From: Thermodesulfobacteriota bacterium
Lineage (GTDB): Bacteria; Desulfobacterota; BSN033; UBA1163
Direction: 5' to 3'
DNA: 44,845 nucleotides
Assembly: GCA_030017685.1 (NCBI GenBank)
Contig: JASEHH010000019.1
Location: forward strand, 1 to 44,845
Below, piece after piece: positions 1-44,845 of this stretch. A program made the position numbers and the translations under genes. Numbering within the stretch: position 1 is the first letter of the stretch; the number at the start of each line of letters is the position of its first letter. A model generated the notes under the pieces. It was not told the origin of the DNA, did not search any database, and was given only the letters and a program-made list of their open reading frames with translations.

Positions 1-49
1 TGTCTAATGCGCCAGAAAAGAAATGTAAAATTATGTGCCACCTTAAAAT

Positions 50-135
50 CTCTGCAAAAGCGGGAATCCAGTTCAAAAATACTGGATTCCCCCGTGTCAA
101 GCACGGGGCAGGCTTAGTCAAGCCCGGAATGACAA
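50..135. repeat. Triple-hairpin dispersed repeat (REP-like, family A)
   Basis: Three hairpins follow each other: GGGAATCCAG/CTGGATTCCC (62-71 with 82-91), CCCCGTG/CACGGGG (90-96 with 102-108) and GGCTT/AAGCC (111-115 with 120-124). The words TGGATTCCC and GGAATGAC recur in the spacer repeat at 3321-3464, so this looks like a dispersed palindromic family. The small ORF crossing it is not a convincing gene. The rest of 1-257 holds only a short heptamer tract. Confidence 0.7.
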
Positions 136-224
136 TCAAAGTAAAGGAACTTTTAACGCAGTGCAGTAGTTTAGAATTCGGAGTTTTTATTTATAACAAC
201 ATTTATGATTTTTAGTGACCGAAA

Positions 225-252
225 CGCTATGCTCTCTGCTCCATGCCCTATG
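225..252. repeat. Degenerate heptamer tandem repeat
   Basis: Four consecutive 7-base words, CGCTATG, CTCTCTG, CTCCATG and CCCTATG, lie just past the stop of the HD-GYP gene. Read on the other strand, the same word series (GGGCATR, GAGCAGA, GWGCATA, GCG) appears at 36416-36446, about 36 kb away. Confidence 0.65.
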
Positions 253-257
253 CCTTT

Positions 258-1403
258 TCATATCTCCCCTGTCTCGTAGGCTTTGACAAAGGCTTCGACC
301 ACTTCTTTGTCGAACTGTGTTCCTGAACACCTCCTCAATTCTTTGATCGCCAACTCCTTGTTCAACCCCCTTCGATAGGGCCGGTCCGTAGTCATGGCAT
401 CGTAGGTATCGGCAACGGACACAATCTTTGCGATGATCGGAATCTTCTCCCCTTTCAGACCTTCCGGATATCCTGTGCCGTCTAACTGTTCATGATGGTA
501 TTTGACCCCGGGAATGATATTTTTCAGTTGCTTGATATGGTCGATGATCTCCGCTCCCATGTTAGCATGTTGTTTGATCGCATTGTACTCTTCGGGGTTC
601 AATCGTTCCGGCTTCTTGAGTATCTGATCATCAATTCCGATCTTTCCGATATCGTGAAGCACGGCGGAGATCTTCAACCACTTCATTTCCATGGGCTTCA
701 ACGGAAGGTGCTTTGCCGTGGCCAGACTGTACATCGTAACCCTCTGGGTATGTCCACCCGTATACGGATCCCGCTTTTCGATCGCATCGGCAAGGGATTC
801 AGCCGTTTGAAAGAACATTTCTTCCAGTTCCTGATAGAGCCGGGCATTATCCAGTGCGATGGCCACCTGGTCGGCCAGGGAGATGAAGAGGGAAAGATCC
901 TCCTCATCAAAGTCCTCCCCCTCCTTTTTATTGATCGCCTCTAGAACCCCGATCGTTCTCTCTTTGACTTTGACTGGAACACAGATGATGTTTCTCGTCT
1001 TAAACTCCGTCCTCTCATCCACCCCCTTAAAAAAACGGGAGTCCTTCTCGGGAGCGTTGACGATCAATGGATCCCCTTTCTGTGCCACCCATCCCGCAAT
1101 TCCTTCTCCGATGTTAAGGGTGATCTTCTTAATCGTTTCTTCCTGATCTCCAAGGGCCACCTCAAAGTAGAGCTGGCCCTTCTCCTCGTCGATCAGGAGG
1201 AGAGAGCCCACTTCTGCCTTCATCAACTGGGTGGCGGCTTCCATGGCTCTCCTTCGGACCTCTTTATGATCCAGTGTAGAATTGAGAATTTGCCCCAGTT
1301 GTGAGAGGAGGCCAAGCCTTTCGGTTTTCTCCTCAATCCGTTTCAACTTGTTCATCCATCCATTCAGGTTCACATTTTTATTAGGGTGATTCTTAATAGC
1401 CAT
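258..1403 (-). CDS. GAF domain / HD-GYP cyclic-di-GMP phosphodiesterase
   Basis: The protein has an N-terminal GAF sensor (about residues 30-185) and a C-terminal HD-GYP domain. The latter carries the HDIGK metal dyad, the YTGGHTQRV helix and the HHEQLDGTGYP signature. By family knowledge it hydrolyses cyclic di-GMP, with activity tuned by a ligand or redox signal at the GAF domain. It has no membrane segments, so it is cytosolic. I place the start at ATG 1403 because GGAG lies five bases upstream. A TTG at 1418 would overlap the stop of the upstream small membrane protein gene, with which it is probably co-transcribed. All HD-GYP hallmark residues are intact. The ligand of the GAF domain is unknown. 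Confidence 0.92.
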   Translation of the reverse strand: MAIKNHPNKNVNLNGWMNKLKRIEEKTERLGLLSQLGQILNSTLDHKEVRRRAMEAATQLMKAEVGSLLLIDEEKGQLYFEVALGDQEETIKKITLNIGEGIAGWVAQKGDPLIVNAPEKDSRFFKGVDERTEFKTRNIICVPVKVKERTIGVLEAINKKEGEDFDEEDLSLFISLADQVAIALDNARLYQELEEMFFQTAESLADAIEKRDPYTGGHTQRVTMYSLATAKHLPLKPMEMKWLKISAVLHDIGKIGIDDQILKKPERLNPEEYNAIKQHANMGAEIIDHIKQLKNIIPGVKYHHEQLDGTGYPEGLKGEKIPIIAKIVSVADTYDAMTTDRPYRRGLNKELAIKELRRCSGTQFDKEVVEAFVKAYETGEI

Positions 1404-1414
1404 TTCTTCTCCAT

Positions 1415-1660
1415 TCAATCCTTTTTAAACCAATTCCTCACCCTCACTCTCCACTTTTCCATTCGTTCATGATAGTGGGGATGACGTTCTTCAAGATGTT
1501 TTAACCATCGCTTCACCATTTCGCTTCGTGAGGATAGGATGGCTAGACCGATCATGATGAAAAGGATTCCCTGAAGAATAGGGAGAAAAAGGCCCAAAAC
1601 ACCTAATCCGACGAAGAACCATCCGATGATGAGAATTCCAATTCTTTTGAACTTTTCCAT
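1415..1660 (-). CDS. Small PGPGW-like inner-membrane protein
   Basis: An 81-residue protein with a hydrophobic hairpin (about residues 8-43) containing GWFFVGLGVLGLFLPILQG. A basic, histidine-rich cytosolic tail of about 35 residues (HPHYHERMEKW) follows. The glycine/proline hairpin resembles the PGPGW / DUF454-like families of small membrane proteins, whose function is not established. It lies directly upstream of the HD-GYP gene and ends at its start, which suggests a bicistronic unit. The ribosome-binding site is weak. The family assignment is tentative. Confidence 0.7.
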   Translation of the reverse strand: MEKFKRIGILIIGWFFVGLGVLGLFLPILQGILFIMIGLAILSSRSEMVKRWLKHLEERHPHYHERMEKWRVRVRNWFKKD

Positions 1661-1756
1661 TTGCTCAACCTGACCGAAAGTTTTACACTAATAGATAAAT
1701 AAAATCAAGGCGATTGAATATTTACTCCTGTTTTTCGTCTAAAGAGGTAAAGGGCG

Positions 1757-2323
1757 GTGAACGATAGGGAAGTGGAACTGATTTCCCGTTGCCAGCAGGG
1801 AGATCAGGACGCATTGAAAGAGATCTTCGATCAGTATCATAAGAAGGTCTATCGAATCGCCTATGGAGTGGTGAGACATAGGGAAGATGCCCTCGATGTG
1901 GTTCAAGAGGTTTTTATCAAACTCTTTCGTTCAATTAAAAACTTTAAAGGGAAATCGGCTTTTTATACCTATCTTTACCGTTTGGCCATGAATACCGCCA
2001 TTGACCACTCCCGGAAGAAGAAAAAGACCGCTTTTTTGAGCCTGGATGAGGAGGGAGGTTTCCAGCCATCCGATGGATATGAGAAAAGACCTGATCATAT
2101 CGCAGTCCAAAAAGAGCTGGAGGAAAAGGTGAGATGGGCGATCGATCAACTTCCTCAGGATCAGAAGGCAACCCTGATTTACAGGGAGATTGAAGAACTT
2201 TCCTACCAGGAGATAGCCGGGGCGATGGGATGTTCGGTAGGGACGGTTATGTCCCGTCTCCATTACGGAAGGAAGAAGCTCCAGGATTTATTAAAGGACA
2301 TGGTTAAAGGGGGAGGCGGGTAA
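1757..2323 (+). CDS. ECF-type RNA polymerase sigma factor
   Basis: The 188-residue length and layout are those of an extracytoplasmic-function sigma-70 factor. Region 2 (about residues 25-95) includes EDALDVVQEVFIKLF and the core-binding stretch. Region 4 (about 125-180) includes LPQDQKATLIYREIEELSYQEIAGAMGCSVGTVMSRLHYGRKKL split over a helix-turn-helix that would read the -35 element. The start is a GTG preceded by AGAGGTAAAGG. The stop abuts the ATG of a zinc-finger anti-sigma gene with no gap, so the two are coupled. The partner arrangement suggests an RpoE-like envelope or redox stress response. The signal is not visible in the sequence. Confidence 0.93.
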   Translation: MNDREVELISRCQQGDQDALKEIFDQYHKKVYRIAYGVVRHREDALDVVQEVFIKLFRSIKNFKGKSAFYTYLYRLAMNTAIDHSRKKKKTAFLSLDEEGGFQPSDGYEKRPDHIAVQKELEEKVRWAIDQLPQDQKATLIYREIEELSYQEIAGAMGCSVGTVMSRLHYGRKKLQDLLKDMVKGGGG

Positions 2324-2839
2324 ATGAAAGATTCCTGTTCATCTATCTCACAACTCTTGGAAAGATATTTCGATCGGCAGGCGACTGATGAAGAAAGGTC
2401 TCTTGTCGAAAGACATCTTCCTGTTTGTCAGACCTGCCACGAAAGGCTGAGGGGGTTCGAGGGATTGAGAAAGGCTATAAAAATCCCTGTCGATGAGGCC
2501 CTGAAGGAAGAGACCTTTCCCTGGGTCTGGGAAAAAATCGAGAGAGAAATCCGTCTGGGAAAGAAACCCTCCTGGCAGGAATCCGTTCGGTCCTGGATTG
2601 ATCTTTCTCCCCTTTTCCGAAAAAAGGTATGGATCCCCGCAATGGCGGCTGCAATCATTCTCATCCTGGTCACCTCGCCTCTTCTTTTCTTTAAAAAAGA
2701 CCCTTCCTATTCGGAGCGATCTGTAGTAGAATATGTCGAAAGTGGGGTTTACAATGTCATGGTCTATGAATCAGAAAAGGCAAAGGTGACCGTCATATGG
2801 CTCTTCGAGGGACCGCAAAACGAATCTCCAGCTTCATAA
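2324..2839 (+). CDS. Zinc-finger anti-sigma factor with one membrane anchor
   Basis: The 171-residue protein opens with a zf-HC2-type segment containing H-x3-C-x2-C (HLPVCQTC, about residues 31-38), as in RsrA/ChrR-type anti-sigma factors. A single membrane helix (about 108-126, VWIPAMAAAIILILV) and a short periplasmic tail follow. By family knowledge the cytosolic zinc domain sequesters the ECF sigma factor encoded immediately upstream. The gene starts directly after the sigma stop. Its 3' end overlaps the next gene by 43 bases, so all three are likely translated as one operon. Confidence 0.88.
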   Translation: MKDSCSSISQLLERYFDRQATDEERSLVERHLPVCQTCHERLRGFEGLRKAIKIPVDEALKEETFPWVWEKIEREIRLGKKPSWQESVRSWIDLSPLFRKKVWIPAMAAAIILILVTSPLLFFKKDPSYSERSVVEYVESGVYNVMVYESEKAKVTVIWLFEGPQNESPAS

Positions 2840-3276
2840 AAAAATGGACTCCTCTTCTGGTCTTTGTTTTCATCCTGTTCTTCGCATTTCCACCCATGGC
2901 GCCTGCCCAGGTTCAAACTCGGGTACGGGTCATTGAGGCTTCCAATGTCGGTAGCGTCATCGATCCCTCTTTAAGGGATTTGCACGGTCAACTGGGTTCC
3001 CTCTTCAGGTATACCTCCTATCGCCTCCTGAGGGACGAGAGGTTAACCCTTTCCCCTAACCAGCCTGCCTCGGTTCCGATTCATCAGGGAAGATCCATAG
3101 AGATCACCCAGGTGGGGCTTCAGGCTAATATGGCTGAATTAAGAGTGAGGATAAAACGGGATGGAGCCGATATCCTCAACACTCAGGTCAGGCTCTCTCC
3201 GGGAAGAACAGTCCTCATCGGTGGCCCAAAACATGGCGAAGGAGTGGTCATTTTAGCCCTTAGCGCCAACTTATAA
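2797..3276 (+). CDS. Secreted hypothetical protein of the sigma/anti-sigma operon
   Basis: The 159-residue protein has a signal-type start: a basic N-terminus, then a hydrophobic core LLVFVFILFFAF, with likely cleavage after APA-Q. The mature part is a small beta-rich domain of about 120 residues with no catalytic motif that I recognise. It contains paired phrases about a hydroxylated or charged surface (VRVIEASNVGS, RVRIKRDGADIL). It overlaps the anti-sigma gene by 43 bases in another frame. An alternative start further down would lose the signal peptide, so the long form is kept. It may be the periplasmic signal partner of the anti-sigma factor; this is inferred from position only. Confidence 0.72.
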   Translation: MALRGTAKRISSFIKKWTPLLVFVFILFFAFPPMAPAQVQTRVRVIEASNVGSVIDPSLRDLHGQLGSLFRYTSYRLLRDERLTLSPNQPASVPIHQGRSIEITQVGLQANMAELRVRIKRDGADILNTQVRLSPGRTVLIGGPKHGEGVVILALSANL

Positions 3277-3320
3277 TTGGAAATCCCCTGCCCCCTTCGA
3301 ACCCATTATTCCATCTTTCC

Positions 3321-3464
3321 AATATTGATGGTTTCGTAAAAAGTCTGAAAATCCCAATATCAGTCATTCCTGCGCAAGCAGGAATCCAGTATTTTTAGAT
3401 AGTTAGAATTCTCTGGATTCCCGTTTTCACGGGAATGACGACTTTTTACGATTCCATCAATATT
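3321..3464. repeat. Palindromic MITE/REP-like element (family A)
   Basis: The outer arms 3321-3345 and 3440-3464 are inverted repeats of 25 bases with two mismatches. Inside are two hairpins: ATTCCTGC/GCAGGAAT (3366-3373 with 3378-3385) and ATTCCCG/CGGGAAT (3417-3423 with 3430-3436). The inner words match the repeat at 50-135. No ORF is present. This could be a transposon-derived non-coding element or a structured RNA. The period-8 tract at 3301-3324 directly precedes it. Confidence 0.72.
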
Positions 3465-3542
3465 CCAATTTGAATAAAATTCTTTGCCCCTCCGTCTAAA
3501 TATACAAAAGTAAGAAAAATGGTCCGAAAGGAGGAATTAAAT

Positions 3543-3983
3543 ATGGTAAAGAAACTAATCTCAATGGTCTCGGTCCTAACCCTGATTTCCTTTTTTGCCG
3601 TCACCTCTGTGGAGGCAGGTTCAAAGACACGCGAGCGTTGGAAAGGCGCTGGGATTGCCCTCGGAGCGATTGCTTTAGGGGGTTTAATCGTCCACCATGC
3701 CCATGCCCGTACTTATTATCCACCTCCAGCAGTTTACTACCCACCTCCCACAGCTTATTACCCACCTCCAGAGCCTCGGTGGTATCCATCGCAGCCGGAA
3801 TATATTCCAGGTTATTGGGAAACAATGCGCGAATGGGTTCCAGGAACCTGGGAGAGGGTCTGGGTGCCTGGACATTATGACCGCTGGGGCAACTGGGTAG
3901 CCGGTCATTATGTGGAACGTCAGACTCCAGGCCGCTATGTGGAGAGAAGGGCCTGGGTGGAAGGATATTACAGACATAACTAA
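3543..3983 (+). CDS. Secreted WXXGXW / tyrosine-proline-rich repeat protein
   Basis: The 146-residue exported protein has a signal peptide (MVKKLISMVSVLTLISFFAV, cleavage near VEA-G). A short glycine-rich hydrophobic stretch and a YYPPP repeat (three copies, about residues 58-76) follow. The C-terminal half is built of W-V-P-G-x-W/Y units (YIPGYWETMREWVPGTW, WVPGHYDRWGNWV). This matches the periplasmic or cell-surface WXXGXW (YXWV repeat) proteins of unknown function. The start at 3543 is fixed by GGAGG at 3530-3534. An in-frame ATG at 3519 has no ribosome-binding site. A GC-rich hairpin follows the stop. Confidence 0.82.
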   Translation: MVKKLISMVSVLTLISFFAVTSVEAGSKTRERWKGAGIALGAIALGGLIVHHAHARTYYPPPAVYYPPPTAYYPPPEPRWYPSQPEYIPGYWETMREWVPGTWERVWVPGHYDRWGNWVAGHYVERQTPGRYVERRAWVEGYYRHN

Positions 3984-3993
3984 TCAAACCAAT

Positions 3994-4016
3994 GGGCGGG
4001 GCCCCCTACCCCGCCC
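3994..4016 (+). terminator. GC-rich hairpin after the WXXGXW gene
   Basis: GGGCGGGG (3994-4001) pairs perfectly with CCCCGCCC (4009-4016) across a seven-base loop, 11 bases after the stop codon. No T-run follows. It may therefore be a weak or factor-dependent terminator, or an mRNA 3'-end stabiliser. Confidence 0.5.
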
Positions 4017-4381
4017 GGATTCAATCATGCGTCCCCACCCTTCAGCTAATCTTGGGAATTTCTTCTTCCCTAATCTTTAAAAACGGTGTATATTACAACC
4101 CAACCGCAAATTAACAATAGGAATTCACTCCGCGCCTATATCAATAATTCATTTTGAAATAACCTTGATTCGATATATTAGTCAGTCCATAATTGTATGG
4201 ACACTGGAAACCAAATCCCTCCTCACTCCCCTGCCTGCCAGCAGGCAGGCGGTCCCGACCGAGGGCGGGGCAGGCAGGTTTTACAAAAATGGCCCTGCAC
4301 AGTGATGTGGGTAAGGCGCGTTTTACCCACGCGCGTGAGGCCGGCCGTTAGGCCAAACCTATCCATTTGTCCTGATTACTC
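4017..4381. other. Non-coding spacer with GC-rich hairpins
   Basis: No credible gene is seen. 4020-4200 is AT-rich and featureless. 4225-4360 switches to GC-rich palindromes: CCTGCCTGC/GCAGGCAGG around a two-base centre (4230-4238 with 4241-4249), a further run of CAGGCAGG (4271-4278), and GTGGGTAA/TTACCCAC (4307-4314 with 4323-4330). The abrupt composition change suggests an inserted palindromic repeat. The ORF running through it is a by-product of GC content. Confidence 0.55.
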
Positions 4382-4432
4382 TTGACATACAACAAAGGCT
4401 ATTGTATCTTTTTTATAGATACACTCCGGAGG
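4382..4432 (+). promoter_or_regulatory. mazEF promoter, operator palindrome and ribosome-binding site
   Basis: A -35 element TTGACA (4382-4387) is followed after 17 bases by TATCTT (4405-4410). The inverted repeat GTATCT/AGATAC (4404-4409 with 4417-4422) overlaps the -10 box. That is where a MazE or MazEF complex would bind to repress its own operon. GGAGG at 4428-4432 sets the mazE start at 4440. Confidence 0.65.
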
Positions 4433-4439
4433 TAATTTT

Positions 4440-4682
4440 ATGAAAACACGTGTGCAGAAATGGGGCAACAGTCTTGCCCTACGCATTCCAAAGTCATTCG
4501 CTGCTGAAGTGGGTCTTGATCCAAATTCATCGGTCGAGATATCACTGAGGGACGGGAACCTCGTTGTAGTCCCTTCCGAGAAACCCAAATTCACTCTCAG
4601 ACAACTTTTAGCACAGGTTACCGAAAAAAACCTTCACCATGAGGTTGATACTGGCTCAGCGGTGGGAGGTGAGGTGTGGTAG
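4440..4682 (+). CDS. mazE: MazE-type antitoxin (AbrB/MazE/SpoVT fold)
   Basis: The 80-residue protein begins with the swapped-hairpin AbrB signature VQKWGNSLALRIPKSFAAEVGL and then SSVEISLRDGNLVVVP. Its C-terminal tail (about residues 50-80) would bind and neutralise the toxin. The ATG has GGAGG seven bases upstream. The last seven bases overlap the next gene, the usual antitoxin-first coupled order. It probably autoregulates through the palindrome at the promoter. Confidence 0.93.
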   Translation: MKTRVQKWGNSLALRIPKSFAAEVGLDPNSSVEISLRDGNLVVVPSEKPKFTLRQLLAQVTEKNLHHEVDTGSAVGGEVW

Positions 4683-5023
4683 ACTCAAAACTTTATGTTC
4701 CTCAACGAGGTGATGTGATTTGGATTACCTTGAATCCCCAGGCGGGGCACGAGCAAGCTGGACGGCGACCTGCCTTGGTGCTTTCCCCCGCAGCTTATAA
4801 TGGTAAGGTAGGACTTGCGATCCTTTGTCCCATCACGAATCAAATCAAAGGTTATCCATTCGAGGTTCTTGTCCCTCCAGGCCTATCCATCACAGGAGCA
4901 ATCCTAACTGATCAAGTTAAGAATTTGGATTGGCGTGCCAGGGGCGCCGAATTGATATGCAGTTTGCCGCGTAGGACTGTAGCTGAAGTGTTACAAAAAG
5001 TTCTTACATTATTATCAGAGTAA
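4676..5023 (+). CDS. mazF: MazF/PemK-type endoribonuclease toxin
   Basis: The 115-residue protein has the MazF fold signature: PQRGDVIWITLNPQAGHEQAGRRPALVLSP near the N-terminus, CPITNQIKGYPFEV in the middle and TDQVKNLDWRAR later. The catalytic Arg (RRPALVLS) and Thr (ITNQ) are both present, so the toxin should be active. MazF enzymes cut mRNA at short sequence motifs when the antitoxin is degraded. It starts at a GTG that overlaps the mazE stop by seven bases. It could act in stress response or simply stabilise this region. Confidence 0.93.
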   Translation: MVDSKLYVPQRGDVIWITLNPQAGHEQAGRRPALVLSPAAYNGKVGLAILCPITNQIKGYPFEVLVPPGLSITGAILTDQVKNLDWRARGAELICSLPRRTVAEVLQKVLTLLSE

Positions 5024-5381
5024 GGAGCGTTACCCAACGTCTTAATCAATGGAGTCATGCCGTTGAGGGTGAATGCTTGGATAAGACCGGAAGAGACATA
5101 GATAAATCGAATGTAGAAACAAACCTCTGATAAATTTTTGAGACATCGATTTAATATGAAACCGAAAAGACTCAGGAAGTGGGGGATATCCGATCCCATC
5201 CATCCTTTCCATTTCTTCCACGTTTTCCTATTCCATCTATTCTAAAAGAAGTGAAAAATGTCTTCCCCTTTCCTCCAACGGCATAATCGATAAAATGGTT
5301 TTTCATCGTAACCCAGATGAGATCGTGGATTGACAAACGTGACGTTTTTGATATGGTAGTTACACTTACAGGAGGAAGCAA
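5024..5381. promoter_or_regulatory. Spacer with promoter and operator-like palindrome for the AOR operon
   Basis: No gene is seen. At the right end, TTGACA (5330-5335) and TATGGT (5352-5357) are spaced by 16 bases. Between them sits the perfect 13-base palindrome AAACGT-G-ACGTTT (5335-5347), a likely regulator site. GGAGGA at 5371-5376 is the ribosome-binding site for the GTG at 5382. The rest of the spacer is pyrimidine-rich and otherwise featureless. Confidence 0.55.
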
Positions 5382-7244
5382 GTGGGAGGCTATCGGAACA
5401 AAATTCTCGAAGTCGATCTGTCGAATTCCAAAATGGATTTAACCGACATCTCTGATGACGACAAAAAACGATTCATCGGAGGAAGCGGGGTGGCGGCAAA
5501 GCTCTTCCTTGACCGGTTTAACATCAATGCAGACCCTCTTTCGCCGGATAACCCTTTAATCGTGATGAATGGGCCTCTCACTGGAACGACCTTACCCGGC
5601 ACGTCGAGGTTCACAGTTTGTGGAAAGTCGCCGTTGACAGAGATCTGGGGAGAAGGAACCTGTGGCGGGAACTTCGGGCCGGAGCTGAAATTCGCCGGAA
5701 TGGATGGGATCATCTTCAAAGGTGTATCGCCCACCCCGGTCTATCTCTCTATTGAGGATGACGAGATTGAGCTCAGGGATGCTGGTGAACTCTGGGGTAT
5801 GGATAACTATACACTTACCGATTTTCTAAAGCAGCGGCATGGAAAAAACAAAAGTCCAAAGATACTATCCATTGGACAGGCTGGAGAAAATCTGGTCAAA
5901 TTCGCAGCGATCTGTAATGACAAGGGAGATTTCATTGGCAGGACCGGGATGGGGGCCGTGATGGGCTTGAAGAGATTAAAGGCCGTCGTTGTGAAAGGAA
6001 CAAAAAAAGTAGAGGTTTCTCATCCAGAGGAATATGCCGCTCTACGAAAAATTTTGATTACCAAGTCTCGTGAAGCGATGGTAGCCCAATCTTTTCGGTC
6101 TATGGGAACGGATGCGGGGATGGATCTTGGCATGATGACAGGCGACGTTCCAATAAAAAACTGGATGATCGGGGAAGACATTGAATTGTCTGCAAATCTT
6201 GGTGGCCCCGCATTGACCGAAAAATACCTCGCAAGAAATCACGCGTGCTCTTTCTGCCCGATCGCATGCAAAAGGATAGTCAAGGTGGATAATGGACCTT
6301 TTAAGACTGACGAGGGGCCAGGGCCTGAATACGAGACCTGCTGCACCTTCGGGACCCTGATCATGAATAATGACCTCGCAGGTGTAATCAAGGCCAATGA
6401 GTGGTGCAATCGATACGGCATGGACACTATCAGCTGTGGTGCCACAATCGCCTTTGCCATGGAGGCTTTTGAGAAAGGGCTGATCACCAGAAAAGATACC
6501 GATGGAATTGATCTCACATGGGGGAATATGACAGGGGTCATCGAGTTACTCCACAAGATAGCTAAACAAGAAGGCATCGGGGCAGTTCTATCTGAGGGGA
6601 GCAGGAAGGCAGCGAAGAGGCTAGGTAAAGAGGCCGAGGAGTTTACCGTTGAGGTGAAAGGGTTGGAGGCTCCGATGCACGATCCACGAGGCTTCCACGG
6701 AATGGGTCTTGCTTATATGACGTCCATCAGAGGCGCCTGTCATCTCATGCACCTCAGTCTCGGCGTGGAACAGGGGATCACTACGTACCCAGAAACCGGG
6801 CTTCAGGAAAATTATACAGGTCAAACAAGCGAAGGGAAAGCCGAGATGATAAAGCTATGTGAAGACCTTGGCCTTCCATTTAACTCCCTCGCGATCTGTG
6901 AATTCGTAGCATGGACCCTTTCGGCAAATGAACTGGCAGAAATGGTAAGGGTGACCACGGGATTTGATTTTAGATTGAAAGATCTCCTCGCTTGCGGAGA
7001 GAGGACATGGCTCTTAAAGAGAGGGCTTGGGAATATGATGGGAATAAGCGCAAAGGATGATAGATTGCCAAAAAGAATCCTGACACCATTGAAAGAAGGG
7101 GCTGCGGCTGGGTCTGTTCCAGATGTCGAAAAATTGCTTCGAGAATATTACGAGATCAGGGGATTGGACGAAAGCGGTAAGCCTAAGAAAGAGGTGTTAA
7201 TCAAGGCAGGACTTCAGGATCTGGCAGAAAAGTTACATGGGTAA
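5382..7244 (+). CDS. aor: Aldehyde ferredoxin oxidoreductase (tungsten-type, AOR family)
   Basis: At 620 residues the protein has the full length of AOR enzymes, which interconvert aldehydes and carboxylic acids using tungsten-bis-pyranopterin and ferredoxin. The N-terminal domain begins MGGYRNKILEVDLSN and includes the pterin-binding segment GPLTGTTLPGTSRFTVCGKSP split over about residues 62-82. The 4Fe-4S ligands are C289, C292 and C296 (ACSFCPIAC) plus C538 (LLACGERTW). All are intact. The start is a GTG with GGAGGA upstream. The gene is followed within 31 bases by an SCP2 protein gene and then an Fe-alcohol dehydrogenase, so its substrate is probably an aldehyde made from an alcohol, or an acid reduced to one. 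Which aldehyde cannot be read from the sequence. Confidence 0.93.
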   Translation: MGGYRNKILEVDLSNSKMDLTDISDDDKKRFIGGSGVAAKLFLDRFNINADPLSPDNPLIVMNGPLTGTTLPGTSRFTVCGKSPLTEIWGEGTCGGNFGPELKFAGMDGIIFKGVSPTPVYLSIEDDEIELRDAGELWGMDNYTLTDFLKQRHGKNKSPKILSIGQAGENLVKFAAICNDKGDFIGRTGMGAVMGLKRLKAVVVKGTKKVEVSHPEEYAALRKILITKSREAMVAQSFRSMGTDAGMDLGMMTGDVPIKNWMIGEDIELSANLGGPALTEKYLARNHACSFCPIACKRIVKVDNGPFKTDEGPGPEYETCCTFGTLIMNNDLAGVIKANEWCNRYGMDTISCGATIAFAMEAFEKGLITRKDTDGIDLTWGNMTGVIELLHKIAKQEGIGAVLSEGSRKAAKRLGKEAEEFTVEVKGLEAPMHDPRGFHGMGLAYMTSIRGACHLMHLSLGVEQGITTYPETGLQENYTGQTSEGKAEMIKLCEDLGLPFNSLAICEFVAWTLSANELAEMVRVTTGFDFRLKDLLACGERTWLLKRGLGNMMGISAKDDRLPKRILTPLKEGAAAGSVPDVEKLLREYYEIRGLDESGKPKKEVLIKAGLQDLAEKLHG

Positions 7245-7275
7245 AAGTTAAATAATATAGAAAGGGAGGTATGTT

Positions 7276-7698
7276 ATGGCCTTATCATTTCCGAGCATAG
7301 AGTGGGTTGAGGAGTTTAAGAAACAGATTAACTCCAGTGAGGGATACAAGAAGGCAGGTGCAACCTGGACCGCCGGAGTTGTTGCCTTGGTCACATCAGC
7401 GAAACCGGAGATTGGCATTAAGGAAGATGTCGGTATATGGCTCGATCTTCATCAGGGGGTTTGCAGGGATGCAAAGATAGTTACCGCTGAAGATGCCCAA
7501 AAAGCCCCTTTCTGTATCACTGGTGATTATGCTCGATGGAAACAGGTCATCAAGAAAGAATTGGAACCGGTGAAAGGGATGATGCAGGGAAAACTCAAAT
7601 TGAAAGGGGACCTGCCAACGATCGTTCGTTATGTCAAGGCCTCCCAGGAACTCGTTGAATGTACCACCAGAATTGAGACGAAATTCCTCGATGAGTAA
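7276..7698 (+). CDS. SCP2 sterol-binding-domain protein
   Basis: The 140-residue, stand-alone SCP2-type protein shows the typical C-terminal pattern. FCITGDYARWKQVIKKELEPVKGMMQGKLKLKGDLPTI, spread over about residues 75-115, corresponds to the strand-helix segment lining the hydrophobic tunnel. SCP2 domains bind lipids or acyl-CoAs. It has no signal peptide, so it is cytosolic. Its start has AAAGGGAGG upstream. It lies between the AOR and Fe-ADH genes in the same orientation with short gaps. It may present a hydrophobic substrate to these enzymes; that role is inferred from context. Confidence 0.8.
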   Translation: MALSFPSIEWVEEFKKQINSSEGYKKAGATWTAGVVALVTSAKPEIGIKEDVGIWLDLHQGVCRDAKIVTAEDAQKAPFCITGDYARWKQVIKKELEPVKGMMQGKLKLKGDLPTIVRYVKASQELVECTTRIETKFLDE

Positions 7699-7748
7699 AT
7701 AAGCACTGAACAAGGTTTCTTCTCGTTGGAGGAGAGGAGGATGGAGTC

Positions 7749-8912
7749 ATGCCCTATGATGTCAATCTCAATTTTGTTTTTAGGTTCCCAACAAAGATCA
7801 TATTCGGACCCGGCGCCGCTAAGGAAGTGGGAATGGAAGTTGAAGAATTAAAGGGAACCAAGGCGTTGATCGTGACAGACCGGGACCTCGTCAAGACGGA
7901 CCTCGTCAAAATTGTACGGGATGCCCTGGGAGCGAAATGCGTGGGCACCTTTTCTGACGTTACTCCTGATACAGGCGTACATATCGTTAATGCCGGCTCG
8001 GAATATGGAGCAGCGTTAGGAGCGGACACCCTCATAAGTGTCGGAGGGGGAAGCGCAATCGATACGGCTAAAGGGATGGCGATCTGTTTGACAAAAGGCG
8101 GAAGGCTTGAGGACCATGCCGGCCTCAATATCCTTGACGGTCCTGTCATGCCGCACATCGTCATCCCAACAACAGCCGGGACTGGAAGCGAGGTTACCTA
8201 TGCCGCGGTCATAAAGGATCATGAACAGAAGAGGAAGTTACTCTTTGCGGACAACTACCTTATTCCGAACGTTGCCATCCTCGACCCGAACATGACGATC
8301 GGGATGCCCAAAGGGCTGACCGCCGCTACGGGAATGGATGCGCTGAGCCATTGCATCGAAGCTATTCACTCCATGCAGAGCGAACCGATCGCGGATGCTC
8401 TGGCCTTTCATGGAATAAGGATGATAAGAGAATTCCTCCCCAGGGCTGTCGAAAATGGAGGAGATATCATCGCAAGGGGACAGATGCTCATTGCCGCCAC
8501 CATTGCAGGAGCAGCTTTTTCGAATGCCCAGGTGGGAATGGTGCATGCTCTTGCCCATTGTATCGGCGCAAGATTCGGCGTCCCTCATGGTATTGCCAAT
8601 AGCATCCTCTTGCCACACTGCATCCTGTACAACCTCGACGCCTGCCCCGACCGATACTCCCGAATCGCCGAAGCCATGGGCAAAGAACTAAGAGGAATGG
8701 ATCTTTTAAAAGCCGCAGAACAGGCCGCCATAGCCATGTGGGAATTTACGAAAGCTATTGGAATGCCACAGACCTTAAGAGAAGTGAATGTGGAAGAATC
8801 CGGGCTGGAGCAATGTGCGAATGACGCTTTAATGGATGGGGCGATCGTTTACAATCCAAAGCCGATCTTCGATCCGGCTGAGATCCTAAAAGTATATCAG
8901 AAGGCGTTTTGA
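7749..8912 (+). CDS. Iron-containing alcohol dehydrogenase (complete copy)
   Basis: The 387-residue group III alcohol dehydrogenase has an N-terminal nucleotide-binding domain (FGPGAAKEVG, then GGGSAIDTAKG at about residues 98-108). Its C-terminal helical metal domain has TTAGTGSEVT, GMDALSHCIEAI and HALAHCIGARFGVPHG, which supply the Asp and three His metal ligands. It should oxidise an alcohol or reduce an aldehyde with NAD(P)H. The ATG follows a GGAGGAGAGGAGG purine run. Bases 8121-9206, running on into the next gene, look identical to 15968-17053. Bases 7934-8120 differ from the second copy at 30 of 187 sites, mostly silent. Confidence 0.93.
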   Translation: MPYDVNLNFVFRFPTKIIFGPGAAKEVGMEVEELKGTKALIVTDRDLVKTDLVKIVRDALGAKCVGTFSDVTPDTGVHIVNAGSEYGAALGADTLISVGGGSAIDTAKGMAICLTKGGRLEDHAGLNILDGPVMPHIVIPTTAGTGSEVTYAAVIKDHEQKRKLLFADNYLIPNVAILDPNMTIGMPKGLTAATGMDALSHCIEAIHSMQSEPIADALAFHGIRMIREFLPRAVENGGDIIARGQMLIAATIAGAAFSNAQVGMVHALAHCIGARFGVPHGIANSILLPHCILYNLDACPDRYSRIAEAMGKELRGMDLLKAAEQAAIAMWEFTKAIGMPQTLREVNVEESGLEQCANDALMDGAIVYNPKPIFDPAEILKVYQKAF

Positions 8913-8922
8913 ATTAACGCAA

Positions 8923-9342
8923 ATGGCAGAAATAACGATTCTCAAAGAAGCAAGCGAAATCGGCCTGGCCGTTATGCTTTCCGATCTCATTCGGCAGAAC
9001 CTGGATCAGAACCCGGGAAAAATAAAACTCTTTAACTCGTTAGATGCAAGGGTGCTGATAGAAGCCCGGGACATTCAGATCACCGTAGGGCTCAAATTCA
9101 AACAGGAAAGACTCACTATTTCAGAGGGTTTCTCTGTTAAACCCGACCTGCATATCATCGCCGGTTCTTCAACGATTCTCGATTTATGCCTCCTGAAGAT
9201 CAAATTTGGCCTTCCTTACTTTTTTGATAAAGCAGGTTTTAAGGTTCTCAAAAAACTTTTAGCCAGGGAACTCATCATCAAAGGGCTGTTTTGCCACTTT
9301 TTCACCCTTGTTAAACTGACCCAGTTGTTCTCCGTCATGTAA
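8923..9342 (+). CDS. SCP2-like small protein (copy 1)
   Basis: The 139-residue cytosolic protein has a helical N-terminus followed by alternating strands (ARVLIEARDIQITVGLKF, ERLTISEGF, KPDLHIIAGSS). The layout resembles a short SCP2 domain, ending in a hydrophobic helical tail. I place it with SCP2-like proteins at moderate confidence. It starts ten bases after the ADH stop with no clear ribosome-binding site. GCGTT/AACGC would fold around the ADH stop codon, so translation is probably coupled. A second copy lies at 16770-17195. The two are identical up to 9206 and then diverge. Confidence 0.62.
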   Translation: MAEITILKEASEIGLAVMLSDLIRQNLDQNPGKIKLFNSLDARVLIEARDIQITVGLKFKQERLTISEGFSVKPDLHIIAGSSTILDLCLLKIKFGLPYFFDKAGFKVLKKLLARELIIKGLFCHFFTLVKLTQLFSVM

Positions 9343-9666
9343 GGTCACAACGAATCCATACAGGGTCATGGACAAACAAGTGGCAAGATATGTTCATCTT
9401 TAGAATCCTGATACCACAGAAATCTGGGACTGCGGAGTTCTTCCTGTAATTCGCTGTTGACAGTTTTTACCAAGAGTAGTAGATTTTAACCAGAAATCTA
9501 TAGACGGGATATCCGAAGTATTTCGTCTATACCGCCAATTTTGGAGGATAGATGAACCTGAATTCAAATATAACCGACTTATCTGCTCATTACGGGCAAA
9601 AAAGGAAGGGAAATGATGGGAACAAGAGCTTCCCCTTTTTTTGCACAATAGAGGAGGTAAGAACAA
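9343..9666. other. Spacer at the left edge of the accessory island
   Basis: No gene is seen in 324 bases. TTGACA (9457-9462) with TAGATT (9480-9485), spaced 17, is a possible promoter for the gene at 9667. GAGGAGG (9651-9657) is that gene's ribosome-binding site. This spacer begins where similarity to the second ADH/SCP2-like copy ends, so it may mark the island boundary. Confidence 0.45.
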
Positions 9667-9948
9667 ATGGCAATTGATAGAGAAGCTGCAAAAAGATGGT
9701 CGAAAGACAGAATCAGAGAAGAATTATCAGATTTAAGGAGAGAGGTTAGAGAATGTTATGATGACATTGATAGAAGTCTTGAAGAAGAACATGAATTAGA
9801 AAGAGACGTTAGAGAAAAGCAGGCGGCTGGAGATTCATGGTATACAAGAGAAAAAACTTTTGATGCTATGTCAGATTATAGAGAGCGAACATATGGCGCA
9901 ATTTCAAGCATAGAAAGCGATATAGAGTTTTTGAAATCTTTGCTCTAA
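9667..9948 (+). CDS. Small coiled-coil protein of unknown function
   Basis: The 93-residue protein is almost entirely charged helix, with Glu/Arg heptads in about residues 15-55 (RIREELSDLRREVRECYDDIDRSLEEEHELER), and no known motif. It is strongly preceded by GAGGAGG. Its AGA/TTA-rich codon use differs from the metabolic genes on either side and fits recent acquisition. It is the first gene of the accessory island. I do not recognise the family. Confidence 0.6.
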   Translation: MAIDREAAKRWSKDRIREELSDLRREVRECYDDIDRSLEEEHELERDVREKQAAGDSWYTREKTFDAMSDYRERTYGAISSIESDIEFLKSLL

Positions 9949-10154
9949 ACCACTAATAAACAAAAAGACAATATGAGCAGAAATACCGCGCAGCGGTTTA
10001 GTTCTTCAACGGTAAATGAACAATGAGCATATGTTTTAATAATTCATTTTTGAATTGACTCTTTTTTATTCTCTAAAACTATTTCCTCTGGAAAAATAGC
10101 GTGAAATCTCAACCTTTTTGGGCGGAAGAGAATTTTTAAGGGATAAACGTATCA

Positions 10155-10793
10155 ATGGACAGAAAGAATCGCATTTTGGACACCGCAATTATGGAGCAGA
10201 GAATAAGAGATCTCAAAAAGCTTGAAGAAGGAGGACATTACAAGGAGTTCTGGAAAAATTGCAAGGATATGGCCACCTTCTTTAAGTACTCTCAATTATC
10301 ACGGGAAGATAGAGAGAGACTATGGAGAGATTACGATGCTCTCTGCAAAAAGGTGAAGGGAAAACGGCAGTCTTCTGAAAGTGGCGCGGAAGATGCCAGA
10401 CTGGGACAAATAGACTTACGCAGGTATGCTACGGACAGTGAGTATAGGACCGCGTATGATCGTGAAGAAACAAAAAGATGGCCTAATTTATACGACTTAG
10501 AAAGTGGGGCTTATCTGGACTGGTATCATAGAATGCGAGATGATCGAAAGGCAGAACATGAACTAGATAAAACGTACAGGAGAGCTGAAGACGAAAGGAA
10601 GGAACGTGAAGAGATTAGAAGAAAAAGGCAGAAGGAGATAAAGAAATTAGGGATTGGCAACGAACGTTCAAAAGGGGCAGGGTCATCAAAGCGGAAAAGG
10701 AACGAACCCTTTGTGGCTTTTATAATGTTTTTGATTTTGATAGGTATTTTATTGGCTATCGTATTACTACAGCGTCATTTTCATGTTAAGTAA
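10155..10793 (+). CDS. Tail-anchored charged helical protein of unknown function
   Basis: In this 212-residue protein residues 1-75 are helical and resemble a DUF349-like three-helix unit (KNCKDMATFF, REDRERLWRDYDALC). Residues 125-175 form a highly charged coiled coil (DKTYRRAEDERKEREEIRRKRQKE). The C-terminus is a single membrane helix (about 188-207, FVAFIMFLILIGILLAIVLL) with only a few residues after it. That layout would anchor the soluble part at the inner face of the membrane. Codon use is AT-rich like the neighbouring orphan gene. No function is assigned. Confidence 0.6.
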   Translation: MDRKNRILDTAIMEQRIRDLKKLEEGGHYKEFWKNCKDMATFFKYSQLSREDRERLWRDYDALCKKVKGKRQSSESGAEDARLGQIDLRRYATDSEYRTAYDREETKRWPNLYDLESGAYLDWYHRMRDDRKAEHELDKTYRRAEDERKEREEIRRKRQKEIKKLGIGNERSKGAGSSKRKRNEPFVAFIMFLILIGILLAIVLLQRHFHVK

Positions 10794-10842
10794 TTTAGCT
10801 TTAGCAACAGTCTTTTTCCTGTGAGAGATATAAGCAACATAA

Positions 10843-13029
10843 TTACGAAGCGTATGGTATCGGACTATTTCTATTGCTCCTTCCGAAGTGAGAGAACGCA
10901 GATTGAAAGTTGTTGCAATTAGCCTCTGGGCTTGTGGCAGAGTGAGGGTTGGAGTTTTTTTTAAATCGAATTCGCAGTCGCAGCATAAAGTGCAATCCGA
11001 GAAAAACGTAAATCATATGTCGATGCCAGGCTGGCCAGGAACGATGCTCATAATGATCCATGCCCAGTTGGCCTTTGCCTTCCTCAAAGCATTGCTCGAT
11101 GGGCCATCGCATGATGGAGGCTTTGCACATTTCGGAAAGAGGCATATCGATCGGTGCATTGGAAAAGGAAAATTTCATCTTTCCATCGGGAGTCTTTCTG
11201 ATAAAGAGCCATACCGGGACATCTTGCGGAAGCCCATTTCGGGCCGGATAGACTCGGAGACGGGTCACCTTGGCTACAATCGGTCCCTTGGCACCTTCCG
11301 CCAGGATCACCGATTTCCATCGACATTTGGCGAAGCGAGCCATATCGGCTACGGTTTTCGGCTGAGGTTGACCCGGTAAAAGGTGAAGCCGTTTGGGTTT
11401 TCGTCCTCGACCTGAGTAAAGAAGGAGTTCTACCAAGGGTTTTTTGAGAAAGACTTGAGTATTGGAGCGGACAGCGGCGAAGTAGTAGTAATCTTTCGGT
11501 AAGGATTCAAGGAAATGAATATCGGAACCAAAGGTGGCATCACAGCCAATCCACTGGCCCGCAAAGAGTTTGGTCCGGACGACTTGATGGACCAATTCCA
11601 GAGCGATCTGGAGCTTGGTTTGAAAGGTCAGATCCTCCGGCACCCAATTCTCTTTCCGTCTCTGCGCGTATTGCGGGGAAAACCAGCTCTCCGGCATATA
11701 GAGCCGACCTGTGAGCAGAGCATACCCTTTTTCACTGGAGTAGCCGACAAAGACACCGGATTGGCAGTTCTCCACCTTGCCGATAGCGCCGCAATACTGA
11801 CGGGCAACTCCTACGGACTCCTTGCCCTTTTTGATAAACTCGCAACTATCCACGTTGATCATGCCCCCGGGATCGGCGATCATGGGCGAGAGCAGAATTT
11901 GATTCTTAAGCTCCATCGTTTCATGATCCCAGCGGCACTCTTTCATAAACCGTTGCAGGGAGCGAACACCATCTTCTCCCAAGAATTCAAGGGCGACTGG
12001 CTCAGCCGATTTGGCTTTCATATTGCTCATCAGCCCAGAGAGATAGGCCAAGCCTAATCGCTGCTGCTCGATGCGTCCAAAGCAGTCATGAAAGTGTTGA
12101 TGAAATTTGACCAGTTCTTCGGCCATGCGTTTTACATCTTCTTCTGTAAGAGTCATCCAGGGAACCAGTTCTGGGTTCCAATGGGCCTGGCGTAACATCA
12201 TCTTCAGCTCCTCCACTTTTTCTAAGGATGGTGGAGGACGATGAAAGAGGTCGTAGGGTTTGGGTTCGCAACCGATGATCTTTCGAAAACGAGGCTCTAA
12301 GACATAGACATAGACCTCCTTTATGGAACCGTGATGGACATAGCCACGTCCTTCTTTACTGTAACCCTGGGTTTGGCCGATGAACTTCCAATTGGCCGCT
12401 TTGTAGCTGGTCCCTCTGAACCGGAAGGGGTCCACAAAGGTCTCCAAAAGCCATAAGGGTTGATCAAAATGTTGCTCCCAGTCCTTGGTTAATCGGCGAA
12501 TGTTGAGGGAAAGAACGTGGGAAGCTAAATGAGGCACCAGTACCCAGGGGAAAATGAGAAACCGGCTATTTTGGGCGATTCGGCCCAGGTAGGTCTTCCT
12601 TTGTTCTTCAGACCACCCAATAAAACGGTCCCGAACGCCGACCTTCAAGGCTGCAGCGCTCCAGGAGAGGGCAGCCACAGGATGCTCTCCACTCAGAGCA
12701 AGATACTTTAACCGATGGCCTAATAGATTTTGATAACTCAAGTAATGATACTGCTTGACCAGATAGTTCCAAACAGGTTCTAAATCGGATCCACTGACCA
12801 ATTCCATTGTGATGGGGTGTAAAGATTTTAAACTTCCACAAAGGGTTTCAACAGGCTGTTTGAAAACAGGGTGAATGAACTTTGACATGAATCCGCTATC
12901 CATTAAGGTGGTGCTTTCGAAAGGACGCACCATTCCTTTGCCACCGGAACTGATCACTCCCGGTAGACTTAAAATCCCTAACCCGTGGCCTCTTTCATAC
13001 GCCCCGGTTATAGATATAGCAGATTCCAT
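10843..13029 (-). CDS. IS701-like DDE transposase with N-terminal DruA (DUF4338) domain
   Basis: The 728-residue protein has two parts. Residues about 75-255 match the DUF4338 / DruA domain (QYHYLSYQNLLGHRLKYLAL, AARDRxIGWS-like VRDRFIGWSEEQR, NSRFLIFPWV, LLETFVDPFRFRGTSYKAANW). Residues about 310-700 form a DDE transposase of the IS701/IS4-like type, with the first Asp in VDSCEFIKKGKESVGVARQY, the second in WIGCDATFGSD and Glu in RWPIEQCFEEGKGQLG. The catalytic residues look intact. I could not find matching terminal inverted repeats between 10794 and 13062, so exact element ends are unknown. The fusion is interesting because DruA alone belongs to the Druantia defence system. Confidence 0.85.
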   Translation of the reverse strand: MESAISITGAYERGHGLGILSLPGVISSGGKGMVRPFESTTLMDSGFMSKFIHPVFKQPVETLCGSLKSLHPITMELVSGSDLEPVWNYLVKQYHYLSYQNLLGHRLKYLALSGEHPVAALSWSAAALKVGVRDRFIGWSEEQRKTYLGRIAQNSRFLIFPWVLVPHLASHVLSLNIRRLTKDWEQHFDQPLWLLETFVDPFRFRGTSYKAANWKFIGQTQGYSKEGRGYVHHGSIKEVYVYVLEPRFRKIIGCEPKPYDLFHRPPPSLEKVEELKMMLRQAHWNPELVPWMTLTEEDVKRMAEELVKFHQHFHDCFGRIEQQRLGLAYLSGLMSNMKAKSAEPVALEFLGEDGVRSLQRFMKECRWDHETMELKNQILLSPMIADPGGMINVDSCEFIKKGKESVGVARQYCGAIGKVENCQSGVFVGYSSEKGYALLTGRLYMPESWFSPQYAQRRKENWVPEDLTFQTKLQIALELVHQVVRTKLFAGQWIGCDATFGSDIHFLESLPKDYYYFAAVRSNTQVFLKKPLVELLLYSGRGRKPKRLHLLPGQPQPKTVADMARFAKCRWKSVILAEGAKGPIVAKVTRLRVYPARNGLPQDVPVWLFIRKTPDGKMKFSFSNAPIDMPLSEMCKASIMRWPIEQCFEEGKGQLGMDHYEHRSWPAWHRHMIYVFLGLHFMLRLRIRFKKNSNPHSATSPEANCNNFQSAFSHFGRSNRNSPIPYAS

Positions 13030-13062
13030 TTCAGTTGTCTATAAAAATTTTTCGCTGTAGTA

Positions 13063-13629
13063 TTAAGCATATAATTTTTTAAGCAACCAGGCCATCCTTT
13101 GTCCAAGGGCTTTTACGGCCTGCATCCCTTCTTCATCTTTCTCCACCTCCCCCTTATCCCTGCCAAAACCAATACCTCGCCCAATAATGATCATTTGCCC
13201 GGCAGGAAAAAAGTGACTCATGGTATCAAGGGTATGTATAGCCCCAGAACGACGGAGGGCAACCACAATAGCACCAACCTTGTTTTTATACATTCCACCG
13301 TTGGCCATGGATACAAACCCGGCACGATCAATGAGGGCCTTCATTTCCGCTGTCACATCGGCAAAATAGACGGGCGAACCCAAGATCATCCCTTCTGCCT
13401 GAATCATCTTTTCAATGCACTCATTTGCAACGTCATTTTTCACAGCGCAGCGCTGATCCTTATTTTCAAAACACTTGTAGCAGGCAATACAACCACGAAT
13501 TTCCCTCCCCGATAGCTGCATCAATTCCGTTTCAATTCCTTCTTTTTCAAGTTCACGGAAAACATGGTTAATGAGGATAAAGGTATTTCCGTCCTTCCTC
13601 GGGCTACCATTAAACGCAACCACTTTCAT
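13063..13629 (-). CDS. Flavodoxin-fold NADPH-dependent FMN reductase / iron-sulfur flavoprotein
   Basis: The 188-residue protein has the flavodoxin-like FMN phosphate loop GSPRKDGNT (residues 8-16). The cysteine cluster GCIACYKCFENKDQRCAVKND (about 47-67) is typical of iron-sulfur flavoproteins, and SPVYFADVTAEMKALIDRAG lies around the flavin. Such proteins shuttle electrons between ferredoxin or NADPH and small acceptors in anaerobes. Its stop lies 34 bases from the transposase start. An AAAGGACG ribosome-binding site precedes the ATG. It may be original to the locus or island cargo; composition does not decide this. Confidence 0.85.
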   Translation of the reverse strand: MKVVAFNGSPRKDGNTFILINHVFRELEKEGIETELMQLSGREIRGCIACYKCFENKDQRCAVKNDVANECIEKMIQAEGMILGSPVYFADVTAEMKALIDRAGFVSMANGGMYKNKVGAIVVALRRSGAIHTLDTMSHFFPAGQMIIIGRGIGFGRDKGEVEKDEEGMQAVKALGQRMAWLLKKLYA

Positions 13630-13831
13630 ATGATTTTCGTCCTTTCTGATTTATGGCTAATATTTCTAAACCTCTTAGATAAATAATTTATCCCTACAGG
13701 AAAGTCAATATAGATGGTGAAGGTTCGAACATCAAAAGAGAAGTTTGTATAACACCTACAAATGTTCATTTTTAGGTTGGACTGGAAACTGAGGATTACT
13801 GACTGAAAGGTTAATTTTTTGAAGAATAGCC

Positions 13832-14047
13832 CTAAGTTTCCAAAGAAGAAGACTCGGAAAGGTAGTCACTCGGTAGAACCGCGCTTATGGGAGATGATAA
13901 GGATTTAACTATTGGATCCCCATATATTTCCAAAGGGATATTGGGATCATATTTTTCAGGAGAAACACTAACAGAATCATACTGACGGAATTCCAGGTCA
14001 ACAACATTCTTATCTTCTATTTTTCTAACTAATAACATGTTTTTCAT
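13832..14047 (-). CDS. Small acidic protein downstream of a Clp-fold protease-like gene
   Basis: The 71-residue protein has no recognised motif. The first half is strand-rich (MLLVRKIEDKNVVDLEF) and the last 20 residues are Ser/Leu-rich. AAGGAGAAACGTT directly before the ATG is a strong ribosome-binding site. It starts 30 bases after the stop of the protease-like gene, so the two form a pair. Function unknown. Confidence 0.55.
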   Translation of the reverse strand: MKNMLLVRKIEDKNVVDLEFRQYDSVSVSPEKYDPNIPLEIYGDPIVKSLSSPISAVLPSDYLSESSSLET

Positions 14048-14077
14048 AACGTTTCTCCTTAGCTTAACGATCTCTTA

Positions 14078-14842
14078 TTAAGGCAAGGGCGGTTGCTGAG
14101 GAACAGGTTTTTCAAGAACGACAAGGAAATAGTTGGGATTATCAACTGGTAATTCTTCCGCCGAAGGCTTAACCCACCCAATAAAAATAGGTTCTGGCTT
14201 TATTTCAGCGCCTTCCTTTTTTATAGATTGCAATTGAACTAATACCCTCCGTTCAGTTTCGGAGTCCAAAAAACCTAATATTCTTATAATGAATGGTATA
14301 GCCTTTTTTTCCATTATAACACCTTTTGGGTCCTTTTGCTCAATATTTAGTTGCAGGTCTTGTTCGACGGAAAATGCTCCTCGGTAATACTCGTAAAGTG
14401 CCCAGATTTTAGTAAATAAATCGGCGTCCGGCTTTTCGACCTTTAGCTTTAATTCTTGCTCTGCATCTCTTCTGGTAATCGGGAAAGAATGAGAAAAATA
14501 TTCCCCTCCAATTTTATTCACAATCGCTTCAATTTTTTCTTTATCTTTACTGGGGTCTAAATGAGTCTCCAAAACCTTACGGGTTATTAAGCGCGATAAG
14601 CCGTAGGCTCTTTCAACCGCCCCAATTGCAAGGGGTTCTATATGTTCGAATAGCTTACTCACTATATTCGTCATATCCGTAGGCGTATATTTTAGATCCT
14701 CACCTTGGTCTTTCAATTGTTGAGCTATAAATTTGATACAATTTTTTAGGTCCTCCACAGAAACAGGGATTGGGTTGTCATTTTTATCTCTTGGCAAAAG
14801 TGCATGTTTCGTTGTAGGAGTATTTGGTATAAAATATATCAT
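14078..14842 (-). pseudogene. 5'-truncated SDH-family Clp-fold serine protease-like gene
   Basis: The 254-residue ORF resembles the C-terminal half of SDH/SppA-like Clp-fold proteins. The key stretch is IEPLAIGAVERAYGLSRLITRKVLETHL followed by IVNKIGGEYFSHSFPITRRDAEQELKLKV (about residues 70-145), ending in a separate strand-rich domain and a proline-rich tail. The catalytic Ser region expected upstream is absent. The apparent start codon lies inside DNA that reads on the other strand as IS91 transposase, so the 5' half seems to have been lost at that junction. The family call is from memory of the C-terminal motif and is moderate only. It could also be a complete gene of another family. Confidence 0.5.
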
Positions 14843-15005
14843 CCGGGCCTCTTTCTCCCAGGAGAGAATGACCTATCTGCCCGAGGAGTCCAAGGTCACC
14901 TATGAATCCAAGGATGCCCAAAAGGAGAAGGTCTTTGACGCTTTAGAGTGGTTGGCGGCCATGAGTTCCCATGTGCCGGACAAAGGGGAGCAGATGGTAA
15001 GATAG
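14835..15005 (+). pseudogene. IS91-family (Y2) transposase remnant
   Basis: A frame of about 56 codons reads YIIRASFSQERMTYLPEESK, then KVFDALEWLAAMSSHVPDKGEQMVR. This matches the internal segment of IS91-type transposases, which normally continues YYGYYSN. It stops at a TAG immediately after QMVR, and no other part of the transposase is nearby. It is a small fragment, oriented opposite to the truncated protease gene it abuts. 15006-15183 beyond it shows no gene. Confidence 0.75.
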
Positions 15006-15183
15006 CAATTGATCTCCGTAGCCAAGACTGCTTGATTTCGATTGTTAATCTGCAATCTGCCTTCATGAAGAGATCTGAAGACTTGTAGGTGTACTCAGCA
15101 TTTTAAAATCGATCCGATAATTTCTAATACATCTAACCCAGTGCTGCTGTCCCATTCGGGTTTTACCCCATTATGTCAACATA

Positions 15184-15775
15184 GGGGGACGTTGTTGACT
15201 GAGTTGAATAACTATGGTAAAGAAGTGTTGATTCCAGAATACGAAACCCTAAAGGAAGGTTTATGCCACGCCAGGCGAGACTCGATGCTCCCGGAACCCT
15301 CCACCATGTTATCCTTCGAGGGATCGAAAAGCGCAGGATCATCGATGATGACAAGGACCGGCAGAACTTCGTCAAACGATTGGGGGATCTTGCCGAAGAG
15401 ACAGAAACCAGGATCTACGCCTGGCCCTTACTGACTAATCATGCTCATCTCCTCTTACGAAGTGCCCCTTCTATATAGGATGTCCCCCTCGAAATAGGTT
15501 CAGCCACGTAGAACGAAGTAAAAGGATTGAAACCATCCTCAAAAAGGAAAGTAAAAAGGGAAAGATAGAACTTGAAGAGCTACGGATGGGGAGCCGGCGG
15601 TGGGAAATATCGCGGGTGCGTTCGGAGATTGCGCAGCAGTTGGTTAGAGAATTAGGAGTGTCATTAGCTGAGGTGGCGAGGCTATTGGGGGTTTCCACAT
15701 CGGCCATATCTAAGATACTGCAAAGAAGCCCTCAAGGGGGCAATGAGTAATTCAACTCAGTCAACAACGTCCCCC
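15184..15775 (+). mobile_element. RayT/IS200-like element with 30-bp terminal inverted repeats
   Basis: The arms 15184-15213 and 15746-15775 are inverted repeats matching at 29 of 30 bases; each ends in GGGGG/CCCCC and contains GTTGTTGACTGAGTTGAA. They enclose a broken Y1 transposase gene (15263-15750). The right arm is immediately followed by the truncated ADH copy at 15781. Long terminal inverted repeats around a REP-associated Y1 transposase are unusual, since IS200-type elements carry subterminal hairpins instead. Confidence 0.75.
15263..15750 (+). pseudogene. REP-associated tyrosine transposase (RayT, Y1 type), disrupted
   Basis: The first part (15263-15478) encodes MPRQARLDAPGTLHHVILRG and then the HUH motif NHAHLLL near its end, the start of a Y1/IS200-like transposase. 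It stops at a TAG just after RSAPSI. In another frame, about 15499-15750 encodes the C-terminal helix-turn-helix of the same family (VRSEIAQQLVRELGVSLAEV, LLGVSTSAISKILQR). The catalytic Tyr helix between them is missing, so the enzyme is inactive. ATAGGATGTCCCCCTCG at 15476-15492 marks the internal join and may be a relic element end. Confidence 0.78.
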
Positions 15776-16759
15776 CCGAGGAAATGCGTGGGCATCTTTT
15801 CTGAGGTCACTCCTGATACAGGCGTGCACATCGTTAATTCCGGTTCGGAATATGGAAGAACCCTGGGAGTTGACATTCTGGTCAGTGTCGGAGGAGGAAG
15901 CGCTATTGATACGGCAAAAGGAATGGCGATCTGTTTGACAAAAGGCGGGAGGCTGGAGGATTATGCTGGCCTCAATATCCTTGACGGTCCTGTCATGCCG
16001 CACATCGTCATCCCAACAACAGCCGGGACTGGAAGCGAGGTTACCTATGCCGCGGTCATAAAGGATCATGAACAGAAGAGGAAGTTACTCTTTGCGGACA
16101 ACTACCTTATTCCGAACGTTGCCATCCTCGACCCGAACATGACGATCGGGATGCCCAAAGGGCTGACCGCCGCTACGGGAATGGATGCGCTGAGCCATTG
16201 CATCGAAGCTATTCACTCCATGCAGAGCGAACCGATCGCGGATGCTCTGGCCTTTCATGGAATAAGGATGATAAGAGAATTCCTCCCCAGGGCTGTCGAA
16301 AATGGAGGAGATATCATCGCAAGGGGACAGATGCTCATTGCCGCCACCATTGCAGGAGCAGCTTTTTCGAATGCCCAGGTGGGAATGGTGCATGCTCTTG
16401 CCCATTGTATCGGCGCAAGATTCGGCGTCCCTCATGGTATTGCCAATAGCATCCTCTTGCCACACTGCATCCTGTACAACCTCGACGCCTGCCCCGACCG
16501 ATACTCCCGAATCGCCGAAGCCATGGGCAAAGAACTAAGAGGAATGGATCTTTTAAAAGCCGCAGAACAGGCCGCCATAGCCATGTGGGAATTTACGAAA
16601 GCTATTGGAATGCCACAGACCTTAAGAGAAGTGAATGTGGAAGAATCCGGGCTGGAGCAATGTGCGAATGACGCTTTAATGGATGGGGCGATCGTTTACA
16701 ATCCAAAGCCGATCTTCGATCCGGCTGAGATCCTAAAAGTATATCAGAAGGCGTTTTGA
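15743..16759 (+). pseudogene. Iron-containing alcohol dehydrogenase, second copy, 5'-truncated
   Basis: Homology to the complete ADH starts at 15781 and corresponds to residue 62 onward, so the first strand-helix-strand of the nucleotide-binding fold is gone. The open frame is extended upstream by about a dozen codons contributed by the RayT element (MSNSTQSTTSPP). The GGGSAIDTAKG loop and all metal ligands remain. Bases 15781-15967 are about 84 percent identical to copy 1. From 15968 the two appear identical base for base. A protein could be made but is unlikely to bind cofactor normally, so I call it a pseudogene or remnant of a formerly complete paralogue. Confidence 0.8.
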
Positions 16760-16769
16760 ATTAACGCAA

Positions 16770-17195
16770 ATGGCAGAAATAACGATTCTCAAAGAAGCAA
16801 GCGAAATCGGCCTGGCCGTTATGCTTTCCGATCTCATTCGGCAGAACCTGGATCAGAACCCGGGAAAAATAAAACTCTTTAACTCGTTAGATGCAAGGGT
16901 GCTGATAGAAGCCCGGGACATTCAGATCACCGTAGGGCTCAAATTCAAACAGGAAAGACTCACTATTTCAGAGGGTTTCTCTGTTAAACCCGACCTGCAT
17001 ATCATCGCCGGTTCTTCAACGATTCTCGATTTATGCCTCCTGAAGATCAAATTCGGCCTTCCATACTTTTTTGATAAAGCAGGTTTTAAGGTTCTCAAAA
17101 AGCTTTTAACCAGGGAACTCATCATCAAAGGGCTGCTTCGCCACTTTTTCACCCTTGTTAAACTGACCCGGTTGTTCTCCGTCGTCAGGGACTGA
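16770..17195 (+). CDS. SCP2-like small protein (copy 2)
   Basis: The 141-residue protein is nearly identical to the one at 8923-9342. The two genes match exactly to 17053 and then differ at scattered sites (for example RELIIKGLLRHFF versus RELIIKGLFCHFF), with a different last few residues. The spacer to the upstream ADH copy is also conserved. The frame is intact, so it may still be expressed if a promoter is supplied upstream. Confidence 0.62.
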   Translation: MAEITILKEASEIGLAVMLSDLIRQNLDQNPGKIKLFNSLDARVLIEARDIQITVGLKFKQERLTISEGFSVKPDLHIIAGSSTILDLCLLKIKFGLPYFFDKAGFKVLKKLLTRELIIKGLLRHFFTLVKLTRLFSVVRD

Positions 17196-17234
17196 CCCTT
17201 ATTGGGTTATTGATAAAAAATGGGATAATTTGAC

Positions 17235-18041
17235 CTAAAGATTCGGGGTAAACTTCTGATAAATTTTTTGGGTTGGAAAGATTGGCACAAACAGGGTTGG
17301 GTAAACAAGAGGCAAGGATTCATCCCTTCCGATCACCAGATACCCTCTCTCTTTTAAGCTGGAGGCGATCTTTTTTAAAACCTCGATTTGGGATTCCTTT
17401 GAGAAATAAGTAAAGGCTAAATTCCGACAGAAGATGATATCCATTCCGGGAAAGGGTTCTTCACGGAGAATGTCATGCCTTTTAAACTCAACACTCTTCC
17501 TGACAGACGGATTGAGAATAAAAAAACCATCCTCTTTCTTAAAATAATTTTCGAGAATCGCCTGGGGCGTCTCTCTCAAACTGCTCTTTTTATATCTACC
17601 CTCTTCCGCCCTTCGGAGCATCTTTTCATCAATATCTGTTGCTAAAACAGAAAAATGGATCTGAGGCCAATTCCTTTCAAATGAGGTTTTCCATAGCAGT
17701 GCAAGGGTGTACGGTTCCTCACCGCTGGCACAACCGATCGACCAGATTCTGAGGTCGCCCTCCTTTTTGTCTTGAGTGATGGCAGGGAGGAGAGAGGTTT
17801 CGAGAACATGAAAGACTTCTCTATCTCTGAAGAATCTCGAGATGGTAATGGTGAGTATTGTCGCGAGATGATTTTGTTCTGCGGGATCTTGCCTAACCTT
17901 TAAGAGATATTCTCCAAAACCTGAGAGACCGATTTGGGCTATTCTTCTTTCGAGTTTTCTTTTAATCCCTCTCCTCTGGAAGGGCCGCCACTGAAGGCCA
18001 AAGAGTGAATCAGTCTCTCTAAGAAATTCATCAAATCCCAT
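17235..18041 (-). CDS. cheR: CheR-type protein-glutamate O-methyltransferase
   Basis: The 268-residue protein has the CheR N-terminal helical domain (about 1-70) and the methyltransferase domain with ITISRFFRDREVF, the SAM loop IWSIGCASGEEPYTLAL, DIDEKMLRRAEEGRY, and DIIFCRNLAFTYF in place of the common NVLIYF motif. It methylates chemoreceptor glutamates using SAM. It is the last gene of a minus-strand run and overlaps the ogt stop by 11 bases. No other chemotaxis genes are nearby, so it may serve a distant or alternative signalling pathway. Confidence 0.9.
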   Translation of the reverse strand: MGFDEFLRETDSLFGLQWRPFQRRGIKRKLERRIAQIGLSGFGEYLLKVRQDPAEQNHLATILTITISRFFRDREVFHVLETSLLPAITQDKKEGDLRIWSIGCASGEEPYTLALLWKTSFERNWPQIHFSVLATDIDEKMLRRAEEGRYKKSSLRETPQAILENYFKKEDGFFILNPSVRKSVEFKRHDILREEPFPGMDIIFCRNLAFTYFSKESQIEVLKKIASSLKERGYLVIGRDESLPLVYPTLFVPIFPTQKIYQKFTPNL

Positions 18042-18537
18042 GTGTTTTTTCGAGGTCCAGCAATTTTCTCTTTACTTTAACTCCATGGCCAAAGCCACCC
18101 AGCCCCCCATTGCTCTCAATGACTCGATGACAGGGGACGATCAGGGGGATCGGATTTTGACCATTTGCACTGCCTACTGCACGAAAGGCTTTTGGATGGC
18201 CAATGGCCCTGGCAATCTCTTTATAGGATCGTGTCTGGCCGTAAGGGATCTTTGTTAGGGCTGACCAAACTTTTTTCTGAAAAATTGTCCCTTCCATATC
18301 CAACCAGCAATGAAAACGGCGAAGTTCTCCTCTCAGATACTTTTTTAACTGGGAGAGAACCTCTTGATTTTTCCGTTCATCCCTGATGATCTCGCCGGAG
18401 AATCGTCCTCTCAACTTTATTAGAAATGCCTTCTCCGAAGTTAAAAAATCCACCATACAAACACCTCTCTCTGTCGAGGCGACAAACACCTTCTTCAGCC
18501 ATGGTGATTCAAATGAAGAATAATAGATTTTTTCCAT
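18031..18537 (-). CDS. ogt: Methylated-DNA-protein-cysteine methyltransferase (Ogt type)
   Basis: The 168-residue DNA-repair protein has the active-site motif VPCHRVI, followed by GGFGHGVKVKRKLLDLE, and the DNA-binding helix TRSYKEIARAIGHPKAFRAVGSANG. It transfers an alkyl group from O6-methylguanine to its own Cys. The start has GGGAGGAG just upstream. The gene overlaps the DUF1786 gene by 29 bases and cheR by 11. The heptamer tract at 18564-18595 lies a few tens of bases upstream of its ATG. Confidence 0.93.
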   Translation of the reverse strand: MEKIYYSSFESPWLKKVFVASTERGVCMVDFLTSEKAFLIKLRGRFSGEIIRDERKNQEVLSQLKKYLRGELRRFHCWLDMEGTIFQKKVWSALTKIPYGQTRSYKEIARAIGHPKAFRAVGSANGQNPIPLIVPCHRVIESNGGLGGFGHGVKVKRKLLDLEKTHGI

Positions 18538-19615
18538 TCTCTCCTCCCTGACATCTATTTTTTCCTGCCTCCTGCCTCCTGCCTCCTGCCTCCTGGAATC
18601 TATAAAGGGCCGCTTTCACCAATCCCATGGGGCCGGTCATCATCGTATTTCCGCCCGGAGCCGCGTAGGTGAATATCAGTTTGGTTCCATTGAAAAGATC
18701 GCGGTTGGGACCGGTGACCCATACGGGTACATCTCCGAAAAATGGAGTCAATGTGATGACTCCATGGCCATTATCTTCAAAGATCTTCTGCCTGTTCAAT
18801 TCACCCCGAATGAAAAGGCGAAGGTGATTCTCCAATTTCTCCGGAGTCAACTCATGGGTATGGTGTTCATAGAGTCCTTCAATCTTCCCATTGATCAGGA
18901 GGGCGGCAATGGTATGTCCGTTTCCTGCATTGACGACCAGAGATGGCCCTTTTATTTGGTCCATGCACCCCAGAATAGCAGAAAAAGCGGTGTCCATCAC
19001 CAAGATAGGCGATGAGGAGATCCTCCTCACCGCCTTTACGGCTGATCTCATCCGGAGATAATAGTCCGGGATGGAACCCTCTATGAAGTGAAAGGACTCG
19101 GGCCTGTTATCTTTTCGTAGCATCGTCTCCATCTTGTCGAAACGGAACGTCCGGTCTGAAACCCCTTTCGGAGCAACACCATGATCCTGAACGGCTACTG
19201 CAATGACATCAAAGCTAAAATCTTCTCCGAATTGGGTTAGGAATTGGCGAAGCAGTGGCAGATCGATCTCACAGATTTCCAATTCCTTAAAATGGCCGGA
19301 CGAATGATTCCCTCCCACTTCGATTCCCATTGACCTGACCTCATCTAAGTCATTGCGAATCGAATAGGCAGCGGATTCCTCCATCGCCACTCGATAACCC
19401 TTCTTGAGGTGGCTGAGAATCGCCCGTGTGAGCGATCCCCCTCCGATCGTATCCCCATAGACATAGAGATCGCCTTCTATTTTTTTCAACCTTTCTGCAA
19501 GGATTCTCGAGGGGGTCGGCAGAACGAGACTGGTACAATTTTCGATCTTCTTCTCGGAGTCGAAAAGGAGAATGTCCTGTGTACCCGCCCCAATATCAAT
19601 CGCCAGTATTCTCAT
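18509..19615 (-). CDS. DUF1786 family protein (actin-like ATPase fold start)
   Basis: The 368-residue protein begins MRILAIDIGAGTQDILLFD, the phosphate-1 type loop of sugar kinase/actin-like folds. It contains ESAAYSIRNDL, VGGNHSSGHF, VNAGNGHTIAALL and AAPGGNTMMTGPMGLVKAA, which match the DUF1786 family often annotated as pyruvate formate-lyase activating-like. The biochemical function is not established. The last 25 or so residues (QEAGGRRQEAGKNRCQ) are encoded by a four-copy 7-base repeat, so the native C-terminus probably ended near RFQ and has been extended. It overlaps ogt by 29 bases. Confidence 0.82.
   Translation of the reverse strand: MRILAIDIGAGTQDILLFDSEKKIENCTSLVLPTPSRILAERLKKIEGDLYVYGDTIGGGSLTRAILSHLKKGYRVAMEESAAYSIRNDLDEVRSMGIEVGGNHSSGHFKELEICEIDLPLLRQFLTQFGEDFSFDVIAVAVQDHGVAPKGVSDRTFRFDKMETMLRKDNRPESFHFIEGSIPDYYLRMRSAVKAVRRISSSPILVMDTAFSAILGCMDQIKGPSLVVNAGNGHTIAALLINGKIEGLYEHHTHELTPEKLENHLRLFIRGELNRQKIFEDNGHGVITLTPFFGDVPVWVTGPNRDLFNGTKLIFTYAAPGGNTMMTGPMGLVKAALYRFQEAGGRRQEAGKNRCQGGENGKNLLFFI
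18564..18595. repeat. Perfect heptamer tandem repeat in coding sequence
   Basis: CCTGCCT occurs four times in perfect tandem, plus a partial fifth unit. It lies within the 3' end of the DUF1786 gene and just upstream of the ogt start. Because the unit is seven bases, gain or loss of one copy shifts the DUF1786 frame. Confidence 0.9.
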
Positions 19616-19629
19616 TTTGCTCGTATGTA

Positions 19630-19695
19630 GAGGGCGGAGAGTGGCAGGTGGTCATGAAAAAAACTACCCTCTACTCTCCACTTTCCACTTTCCGA
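19630..19695. repeat. Degenerate heptamer tracts between rtcB and DUF1786
   Basis: AGGGCGG, AGAGTGG and CAGGTGG (from about 19630), and CCCTCTA, CTCTCCA, CTTTCCA and CTTTCCG (19667-19694), are two short period-7 runs of opposite base bias. They could pair with each other as purine and pyrimidine tracts downstream of the rtcB stop. Confidence 0.55.
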
Positions 19696-21150
19696 TTATC
19701 CTTTAATCACTCCCATCGGCACCAGTTTGACCACCTTCAGGCTGATGCCTGCATGGTGAACCACATTCACCACATCATTGACATCTTTATAGGCGTCGGG
19801 AATCTCTTCCTCTATCGTCCCCCGGCTTGCTCCCTTCACGATGATCCCCTTATCCTCCATCTCCCTCACAACCGCCCTTCCCTTTGCCATCTTGATGGCC
19901 TGATGGCGGCTCATCACCCTTCCTGCTCCGTGACAGGTGGAGCCGAAAGTCTCTTTCATCGCCCTTTCCGTCCCGATCAAAACATAGGAACACCTGCCCA
20001 TGTCACCGGGGATGAGGACAGGCTGACCGATGGACCGGTAATCTTCCGGAATATCTCGATGGTCTGGAGAAAAGGCTCTTGTCGCTCCTTTTCTGTGGAC
20101 ACAGAGTTTCTTCTTCTCCCCGCTGACCATATGTGTTTCGATCTTGGCAATATTATGACAGACATCGTAGACTAAATCGAGCTTAAGATCCCTTGGACTC
20201 TTCTGAAGGACCTGTTCGAATGTTTCCCTCACCCAGTGTGAAATCATCTGCCGGTTCGTGAAAGCATAATTGGCTGCACAGGCCATGGCTTCCAGATACC
20301 GGCTTCCCTCAGGTGAAGAGATCGGAGCGCAACAGAGCTGGGGATCGGGAAGCTCGATCCGATATTTCCGGGCAGCATCCATCATGACCCTTATATAATC
20401 GTCACATACCTGGTGCCCAAAACCCCTTGAACCCGTATGGACGAGGACGGTCACCTGATCCTTCCATAACCCCAATACCCGGGCAACATCATTATCAAAT
20501 ACCTCAGCCACATAACCCACTTCAACGAAATGGTTTCCGGAACCTAACGTCCCTAATTGCGCCCTTCCCCTTTCCATCGCCCTCTCTGAGACGCGGTCCG
20601 GATCAGCGCCTTCGATGCAACCTAGTTCTTCGATATGCTCGATATCCTTTGCTGTGCCGAACCCCTTCTCAACTGCCCACCTCGCCCCTTTTTTCAAGAC
20701 CTGCCTCTGCTCCTCTCTATTCAGCTTCAGGTCCTTTCGATGGGAACCCACGCCCGAAGGGATGTTGATGAAAAGGGTATCCACCAGATCCTTCATCCTT
20801 CCCTGAATGTCCTTGCGGCTCAAACCTGAGCGCATCAATCTCACGCCTCAGTTGATATCATATCCCACCCCTCCTGGGGAGACGATCCCATCATTCAAAT
20901 CGAAGGCGGCCACACCGCCGATGGGAAAACCATATCCCCAGTGGATATCCGGCATGGCCAGGGAATAACCCACGATGCCCGGAAGCCAGGCGACATTGGC
21001 CACCTGGGCGAGGCTTTGATCTTTTCGGATATTGTTAAACATCTGTTCATCGGCATAGATGATACCATCGGTTTTCATCTTTCCCTCGCGAGGGATCCTC
21101 CACCGATAATCATCGACCTTCTGAACCTTGATCTTTTCATCTCCAGTCAT
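19696..21150 (-). CDS. rtcB: RNA-splicing ligase RtcB, probable selenoprotein (UGA at the metal-binding Cys)
   Basis: Reading through one TGA gives a 484-residue protein aligned end to end with archaeal-length RtcB. RtcB is the Mn/GTP-dependent ligase joining 2',3'-cyclic phosphate or 3'-phosphate ends to 5'-OH ends of RNA. The frame reads GGVGYDIN, then TGA (20848-20850), then [10 protein letters not shown]. The family sequence is GYDINCGVRL, so TGA replaces exactly the invariant metal-ligand Cys (position 101, matching Cys98 of Pyrococcus RtcB). Other ligands and the nucleophile are intact: D98, H207, H238, H332, and H407 in STCHGAGR. No other stop or frameshift occurs. A bacterial SECIS-like hairpin follows 13 bases later. 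GAGGAG precedes the ATG, and archease is encoded upstream. A chance nonsense mutation is the alternative, but the position and hairpin argue against it. Confidence 0.88.
20814..20834 (-). promoter_or_regulatory. Bacterial SECIS-like stem-loop
   Basis: In the rtcB mRNA, 13 bases after the UGA, UGCG-CUCA pairs with UGAG-CGCA across a four-base GGUU loop, with one bulged C on the 3' side. That is eight base pairs. The loop begins with GG, 21 bases after the UGA. This resembles the E. coli fdhF SECIS, which has a GGUC loop and similar spacing, and falls within the range described for bacterial SECIS elements that recruit SelB. The element lies inside coding sequence, as bacterial ones do. Confidence 0.75.
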
Positions 21151-21166
21151 TGAGTTTACTCCTCTT

Positions 21167-21276
21167 GTTCATGGTTCATGGTTCATTGTTCATGGTTCAT
21201 TGTTCATTGTTCACCGTTCATTGTTCATCGTCTTTGCTTCATCGTCCATCGTCCATTGTTCATCGTTTATCGTTAT
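21167..21276. repeat. About fifteen degenerate heptamers between archease and rtcB
   Basis: Units of GTTCATG/GTTCATT/GTTCATC run in phase from 21167 to about 21229. They then continue more degenerately (GTCCATC, GTCCATT, GTTCATC, GTTTATC). On the mRNA strand each unit reads AATGAAC or similar, giving an ATG every seven bases in rotating frames ahead of the true rtcB start. The gene spacing (about 130 bases) consists almost wholly of this repeat. Confidence 0.85.
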
Positions 21277-21279
21277 TCA

Positions 21280-21744
21280 CTAAAGATCTAAAATGACCTG
21301 CGCCCTCCAGCCTCCGTCCTCTCTTTTTACTTGAATCTGATGATGGGTCACCGCCTTCACCCCTGTCTTGATCACATGGGCTCCCTCCTGAAAGAGTTCT
21401 CCTTTTACCCTTGCCCTCAATCCCCCCTCTCCGACAGCCTCCACTTTAAAACCCTTAAACAGGAGGTTCTCTACATCATAGAGGTAGAGAAGTTCATTCA
21501 ACCAATCGACCATCATTCGCTCCAGGCTCTCTCCTTTAAGTTCGATCTTCCTCTCTTCCTTTTGCTTCACCCCCTTCAAATCGGTGATGAGATGGAAGAA
21601 GGCTTCGCCCGCATTCTCAAAAAGCGTCTTGAGATCCTTACCATACACGATCAGCCCTATATCTGCTGTGTGATCCAGGATTTCAAAACGTTTTCTTCTC
21701 TTTTTGACCTTCACGCCTTCTTCAGAAGATGAACCGCAGATCAC
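21280..21744 (-). CDS. Archease, RtcB activator
   Basis: The 154-residue archease has the diagnostic start FEILDHTADIGLIVYGKDLKTLFENAGEAFF and the C-terminal acid/His cluster region VKTGVKAVTHHQIQVKRE. By family knowledge archease speeds RtcB guanylylation, allows multiple turnovers and broadens NTP use. It lies directly upstream of rtcB on the same strand. The start is a GTG at 21744 preceded by AGAGG, overlapping the thioesterase stop by four bases. A second GTG 11 codons in (SD GAAGAAGG) would give MKVKKRRKRFEIL and is equally plausible. Confidence 0.93.
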   Translation of the reverse strand: MICGSSSEEGVKVKKRRKRFEILDHTADIGLIVYGKDLKTLFENAGEAFFHLITDLKGVKQKEERKIELKGESLERMMVDWLNELLYLYDVENLLFKGFKVEAVGEGGLRARVKGELFQEGAHVIKTGVKAVTHHQIQVKREDGGWRAQVILDL

Positions 21745-22127
21745 CCGGACCTCTTCTTTTCTACCTTCTGTCTAAAATGTTCTTTAGAAACAAAAACCCG
21801 TTCATGTTCCCCTTCGGCTACCTTCTCCATCTCATCATAGGCATCCACCAGAAAGAGGAGTCGGTTCTTATGAACCTCCTTCAGGATGGCATTGCCCGTC
21901 ACTTTCATGCCAAGAGGCGTAGCGGACAGGTGTTTGATTTTTACCTGCGTTCCGAGGCTCAATTGGTCAGGAGGGATGATATCCTGAATGGCGTTAACCG
22001 CCGCTTCCTCCATCAGTTGAATCAGCCTCGGGGTTGAGAGAACATCGACAGGACTATCGCCCAACCGGCTCACCAGATCCTCTTCCTTCACAATCATCTC
22101 AGCTTTTCCCATCAATCCCGGTATCAT
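21741..22127 (-). CDS. FlK-like acyl-CoA thioesterase family protein
   Basis: The 128-residue hotdog-fold protein resembles the FlK-like thioesterase family. The supporting segments are DVLSTPRLIQLMEEAAVNAI, GTQVKIKHLSATPLGMKV and FLVDAYDEMEKVAEGEHERVFV. These place the Thr, Glu and His positions used by fluoroacetyl-CoA thioesterase-type enzymes. A general acyl-CoA thioesterase is the best guess, not a proven substrate. It overlaps the archease gene by four bases, so it shares a transcript with archease and rtcB. Confidence 0.82.
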   Translation of the reverse strand: MIPGLMGKAEMIVKEEDLVSRLGDSPVDVLSTPRLIQLMEEAAVNAIQDIIPPDQLSLGTQVKIKHLSATPLGMKVTGNAILKEVHKNRLLFLVDAYDEMEKVAEGEHERVFVSKEHFRQKVEKKRSG

Positions 22128-22150
22128 ATCATCTCGCCCCCCTCATCCCC

Positions 22151-22252
22151 TGAACCACGTGAGGTTCAGAGGCTTGCCCTGCACCCAATCCTGAACTACT
22201 TTGAGTTCAGGACTAATCATGAACCTTACATGGTTCATGGCGTGGTGCAGGG
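22151..22252. repeat. Palindromic element folding as a three-way junction
   Basis: CCCTGCACC (22177-22185) pairs perfectly with GGTGCAGGG (22244-22252). Inside are two perfect eight-base hairpins with six-base loops: CCTGAACT/AGTTCAGG (22190-22211) and CATGAACC/GGTTCATG (22218-22239). A further hairpin, TGAACC/GGTTCA (22151-22168, six-base loop), precedes them. There is no ORF. It sits between the ferritin-like and thioesterase genes and could act in the transcript or be a mobile palindrome. Confidence 0.8.
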
Positions 22253-22702
22253 TTAGAACTCCGTCAAAATCTCATCATCATAAATCTTTTCCAGTCTCTC
22301 CTTATGGGTGGACTCTTCCTGGGCAAGAATCAGCAATAGCTTCTTCAGGTTTGAATCCGCAACAAGTTTTGCGGTGGAGGCATAAAGCTTCTGGGACTTC
22401 TCCTCATTCTTAATCGCCATTCGGAGAAGTTCTTCATAGGTCAATTCCGGGCCAAAGGGGATATCATCCGCCCTTTCACTTATACCCAGTCCTTTGGTCT
22501 CTTTCAATCTCATTTGGCCGATTTTTTTCAAATCAAACTCCTCAAGCTTCTTCTTGTGTTTTTCCTCTTCTCCGGCCAACTCTTCAAAGAATTTCTTGAC
22601 CCCGGGGCTCGCCCGGTCTGCGGCGATTCTGTAAGCGGTTGCCGCATCAGCCTCCTTCCGGATAGCAAATCTTAAAATCTCTTCCAGGCTATTCAGTCTC
22701 AT
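22253..22702 (-). CDS. Rubrerythrin-like ferritin-family protein
   Basis: The 149-residue four-helix protein has two internally similar halves. Each supplies diiron ligands: E in FAIRKEADAATAY with EEEKH, and E in MAIKNEEKSQKLY with EESTH. There is no rubredoxin domain. By family knowledge such proteins reduce peroxide or bind iron in anaerobes. It overlaps the DUF2007 gene by 14 bases, so the two are translated together. The palindromic element begins at its stop codon. Confidence 0.88.
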   Translation of the reverse strand: MRLNSLEEILRFAIRKEADAATAYRIAADRASPGVKKFFEELAGEEEKHKKKLEEFDLKKIGQMRLKETKGLGISERADDIPFGPELTYEELLRMAIKNEEKSQKLYASTAKLVADSNLKKLLLILAQEESTHKERLEKIYDDEILTEF

Positions 22703-22940
22703 CTTTTTCCTCCTCCTGAAAAAACATCTTCACTTCAGCGACAATCTTCTCTGCCTTTTCGCAAAATTCTTCCGGAACCATCACCCTTCCCCATCCCTTC
22801 TGGGGAACGTAAAGCCCGTCATAGGCCGTATCAAGAAAAGAGTTGATCATATATGGAATCCCTGCCTCCTTCATAACTTGAGACACCCTGTCTCCCTCAA
22901 ACCGGCTTTCAATCACTCCTGCTTTAACCCATCGCGCCAT
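22689..22940 (-). CDS. DUF2007 small protein
   Basis: The 83-residue protein has the DUF2007-type pattern of a short signal-transducing domain: WVKAGVIESRFEGDRVSQVMKEAGIPYMI, then a hydrophobic turn and VMVPEEFCEKAEKIVAEV. The domain is found alone or fused in many bacteria, without proven function. It is the first gene of the minus-strand run down to cheR and overlaps the ferritin-like gene by 14 bases. The 162-base gap to the divergent regulator gene holds the control region. Confidence 0.72.
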   Translation of the reverse strand: MARWVKAGVIESRFEGDRVSQVMKEAGIPYMINSFLDTAYDGLYVPQKGWGRVMVPEEFCEKAEKIVAEVKMFFQEEEKDETE

Positions 22941-23036
22941 CTCTGAACTCCTGTTACATTATATAATGAAAAAGCCATAACCCAAAGAATATTTTTATTC
23001 GCTCTTTTGACCCAGAGACTGGCGTGAAAAATTCAG

Positions 23037-23064
23037 TTGAAAAATATATAATTGAGATTATAAT
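23037..23064 (+). promoter_or_regulatory. Promoter of the XRE-cupin regulator gene
   Basis: TTGAAA (23037-23042) and a perfect TATAAT (23059-23064) are spaced by 16 bases, about 39 bases upstream of the ATG. GGGAGG supplies the ribosome-binding site. The AT-rich divergent gap could also hold an autoregulatory site. Confidence 0.65.
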
Positions 23065-23102
23065 GGAATGGTCCAAATCCAAATTGACCGCAGGGAGGCG
23101 AC

Positions 23103-23657
23103 ATGGCCACGAAGAAGGTGGATGAAAAATCTTTTGGGGCAAAGATGAAACAACTCCGGCAACTGAGGAAGATCTCTTTTGAAACCCTTGCCAATAAAAC
23201 CGGACTTTCACACCGTTATCTCCGGGAGATCGAAGAGGGAAAGATCATCCCTCCTGTTTCCGCAGTGATCCAGATTTCAAAAGCCCTATCGATCGATTCC
23301 GGCTCTTTTCTCTCTGCAGAGGAACAGGAAGCCTTAGCCAAGAAAAGGAGGGAGAGTTTTTATAAACGGACTCAGGCATACTCATACAAGACCCTCACTC
23401 CCGATGCAGAGACAAAACATATGAAAGCCTTCCTCGTGACCATTGACCCCCAACAGGATCATCGGATGGTCGATTACCGTCATGAGGGGGAAGAATTTAT
23501 CTATGTCCTAAAAGGAGAGGTGGAGGTCAGGGTAGGTGAAAATCAGAATCATCTCAAGAAAGGGGAGACCCTCCATTTCGATTCAGGCATTCCCCATAAG
23601 CTTCGCAATCTCAGTGACGAAGAAACCAAACTTCTGGTGGTGCTGTACACACCATAA
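23103..23657 (+). CDS. XRE-family regulator with C-terminal cupin domain
   Basis: In this 184-residue protein the N-terminal helix-turn-helix (about 14-68, LRKISFETLANKTGLSHRYLREIEEGKIIPP) is of the XRE/SinR type. The C-terminal cupin_2 barrel (about 110-182) has HEGEEFIYVLKGEVEVRVG and GIPHKLRN. This two-domain layout is common in regulators of amino-acid, polyamine or sulfur metabolism, where the cupin senses a small ligand. The target is unknown; the divergent DUF2007-to-cheR run is one candidate. Confidence 0.88.
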   Translation: MATKKVDEKSFGAKMKQLRQLRKISFETLANKTGLSHRYLREIEEGKIIPPVSAVIQISKALSIDSGSFLSAEEQEALAKKRRESFYKRTQAYSYKTLTPDAETKHMKAFLVTIDPQQDHRMVDYRHEGEEFIYVLKGEVEVRVGENQNHLKKGETLHFDSGIPHKLRNLSDEETKLLVVLYTP

Positions 23658-23663
23658 ACATTA

Positions 23664-23772
23664 TGGAATAATGGAATGGTGGAATAATGACAAGTAAAAA
23701 GTCATTTAGTTTTTTCTCTTTTAAAACCCATCCTTCCATTGTTCCACTACCCCATTATTCCAGTTTTCCAGA
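23664..23772. repeat. Inverted pair of period-8 repeats between convergent genes
   Basis: TGGAATAA, TGGAATGG and TGGAATAA run in tandem (23664-23687). The complementary series CTTCCATT, GTTCCACT, ACCCCATT, ATTCCAGT follows at 23733-23764. The two tracts are inverted relative to each other between the stops of two convergent genes and could pair in RNA as a bidirectional terminator. Confidence 0.7.
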
Positions 23773-23774
23773 AG

Positions 23775-24650
23775 TTATTCTCTCCAGTTCCTGGGCACCC
23801 CTGCGAAGGAAGCCTTCCGTTCCAATTCGCTCAGTTGACCCTCAAAATATCGGATCGCATTGTTGATCCGGTTGAGTTCCGATTGCGACCCCCGGCTTTC
23901 ATAATTTGCCTTTAGCCTTCTTAACTCTTCCAGATTCCGGTTATAAAACCTGAACTGACCGATCCAGTAATCTCGGCTATATCCGCCGGGCCGGTCGGGG
24001 GACGGTATTCCTTGCATGGGAAAAAGCGTCATCTTTCCGTTGAGGGAATCGATCACGACCTTGAACTTATTAAGGAATGAATTTCCTAAGAGGCCCTGAT
24101 AGGAAGGCATGTTATATACGAGAGTATCCACATTTTCCACCTCTGCCTTTCCTACCTGGATTGACCTTAACGTCACCAGCGGGGTAAGCATGACATCGCT
24201 TACACTTGCAACACGAATAAAAGGGGTCGTTTCGTTAATAGGGATACCCAGCTCATTGGCTATCTGTCGGCTGATGAGGGTAAAGCTTGCCCCTGTATCC
24301 ACAATAAAATATTGTTTCGCCCTTCCGTTCAGAACAACCTCTGTCAGCCACAGCTCATGCCTCCTGAAAAGATTCACTTCATATCCCTGAGTTTCAACCG
24401 TCCCTGTAGAAGAAGTGATCCCGGGAGCGGTTTTGGGCTTCTCCCGAGCCTCCGGCACAGAAACCTCTTTCATCTCTTTGGGAGCTTTCCGCATCTCAGC
24501 ATCGGAACGGTATTTCTCCGGGACCTTTGAAAGATCATCGGCAAAATGGAGTGTCCCTTTCTCATCCACCCACCTATACATCTCTCCGTGGCAGGGGGTG
24601 ACAAATAGAATTAAAATGATGAGGGAGGGGATAAAGCCTTTTGCTTTCAT
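23775..24650 (-). CDS. DUF4124 / retropepsin-like aspartic protease, exported
   Basis: I place the start at ATG 24650 (MKAKGFIPSLIILILFVTPC), which forms a signal peptide. The ORF could extend 16 codons further, but that spoils the signal. Residues 23-60 match DUF4124 (MYRWVDEKGTLHFADDLSKVP). Residues about 100-200 form a single-domain aspartic protease of clan AA with the active-site FIVDTGASFTLIS and a LLGNSFL flap-side motif. A coiled-coil tail (ELRRLKANYES to LSELERKA) ends it. Single-lobe enzymes of this type act as dimers. The periplasmic substrate is unknown. Confidence 0.85.
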   Translation of the reverse strand: MKAKGFIPSLIILILFVTPCHGEMYRWVDEKGTLHFADDLSKVPEKYRSDAEMRKAPKEMKEVSVPEAREKPKTAPGITSSTGTVETQGYEVNLFRRHELWLTEVVLNGRAKQYFIVDTGASFTLISRQIANELGIPINETTPFIRVASVSDVMLTPLVTLRSIQVGKAEVENVDTLVYNMPSYQGLLGNSFLNKFKVVIDSLNGKMTLFPMQGIPSPDRPGGYSRDYWIGQFRFYNRNLEELRRLKANYESRGSQSELNRINNAIRYFEGQLSELERKASFAGVPRNWRE

Positions 24651-24698
24651 TTTCCTAACCGTTAAAAATATTTTACTTTTAATAAAAGGAGTTGTCAA

Positions 24699-24727
24699 TT
24701 GCCCTCTTTAAACTCTTCTGCTATAAT
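24699..24727 (+). promoter_or_regulatory. ubiE/menG promoter, implying a leaderless or near-leaderless mRNA
   Basis: TTGCCC (24699-24704) and a perfect TATAAT (24722-24727) are spaced by 17. The ATG at 24736 would lie at or within a base or two of the transcription start. No Shine-Dalgarno sequence precedes it. Confidence 0.55.
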
Positions 24728-24735
24728 TTTTTTAA

Positions 24736-25449
24736 ATGAAAACTTACTCCCTACATCCCGAGTCGATTCGAAACCTCTTTAACAACATCGCTCCCACTTA
24801 CGATCTTCTCAACCACCTTCTCAGCCTGGGGAGAGACCTCTACTGGAGGAAGATGGCGGTCCGGGAATTCAAAGGATACAATGGCTGGATGCTCGATATT
24901 GCCACCGGCACAGGAGATGTGATGATTGAAATGATTCGTCAGGAGGATCACAAAAGAAATGTCTTCGGGCTCGACTTCTCAGAACCGATGATCAGGAGAG
25001 CCCGGGAAAAACTTTCGAAGAAAGGGCTTATTCGGAAGGTCGGCCTCGGCCTCGGAGATGCCCTGTCCCTCCCTTTCCGAAAAAACACCTTCAGCGGTTC
25101 GATGATTGCTTTTGGTCTAAGAAATGTTGTGGAGAAGGAACAGGCTCTTTCCGAGATGGTCCGTGTGGTCAGGCCGGGCGGGAAGGTCGTGGTCCTTGAA
25201 TTTACCTTTCCCCAGAAAGGGCTGATGAGAAGGCTCTATCCCGTTTATTTTAAAAGGATTCTTCCCCGAATCGGCGGGTTGATCTCCGGCGATAGAAACG
25301 CCTATGCCTATCTTCCCGAATCTGTTCTCCATTTTCGATATGCAGAAGAGTATGAAGGATTGATGAGGAAATCAGGATTGGCAAATGTGCTCTCCCGGCA
25401 GCTAACGGGAGGGGTTGCCTCCATTATATCCGGAATGAAAAAGGATTGA
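24736..25449 (+). CDS. menG: Demethylmenaquinone / ubiquinone C-methyltransferase
   Basis: The 237-residue UbiE/MenG-type methyltransferase begins with the family signature IRNLFNNIAPTYDLLNHLLSLGRDLYWRK. The SAM loop is MLDIATGTGDVMIEM, and FGLRNVVEKEQALSEMVRVVRPGGKVVVLEF follows. It methylates demethylmenaquinone in the last step of menaquinone synthesis. In an anaerobe the menaquinone role is more likely than ubiquinone. Its stop overlaps the rimI start. Confidence 0.93.
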   Translation: MKTYSLHPESIRNLFNNIAPTYDLLNHLLSLGRDLYWRKMAVREFKGYNGWMLDIATGTGDVMIEMIRQEDHKRNVFGLDFSEPMIRRAREKLSKKGLIRKVGLGLGDALSLPFRKNTFSGSMIAFGLRNVVEKEQALSEMVRVVRPGGKVVVLEFTFPQKGLMRRLYPVYFKRILPRIGGLISGDRNAYAYLPESVLHFRYAEEYEGLMRKSGLANVLSRQLTGGVASIISGMKKD

Positions 25450-25892
25450 TGATTCGGCCTTTCTCCCTCTCAGACTTGAACGCCATTCTCAAAATCGAGC
25501 GAGAATCCTTCCCGAAATCCCCCTACGACCGAATGACCTTCATCCACCTCCACTCCCTTTACCCTGAACATTTTCTTGTCTATACAGGAGCCACCGATGG
25601 CGAAGAGGACCGAATCTGGGGTTACATCATCTTCTCTCCGGAGGGACATATCATCTCTCTTGCCATTCTTCCCCCGCAGAGAAGAAAGGGGATCGGGAGA
25701 GAACTTCTCCAAAAGGCGATGGAGACTCCTCATCTGAAAAGGTTGCAGGCCGAGGTGAGAAGGAGCAATCTCGGAGCACAGACATTTTACTCACACATGG
25801 GATTCCGAATCGTCGGCGTCGTCCCGAACTACTACGGAAACGAGGATGCCCTCATTATTCAATGGACGCCCTCTGTTCGCAAATCGCATTGA
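25449..25892 (+). CDS. rimI: GNAT acetyltransferase, RimI-like
   Basis: The 147-residue protein begins MIRPFSLSDLNAILKIERESFPKSPY and has the acetyl-CoA loop ILPPQRRKGIGRELL plus VRRSNLGAQTFYSHMGFRIVGVVPNYY. These are typical of ribosomal-protein-alanine N-acetyltransferases. I use the ATG at 25449, which shares bases with the menG stop (TGATG). The next gene starts 57 bases on. Confidence 0.85.
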   Translation: MIRPFSLSDLNAILKIERESFPKSPYDRMTFIHLHSLYPEHFLVYTGATDGEEDRIWGYIIFSPEGHIISLAILPPQRRKGIGRELLQKAMETPHLKRLQAEVRRSNLGAQTFYSHMGFRIVGVVPNYYGNEDALIIQWTPSVRKSH

Positions 25893-25949
25893 CAAGAGTT
25901 GGACTCTCTGTTATTGGGTTAATGGAAAATTGAACCCATAGGAGGATCT

Positions 25950-27347
25950 ATGAGCGGAATTTTCGGTATCGTATCGAAAAAAAACTGTGCTGACATGCTC
26001 CTTTACGGGACTGATTATCATTCCCACATGGGGACCGAATATGGAGGCATGGCGGTCATGGGCAGACAGTTTCACCGCTCCATCCATGACATCAGCAAGA
26101 GTCAATTCAAATCGAAGTTTTATGATGACTATAAAGCGATGAAAGGCCCCATGGGGATCGGAGTGATCAGCGATAGGGATCCCCAGCCCCTGATCATCGG
26201 ATCCAGGTTCGGCAATTTCGCTATTGTTGTGGCAGGGCTGACAGAAAATGTGAATGAATTGGGCTCAGAACTTCTTAAAGACGGGGAAACCTTTGGCGAG
26301 ATGTCAAGCCGCGGAATTAACTCCGTGGAATTGATCGCCAAACTCATCACCAGGGGCCCGACCCTCCTCGAAGGGATCGAGGGAGTCTATGACCGTATCA
26401 AAGGCTCTGCTTCCATCCTCCTTCTGAAAAAAGAGGGGATCTATGCCGCCCGGGACCGTTTGGGTCGAACCCCTCTGGTGATCGGAGAAAAAGATGGAGA
26501 GTATGCGATCGCCACAGAGACCTGTTCTTTCTTGAATTTAGGTTTTCGAATCAAAAAGTACCTCAACCCGGGTGAGATCGTCTTCATTGGAAAATCGGGA
26601 TTGGAAGAAAAGGCGCTTGGAAAAAAGATGAACCAGATCTGTGCCTTCCTGTGGATCTATACCGGTTACCCTGCTTCGAGTTACGAAGGCATCAGTGTGG
26701 AGTTGGTCAGGGAGCGATGTGGAAGATCTCTGGCAAAAAATGACGAGGTCAAGGCAGACCTTGTGGCAGGCGTCCCTGATTCTGGTGTAGGTCATGCGAT
26801 TGGATATGCAATGCAATCTGGATTTCCCTATCGAAGGCCACTGGTCAAATATACGCCCGGATATGGAAGGAGCTACACCCCCCCCTCCCAGGAAATGCGA
26901 GACCTTGTGGCAACGATGAAACTCATTCCTGTCAAAGAAGTGATCTGTGGAAATCGGATTGTTCTTTGTGAAGACTCCATCGTCAGGGGAACCCAATTAA
27001 AGAATTTCACGATCAAAAAACTTTGGGAGTGTGGAGCCAAAGAAGTTCATATCCGACCCGCCTGCCCTCCTCTGATGTTTCCATGCCGGTTTGCCCTTTC
27101 GACCCGCTCCATTGGAGAATTGGTCGCTCGAAAGGCCATCCGGGCCCTCGAGGGAAAAGATATCAAAGACGTCAGCGAATATATCGATCAGCGATCAAAA
27201 AAATACAAACGGATGGTGGATTGGATCGGGAAGGACCTGGGAGCAACCACATTGAAATACCAAAAAATTGAGGATATGGTCGAAGCGATCGGTCTCTCCC
27301 GTGAAAAACTCTGTCTCTGCTGCTGGACGGGAGACTATGATATTTAA
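25950..27347 (+). CDS. Amidophosphoribosyltransferase-like protein with Ser in place of the nucleophile Cys
   Basis: The 465-residue protein spans both PurF domains. The N-terminal Ntn glutaminase half starts MSGIFGIVSKK. PurF proteins start (M)CGIFG, where the Cys becomes the nucleophile; here the codon is AGC, Ser. The PRPP loop VLCEDSIVRGTQLKN (about 336-350) is intact. Cysteines for a 4Fe-4S cluster appear as RPACPPLMFPC and CLCCWTG at the C-terminus, as in Bacillus-type PurF. It may therefore use free ammonia, or work as a Ser Ntn hydrolase, or have another role. The start is fixed by GGAGG at 25941-25945. A small GGGTT/AACCC hairpin (25916-25937) sits just before it. Confidence 0.88.
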   Translation: MSGIFGIVSKKNCADMLLYGTDYHSHMGTEYGGMAVMGRQFHRSIHDISKSQFKSKFYDDYKAMKGPMGIGVISDRDPQPLIIGSRFGNFAIVVAGLTENVNELGSELLKDGETFGEMSSRGINSVELIAKLITRGPTLLEGIEGVYDRIKGSASILLLKKEGIYAARDRLGRTPLVIGEKDGEYAIATETCSFLNLGFRIKKYLNPGEIVFIGKSGLEEKALGKKMNQICAFLWIYTGYPASSYEGISVELVRERCGRSLAKNDEVKADLVAGVPDSGVGHAIGYAMQSGFPYRRPLVKYTPGYGRSYTPPSQEMRDLVATMKLIPVKEVICGNRIVLCEDSIVRGTQLKNFTIKKLWECGAKEVHIRPACPPLMFPCRFALSTRSIGELVARKAIRALEGKDIKDVSEYIDQRSKKYKRMVDWIGKDLGATTLKYQKIEDMVEAIGLSREKLCLCCWTGDYDI

Positions 27348-27373
27348 ATTCGGATTTCGGAATGGTTTTAAAA

Positions 27374-27489
27374 GATACTTGATACTGGTTTCTGGGTACT
27401 GGTTGTCAAACATCCAGAATCAAGAATCCAGGATCAGAAATTAATTTAAAATCATAAATTCCTCACTCCGCATTCTGCATTCCGCAATT
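27374..27489. repeat. Three successive heptamer tracts in one spacer
   Basis: GATACTT, GATACTG, GTTTCTG, GGTACTG (27374-27401), then ATCCAGA, ATCAAGA, ATCCAGG, ATCAGAA (27412-27439), then CTCACTC, CGCATTC, TGCATTC, CGCAATT (27462-27489). Each tract has a different word, but all have a period of seven. They fill nearly the whole gap between the purF-like and DUF192 genes. Confidence 0.75.
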
Positions 27490-27492
27490 GTT

Positions 27493-27942
27493 TTATTTAG
27501 AAAACCTCACGATATCGCCCACCCGGATTCCGTTTCGAGAAAACCACCCTTTATTCATCTCCAGGGCATAGAGGATCGGTTTGGGCGGCGGGTGAGAAGT
27601 CAGAGTCAGGGGTTTCATATCCGTGATCTTTACAATCCGGCCCTCCCTGTCGATGAAGGCAATGCTAAGGGGAATAAGGGTGTCTTTCATCCAGAAACTA
27701 TGATACCCCTCCTCTTCGAAGATAAAAAGCATCCCCTCTTCCTTCCCCAGATGCTTTCTCGCCATTAATCCGATGGCTCTCTCCTCCGGGGCCCTGGCCA
27801 CCTCCACCTGAATCTCTTTCTCTTTGACGTAAAGGGGAATCTTTGGAAGGCCCTGGGAATGAGCAAGGTTGATCAGGAGAAAAAAAGGAAGGAAGAGGAC
27901 TGTCTTAATCTTTCGGCCCGGAAACATATCTCTCTTTCTCAT
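27493..27942 (-). CDS. DUF192 exported protein
   Basis: With the start placed at ATG 27942 (GGGGGT just upstream), the 149-residue protein has a signal peptide (KTVLFLPFFLLINLAHS-QG) and a DUF192 domain. The domain shows VEVARAPEERAIGLMARKHL, GMLFIFEEEGYHSFWMKDTLIPLSIAFID and ILYALEMNKGWF. DUF192 proteins are periplasmic or extracellular, and their function is not established. The start overlaps the upstream small membrane protein gene by 38 bases. Confidence 0.85.
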   Translation of the reverse strand: MRKRDMFPGRKIKTVLFLPFFLLINLAHSQGLPKIPLYVKEKEIQVEVARAPEERAIGLMARKHLGKEEGMLFIFEEEGYHSFWMKDTLIPLSIAFIDREGRIVKITDMKPLTLTSHPPPKPILYALEMNKGWFSRNGIRVGDIVRFSK

Positions 27943-28135
27943 CCGACCCCCTTTTCTCGATCTGGTCAGCGAGCCTTCGGATCTCATCTCTGATCTTTCC
28001 GGTATTCCATTGGATGAATAACACCCAGAGGGGGAGGAGAAGCCAGATGATCAGAAGGATTCCCAGAAAGACGAATATGGCGATGCCAAGTCCGAAGGGA
28101 AGTTCCTTAAAAATCTGCTCAAAATACGCTTCCAT
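27905..28135 (-). CDS. Small single-pass membrane protein with charged tail
   Basis: The 76-residue protein has one long hydrophobic span (about 15-42, LGIAIFVFLGILLIIWLLLPLWVLF) and a charged helix (RDEIRRLADQIEKRGSDEKE). It has no family motif that I recognise. It overlaps the DUF192 gene, so it is co-translated with it. Confidence 0.62.
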   Translation of the reverse strand: MEAYFEQIFKELPFGLGIAIFVFLGILLIIWLLLPLWVLFIQWNTGKIRDEIRRLADQIEKRGSDEKERYVSGPKD

Positions 28136-28154
28136 ACTATCTCAAGACCTCCTT

Positions 28155-28189
28155 CGTCTGTCGTAGGTTGTTGATGGTTTGTCGTCTGT
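28155..28189. repeat. Degenerate heptamer tract
   Basis: Five in-phase words, CGTCTGT, CGTAGGT, TGTTGAT, GGTTTGT and CGTCTGT, lie in the gap between two small envelope genes. Confidence 0.6.
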
Positions 28190-28245
28190 TGCTCAGAGAC
28201 TTCTCCTTTATTTTCTGCTTGCTGCCATCTGGTTACTGCTCCCTA

Positions 28246-28530
28246 TTATTTTTGCTGTTCTCCACCCAGCCCTTTTCTCAGTTTTTCATTCACCTTTAAG
28301 ATCTGATCCGCATCCGAACCGCTCAGCTCCCAGGAATAGTTATCTTTCCCATCCCGCCTCAACTTGATCTTCACCTCAGGAGGAATAGGCTCTGCTTTCT
28401 CCGCCTTCTCTTTTTCTATGGTCACTTTTGGAACCGGTAAAACTTCGGGCTTTCCCTGTGAGGAAGAAGGCTTGCCATCACAGGCCACCGTAAAGGCCAG
28501 CAGGACACAGACAACAATAATCTGCTTCAT
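28246..28530 (-). CDS. Small putative lipoprotein
   Basis: The 94-residue protein has a lipoprotein signal (IIVVCVLLAFTVAC, lipobox Cys at residue 17), a Lys/Pro/Glu-rich linker, and a short C-terminal domain (KIKLRRDGKDNYSWELSGSDADQILKVNEKL). GGAGAG precedes the ATG. The function is unknown. It lies just downstream of the hybrid kinase gene in the same direction. Confidence 0.72.
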   Translation of the reverse strand: MKQIIVVCVLLAFTVACDGKPSSSQGKPEVLPVPKVTIEKEKAEKAEPIPPEVKIKLRRDGKDNYSWELSGSDADQILKVNEKLRKGLGGEQQK

Positions 28531-28555
28531 CGATCTCTCCGCTTTGTGAAAGGGC

Positions 28556-30091
28556 CTACTCCATCTTGATGAGCTGACGGCACCCTTTTAAAAACTCTTC
28601 TTTGGAACCGACCTCCTGGGGGTAGGAGTAAGTTTTGAATTGGACCTCTGTCCCCTTTGGAACATATCCCCCCTGAGTCAACTTCACCTCAATCCTTTCG
28701 CCAATCTCCCTGGCCAGCTTCTCATCAATGAATGAGAAGATGTAAATCAGGCTGTTTGGGAAAGGGACGATGGTGTCGACCGAACGGACCATCTTCTGGA
28801 GCGCATATTTCACGCTTCCCCAGGAGTCATGGCTCAGCGCCATTTCCCGTTTCATCTTCGGGTCCCAGAACTTTACCCGGATCATCGAAAAAAAGAGCTC
28901 ATCCTTTTCAGCCTCCTCGAGCATCGGTTGGATGAGAAGCTGGAAGATGTTATTCACTAAAAGAAGGGGCAGAGTGAAGACGAATGAAGTGCCGCTCCCC
29001 AGCCGGCTCTCTGCCCGGATGGAGCCCTGATGCCCCTCGATGATCTCTTTGGTAATGGCGAGTCCCAGACCCGATCCCATGGAGATTCCCGTGCTCTGTC
29101 CCTGATAGAATCGGTCAAATACTTTGGGTAAATCCTCTGGGGGAATCCCGATGCCTGTATCACTCACCACCACCCTCAGGTAGTCTCGTTTTTCAGTGAG
29201 CCCTCTCGTATCGATCGTGATCTTGCCTCCGGTCGGAGTAAATTTAATTCCATTGTTGATGAGGTTGATCAACACCTCCACCAATCGATTCCGATCGATC
29301 AAGACCTGAGGGATATCCGGGTCGAGCCGGTTTTCAAGGGTCATCCTCTTCTCTTCGAACACGTGAGCCAGTGTCATCGACGCATCTTCGACAACTTCCA
29401 TCAGACGGGCGGGTTCAAGCTTCAACTGCAGGCCTTTGCCGGACTCGATTCTCGAAAAGTCCAGGAGCGTATCGATGAGGTTCGTCAGCCGCAAAATATT
29501 TTTGTGGGCGATGCCCAGATATTCCCTCTGATCTTCGGTGAGGGTTCCTCCGTGTCCTTCGAGCGTGAGAGAAATAAATTCTTTGATGACGGTCAAGGGA
29601 GTCCTGAGTTCATGCGAAACGCTTGAGACGAAAATGGACTTCAGGTTGTCGAGCCTTCTGAGATCTTCATTCGCTTTTTCCAGTTCCATTGATTTTTGTT
29701 TCAAATCCCTGATGAGCCCTCTTTCACGGACCACCCGGTTCAATTTGGCCCTCATCTCATCGAGGGAGAAGGGTTTGTTAAGGTAATCGGTTGCTCCAGA
29801 TTCGACCACATCGGTGAACGTATAGGAGGCTCCGTGGCCGGTCATGGCAATGATATGGATGTCGGGAAATTCGGCCCGCGCTGTTTTCATCAACTCAAAT
29901 CCGTCTATCTCAGGCATCTTAATGTCGGTGATTAAAATGGTGAAGGGCTCATTCCTTAATCGCTCCAATGCCTCCCTGCCATTTTTGGCTGTCATCGCCT
30001 CGAAACCGATATGGCTCACATATGAGGCAACCATATCCAGAATGAGGGCCTCATCATCTACGATTAAGATCCGTTCCTTTTCCACCGGCAC
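28556..30091 (-). CDS. Hybrid sensor kinase: receiver, HisKA, HATPase, degenerate C-terminal domain
   Basis: The 511-residue soluble protein begins with a receiver domain (residues 5-120, IVDDEA, phospho-Asp in ITDIKMPEIDG, Lys in LNKPFSL). After a coiled coil comes a HisKA box with SHELRTPLTVIKEF and an HATPase domain (NLINNGIKFTP, DTGIGIPPEDLPKVFDRFY, GSGLGLAI). The last 125 residues form another alpha/beta domain. Its pattern (FFSMIRVKF, SVDTIVPFPNSLIYIFSF, LAREIGERIEVKL) resembles a degenerate GGDEF fold without the active-site residues. A receiver before the kinase means it probably acts in a phosphorelay fed by another kinase. The start is GTG after AGGAGG. Confidence 0.9.
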   Translation of the reverse strand: MPVEKERILIVDDEALILDMVASYVSHIGFEAMTAKNGREALERLRNEPFTILITDIKMPEIDGFELMKTARAEFPDIHIIAMTGHGASYTFTDVVESGATDYLNKPFSLDEMRAKLNRVVRERGLIRDLKQKSMELEKANEDLRRLDNLKSIFVSSVSHELRTPLTVIKEFISLTLEGHGGTLTEDQREYLGIAHKNILRLTNLIDTLLDFSRIESGKGLQLKLEPARLMEVVEDASMTLAHVFEEKRMTLENRLDPDIPQVLIDRNRLVEVLINLINNGIKFTPTGGKITIDTRGLTEKRDYLRVVVSDTGIGIPPEDLPKVFDRFYQGQSTGISMGSGLGLAITKEIIEGHQGSIRAESRLGSGTSFVFTLPLLLVNNIFQLLIQPMLEEAEKDELFFSMIRVKFWDPKMKREMALSHDSWGSVKYALQKMVRSVDTIVPFPNSLIYIFSFIDEKLAREIGERIEVKLTQGGYVPKGTEVQFKTYSYPQEVGSKEEFLKGCRQLIKME

Positions 30092-30203
30092 CGACCTTTC
30101 CTCCTGGAGAAAGAATATTCTTTTTGTTGAACAATTTCAACAAAAAATAAGCGACTACTATATCCCCTCAGTTATGGGGGTAATTTCATTTCATTGATAG
30201 TAG

Positions 30204-30348
30204 GAGTCGATAGGCGGGGCCTGCTGCAGGTCTAACCCCGCTTCCAACATAGGCGGGACAGGCCTCCGGCTCAGGCTCCGCCCCAGAGGGGCTTCTGCCC
30301 CGGAGGGAAGAGCCTCTGGCTCGGAGAGAATGTCCCGCCTATCGAGTC
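30204..30348. repeat. GC-rich nested palindromic element
   Basis: The outer arms GAGTCGATAGGCGGG (30204-30218) and CCCGCCTATCGAGTC (30334-30348) pair at 14 of 15 positions. Inside, GCCTCCGGCTCAGGCTCCGC, GGGGC/GCCCC words and CCAGAGG/CCTCTGG words can form nested hairpins. The element contrasts with AT-rich flanks and lies between the kinase start and the transglycosylase stop. Otherwise 30092-30402 holds nothing that I can identify. Confidence 0.65.
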
Positions 30349-30402
30349 TAATTAATTTTTTATCAGGAATTTTGTGACTCCCCGTTACTGAGGGATGACA
30401 GA

Positions 30403-31482
30403 TTACTTGCCCTCCAGCTCCTTCCTCCAATGATTAAAAAAAATCCAGAATCGCTCGGAGGTCCCGGGAGGCAGATTGAGAAATTGAATGCCAGCGGGAA
30501 TCGTCTCCTCCGGAAAATGGAGGTTCATCTCTTTGACCTCCTTGTAATAACATCCTGTGGCCCTGGCCACCTCCATAAGGGGAAAGGGTTGTCTCAGTTC
30601 AATCTGGACCCTTTCCATCTGAAGGGGGCCATAGAACTCTCGATCTTCAAGATAGAAACCGTACTTCCCGGGATCGGAGAGGATGATCTTGGCCACCGCG
30701 ATCTTATAGACATATCGCTCTGTCTCCATGGGAAGGTCGAGGTAGAAATAGTTCCTCGTCTTCTGGAATTCGATCTCTCTCCTAATCCTGTTTTCTCCTG
30801 CATTATAGGCCGCCATCGCCAGGGTCCAGTTACCGAATTCTTGATGGAGGTTTTTCAGATAGGTCAGCGCGCCCTCCGTTGCGTTAAAAAAGTCGAAACG
30901 CTCATCGATGGTCTTGTTTCTCCTCATTCCATACTTTTCCCCTGTGGAGGGGATGAATTGCCAGACCCCTGCCGCTCCGGAGGAAGAGACCGCATGAGGC
31001 CGCAGGCTGCTTTCGGTAATGGCGACATACTTCAGGTCATCAGGGAGGTTCAGCTCTTTCAGCCTCTTTTCGATATGGGGGAAGTAGCGGCGTGCCCGCT
31101 TCATCCATAAGAGGATTTGAGCGTGACTATCCATGGCCACGATGAATTCCCGGTCCAGATTTTCCCAGATATTTCTGTCCTCCAGCGGAATTTTCTCTCC
31201 ACACAAAGTTACCTCTTTGGGAAGCTTATAGGACGAAAGAGGCGGGCGAGCCTGAATATTTCTGAAATGCTTTTCCAGGAATACGATTTCTGAGCGAAGT
31301 TTGGAGATAGATTCCTCAAGGTTTTTGACTCTTTCTGCCAACGCCTCATACTTCTCTGAAGACTCTCTTTCGATGATAATCTTCTGGGGTTCGGATTCCT
31401 TCCTGGAGGATCGGTCTATCGCACATCCGGGAGCCAAAAAAGAAATCAATAAGACAAATCCGATTATTTTCTGGTGTTTCAT
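30403..31482 (-). CDS. Lytic transglycosylase lipoprotein (SLT domain, MltD-like)
   Basis: The 359-residue protein has a lipoprotein signal (IGFVLLISFLAPGC), a coiled coil (about 40-75) and an SLT catalytic domain (about 145-270). The domain has the catalytic Glu in YVAITESSLRPHAVSSSGAAG, then VWQFIPSTGEKYGM and LAMAAYNAGENRI. It cleaves peptidoglycan glycan strands to 1,6-anhydroMurNAc products from the periplasmic side. No LysM repeats are seen, unlike full MltD. Its products match what the AmpG-like, AmgK-like and MurU-like genes downstream would recycle. Confidence 0.9.
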   Translation of the reverse strand: MKHQKIIGFVLLISFLAPGCAIDRSSRKESEPQKIIIERESSEKYEALAERVKNLEESISKLRSEIVFLEKHFRNIQARPPLSSYKLPKEVTLCGEKIPLEDRNIWENLDREFIVAMDSHAQILLWMKRARRYFPHIEKRLKELNLPDDLKYVAITESSLRPHAVSSSGAAGVWQFIPSTGEKYGMRRNKTIDERFDFFNATEGALTYLKNLHQEFGNWTLAMAAYNAGENRIRREIEFQKTRNYFYLDLPMETERYVYKIAVAKIILSDPGKYGFYLEDREFYGPLQMERVQIELRQPFPLMEVARATGCYYKEVKEMNLHFPEETIPAGIQFLNLPPGTSERFWIFFNHWRKELEGK

Positions 31483-31591
31483 CTCTCTCTAACCTCTTTT
31501 AGAAATCGGCCTTTCCTTCAATGAATACCACAATTCTCCTTTATGTTTCAAGGATTGCTCTCCCCCCTTTCAACTCTTAAGGCCGGAGTGT

Positions 31592-31597
31592 TATAAT
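31592..31597 (+). promoter_or_regulatory. -10 element directly ahead of the ChaN-like gene
   Basis: A perfect TATAAT ends eight bases before the ATG at 31605, with no Shine-Dalgarno between. No good -35 is visible. This suggests a leaderless or near-leaderless transcript. Confidence 0.45.
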
Positions 31598-31604
31598 TTA
31601 CTCC

Positions 31605-32801
31605 ATGAGAAACCTCTTTGTACGGTTATCCATCGCATCCCTTCTTCTTCTCCTCCCCCTTGGCTGCCTGAAGAAACCAACTCTTCCTTCCTGGGTTTCA
31701 AAAATGTCAGTGATAAAGCCTCCCATCAGCCCTGAGGAAATCATCAGGCTTCCAGGAGGAGATCGAATCTCCTCTGGAGAACTCCTGGATGACCTCCATA
31801 AGGCGAAGGTGATCTTTATGGGAGAAAGCCATGATCAACTCGAACATCACCGGAGTCAATTGATGGTTCTTCGAGCCCTTTTAGAAAGGGGGAAAGAGGT
31901 CGTTGTGGCGATGGAGATGTTTGAAAGATCTCAGCAACTCATATTGGATCGATGGAGTCAAGGGTTCCTCACCGAAGAGGAGTTTCTCAAGGAGATTCGA
32001 TGGGAAGCGACATGGGGAATGGATTATGAGCTTTACAAGGGGATCCTCGATGAAGCAAAAAGCCATCATTTCAAAGTCCTTGCCCTCAATGTCCCCAAGG
32101 ACCTGGTGAGAAGGGTTGCCCAGAATGGAATCGAGGGACTCTCCTCTGAGGATAAGAAAAAGCTTCCCGAAATGGAACTCGCGGATAAGGAGCATCGTGC
32201 ATATATTCGATCCATCTTCAAAGGCCATCAGGGCGGCTCAGCAGGGGGTCTCAAACATTTCTACCAGGCTCAATGCCTGTGGGATGAAGGCATGGCAGAA
32301 ACCCTCTCTGATTTCCTCAAATCCTCTGATGGCGAAGGAAAGACCGTTGTGGTGATTGCGGGCAGTGGTCATGTGGTTTTCGATTTTGGAATCCCGAAAC
32401 GATTCCACCGTAGAACGCCCCTTCCCTATCAGACCATTGTGCTGAAGGAATGGAAAAGCGACATGGATGAGGATCTCACCTTTTCCAAAACGATTTTACC
32501 TCTGGCCAATTACCTCTGGATCACCCAGCCAACTCCGTCCGAGAAGAAGAGACCGAGGATCGGTATTGTCTTGAAAGAGATGGAAGAACCCAAGGGGGTA
32601 TGGATTGAGCGGGTTATCCCGCAGAGCCCCGCAGAAAAGGCAGGGTTACTTCCTGGAGACCAAATTCTTTCTGTCAACGGAAAAGAAATCATAAAATTAA
32701 AGGATCTCCACCATGCAGTGGCCGGAAAAGACCCGGGAAAAAAGATCGCAATGACCATCCTCCGTGAAGGATCGAAATGGGAAATTTCGGTGACCTTTTA
32801 A
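31605..32801 (+). CDS. ChaN-like lipoprotein fused to a PDZ domain
   Basis: The 398-residue lipoprotein (signal IASLLLLLPLGC) has a ChaN / Tiki-superfamily domain at about 55-270: VIFMGESHDQLEHHRSQL, VVAMEMFERSQQLILDRW, VVIAGSGHVVFDFGIPKR. Such domains bind haem or act as metalloproteases. The C-terminal 80 residues form a PDZ domain (WIERVIPQSPAEKAGLLPGD, ILSVNGKEI) for protein or peptide binding. It faces away from the transglycosylase gene. The role is uncertain: iron/haem handling or envelope proteolysis. Confidence 0.87.
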   Translation: MRNLFVRLSIASLLLLLPLGCLKKPTLPSWVSKMSVIKPPISPEEIIRLPGGDRISSGELLDDLHKAKVIFMGESHDQLEHHRSQLMVLRALLERGKEVVVAMEMFERSQQLILDRWSQGFLTEEEFLKEIRWEATWGMDYELYKGILDEAKSHHFKVLALNVPKDLVRRVAQNGIEGLSSEDKKKLPEMELADKEHRAYIRSIFKGHQGGSAGGLKHFYQAQCLWDEGMAETLSDFLKSSDGEGKTVVVIAGSGHVVFDFGIPKRFHRRTPLPYQTIVLKEWKSDMDEDLTFSKTILPLANYLWITQPTPSEKKRPRIGIVLKEMEEPKGVWIERVIPQSPAEKAGLLPGDQILSVNGKEIIKLKDLHHAVAGKDPGKKIAMTILREGSKWEISVTF

Positions 32802-32999
32802 TAGAGTCGGGAGCCGGGGTCAGGCCTGCAATCATGCAATTAACTTTTTAAACAAAATAGCCCGTATAGACACTTGAACACTTTTCCGCACCTTGCATTT
32901 CCTTAAACCCTTTCCTTCAACTCTCTATTTGACAAAACCTTCGAAGAAGTAATAATTTAAAACCGATCCTCTTTTTGAGGAGGACTTCTGGGGGCGCAA

Positions 33000-34307
33000 G
33001 TGAAACATCCGCTGACGATTTCTGTGGGCATTGTGGACCGGCAGGTCGAAATCTTCGGCCATCTGGATGGAAATTTCTTTGGAGATGAATTCGGCCCTGT
33101 ATCAGGCCAGTTTTCAGCAAAGGTTATGGAAGAAGCGATCGTGCTCTTCGATCAGGCCCATCGCCAAATCTCTCGTTCTCCATCGATCAGGCTCAGGGCC
33201 GGGAAAGGGTCTTTCTTCTCGCTTTTTAATGTCACCATCGGAAACCGCTTCCACTGGGAGAGGACGGAAGACCAAACCTTTCAGGGAGATCTCATCCTCT
33301 GTCTCCGTAAGGAGGAGATGATCTGCGCCATCAATGAAATCCCCCTGGAAGATTATCTGATAAGTGTGATCTCTTCTGAGATGGGTGGGGAAGCTCCGAT
33401 GGAATTTCTGAAAACCCACGCCATCCTATCCCGGAGCTGGCTTCTGGCGTCGCTTGATCGAAAAGAGGAGTCAAAAAGTCCATCTATACAAACCGAAAAG
33501 ATCACTGAAGGAGAGATCATTCGATGGTATGACCGGAAGGACCATGATCTCTTTGATGTCTGCAGCGATGATCACTGCCAACGCTACCAGGGCATCAAGA
33601 AGATCGTATCCGAACAAGCCAAAGAAGCAGTCCGAAAAACGCACGGGATGGTGATGACATTTCGGGATGAAGTCTGTGATGCCCGATATTCCAAGGCCTG
33701 CGGAGGGATTACAGAAGGCTTCGACACCGCCTGGGATGACAAACGAATCCCATATCTGACAAGCATTTCGGACGCGCCGTTTCCTCATCAGCAGATCAGG
33801 ACAGAGGAAGAGGCTTCACGCTGGATGCTTTCGAACCCTGAGGCCTACTGCCATACAACGGATGAAAGTCTTCTTAAAAAGATACTTCCGGGCTTTGACC
33901 GGGAGACAAAAAACTTTTTCCGATGGAGGATCGAATATTCGCGGACAGAACTTGAAGAGATCCTTCGAGAAAAATCGGGTTTTGATTTCGGGACCCTGAA
34001 GGAAATCGTACCCCTTAACCGTGGTCCTTCAGGCCGAATCTCCCTTTTAAAAATTGTTGGTTTAAAGAAAAGTATGGTCGTGGGCAAGGAACTCGAAATA
34101 AGGCGCTGGCTCTCCCGGACTCACCTTTACAGCAGCGCCTTCATTGTGGCGGCTGATGCCGAGAGATTTATTTTTCACGGGGCCGGCTGGGGACACGGCG
34201 TGGGACTCTGTCAGATCGGCGCCGCTGTCATGGCAATTCAAGGATTTTCAGCGGAGGAAATTCTGAGGCATTATTTCACAGGGGTGGAGATAAAGAAAAT
34301 CTACTGA
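33000..34307 (+). CDS. SpoIID/LytB-domain protein
   Basis: In this 435-residue protein the SpoIID-type core runs from about residue 105 to the end. Segments include IPLEDYLISVISSEMGGEAPMEFLKTHAILSRSW, DARYSKACGGITEGFDTAWD, and the C-terminal GAGWGHGVGLCQIGAAVMA. SpoIID family members are peptidoglycan-cleaving enzymes that act on denuded glycan. No signal peptide is seen at the GTG start, which has only a weak ribosome-binding site. Export or a cytosolic role is therefore open. It is followed in 24 bases by an AmpG-like transporter gene. Confidence 0.85.
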   Translation: MKHPLTISVGIVDRQVEIFGHLDGNFFGDEFGPVSGQFSAKVMEEAIVLFDQAHRQISRSPSIRLRAGKGSFFSLFNVTIGNRFHWERTEDQTFQGDLILCLRKEEMICAINEIPLEDYLISVISSEMGGEAPMEFLKTHAILSRSWLLASLDRKEESKSPSIQTEKITEGEIIRWYDRKDHDLFDVCSDDHCQRYQGIKKIVSEQAKEAVRKTHGMVMTFRDEVCDARYSKACGGITEGFDTAWDDKRIPYLTSISDAPFPHQQIRTEEEASRWMLSNPEAYCHTTDESLLKKILPGFDRETKNFFRWRIEYSRTELEEILREKSGFDFGTLKEIVPLNRGPSGRISLLKIVGLKKSMVVGKELEIRRWLSRTHLYSSAFIVAADAERFIFHGAGWGHGVGLCQIGAAVMAIQGFSAEEILRHYFTGVEIKKIY

Positions 34308-34318
34308 AGAAATGAAGT

Positions 34319-34342
34319 TGGAATAATGGAATGATGGAATAT
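34319..34342. repeat. Period-8 tract reaching into the AmpG-like start
   Basis: TGGAATAA, TGGAATGA and TGGAATAT run in tandem, and weaker units (AGGAAGAA, TGGGAAGA) follow to about 34358. The AmpG-like ATG lies inside the tract, so its first residues (MMEYRKNGKKSK) are repeat-encoded. Confidence 0.7.
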
Positions 34343-35635
34343 AGGAAGAATGGGAAGAAATCGAAACCCGCATCGCGAAATCCATGGGCATGGGTCCCTT
34401 CTCTATACATTGCCGAGGGAATCCCTTATACCATGGCGATGACGGTCTCGGTCGTCCTCTACAAGCGACTTGGCATCTCAAACACCGACATCGCTTTTTA
34501 TACAAGCTGGCTCTATCTTCCCTGGGTTATCAAACCTCTCTGGAGCCCTTTTGTTGACCTTTCCAGGACGAAGCGCTACTGGATTCTCCTGACGCAACTG
34601 GTCATCGGAGCATCACTGGCTTCCGTTGCGTTCACCATTCCAACTTCACGTTTCTTTCAGTATACCCTTGCCTTCTTCTGGCTGATGGCCTTCAGCTCAG
34701 CAACCCATGACATCGCGGCTGATGGTTTTTACATGCTGGGGCTTCGAGAGCATCACCAGGCCGCCTTTGTCGGAGTGCGAACGACTTTCTACCGTATCTC
34801 CATGATCGCCACTCAGGGCGGGCTGGTCATCCTTGCGGGCACCCTGGAAGGAAGTGGTTACGATATTCCCATGGCATGGGCCATCGCCCTCTTTGTGTCG
34901 GCTTGCTCCTTTTCGACCCTTCTCCTTTATCATTCTTTTATTCTTCCTTATCCAGATTCAGATCGTCAGGCATGTCGCAAATCTTCAACATCCTTCACTC
35001 TGGAGTTCCTCCACACCTTCGGCCTCTTCTTCAGAAAAAAGGGCATCGTTACCATTCTTGTTTTCCTCCTCTTCTACCGTTTTGCAGAAACCCAGATTGT
35101 CAAAATCATTGCACCCTTTTTACTCGACCCTCGCACAAAGGGAGGGCTGGGGCTCACCACATCAGAAGTGGGAATCATCTACGGCACGGTGGGAATCATT
35201 TCACTTATGCTTGGGGGACTTTTAGGCGGGTATGCCATTTACAGAAAAGGACTCAAGTTCTGGATCTGGATCATGGTCTGTGCTGTCCATCTGCCGGACC
35301 TCGTCTATGTCTATCTCTCACAAGCCTTGCCTGACAATTTCTATTTGATCAACCTCTGCGTTGCTGTGGAGCAATTCGGTTATGGTTTTGGTTTTACAGC
35401 CTACACGATGTTCATGATCATGGTATCGGAGGGGGAGTATAAAACGGTTCACTACGCCATCGCCACGGGTATCATGGCCCTGGGCATGATGGTGCCTGCC
35501 ATGTTCAGTGGCTGGCTTCAGGAACAGATGGGTTATTCGAACTTCTTCCTCTGGGTCATGGCCGCCACGATCCCGGGTTTCATCGTAACAGGGCTCATAA
35601 AGATTGATCCGGAATTCGGAAAAAAGAAGACATAG
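34331..35635 (+). CDS. AmpG-like MFS permease (anhydromuropeptide uptake)
   Basis: The 434-residue, 12-segment transporter resembles AmpG: NPWAWVPSLYIAEGIPYTMAMTVSVVLYKRLGI, WVIKPLWSPFVDLSRTKR, SATHDIAADGFYM, and FGYGFGFTAYTMFMI. AmpG imports GlcNAc-anhydroMurNAc peptides for recycling. The start at 34331 or 34334 is uncertain because it falls in a repeat; a third possible ribosome-binding site is not clear. The position among peptidoglycan genes supports the role. Confidence 0.85.
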   Translation: MMEYRKNGKKSKPASRNPWAWVPSLYIAEGIPYTMAMTVSVVLYKRLGISNTDIAFYTSWLYLPWVIKPLWSPFVDLSRTKRYWILLTQLVIGASLASVAFTIPTSRFFQYTLAFFWLMAFSSATHDIAADGFYMLGLREHHQAAFVGVRTTFYRISMIATQGGLVILAGTLEGSGYDIPMAWAIALFVSACSFSTLLLYHSFILPYPDSDRQACRKSSTSFTLEFLHTFGLFFRKKGIVTILVFLLFYRFAETQIVKIIAPFLLDPRTKGGLGLTTSEVGIIYGTVGIISLMLGGLLGGYAIYRKGLKFWIWIMVCAVHLPDLVYVYLSQALPDNFYLINLCVAVEQFGYGFGFTAYTMFMIMVSEGEYKTVHYAIATGIMALGMMVPAMFSGWLQEQMGYSNFFLWVMAATIPGFIVTGLIKIDPEFGKKKT

Positions 35636-35640
35636 GGATT

Positions 35641-35680
35641 TGGAATGGTGGAAAAATGGAATAATGGAATGATGGAAAGG
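35641..35680. repeat. Five-copy period-8 tract
   Basis: TGGAATGG, TGGAAAAA, TGGAATAA, TGGAATGA and TGGAAAGG run strictly in phase right after the AmpG-like stop. The last unit contains AAAGGAG but is too far from the next start to serve it. Confidence 0.75.
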
Positions 35681-35707
35681 AGTTCTTTTCGAGAAACTCA
35701 TGTATAA

Positions 35708-36430
35708 ATGATTACAATGAAGAGACGACGATTCAAAACCGCTTTCATCCTTGGCGCCGGACTGGGAACACGGCTTCGGCCTCTGACTGAGGAATGCCCA
35801 AAGCCACTCCTGGAGATCGGAGGACGACCCATCATCACCTACGCGATGGATCATCTCATGAAAGTCGGCGTAGATCGCTTCATCGTGAACACTCATCATC
35901 TGTCAGAAGTCTACCTGAAAAAGTTTTCTGACGGGGAATGGCGCGGCGTGCCTATCATCTTTCGCTACGAGCCCGTCCTCCTTGATACAGCAGGAGGACT
36001 AAAAAACATTGAAGATCTTCTGGACGAGGATGAGGCCATTTTCTGTTATAATGGCGATGTGATGACGAACCTTCCGTTGCAAAGGCTTCTTGAGGCCCAT
36101 GAGGAGAAGCGACCGGAGGTAACGCTTGCCCTGCGAAGTAGCGGTCCTCTTCCCAATGTGAACCTCAATGGAGCTAATGAAATATGCGATCTTCGGCATA
36201 CCCTGGGAAATCCTGGAGTTCGAGGTTGTCAATTTACAGGCGTCTATACCTTAGAGACATCGTTCTTCCAGTGTCTTGAACCCGGAAAAATCGAATCCGT
36301 TGTTCATGCCTTTATCAGAAGAATTGTGGAAAAACCGGGCTCGATACGGGGGATCGTCTTAGACAAAGGCGAGTGGCACGACATCGGCTCCGTCGAAGCC
36401 TACAAAAGAATAAAAGGGCATTGGGCATAG
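35708..36430 (+). CDS. Sugar-1-phosphate nucleotidyltransferase, MurU-like
   Basis: The 240-residue protein has the nucleotidyltransferase signature [31 protein letters not shown], then [26 protein letters not shown] and [16 protein letters not shown]. Its short length and pairing with a kinase like AmgK suggest MurU (MurNAc-1-phosphate uridylyltransferase), although a mannose-1-phosphate guanylyltransferase is possible. The last residues GHWA are encoded by a heptamer repeat (36416-36446). Confidence 0.85.
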
Positions 36431-36446
36431 AGCAGAGTGCATAGCG
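36416..36446. repeat. Heptamer tract across the MurU-like stop codon
   Basis: GGGCATT, GGGCATA, GAGCAGA and GTGCATA followed by GCG. The same order of words, inverted, is found at 225-252. The stop TAG lies inside the tract. Confidence 0.7.
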
Positions 36447-36489
36447 TAACTGAAAAACTAAGGGCTATCTTCATGGTACGTGGGCTACG

Positions 36490-37503
36490 ATGAAATCACA
36501 TGATGACATGATCCGTTTTGCGCGAGAGGGGCTTGGGCTTTCAGAGTCCGTTTCTATAAAACTTGCTCCATTGGAAGGGAGAGGTTCGGACAGGACTTTT
36601 TACCGGCTGACATGGGACCGTAAAGATTCAGCCATCCTGATCCATTATGACCCAAAGCGTGTCGAAAACACCTGCTACGCCGGCATTGCTGTATTTCTCC
36701 GTGACATCGATGTCCCGGCACCCCGGCTGATCCGGCATGATCCAGCCGTTTGTCTCATTGTCATGGAAGACCTCGGGGATACCGATCTGTGGTCTCTTAA
36801 AAAAACGTCCTGGGAGACTCGGAGATCACTTTATCAAAAAACACTTGCCATCGTGCGCAACCTCCACTGCTTCCCCGAAAAGGATTTCCCTTTGGGACGT
36901 ATGATTCTTATGCAGGGCTTTGGTCCTGATCTTTATCGTTGGGAGCAGGACTACTTCCGGGATCATTTTATCAAGGGTGTCTGTGGGATCGAACTTGAGC
37001 CTTTCTTCAAGCAAGAAATAGAGAGAGAGCTTTCCGGCTTAGCAGAGCGACTTTCGGCAACAAAACGCTCTCTCATTCACCGGGATCTGCAATCCCAGAA
37101 CGTGATGATCCGCGACGGAGAGCCCTTCCTCATCGACTTCCAGGGGATGCGCTTCGGAAGCTCCTTTTACGATCTCGGCTCTCTTCTCTGCGATCCTTAT
37201 GTCGAATTCAGTGGTGATCAGAGGATGGACTTGCTTCTTTTTTATTACAACCTTTCCAAACAGGACTTGAGCTGGGAAGATTTTCAGAAGATGTTCTGGG
37301 AAGCTTCGGCACAGCGTCTCATGCAGGCCCTCGGTGCCTATGGATTTTTAGGTCTCAAGAAAGGGCTTAAAGCTTTTCTTGAGCATATCCCTGCTGGAGT
37401 TCAAAATCTTCATCTTGCGGCTTCACATGTATTATCTCTCCCCTGTCTCCGAGAGATCTCCGTAAAATTTCTCACTTCCAATAAGTTGAAGTGTAGTGTA
37501 TAA
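36490..37503 (+). CDS. Aminosugar kinase-type phosphotransferase, AmgK-like
   Basis: The 337-residue member of the aminoglycoside phosphotransferase family has the catalytic loop LIHRDLQSQNVMIRDG and the metal-binding FLIDFQGMRFGSSFYDLGSLL. Earlier it has EGRGSDRTFYRL and LIVMEDLGDTDLW. AmgK phosphorylates the anomeric hydroxyl of MurNAc/GlcNAc, and MurU then makes UDP-MurNAc. The gene order MurU-like then AmgK-like supports this pathway. The frame is intact and length normal. Confidence 0.87.
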   Translation: MKSHDDMIRFAREGLGLSESVSIKLAPLEGRGSDRTFYRLTWDRKDSAILIHYDPKRVENTCYAGIAVFLRDIDVPAPRLIRHDPAVCLIVMEDLGDTDLWSLKKTSWETRRSLYQKTLAIVRNLHCFPEKDFPLGRMILMQGFGPDLYRWEQDYFRDHFIKGVCGIELEPFFKQEIERELSGLAERLSATKRSLIHRDLQSQNVMIRDGEPFLIDFQGMRFGSSFYDLGSLLCDPYVEFSGDQRMDLLLFYYNLSKQDLSWEDFQKMFWEASAQRLMQALGAYGFLGLKKGLKAFLEHIPAGVQNLHLAASHVLSLPCLREISVKFLTSNKLKCSV

Positions 37504-37540
37504 TTCAAACCATCATTGACGCCGGGTTTTCCTACTACCT

Positions 37541-37798
37541 ATGAAATACCAACTTGAAATTATGCCCAAAGCGGCGAGGGATATTAAAACCATTCCTAAG
37601 AAGGATGTTGTCAAAATCATAGAGAAAATAAATGAAATGATGGATGGGTTAAAAGGTGATGTTAAGAGATTAACGAATTTTACACCAGAGTATAGGCTTC
37701 GATATCGGAACTGGAGAGTATTGTTCGAGGTTGAGGATGACAGGATTATAATTTATCGTATAATGCATAGAAAGGATATCTATCGTTTAGGAGGATAA
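37541..37798 (+). CDS. RelE/ParE-type toxin
   Basis: The 85-residue protein has the RelE fold pattern: YQLEIMPKAARDIKTIPKKD, helices, then RLTNFTPEYRLRYRNWRVLFEVEDDRIIIYRIMHRKDIYR. The basic residues and C-terminal Tyr expected for mRNA cleavage at the ribosome are present. The gene is toxin-first, and its end GGAGGATAA supplies the ribosome-binding site for the antitoxin gene. Codon use is more AT-rich than that of its neighbours, which suggests transfer. Confidence 0.9.
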   Translation: MKYQLEIMPKAARDIKTIPKKDVVKIIEKINEMMDGLKGDVKRLTNFTPEYRLRYRNWRVLFEVEDDRIIIYRIMHRKDIYRLGG

Positions 37799-37802
37799 AA
37801 AG

Positions 37803-37997
37803 ATGAAAGCCCAAGTGTTGGAAAAAAATGGGAAAAAGGAATTTGCGATTTTACCTTGGGAGGATTATTTAATAATTCAGGAAATGCTTGAAGATTATGA
37901 GGATTTAAGAGAACTCAGAAAGGCAAAAGAGGAGTCGAAAGGGCAGAAGCCCATCCCTTTTGAAAAGGTGGTTAAGTCTTTGAAGTTAAAGAAATGA
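37803..37997 (+). CDS. Phd/YefM-like antitoxin
   Basis: The 64-residue acidic/basic helical protein (KNGKKEFAILPWEDYLIIQEMLEDYEDLRELRKAK) starts four bases after the toxin stop. The FAILPWEDY motif and tail are typical of small antitoxins paired with RelE toxins. The toxin-first order is less common. 37998-38203 downstream shows no gene. Confidence 0.82.
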   Translation: MKAQVLEKNGKKEFAILPWEDYLIIQEMLEDYEDLRELRKAKEESKGQKPIPFEKVVKSLKLKK

Positions 37998-38203
37998 ATC
38001 AAACATGGCACTTTACTTGAGCATAGAAGATAACTGCAATGGACTCAAATCGGGAAAATATTTGAACGAGTCTGCGACCTTCCGGGGATTATCCTAATAT
38101 TGTTTGAAGACGCTGAAAACGAAGTAACACTCGTTGTCACTAAAATTCTGTTACGAGCTAATGAATCCGCCTAATATCGTTGTTATATACTCTATTCATC
38201 AGA

Positions 38204-39775
38204 ATGAAGCCTCTCACTGTAGTCACCTCTTATAGCTCAGGCCATTTTTTTGAGAAGACCTTGCTTTCCTTTGCAGGGTCAGGTCTGGTTGAACGTGTCG
38301 TGATCGTGGAGCCCCACGAGCAAAGTCCGAGGGAACCCACCTCTCACCCAGGTGGGGCGACATCCCGGCCAGCCGATAGAGGACCTTCTTCTGCCGGGGT
38401 AAGTCAGGAGTCAGTTCATTTCAATATGGATAAGTGCCATCTTCTTGTCACAGAACCCCTTCCCTCCCATAAAACACTCAGCCTGATTCTGGCCGAGATT
38501 CGAACGAAGTATCTTCTCCTTTTATTGGAAACCCAGCAAATTTCGATCGGACCTAAAATCCTGGAGAGATTTCTGGAGGTAGCTGAATCCACAAAAGCAG
38601 GCCTGGTCTATTCGGATTTCTATGACCAAAGCAAACACGAGAAGACTCTTCATCCACTCAATGATTACCAGCTTGGGAGCGTCCGTGATGATTTTGACTT
38701 TGGCGCCATGACTCTCTTCTCGGTCCACGCCGTCCGGAAAGCCCTGAAAAAATACGGTCCCATCCCAGAAGTTAAATTTGCCGGACTCTATGATCTTCGC
38801 CTCAAGGTTTCAATTGACCACTCTATCTATCATCTGCAGGAGCCACTCTATACCGTCATTAAATCAGATGAGCCCTTGAGCAAGGATAAATTATTTTCAT
38901 ATGTCGATCCTAAAAATCGAGCAGTCCAGAAGGAAATGGAGACTGTCTTCACGGATTACCTGAAGAAGATTGGAGCCTATCTGCGGCCTAACTTCAAGGA
39001 GGTCGGGCATGCAACCGAATCCTTTCCGGTGGAAGCCTCTGTTATCATCCCTGTTCGGAACCGGAAAGAGACGATTGGAGAGGCCATGAAAAGCGCTCTA
39101 TCACAGGAAGCGGATTTCCCGTTCAATATCATCGTTGTTGACAATCACTCGTCAGACGGAACAACAGCTATTCTTACTAATCTCGCCAAACAGTTTCCTT
39201 CCCTGAAGCACATCGTCCCGGAGAGGGATGATCTTGGCATCGGTGGTTGCTGGAATGAAGCCCTTCAAAATAAAGCCTGTGGCCGCTTTGCCGTTCAGCT
39301 CGATTCGGACGATCTCTACAGTAACATTCACACCCTGCAGAAGATGGTTGACATGCTTCGCCAGAGAGATTACGCCATGGTGGTCGGCTCCTATGCCCTC
39401 GTCGATTCCAGGTTGGAGGAGATTCCACCCGGCCTTATCGACCACCGCGAATGGACCGATGAGAACGGTCATAACAATGCGTTGCGCATCAACGGTCTGG
39501 GGGCCCCGCGTGCTTTCGACACCCATCTGATGCGGAATATCGGATTTCTCAATGTGAGCTATGGTGAGGATTACGCAGCAGCGTTGCGAATCTGCAGAGA
39601 GTACCGCATCGGACGGATCTATGAGAGTCTATACCTCTGCCGGCGCTGGTCGGGAAATACAGATGCGACTCTAAGTGTTGAAGAGGCAAACCGGAATGAT
39701 GCTTTTAAGGATAAAATCCGGACGGGGGAGATTCTTGCCCGGCAAAAGATGGCAAAAGAAAGGAAAGCGGAATGA
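38204..39775 (+). CDS. Family 2 glycosyltransferase with N-terminal extension
   Basis: I use ATG 38204 (MKPLTVVTSYSSGHFFEKT). TTG 38180 is in frame but unlikely, since TATACT at 38186-38191 would place the transcription start near 38200. The 523-residue protein has an N-terminal domain (1-285) and a GT2 domain (about 290-430) with SVIIPVRNRKETIGEAMKSA, VVDNHSSDGT, and the DXD motif QLDSDD. Residues about 40-70 (SPREPTSHPGGATSRPADRG) are encoded by GC-rich hairpin-forming DNA and look like an insertion. It would transfer a sugar to a glycan or lipid; acceptor unknown. Confidence 0.85.
   Translation: MKPLTVVTSYSSGHFFEKTLLSFAGSGLVERVVIVEPHEQSPREPTSHPGGATSRPADRGPSSAGVSQESVHFNMDKCHLLVTEPLPSHKTLSLILAEIRTKYLLLLLETQQISIGPKILERFLEVAESTKAGLVYSDFYDQSKHEKTLHPLNDYQLGSVRDDFDFGAMTLFSVHAVRKALKKYGPIPEVKFAGLYDLRLKVSIDHSIYHLQEPLYTVIKSDEPLSKDKLFSYVDPKNRAVQKEMETVFTDYLKKIGAYLRPNFKEVGHATESFPVEASVIIPVRNRKETIGEAMKSALSQEADFPFNIIVVDNHSSDGTTAILTNLAKQFPSLKHIVPERDDLGIGGCWNEALQNKACGRFAVQLDSDDLYSNIHTLQKMVDMLRQRDYAMVVGSYALVDSRLEEIPPGLIDHREWTDENGHNNALRINGLGAPRAFDTHLMRNIGFLNVSYGEDYAAALRICREYRIGRIYESLYLCRRWSGNTDATLSVEEANRNDAFKDKIRTGEILARQKMAKERKAE
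38325..38405. repeat. In-frame GC-rich palindromic insertion inside the glycosyltransferase gene
   Basis: CCCACCT/AGGTGGG (38336-38342 with 38350-38356) and CCCGGC/GCCGGG (38364-38369 with 38393-38398) fold as two hairpins. The encoded low-complexity peptide (Pro, Ser, Gly) interrupts an otherwise alpha/beta sequence without breaking the frame. Confidence 0.5.
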
Positions 39776-39805
39776 TTCCATCTTTCCAATATTCCATTTC
39801 ATTGG
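39774..39805. repeat. Period-8 tract between convergent genes
   Basis: GATTCCAT, CTTTCCAA, TATTCCAT and TTCATTGG run in phase from the glycosyltransferase stop toward the MFS gene stop. The same kind of word tract lies at 3301-3324. Confidence 0.6.
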
Positions 39806-39843
39806 CACTCATGGGAATGATCATCCCGCATTAGAGGGAACGC

Positions 39844-41058
39844 TTATCTTTTCTCATCGGCCAATTTCAGATATCGCACCAATGCAGCACCTCCGGAAAT
39901 GAGCCCTCCGAGGAGGATGAATCCGAGAAAAAATAATTTTGCCTCTCCTGCCAGGCCAAGACCGGCAGTCCCCGCTCCTCCTCCTATGAGGAAACCCAGC
40001 GGTACGGTGAGCGAGACGGCTACATTCTTGATATGAGGGGATCCTATCCTTGCAAGAGCGGCAAAACCCGCGGGGAAGAAAGCGGTGGCAAGGATGGGTT
40101 GTAAAAAGATGACCGGTACGATCCATTGTACCGGTACGATTCCCATCATTGCTGTGGCCAGCCCCGTAGTTAAAAAGACAGTCTTCAGAGTCTGTTTTAC
40201 GCCCAGACGGTCTGTCATCCACCCTGCAAGAAAGGAGGTGGCCAGGGGAGATATTCTTGAAAGGGCGAGTAAGGTGTTAGCCCAGGTCCGATCTATCCCT
40301 TTCTCCGAAACCAGATAGAGGGGGAGCATCGAATAGACGCCGAAACTCGCGCCGACGCCTAAAGAGAAGAAGGCCATCATCAGCAACAGAGAGGGTTCTT
40401 TCAGTAGGCTCTTTAGAGTCCTTAAATTAGGGGCTTCACCGGAGAAACTCCCTCCCTTTCCCCAGAGGGCAAAGACTGCTCCCGCCATCAAAGAAGCCAC
40501 CCCGATGACAATCAATATGCCCTGCCATGAACACCATCCCAGGAGAACCTCCGTAAGAATGGGAGCCACGATAAAACCGAGATTGGGGGCCAGTTCATGA
40601 ATGGCAATGGCCTTTCCCCAATGGCGCTGACTGACTAAACTCGTTAAGGTTGAAATTCCGGAGGGAAGATAGAATCCGGCCGCCAATCCCAAAACGAAAA
40701 GCCCGGACCGGATCCCCCAAGGGTGACGGGTCGCACCGACTAAAAAGAGAGCCCCGCCTACTGCCAACGAAGAGAGAATGATCGCCCGCCTGTGATCGAG
40801 ACGGGAAGAGACGAAACCGGAGAGAAACAATCCCACGCAATATCCCAGCGTGATGAGGAAAAAGAAAGATCCTGCCTCATCATGCCCTATCTTCAGATCT
40901 CCTTCCACCGTGGGCATCAGGGGAGAGAGAATAATCCTCGAAAGAAAGTTGATGAAGAAGATCCCGACGAGAAAGAGGATCGGCCCAACATAGGGCAGAA
41001 AGGATTGGGAGGCATTTCTCTCCAGTTCTTCTGCATTCGGAACTTCACTCTCTGCCAT
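39844..41058 (-). CDS. MFS transporter
   Basis: The 404-residue protein has about 12 membrane segments. MFS cues include SSRLDHRRAIILSS after helix 2, RHWGKAIAIHELAPNLGFI, and SFLAGWMTDRLGVKQTLK. Its substrate cannot be deduced. It is encoded convergently to the glycosyltransferase and divergently from the dctQM genes, sharing an upstream region with a strong promoter for the latter. Confidence 0.88.
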   Translation of the reverse strand: MAESEVPNAEELERNASQSFLPYVGPILFLVGIFFINFLSRIILSPLMPTVEGDLKIGHDEAGSFFFLITLGYCVGLFLSGFVSSRLDHRRAIILSSLAVGGALFLVGATRHPWGIRSGLFVLGLAAGFYLPSGISTLTSLVSQRHWGKAIAIHELAPNLGFIVAPILTEVLLGWCSWQGILIVIGVASLMAGAVFALWGKGGSFSGEAPNLRTLKSLLKEPSLLLMMAFFSLGVGASFGVYSMLPLYLVSEKGIDRTWANTLLALSRISPLATSFLAGWMTDRLGVKQTLKTVFLTTGLATAMMGIVPVQWIVPVIFLQPILATAFFPAGFAALARIGSPHIKNVAVSLTVPLGFLIGGGAGTAGLGLAGEAKLFFLGFILLGGLISGGAALVRYLKLADEKR

Positions 41059-41219
41059 AGTGGTGAATCCTCTTTTGCGATCGGATAGGGATATCCGACC
41101 GATGATCTCTCAAAGCTCATCCTTCAGGTCCATCTTCGTCCCCTCGTTTCATTAAACCTTTTATTAGATTTACATCGTCAAGTCAACCCTCCAATCCATT
41201 CAGACATTACATTTTTCCT

Positions 41220-41265
41220 TTGACACCCATTGCTCTTCTTCCTATAATGCTTTCGCCAGAAAGGA
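41220..41265 (+). promoter_or_regulatory. Consensus promoter and ribosome-binding site of dctQM
   Basis: A perfect TTGACA (41220-41225), 17 bases and a perfect TATAAT (41243-41248) place the transcription start near 41255. AGAAAGGA (41258-41265) then serves ATG 41277. In-frame starts further upstream lie within or before this promoter and are excluded. Confidence 0.8.
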
Positions 41266-41276
41266 TTTTCGAACAT

Positions 41277-41792
41277 ATGAAAGTTAGGGATATCTTTAAT
41301 CGAGTCCACTTCATCAGCGCTATCCTGGCGTCCACCTTTTTAGCGTTCCAGCTCATCATCATCTCTGTCAATGTCATCCTGAGGTTTGGTTTTAATTCAG
41401 GCATCTCCTGGATGGAGGAAATCTCAAAAGATGTCCTGATGACAGCCTTCACCTTTTTAAGCATGGCAATCGGAGTGAAACTCGATTTACATATCAATGT
41501 CAACCTTTTCCCTAAAAAGACTCCTCAATGGATCACCACGGCACTGCTAAAGCTTAAACATCTTATTCTCGTTGCGGTCGGCTTTGTCCTCGCCTATTAC
41601 GGTACCTTGCTGATATTTGGAATCAAGGCAAGGATTGCTTCCATCCCGATATTACCGGCCTATCTCCAATTTATCATGATGCCTCTGGCGGGGGTATTGA
41701 TCGTCTTCGATTCGATCATGAATCTGTTTGGCCTCGAAACCGATCATCAATATCTCGATCGAAAATTCATGAGCGCTGGAGAAAAGAGATGA
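41277..41792 (+). CDS. dctQ: TRAP transporter small permease (DctQ-type)
   Basis: The 171-residue, four-segment membrane protein matches the DctQ subunit: IIISVNVILRFGFNSGISWMEEISKDVLMTAFTFLSMAIGVKLDLHINV, then two more helices. It partners the large permease in sodium-driven uptake of organic acids. The ORF extends upstream to TTG 41220, but the promoter found there fixes ATG 41277. It overlaps dctM by four bases. Confidence 0.92.
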   Translation: MKVRDIFNRVHFISAILASTFLAFQLIIISVNVILRFGFNSGISWMEEISKDVLMTAFTFLSMAIGVKLDLHINVNLFPKKTPQWITTALLKLKHLILVAVGFVLAYYGTLLIFGIKARIASIPILPAYLQFIMMPLAGVLIVFDSIMNLFGLETDHQYLDRKFMSAGEKR

Positions 41793-43126
41793 TGATTGAC
41801 CGTCCGGCCATCACTCTCTTGCTCGGCACATTTGCTGTCCTCGTTTTATTGAGGGTACCGATCACTTTCTGCCTGGCCATGGCCGCCATCTTGACGGGTA
41901 TCTATTTAAGTATCCCATTAGAAGCCATCGTCAAAGTGATGGCCGATGGGGTCATGAATTTTTCCCTCCTCGCTATCCCCTTCTTTATTATTATGGGAGA
42001 AATCATGAATGAAGGGGGCATCTCCCGCCGGATTGTCAATTTAGCCAACCTCTTTGTGGGAAGGCTCCCGGGCGGGCTTGCCCTGGTTAATGTCCTTGAC
42101 AGCATGTTCTTTGGAGGCATCTCCGGGTCTGCTGTCGCTGATGTCTCCTCCCTCGGTTCTATTGTGATTCCAATGATGAAGAAACAGGGATACGATGATG
42201 AGTTTGCCGTAGGGTTGACCGTCTGCTCAGCTTGTCAGGGAATCATCATTCCACCCAGTCATAACATGATCATCTATGCCTTTGCCGTGGGTACGGCCTC
42301 CCAGTTGGCAGGCGGGTCGTTGTTAGTTCTCTCCGTTGGTAAACTTTTCTTGGGAGGTTATATACCTGGGATACTGATGGGCCTCACCATGCTTGTAATC
42401 GCTCTGGTCATTGCCATTAGAAGAAAATACCCGAGAGGAGAAGGCCATACGTTTAAAGAAGCCATGGTGATCCTGTTGGATGGGTTTCTGGCAATGTGCA
42501 CAGCCCTTATTGTAGTGGGGGGTGTAGTGATTGGTGTTTTTACTGCCACCGAAGCGGCTGCCTTTGCGGTCATCTATGCCTTTATCATCACCTTTTTTGT
42601 CTACAGGGAAGCCCCCCTTCTCAGGTTTGTAAAGGTCCTTTACTCTTCTCTCAAGACCTTGGCCATCGTCATGAGCCTCATCGCTGCGGCAAGCGCTTTT
42701 GGATATCTGCTCTCACGTCTGCAGGTGCCAAGACTCACTACCGAGTGGCTGCTCTCGATCACAGATAATTATTATCTGCTGCTTCTTCTGGTCAACATCA
42801 TGCTCCTCATCCTGGGATGCATCATGGATATGGCGCCTCTCATTCTCATCTGTACGCCCATCCTCTTTCCGGTTCTTGTTTTAAAGATGGGAATGGATCC
42901 GGTACACTTCGGCATCATGCTTCTCATGAATCTTTCCATAGGACTCTGCACCCCTCCGGTGGGGGCGGCCCTATTTGTGGGAAGCGCAGTGGGAAAAATC
43001 TCCATAGAAAGGGCATCAAAAGGTTGCATCCCTTTCTATATTTCGATGCTTATAGCGTTGATGCTCGTGACCTACATTCCTGCCATTACGATGACACTGC
43101 CGAATTTATTCATGCCTGGGAAATAA
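41789..43126 (+). CDS. dctM: TRAP transporter large permease (DctM-type)
   Basis: The 445-residue DctM subunit has about 12 hydrophobic segments. Characteristic segments are PFFIIMGEIMNEGGISRRIVNLANLFVGRLPGGLALVNVL, FFGGISGSAVADVSSLGSI, GIIIPPSHNMIIYA, and NLSIGLCTPPVGAALFVGSAVGKIS. It is the channel half of the TRAP system. ATG at 41789 overlaps the dctQ stop by four bases. Confidence 0.94.
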   Translation: MMIDRPAITLLLGTFAVLVLLRVPITFCLAMAAILTGIYLSIPLEAIVKVMADGVMNFSLLAIPFFIIMGEIMNEGGISRRIVNLANLFVGRLPGGLALVNVLDSMFFGGISGSAVADVSSLGSIVIPMMKKQGYDDEFAVGLTVCSACQGIIIPPSHNMIIYAFAVGTASQLAGGSLLVLSVGKLFLGGYIPGILMGLTMLVIALVIAIRRKYPRGEGHTFKEAMVILLDGFLAMCTALIVVGGVVIGVFTATEAAAFAVIYAFIITFFVYREAPLLRFVKVLYSSLKTLAIVMSLIAAASAFGYLLSRLQVPRLTTEWLLSITDNYYLLLLLVNIMLLILGCIMDMAPLILICTPILFPVLVLKMGMDPVHFGIMLLMNLSIGLCTPPVGAALFVGSAVGKISIERASKGCIPFYISMLIALMLVTYIPAITMTLPNLFMPGK

Positions 43127-43130
43127 AAGA

Positions 43131-43164
43131 AAAGGGGCAAGAGCCAAAAGGCCTTTGCCCCTTT
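43131..43164 (-). terminator. Terminator of the dctP transcript, between convergent dctM and dctP
   Basis: AAAGGGGCAA (43131-43140) pairs with TTTGCCCCTTT (43154-43164). Read on the minus strand, the stem is followed by a T-rich run (TTTTCTTTTATTT). It therefore acts best for dctP, and possibly for both directions. Confidence 0.7.
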
Positions 43165-43184
43165 GGTAAGGCTCGAAAGGGTCT

Positions 43185-44171
43185 TTACTTCACAGCCCTG
43201 ATCTTGTTAACCACTGCGATAATCTCAGGCGGCTGCTTGTCATAGAGAGGCTTCATGGCGTCCATAAATTTCTGTTTTTCCTGTGAAGTCACTTCCATGA
43301 TCGTATTTCCTTTTTCGCGGACCGTTTTTTCAGCTACCTTTTCAAATTCATTCCATAATTTGATCTGGTAGGGCTGGGCATCTTGCATTGCCTTCTTGAT
43401 GATCGTCTGCTCCTCTTTCGATAATTTATCAAAGACCTTTTTGCTTGCAATCATAATCTCAGGAACTCTCGTATGCTCATCGGTGATAAAAAACTTTGCC
43501 ACCTCGTAATGGCTTGTCGAGAGATAGCTTGGCCAGTTGTTCTCCGCACCATCAATCACACCTGTTTGAAGGGCAGAATAGACCTCGCCAAAGGCCAATG
43601 GTGTCGCCACAGCACCAAGAGCTTCCACCAACCCCACCATCAAAGGTGCCTGCTGGACTCGGATCTTCATCCCCTTCAGGTCGGCAACTGCCTTGACCTG
43701 CTTTTTAGTATAGAAATTGCGTGAGCCGGCTTCAAACCATCCGAGGCCGATAAAATTACTGGCTTCGAGTTTCTTGAAGATCTCCTGGCCAATGGGCCCA
43801 TTCAAGACTTTCCACATATGCGCCGCGTCACGATAGAGATAGGGAAGCTGGAAGGCATCGAGATCTCTGACGAAGGCAGACACCGGCGAAATACTCACTC
43901 GAGTAAAATCGATCGCTCCTAATTGGACTTGCTCAATCACCGCCTTCTCTTCGCCCAACTGTTTACTGTGATAGACTTCGACCACCAGTTTTCCATTGGA
44001 ACGTTCTTTCACCAGTCTCGCAAATTCATAGTCCCCTTTTGTGGTGGGATAATCCTGTGGATGCGTCTCACCAAGTTTTAACACCTTCTGTGCAAAAACT
44101 GCGGCGGGGCTGCCTGCGAGAATAAAAGTGCCTAACCATACAGATAAAAGAACAATAAATAACTTTTTCAT
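43185..44171 (-). CDS. dctP: TRAP transporter solute-binding protein (DctP-type)
   Basis: The 328-residue periplasmic binding protein has a signal peptide (LFIVLLSVWLGTFILAGSPAAVFA). The DctP fold shows VLKLGETHPQDYPTTKGDYEFARLVKERSNGKLVVEVYHSKQLGEEKAVIEQVQLGAIDF, the ligand Arg region MKIRVQQAPLMVGLVEALGA, and TGVIDGAENNWPSY. It captures a carboxylate or similar acid for dctQM. Unusually, it faces the dctQM pair rather than sitting in line with it. AAGGAGG precedes the ATG. Confidence 0.93.
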   Translation of the reverse strand: MKKLFIVLLSVWLGTFILAGSPAAVFAQKVLKLGETHPQDYPTTKGDYEFARLVKERSNGKLVVEVYHSKQLGEEKAVIEQVQLGAIDFTRVSISPVSAFVRDLDAFQLPYLYRDAAHMWKVLNGPIGQEIFKKLEASNFIGLGWFEAGSRNFYTKKQVKAVADLKGMKIRVQQAPLMVGLVEALGAVATPLAFGEVYSALQTGVIDGAENNWPSYLSTSHYEVAKFFITDEHTRVPEIMIASKKVFDKLSKEEQTIIKKAMQDAQPYQIKLWNEFEKVAEKTVREKGNTIMEVTSQEKQKFMDAMKPLYDKQPPEIIAVVNKIRAVK

Positions 44172-44210
44172 CTTTGCCTCCTTTCATAAGTGGGTAATAT
44201 CGGTTCAAAT

Positions 44211-44238
44211 GCTATACCAACTCCTGTCCACTTGTCAA
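44211..44238 (-). promoter_or_regulatory. dctP promoter
   Basis: On the minus strand, TTGACA (44238-44233) and TATAGC (44216-44211) are spaced by 16 bases upstream of the dctP ribosome-binding site. This separate promoter means dctP is controlled apart from dctQM. Confidence 0.65.
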
Positions 44239-44288
44239 GAAATGTAACACATTGAGGGTGGGGGGTAATGTTAAAGGTGGCAGAATTC

Positions 44289-44630
44289 CTATCGCGACTT
44301 CAAAAATTCTTCACGGATTGGGGTGAAGGCATCGATTAGGCGCGCCTTTGTTGTAAGCAACTGGATACTATGGGGTATATCGGGTGGTACGGTAAAGATG
44401 TCTCCCGGACCCAAACTGGTCACCTCGTTCCCCAGGATAACATTGACCTCTCCGGAGACCACATACGAAATCTGCTCATGTGGATGAGAATGGGGCGGAT
44501 CAGGTTGAGAAGCCGGCCCGTCTTCGAAATCCATGGCCACCATCATGAGATTGGGGAGACGTGCAAGATACCGTGTTCGTCCTTTCGCAACGACTTCCGG
44601 TGTCACTTCCGAACTCTTAATGATTCCCAT
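44289..44630 (-). CDS. Small cupin-domain protein
   Basis: The 113-residue single cupin barrel has DPPHSHPHEQISYVVSGEVNVILG (metal-binding His/Glu) and PGDIFTVPPDIPHSIQLL. It could be an isomerase, a decarboxylase or a metabolite sensor; these small cupins are functionally diverse. It lies upstream of dctP in the same direction but with its own promoter. It may act on the transported acid, which is an inference from neighbourhood. Confidence 0.82.
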   Translation of the reverse strand: MGIIKSSEVTPEVVAKGRTRYLARLPNLMMVAMDFEDGPASQPDPPHSHPHEQISYVVSGEVNVILGNEVTSLGPGDIFTVPPDIPHSIQLLTTKARLIDAFTPIREEFLKSR

Positions 44631-44660
44631 GTAAGTATCCTTTCTAGATAAATTTCCCTC

Positions 44661-44689
44661 ATCATAAAAATCGAAAACCTAACTGTCAA
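44661..44689 (-). promoter_or_regulatory. Promoter of the cupin gene
   Basis: On the minus strand, TTGACA (44689-44684), 17 bases, then TATGAT (44666-44661). It lies just downstream of the terminator at 44701-44726. Confidence 0.7.
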
Positions 44690-44700
44690 GGGCGATAAAA

Positions 44701-44726
44701 AAGGCCGGTGAAAAACTACCGGCCTT
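44701..44726 (-). terminator. Intrinsic terminator of the gene cut by the right edge
   Basis: AAGGCCGGT (44701-44709) pairs perfectly with ACCGGCCTT (44718-44726) over an eight-base loop. On the minus strand a run of six or more T follows (down to 44694), a classic Rho-independent form. Confidence 0.8.
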
Positions 44727-44757
44727 TAAGGATACTGATATGTTCTGATGAGCCGTT

Positions 44758-44845
44758 TTATGTCGTGCTCAGGACCAGCGTATCGATCCGCAGGTCGAAC
44801 AATGGGTTGCATGGGGGAACATCCATCTCATGGACCTCACCTCCT
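44758..44845 (-). CDS. C-terminal fragment of an unidentified protein (cut by window edge)
   Basis: The open frame reads GGEVHEMDVPPCNPLFDLRI and ends LVLSTT with TAA at 44758. It is followed by a good terminator, so it is likely a true gene end. It is too short to assign to a family. Confidence 0.55.
   Translation of the reverse strand, partial: GGEVHEMDVPPCNPLFDLRIDTLVLSTT

Follow-up and report, generated by a model that had tools for sequence, protein, structure and literature searches.

Predicted selenocysteine at the metal-bridging position of the RNA ligase RtcB in Thermodesulfobacteriota and other bacterial phyla

The closest described systems to the gene analyzed here were the Cys-type RtcB ligases (PH1602 of P. 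horikoshii, TTHA1785 of T. thermophilus, E. coli RtcB, and human RTCB), an engineered selenocysteine (Sec) version of P. horikoshii RtcB, the selenoenzymes FdhA and [NiFeSe] hydrogenase, and the human flavoprotein PYROXD1. In the excerpts available from the review PMC10630183, Cys98 of P. horikoshii RtcB touched both Mn ions and was paired with human Cys122, and replacement of the equivalent Cys with Ala abolished ligation by the P. aerophilum, E. coli, and human enzymes. Human RTCB was inactivated by oxidation of its active-site Cys122 with Cu(II) or peroxide/ROS, and PYROXD1 was needed (PMC12263435, in excerpt). The engineered Sec98 P. horikoshii RtcB underwent spontaneous cleavage near Sec (PMC4150793, published in 2014, in excerpt). 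Protection from overoxidation was proposed for [NiFeSe] hydrogenase (PMC13188914, in excerpt).

The rtcB gene of the window (the whole stretch of DNA analyzed, namely a 44,845-nucleotide contig from a draft Thermodesulfobacteriota assembly that has 326 contigs and is 92% complete) shared with Cys-type RtcB the full-length homology, the remaining metal ligands, the guanylylated His, and an adjoining archease gene, but its codon 101 was UGA, accompanied by a SECIS-type hairpin. This residue was identical in position to that of the engineered Sec98 protein, which, unlike the gene of the window, was a UAG-suppression reporter, not natural, and had no SECIS (PMC4150793, in excerpt). FdhA and [NiFeSe] hydrogenase carried Sec on a catalytic metal, as proposed here for RtcB, but they were Mo/W or Ni redox enzymes, while RtcB joins RNA without redox chemistry at a site with two divalent metals. 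PYROXD1 answered the same weakness of human RTCB, i.e., oxidation of the active-site Cys (PMC12263435, in excerpt), but it was a separate flavoprotein shielding the site, while Sec-RtcB would change the residue itself; this parallel was drawn here and not by the cited paper.

The gene rtcB (19696 to 21150, minus strand) was annotated as a single 484-residue selenoprotein gene based on PF01139, PH1602 (PDB 1uc2), and purifying selection before and after the UGA. The original prediction had placed a sole in-frame TGA at the invariant Cys of GYDIN-C-GVRL within an otherwise full-length product, and this was borne out by frame reading and by both comparisons: the frame from 21150 to 19696 was open apart from one TGA (20848 to 20850, minus strand; codon 101), translation of this TGA as Sec gave 484 residues, PF01139 matched the product with 596.7 bits over residues 49 to 484 (cut-off 27), and codon 101 was aligned with Cys98 of PH1602 within that motif. 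The best-matching solved structures were TTHA1785 (607 bits) and PH1602 (600 bits over residues 8 to 484), and the aligned solved structures carried Cys at the position of codon 101. Four NCBIfam families (June 2026) matched the product, none of them above its own cut-off. Both sides of the UGA were under purifying selection, as judged from dN/dS values of 0.025 to 0.14 on either side in comparisons with 12 relatives (a single Cys form among them); these ratios were rough, with dS defined in 21 of 24 comparisons and often above 1. The nearest DNA among nine records compared was that of L150, a deltaproteobacterial metagenome-assembled genome (93.7% over 2575 bases). TGA terminated 10 of the 34 open reading frames (ORFs) taken as genes in the window; since it is also an ordinary stop there, its use in rtcB looked like local recoding rather than an altered code.

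The product displayed the complete RtcB ligand set, with the Cys98 equivalent alone swapped for UGA. By alignment with P. horikoshii RtcB (roles of residues from PMC10630183, in excerpt), the predicted metal ligands were Asp98 (Asp95 of P. horikoshii; codon 20857 to 20859), His207 (His203; 20530 to 20532), His238 (His234; 20437 to 20439), and His332 (His329; 20155 to 20157), and the predicted guanylylated residue was His407 (His404; 19930 to 19932), all on the minus strand. The role of the replaced Cys as a Mn ligand, stated in the original prediction, agreed with the same review. Cys406, beside the guanylylated His, was near-invariant in Sec and Cys forms alike. Among alignment columns of 89 Sec and 30 Cys rows, no column besides 101 cleanly split the two forms, and no Cys partner consistently accompanied Sec, which favored a metal-ligand role over a Ux..C redox pair. 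The best column of this kind, 302 (Cys in 28 of 89 Sec rows and in none of the 30 Cys rows), was rejected as a partner; its distribution may be clade inheritance.

The same TGA was found well beyond the window. An RtcB match was present in 86 of 99 whole genomes (the source genome and its relatives), and 21 of these 86, the source genome included, had exactly one in-frame TGA, located at codon 101 in all 21, with identity down to 69%; each of the 21 contained a single RtcB match. The relatives were thus not uniformly TGC or TGT at this codon; the 31 Cys homologues had 19 TGC and 12 TGT. The surveys of the Acidobacteriota phylum (199 genomes) and the Nitrospirota phylum (198 genomes) gave TGA in at least 8 of 125 and at least 16 of 167 genomes with an RtcB match, respectively, many of the matches being distant RtcB relatives; the codon itself was read in 8 of 8 Acidobacteriota and 12 of 16 Nitrospirota TGA genomes. 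Neither TAA nor TAG occurred in the strong matches listed for these two surveys and the 99 relatives; the exceptions, both from the Acidobacteriota survey, were a TAG inside G229, a short and distant match, and a pair of TGA codons in G281, a partial match.

GTDB species genomes were scanned with a degenerate motif pattern that itself required TGA at codon 101, and this gave at least 117 contigs with TGA-rtcB, labeled in their records as deltaproteobacteria (47), Nitrospirota (40), Acidobacteriota (20), and others (10); the first two accounted for 87 of them. The Nitrospirota included Ca. Magnetobacterium casense and Ca. Magnetominusculus xianensis, and the others included one each of Planctomycetota, Binatia, and Methylomirabilota. 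All 117 listed loci read as RtcB with 378 to 390 residues open past the TGA, except for shorter open stretches in L067 (324), L096 (287), and loci at which the sequence piece ended. The same pattern gave no matches in viral_contigs.

The SECIS-type hairpin of the window (20814 to 20834, minus strand) lay inside the coding sequence and was assigned by sequence, fold, and conservation plus covariation in homologues. It was found as originally predicted, starting 13 nt past the UGA with 8 pairs and a GGUU apical loop (20823 to 20826, 21 nt from the UGA), with a single C bulging out on the 3' side. The bSECIS model (PMC13188914, in excerpt) specifies a 4- to 16-bp upper stem, a 3- to 9-nt apical loop with a G within its first two positions 16 to 37 nt from the UGA, and a minimum free energy of at most -7.5 kcal/mol; the hairpin was in agreement with this model, as its GGUU loop lay 21 nt from the UGA, its stem had 5 pairs above the bulge, and the local fold reached -9.5 kcal/mol. 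It belonged to the minimum-energy fold for a shorter stretch only: when the 61 nt from the UGA were folded alone, another structure was preferred (z -0.37; 59 of 200 shuffles folded equally well or better). Since the region is coding, each gene was also set against randomized sequences encoding the same protein with the codon usage of that gene, and rtcB of the window gave z -1.49 (P 0.09). The window sequence alone would not prove a SECIS, and thus the claim rests on comparative tests.

In the synonymous-codon test, the TGA loci (n=144, counting the window again and repeats between sets) displayed a mean z of -1.55, with 38% of them singly reaching P 0.05, while the Cys loci gave -0.05 (19 TGC) and 0.01 (12 TGT). 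After the set was thinned to below 93% identity, the mean z was -1.49 for 89 Sec genes versus -0.06 for 30 Cys genes (Mann-Whitney P 3e-7). RNAalifold gave no structure for the complete group A set or the complete Cys set, probably due to a mixture of several loop and bulge registers, and register-aware scores plus covariation within a class were used in its place. The 87 distinct group A Sec sequences formed 7.21 of 8 pairs versus 4.81 expected (all eight in 44 of 87, fewer than seven in 14 of 87), while the 31 Cys sequences scored in the same register formed 4.77 versus 4.36 expected, with seven or more in 5 of them; the first three loop bases in group A were GGT (44), GGG (12), GTG (12), or AGT (9). 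Within one loop class (20 distinct sequences), 26 cells had changed on both sides versus 10.1 in shuffles, and the covariation score was 0.504 versus 0.195, with 0 of 500 shuffles as high in either measure; 94.4% of cells were paired compared to 25 to 49% in slid versions, a figure inflated by the choice of these 20 sequences for their best score in that register. Two of the five covariation measures were no better than shuffles: pairs changed on both sides (4 versus 3.7) and further pair types (9 versus 7.4; 74 of 500 shuffles as high). Taken together, the group A hairpin is kept beyond the demands of the protein, with compensatory changes, so that the conservation and covariance looked for in TGA-bearing homologues were present in group A.

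Nitrospirota-type genes, which had RSN or RTN after Sec, were without the group A hairpin (3.68 of 8 pairs versus 4.19 expected) and displayed a different two-part stem, defined by eye on the very sequences scored: in 37 distinct sequences, the outer part formed 4.27 of 5 pairs versus 2.38 expected and the inner part 4.70 versus 4.12, and 18 of 37 reached P 0.05. The outer stem scored 2.12 versus 2.05 expected in 25 Cys genes from the Nitrospirota survey and 3.8 versus 2.48 in five TGA genes from the same survey, three of which repeated sequences already used. As for covariation, 86.9% of cells were paired versus 85.4% in shuffles, and 9 cells had changed on both sides, a value that 0 of 500 shuffles equaled and slid versions reached (9 and 10). 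The loop G was not constant, and RNAalifold on these sequences gave a weak unrelated structure and nothing else. This stem is a candidate and likely SECIS, less clear than the group A hairpin.

The genes for Sec synthesis and insertion, which the original prediction had proposed to look for, were all found above cut-offs in the source genome: selA (632 bits), selB (374 bits), tRNA-Sec (82.2 bits), and two selD genes (392 and 369 bits) with one TGA each. Across genomes, TGA-rtcB went along with selA: (i) selA was found in 21 of 21 TGA genomes of the relatives survey versus a base of 89 of 99 (P 0.08); (ii) in 8 of 8 of the Acidobacteriota survey versus 129 of 199 (P 0.03); and (iii) in 16 of 16 of the Nitrospirota survey versus 85 of 198 (P 5e-7). 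All 45 TGA genomes listed in the three surveys therefore had selA, compared to 303 of 496 genomes overall (combined P 3e-7, with kinship ignored). Among the 48 named genomes of scan loci (from 50 loci), 45 had a selA match, above cut-off in 44 and partial in G102, and the match was absent from three, i.e., G118 (Ca. Magnetobacterium casense MYR-1), G129, and G137. selD was above cut-off in 21 of 24 Nitrospirota-type genomes, the exceptions being G118, G114, and G120. The three missing selA matches, the partial one in G102, and the lack of selD in G118 are tentatively read as gaps in draft assemblies.

Sec and Cys forms were exchanged repeatedly. A quick tree was built from 119 proteins (89 Sec and 30 Cys, with residue 101 masked); the TGA-seeking scan made Sec rows over-represented in it, and Cys genes from the Nitrospirota survey were not among its rows. 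Parsimony counted at least 14 Sec/Cys changes on this tree, at least 9 of them forced by starred branches, while shuffled labels needed about 27; one clade had Sec in 32 of 32 rows. L015, a homologue of 85% identity, had TGC at this codon and kept the hairpin sequence in a genome still containing selA, and the Nitrospirota locus L249 seemed to display the same pattern; judging from these leftovers, the two look like recent Sec-to-Cys changes with a relic SECIS.

The next gene upstream of rtcB encoded archease, an RtcB activator (21280 to 21744, minus strand; PF01951, 153 bits), followed with a 4-base overlap by a gene for an FlK-like thioesterase (21741 to 22127, minus strand; PF22636, 109.5 bits). 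The thioesterase DNA was matched in the relatives L150, L154, and L085 and was thus a conserved neighbor; we know of no role for this thioesterase in RNA repair. Archease was found in the available flank of 99 of 113 full-length Sec loci versus 13 of 31 Cys loci (75 of 89 versus 12 of 30 in the thinned set), a contrast that is only suggestive since flank lengths and kinship differ.

These data argue that UGA 101 of rtcB is almost certainly read as Sec, as the conserved UGA, the covarying hairpin, and the presence of the sel genes support the originally predicted Sec at the catalytic metal site, and the competing accounts of the codon fare poorly. An error in the sequence, or a nonsense mutation newly arisen in a decaying rtcB, would need a single base only, and the source is a draft assembly; the identical codon in 21 of 99 genomes and at least 117 contigs, the lack of TAA/TAG in the strong matches listed, the low dN/dS (0.025 to 0.14) on both sides, and the position of the gene as the sole RtcB match in each of the 21 TGA genomes leave this account a negligible probability. 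The recurrence of TGA refutes it for the family, and the isolated error that would have undone the original prediction can be set aside. Reading of the UGA as another amino acid, e.g., Cys, through an atypical tRNA or a tRNA-Sec charged with the wrong amino acid would suit the Cys of homologues, and DNA cannot distinguish Sec from Cys at a UGA; it is nonetheless very improbable, given that TGA terminates 10 of 34 ORFs in the window, that the genome has selA, selB, selD, and tRNA-Sec and TGA-rtcB co-occurs with selA across genomes, that the hairpin fits a SelB-type signal, and that both selD genes also carry TGA. Just as improbable is a split gene, with a stop at the UGA and a restart at a GTG two codons on that would make a two-chain enzyme or a regulatory switch. 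A 382-aa ORF with a GTG start did begin right after the TGA, just as a caller taking UGA for a stop would draw it, in line with the expectation that standard callers would split rtcB; this GTG, however, is the Val codon of GVRL, a Val shared by every motif row, and its presence thus needs no start codon role. The break would moreover hit the metal-bridging residue itself, and a stop-restart would predict neither the linkage to selA nor the Sec/Cys exchange.

A more serious competitor, possible though on balance doubtful, accepts Sec-RtcB as real and holds that Sec is nearly neutral, drifting in and out wherever the machinery exists. It is favored by the at least 9 exchanges on the tree, by L015 with its Cys codon, selA, and retained hairpin sequence, by the many selA-bearing survey genomes that have Cys forms, and by the few sequence differences that accompany Sec. 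Against it, Sec was kept in deep groups (e.g., 32 of 32 rows in one clade) though one base change loses it, an argument weakened by the origin of the rows in a TGA-seeking scan and by the omission of the Nitrospirota Cys genes from the tree.

Under the preferred reading, that of a functional Sec, SelB with Sec-tRNA would read UGA 101 as Sec under the guidance of the hairpin 13 nt downstream, and the rtcB product would thereby physically contain selenium. The selenolate would replace the Cys sulfur bridging the two catalytic divalent metals (probably Mn), the bridged metals would position GTP for guanylylation of His407, and the archease encoded next door would activate the enzyme. The product would presumably join 3'-phosphate or cyclic-phosphate ends to 5'-OH RNA ends in a GTP-dependent manner. 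Oxidized selenium is reduced back more readily than oxidized sulfur, and Sec could thus be a built-in solution to the oxidation of the RtcB Cys. Sec may also tune the metal affinity of RtcB. That selenium brings an advantage of this sort, through easier recovery from oxidation and/or a changed metal-bridging ligand, is about as likely as not. Many of the host groups of Sec-rtcB are presumably anaerobes, which weakens the argument from protection against oxygen. The cleavage of the engineered Sec98 protein (PMC4150793, in excerpt) indicates that Sec is not harmless in every RtcB.

Sec-RtcB is apparently a widespread selenoprotein form new to the literature, in keeping with the original remark that no such family had been described. 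A 2026 inventory of 119 prokaryotic selenoprotein families/subfamilies listed no RtcB in the parts available, with no word of its main text beginning with "ligase" or "RtcB" (PMC13188914, in excerpt), and "ligase" was likewise absent from the examined passages of the deep-Sep paper (PMC12013277) and of Peng et al. 2016 (PMC5029168). Among the matches listed in a full-text literature search, whose scope was published papers as distinct from preprints and NCBI protein records, RtcB and Sec were joined only in the engineered Sec98 protein (PMC4150793, in excerpt).

We tentatively propose, at a little below even confidence, that RtcB is a natural selenoenzyme in several phyla, without precedent, as far as the literature searched shows, both as a Sec-containing RNA-repair ligase and as a binuclear divalent-metal (Mn) center bridged by a selenolate. 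Under this proposal, its selenium would help the enzyme withstand oxidation driven by metals, or recover from it, and would make RNA repair dependent on the supply of selenium. The uncharacterized members of the selenoprotein inventory are mostly thought to be redox proteins (PMC13188914, in excerpt), and Sec-RtcB would add to it a selenoprotein form in RNA metabolism. Software that takes UGA as a stop would cut rtcB in two in no fewer than 117 species-genome contigs, and the natural Sec/Cys pairs among relatives provide ready material on what selenium buys in a non-redox metalloenzyme. The RtcB Cys is both essential and an oxidative weak point (PMC10630183 and PMC12263435, in excerpt), and Sec-RtcB, if this proposal is true, would be the chemical counterpart of PYROXD1.

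The window's own genome carried two selD genes, L189 (C295) and L190 (C121), each of which contained a single TGA and, downstream of it, a predicted hairpin. The TGA-containing rtcB of Ca. Magnetobacterium casense MYR-1 (locus L068, genome G118) was an open frame; the search of the G118 assembly gave no selA match and no selD match over the cut-off, which would reflect either a gap in the draft assembly or true loss of these genes.

The window contained a 1403-bp direct repeat (7934-9336 and 15781-17183; two copies 97.4% identical) that was composed of an iron-containing alcohol dehydrogenase ORF plus an adjoining ORF, and the dehydrogenase ORF encoded 338 aa in the second copy, where it was shorter at its 5' end, versus 387 aa in the first. 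An IS701-family transposase gene (10843-13029, minus strand; 273 bits) was located between the two copies and was possibly responsible for the duplication of this segment. In addition, a degenerate 7-bp tandem array (unit GTTCATC, 15.4 copies; 21167-21274) occupied the archease-rtcB gap, directly upstream of the rtcB start.

Two Cys-form rtcB genes, L015 (85% identity) and L249 (from Nitrospirota), displayed TGC followed by what appeared to be a SECIS remnant, and they were probably recent Sec-to-Cys replacements. In five further genomes, the RtcB match was interrupted at query residues 99-101 within a single frame of about 960-1070 aa: (i) among the matches listed, both RtcB pieces were present for G157 and G185 (Acidobacteriota survey) and (ii) only the C-terminal piece for G387, G397, and G436 (Nitrospirota survey). 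Such a break within one long frame is what would be expected if an intein were inserted at the position of the UGA codon. Pyrococcus horikoshii RtcB itself undergoes splicing with Cys98 at the junction (PMC4150793). The RtcB residue occupied by Sec in the window seems to be an intein site in other genomes.
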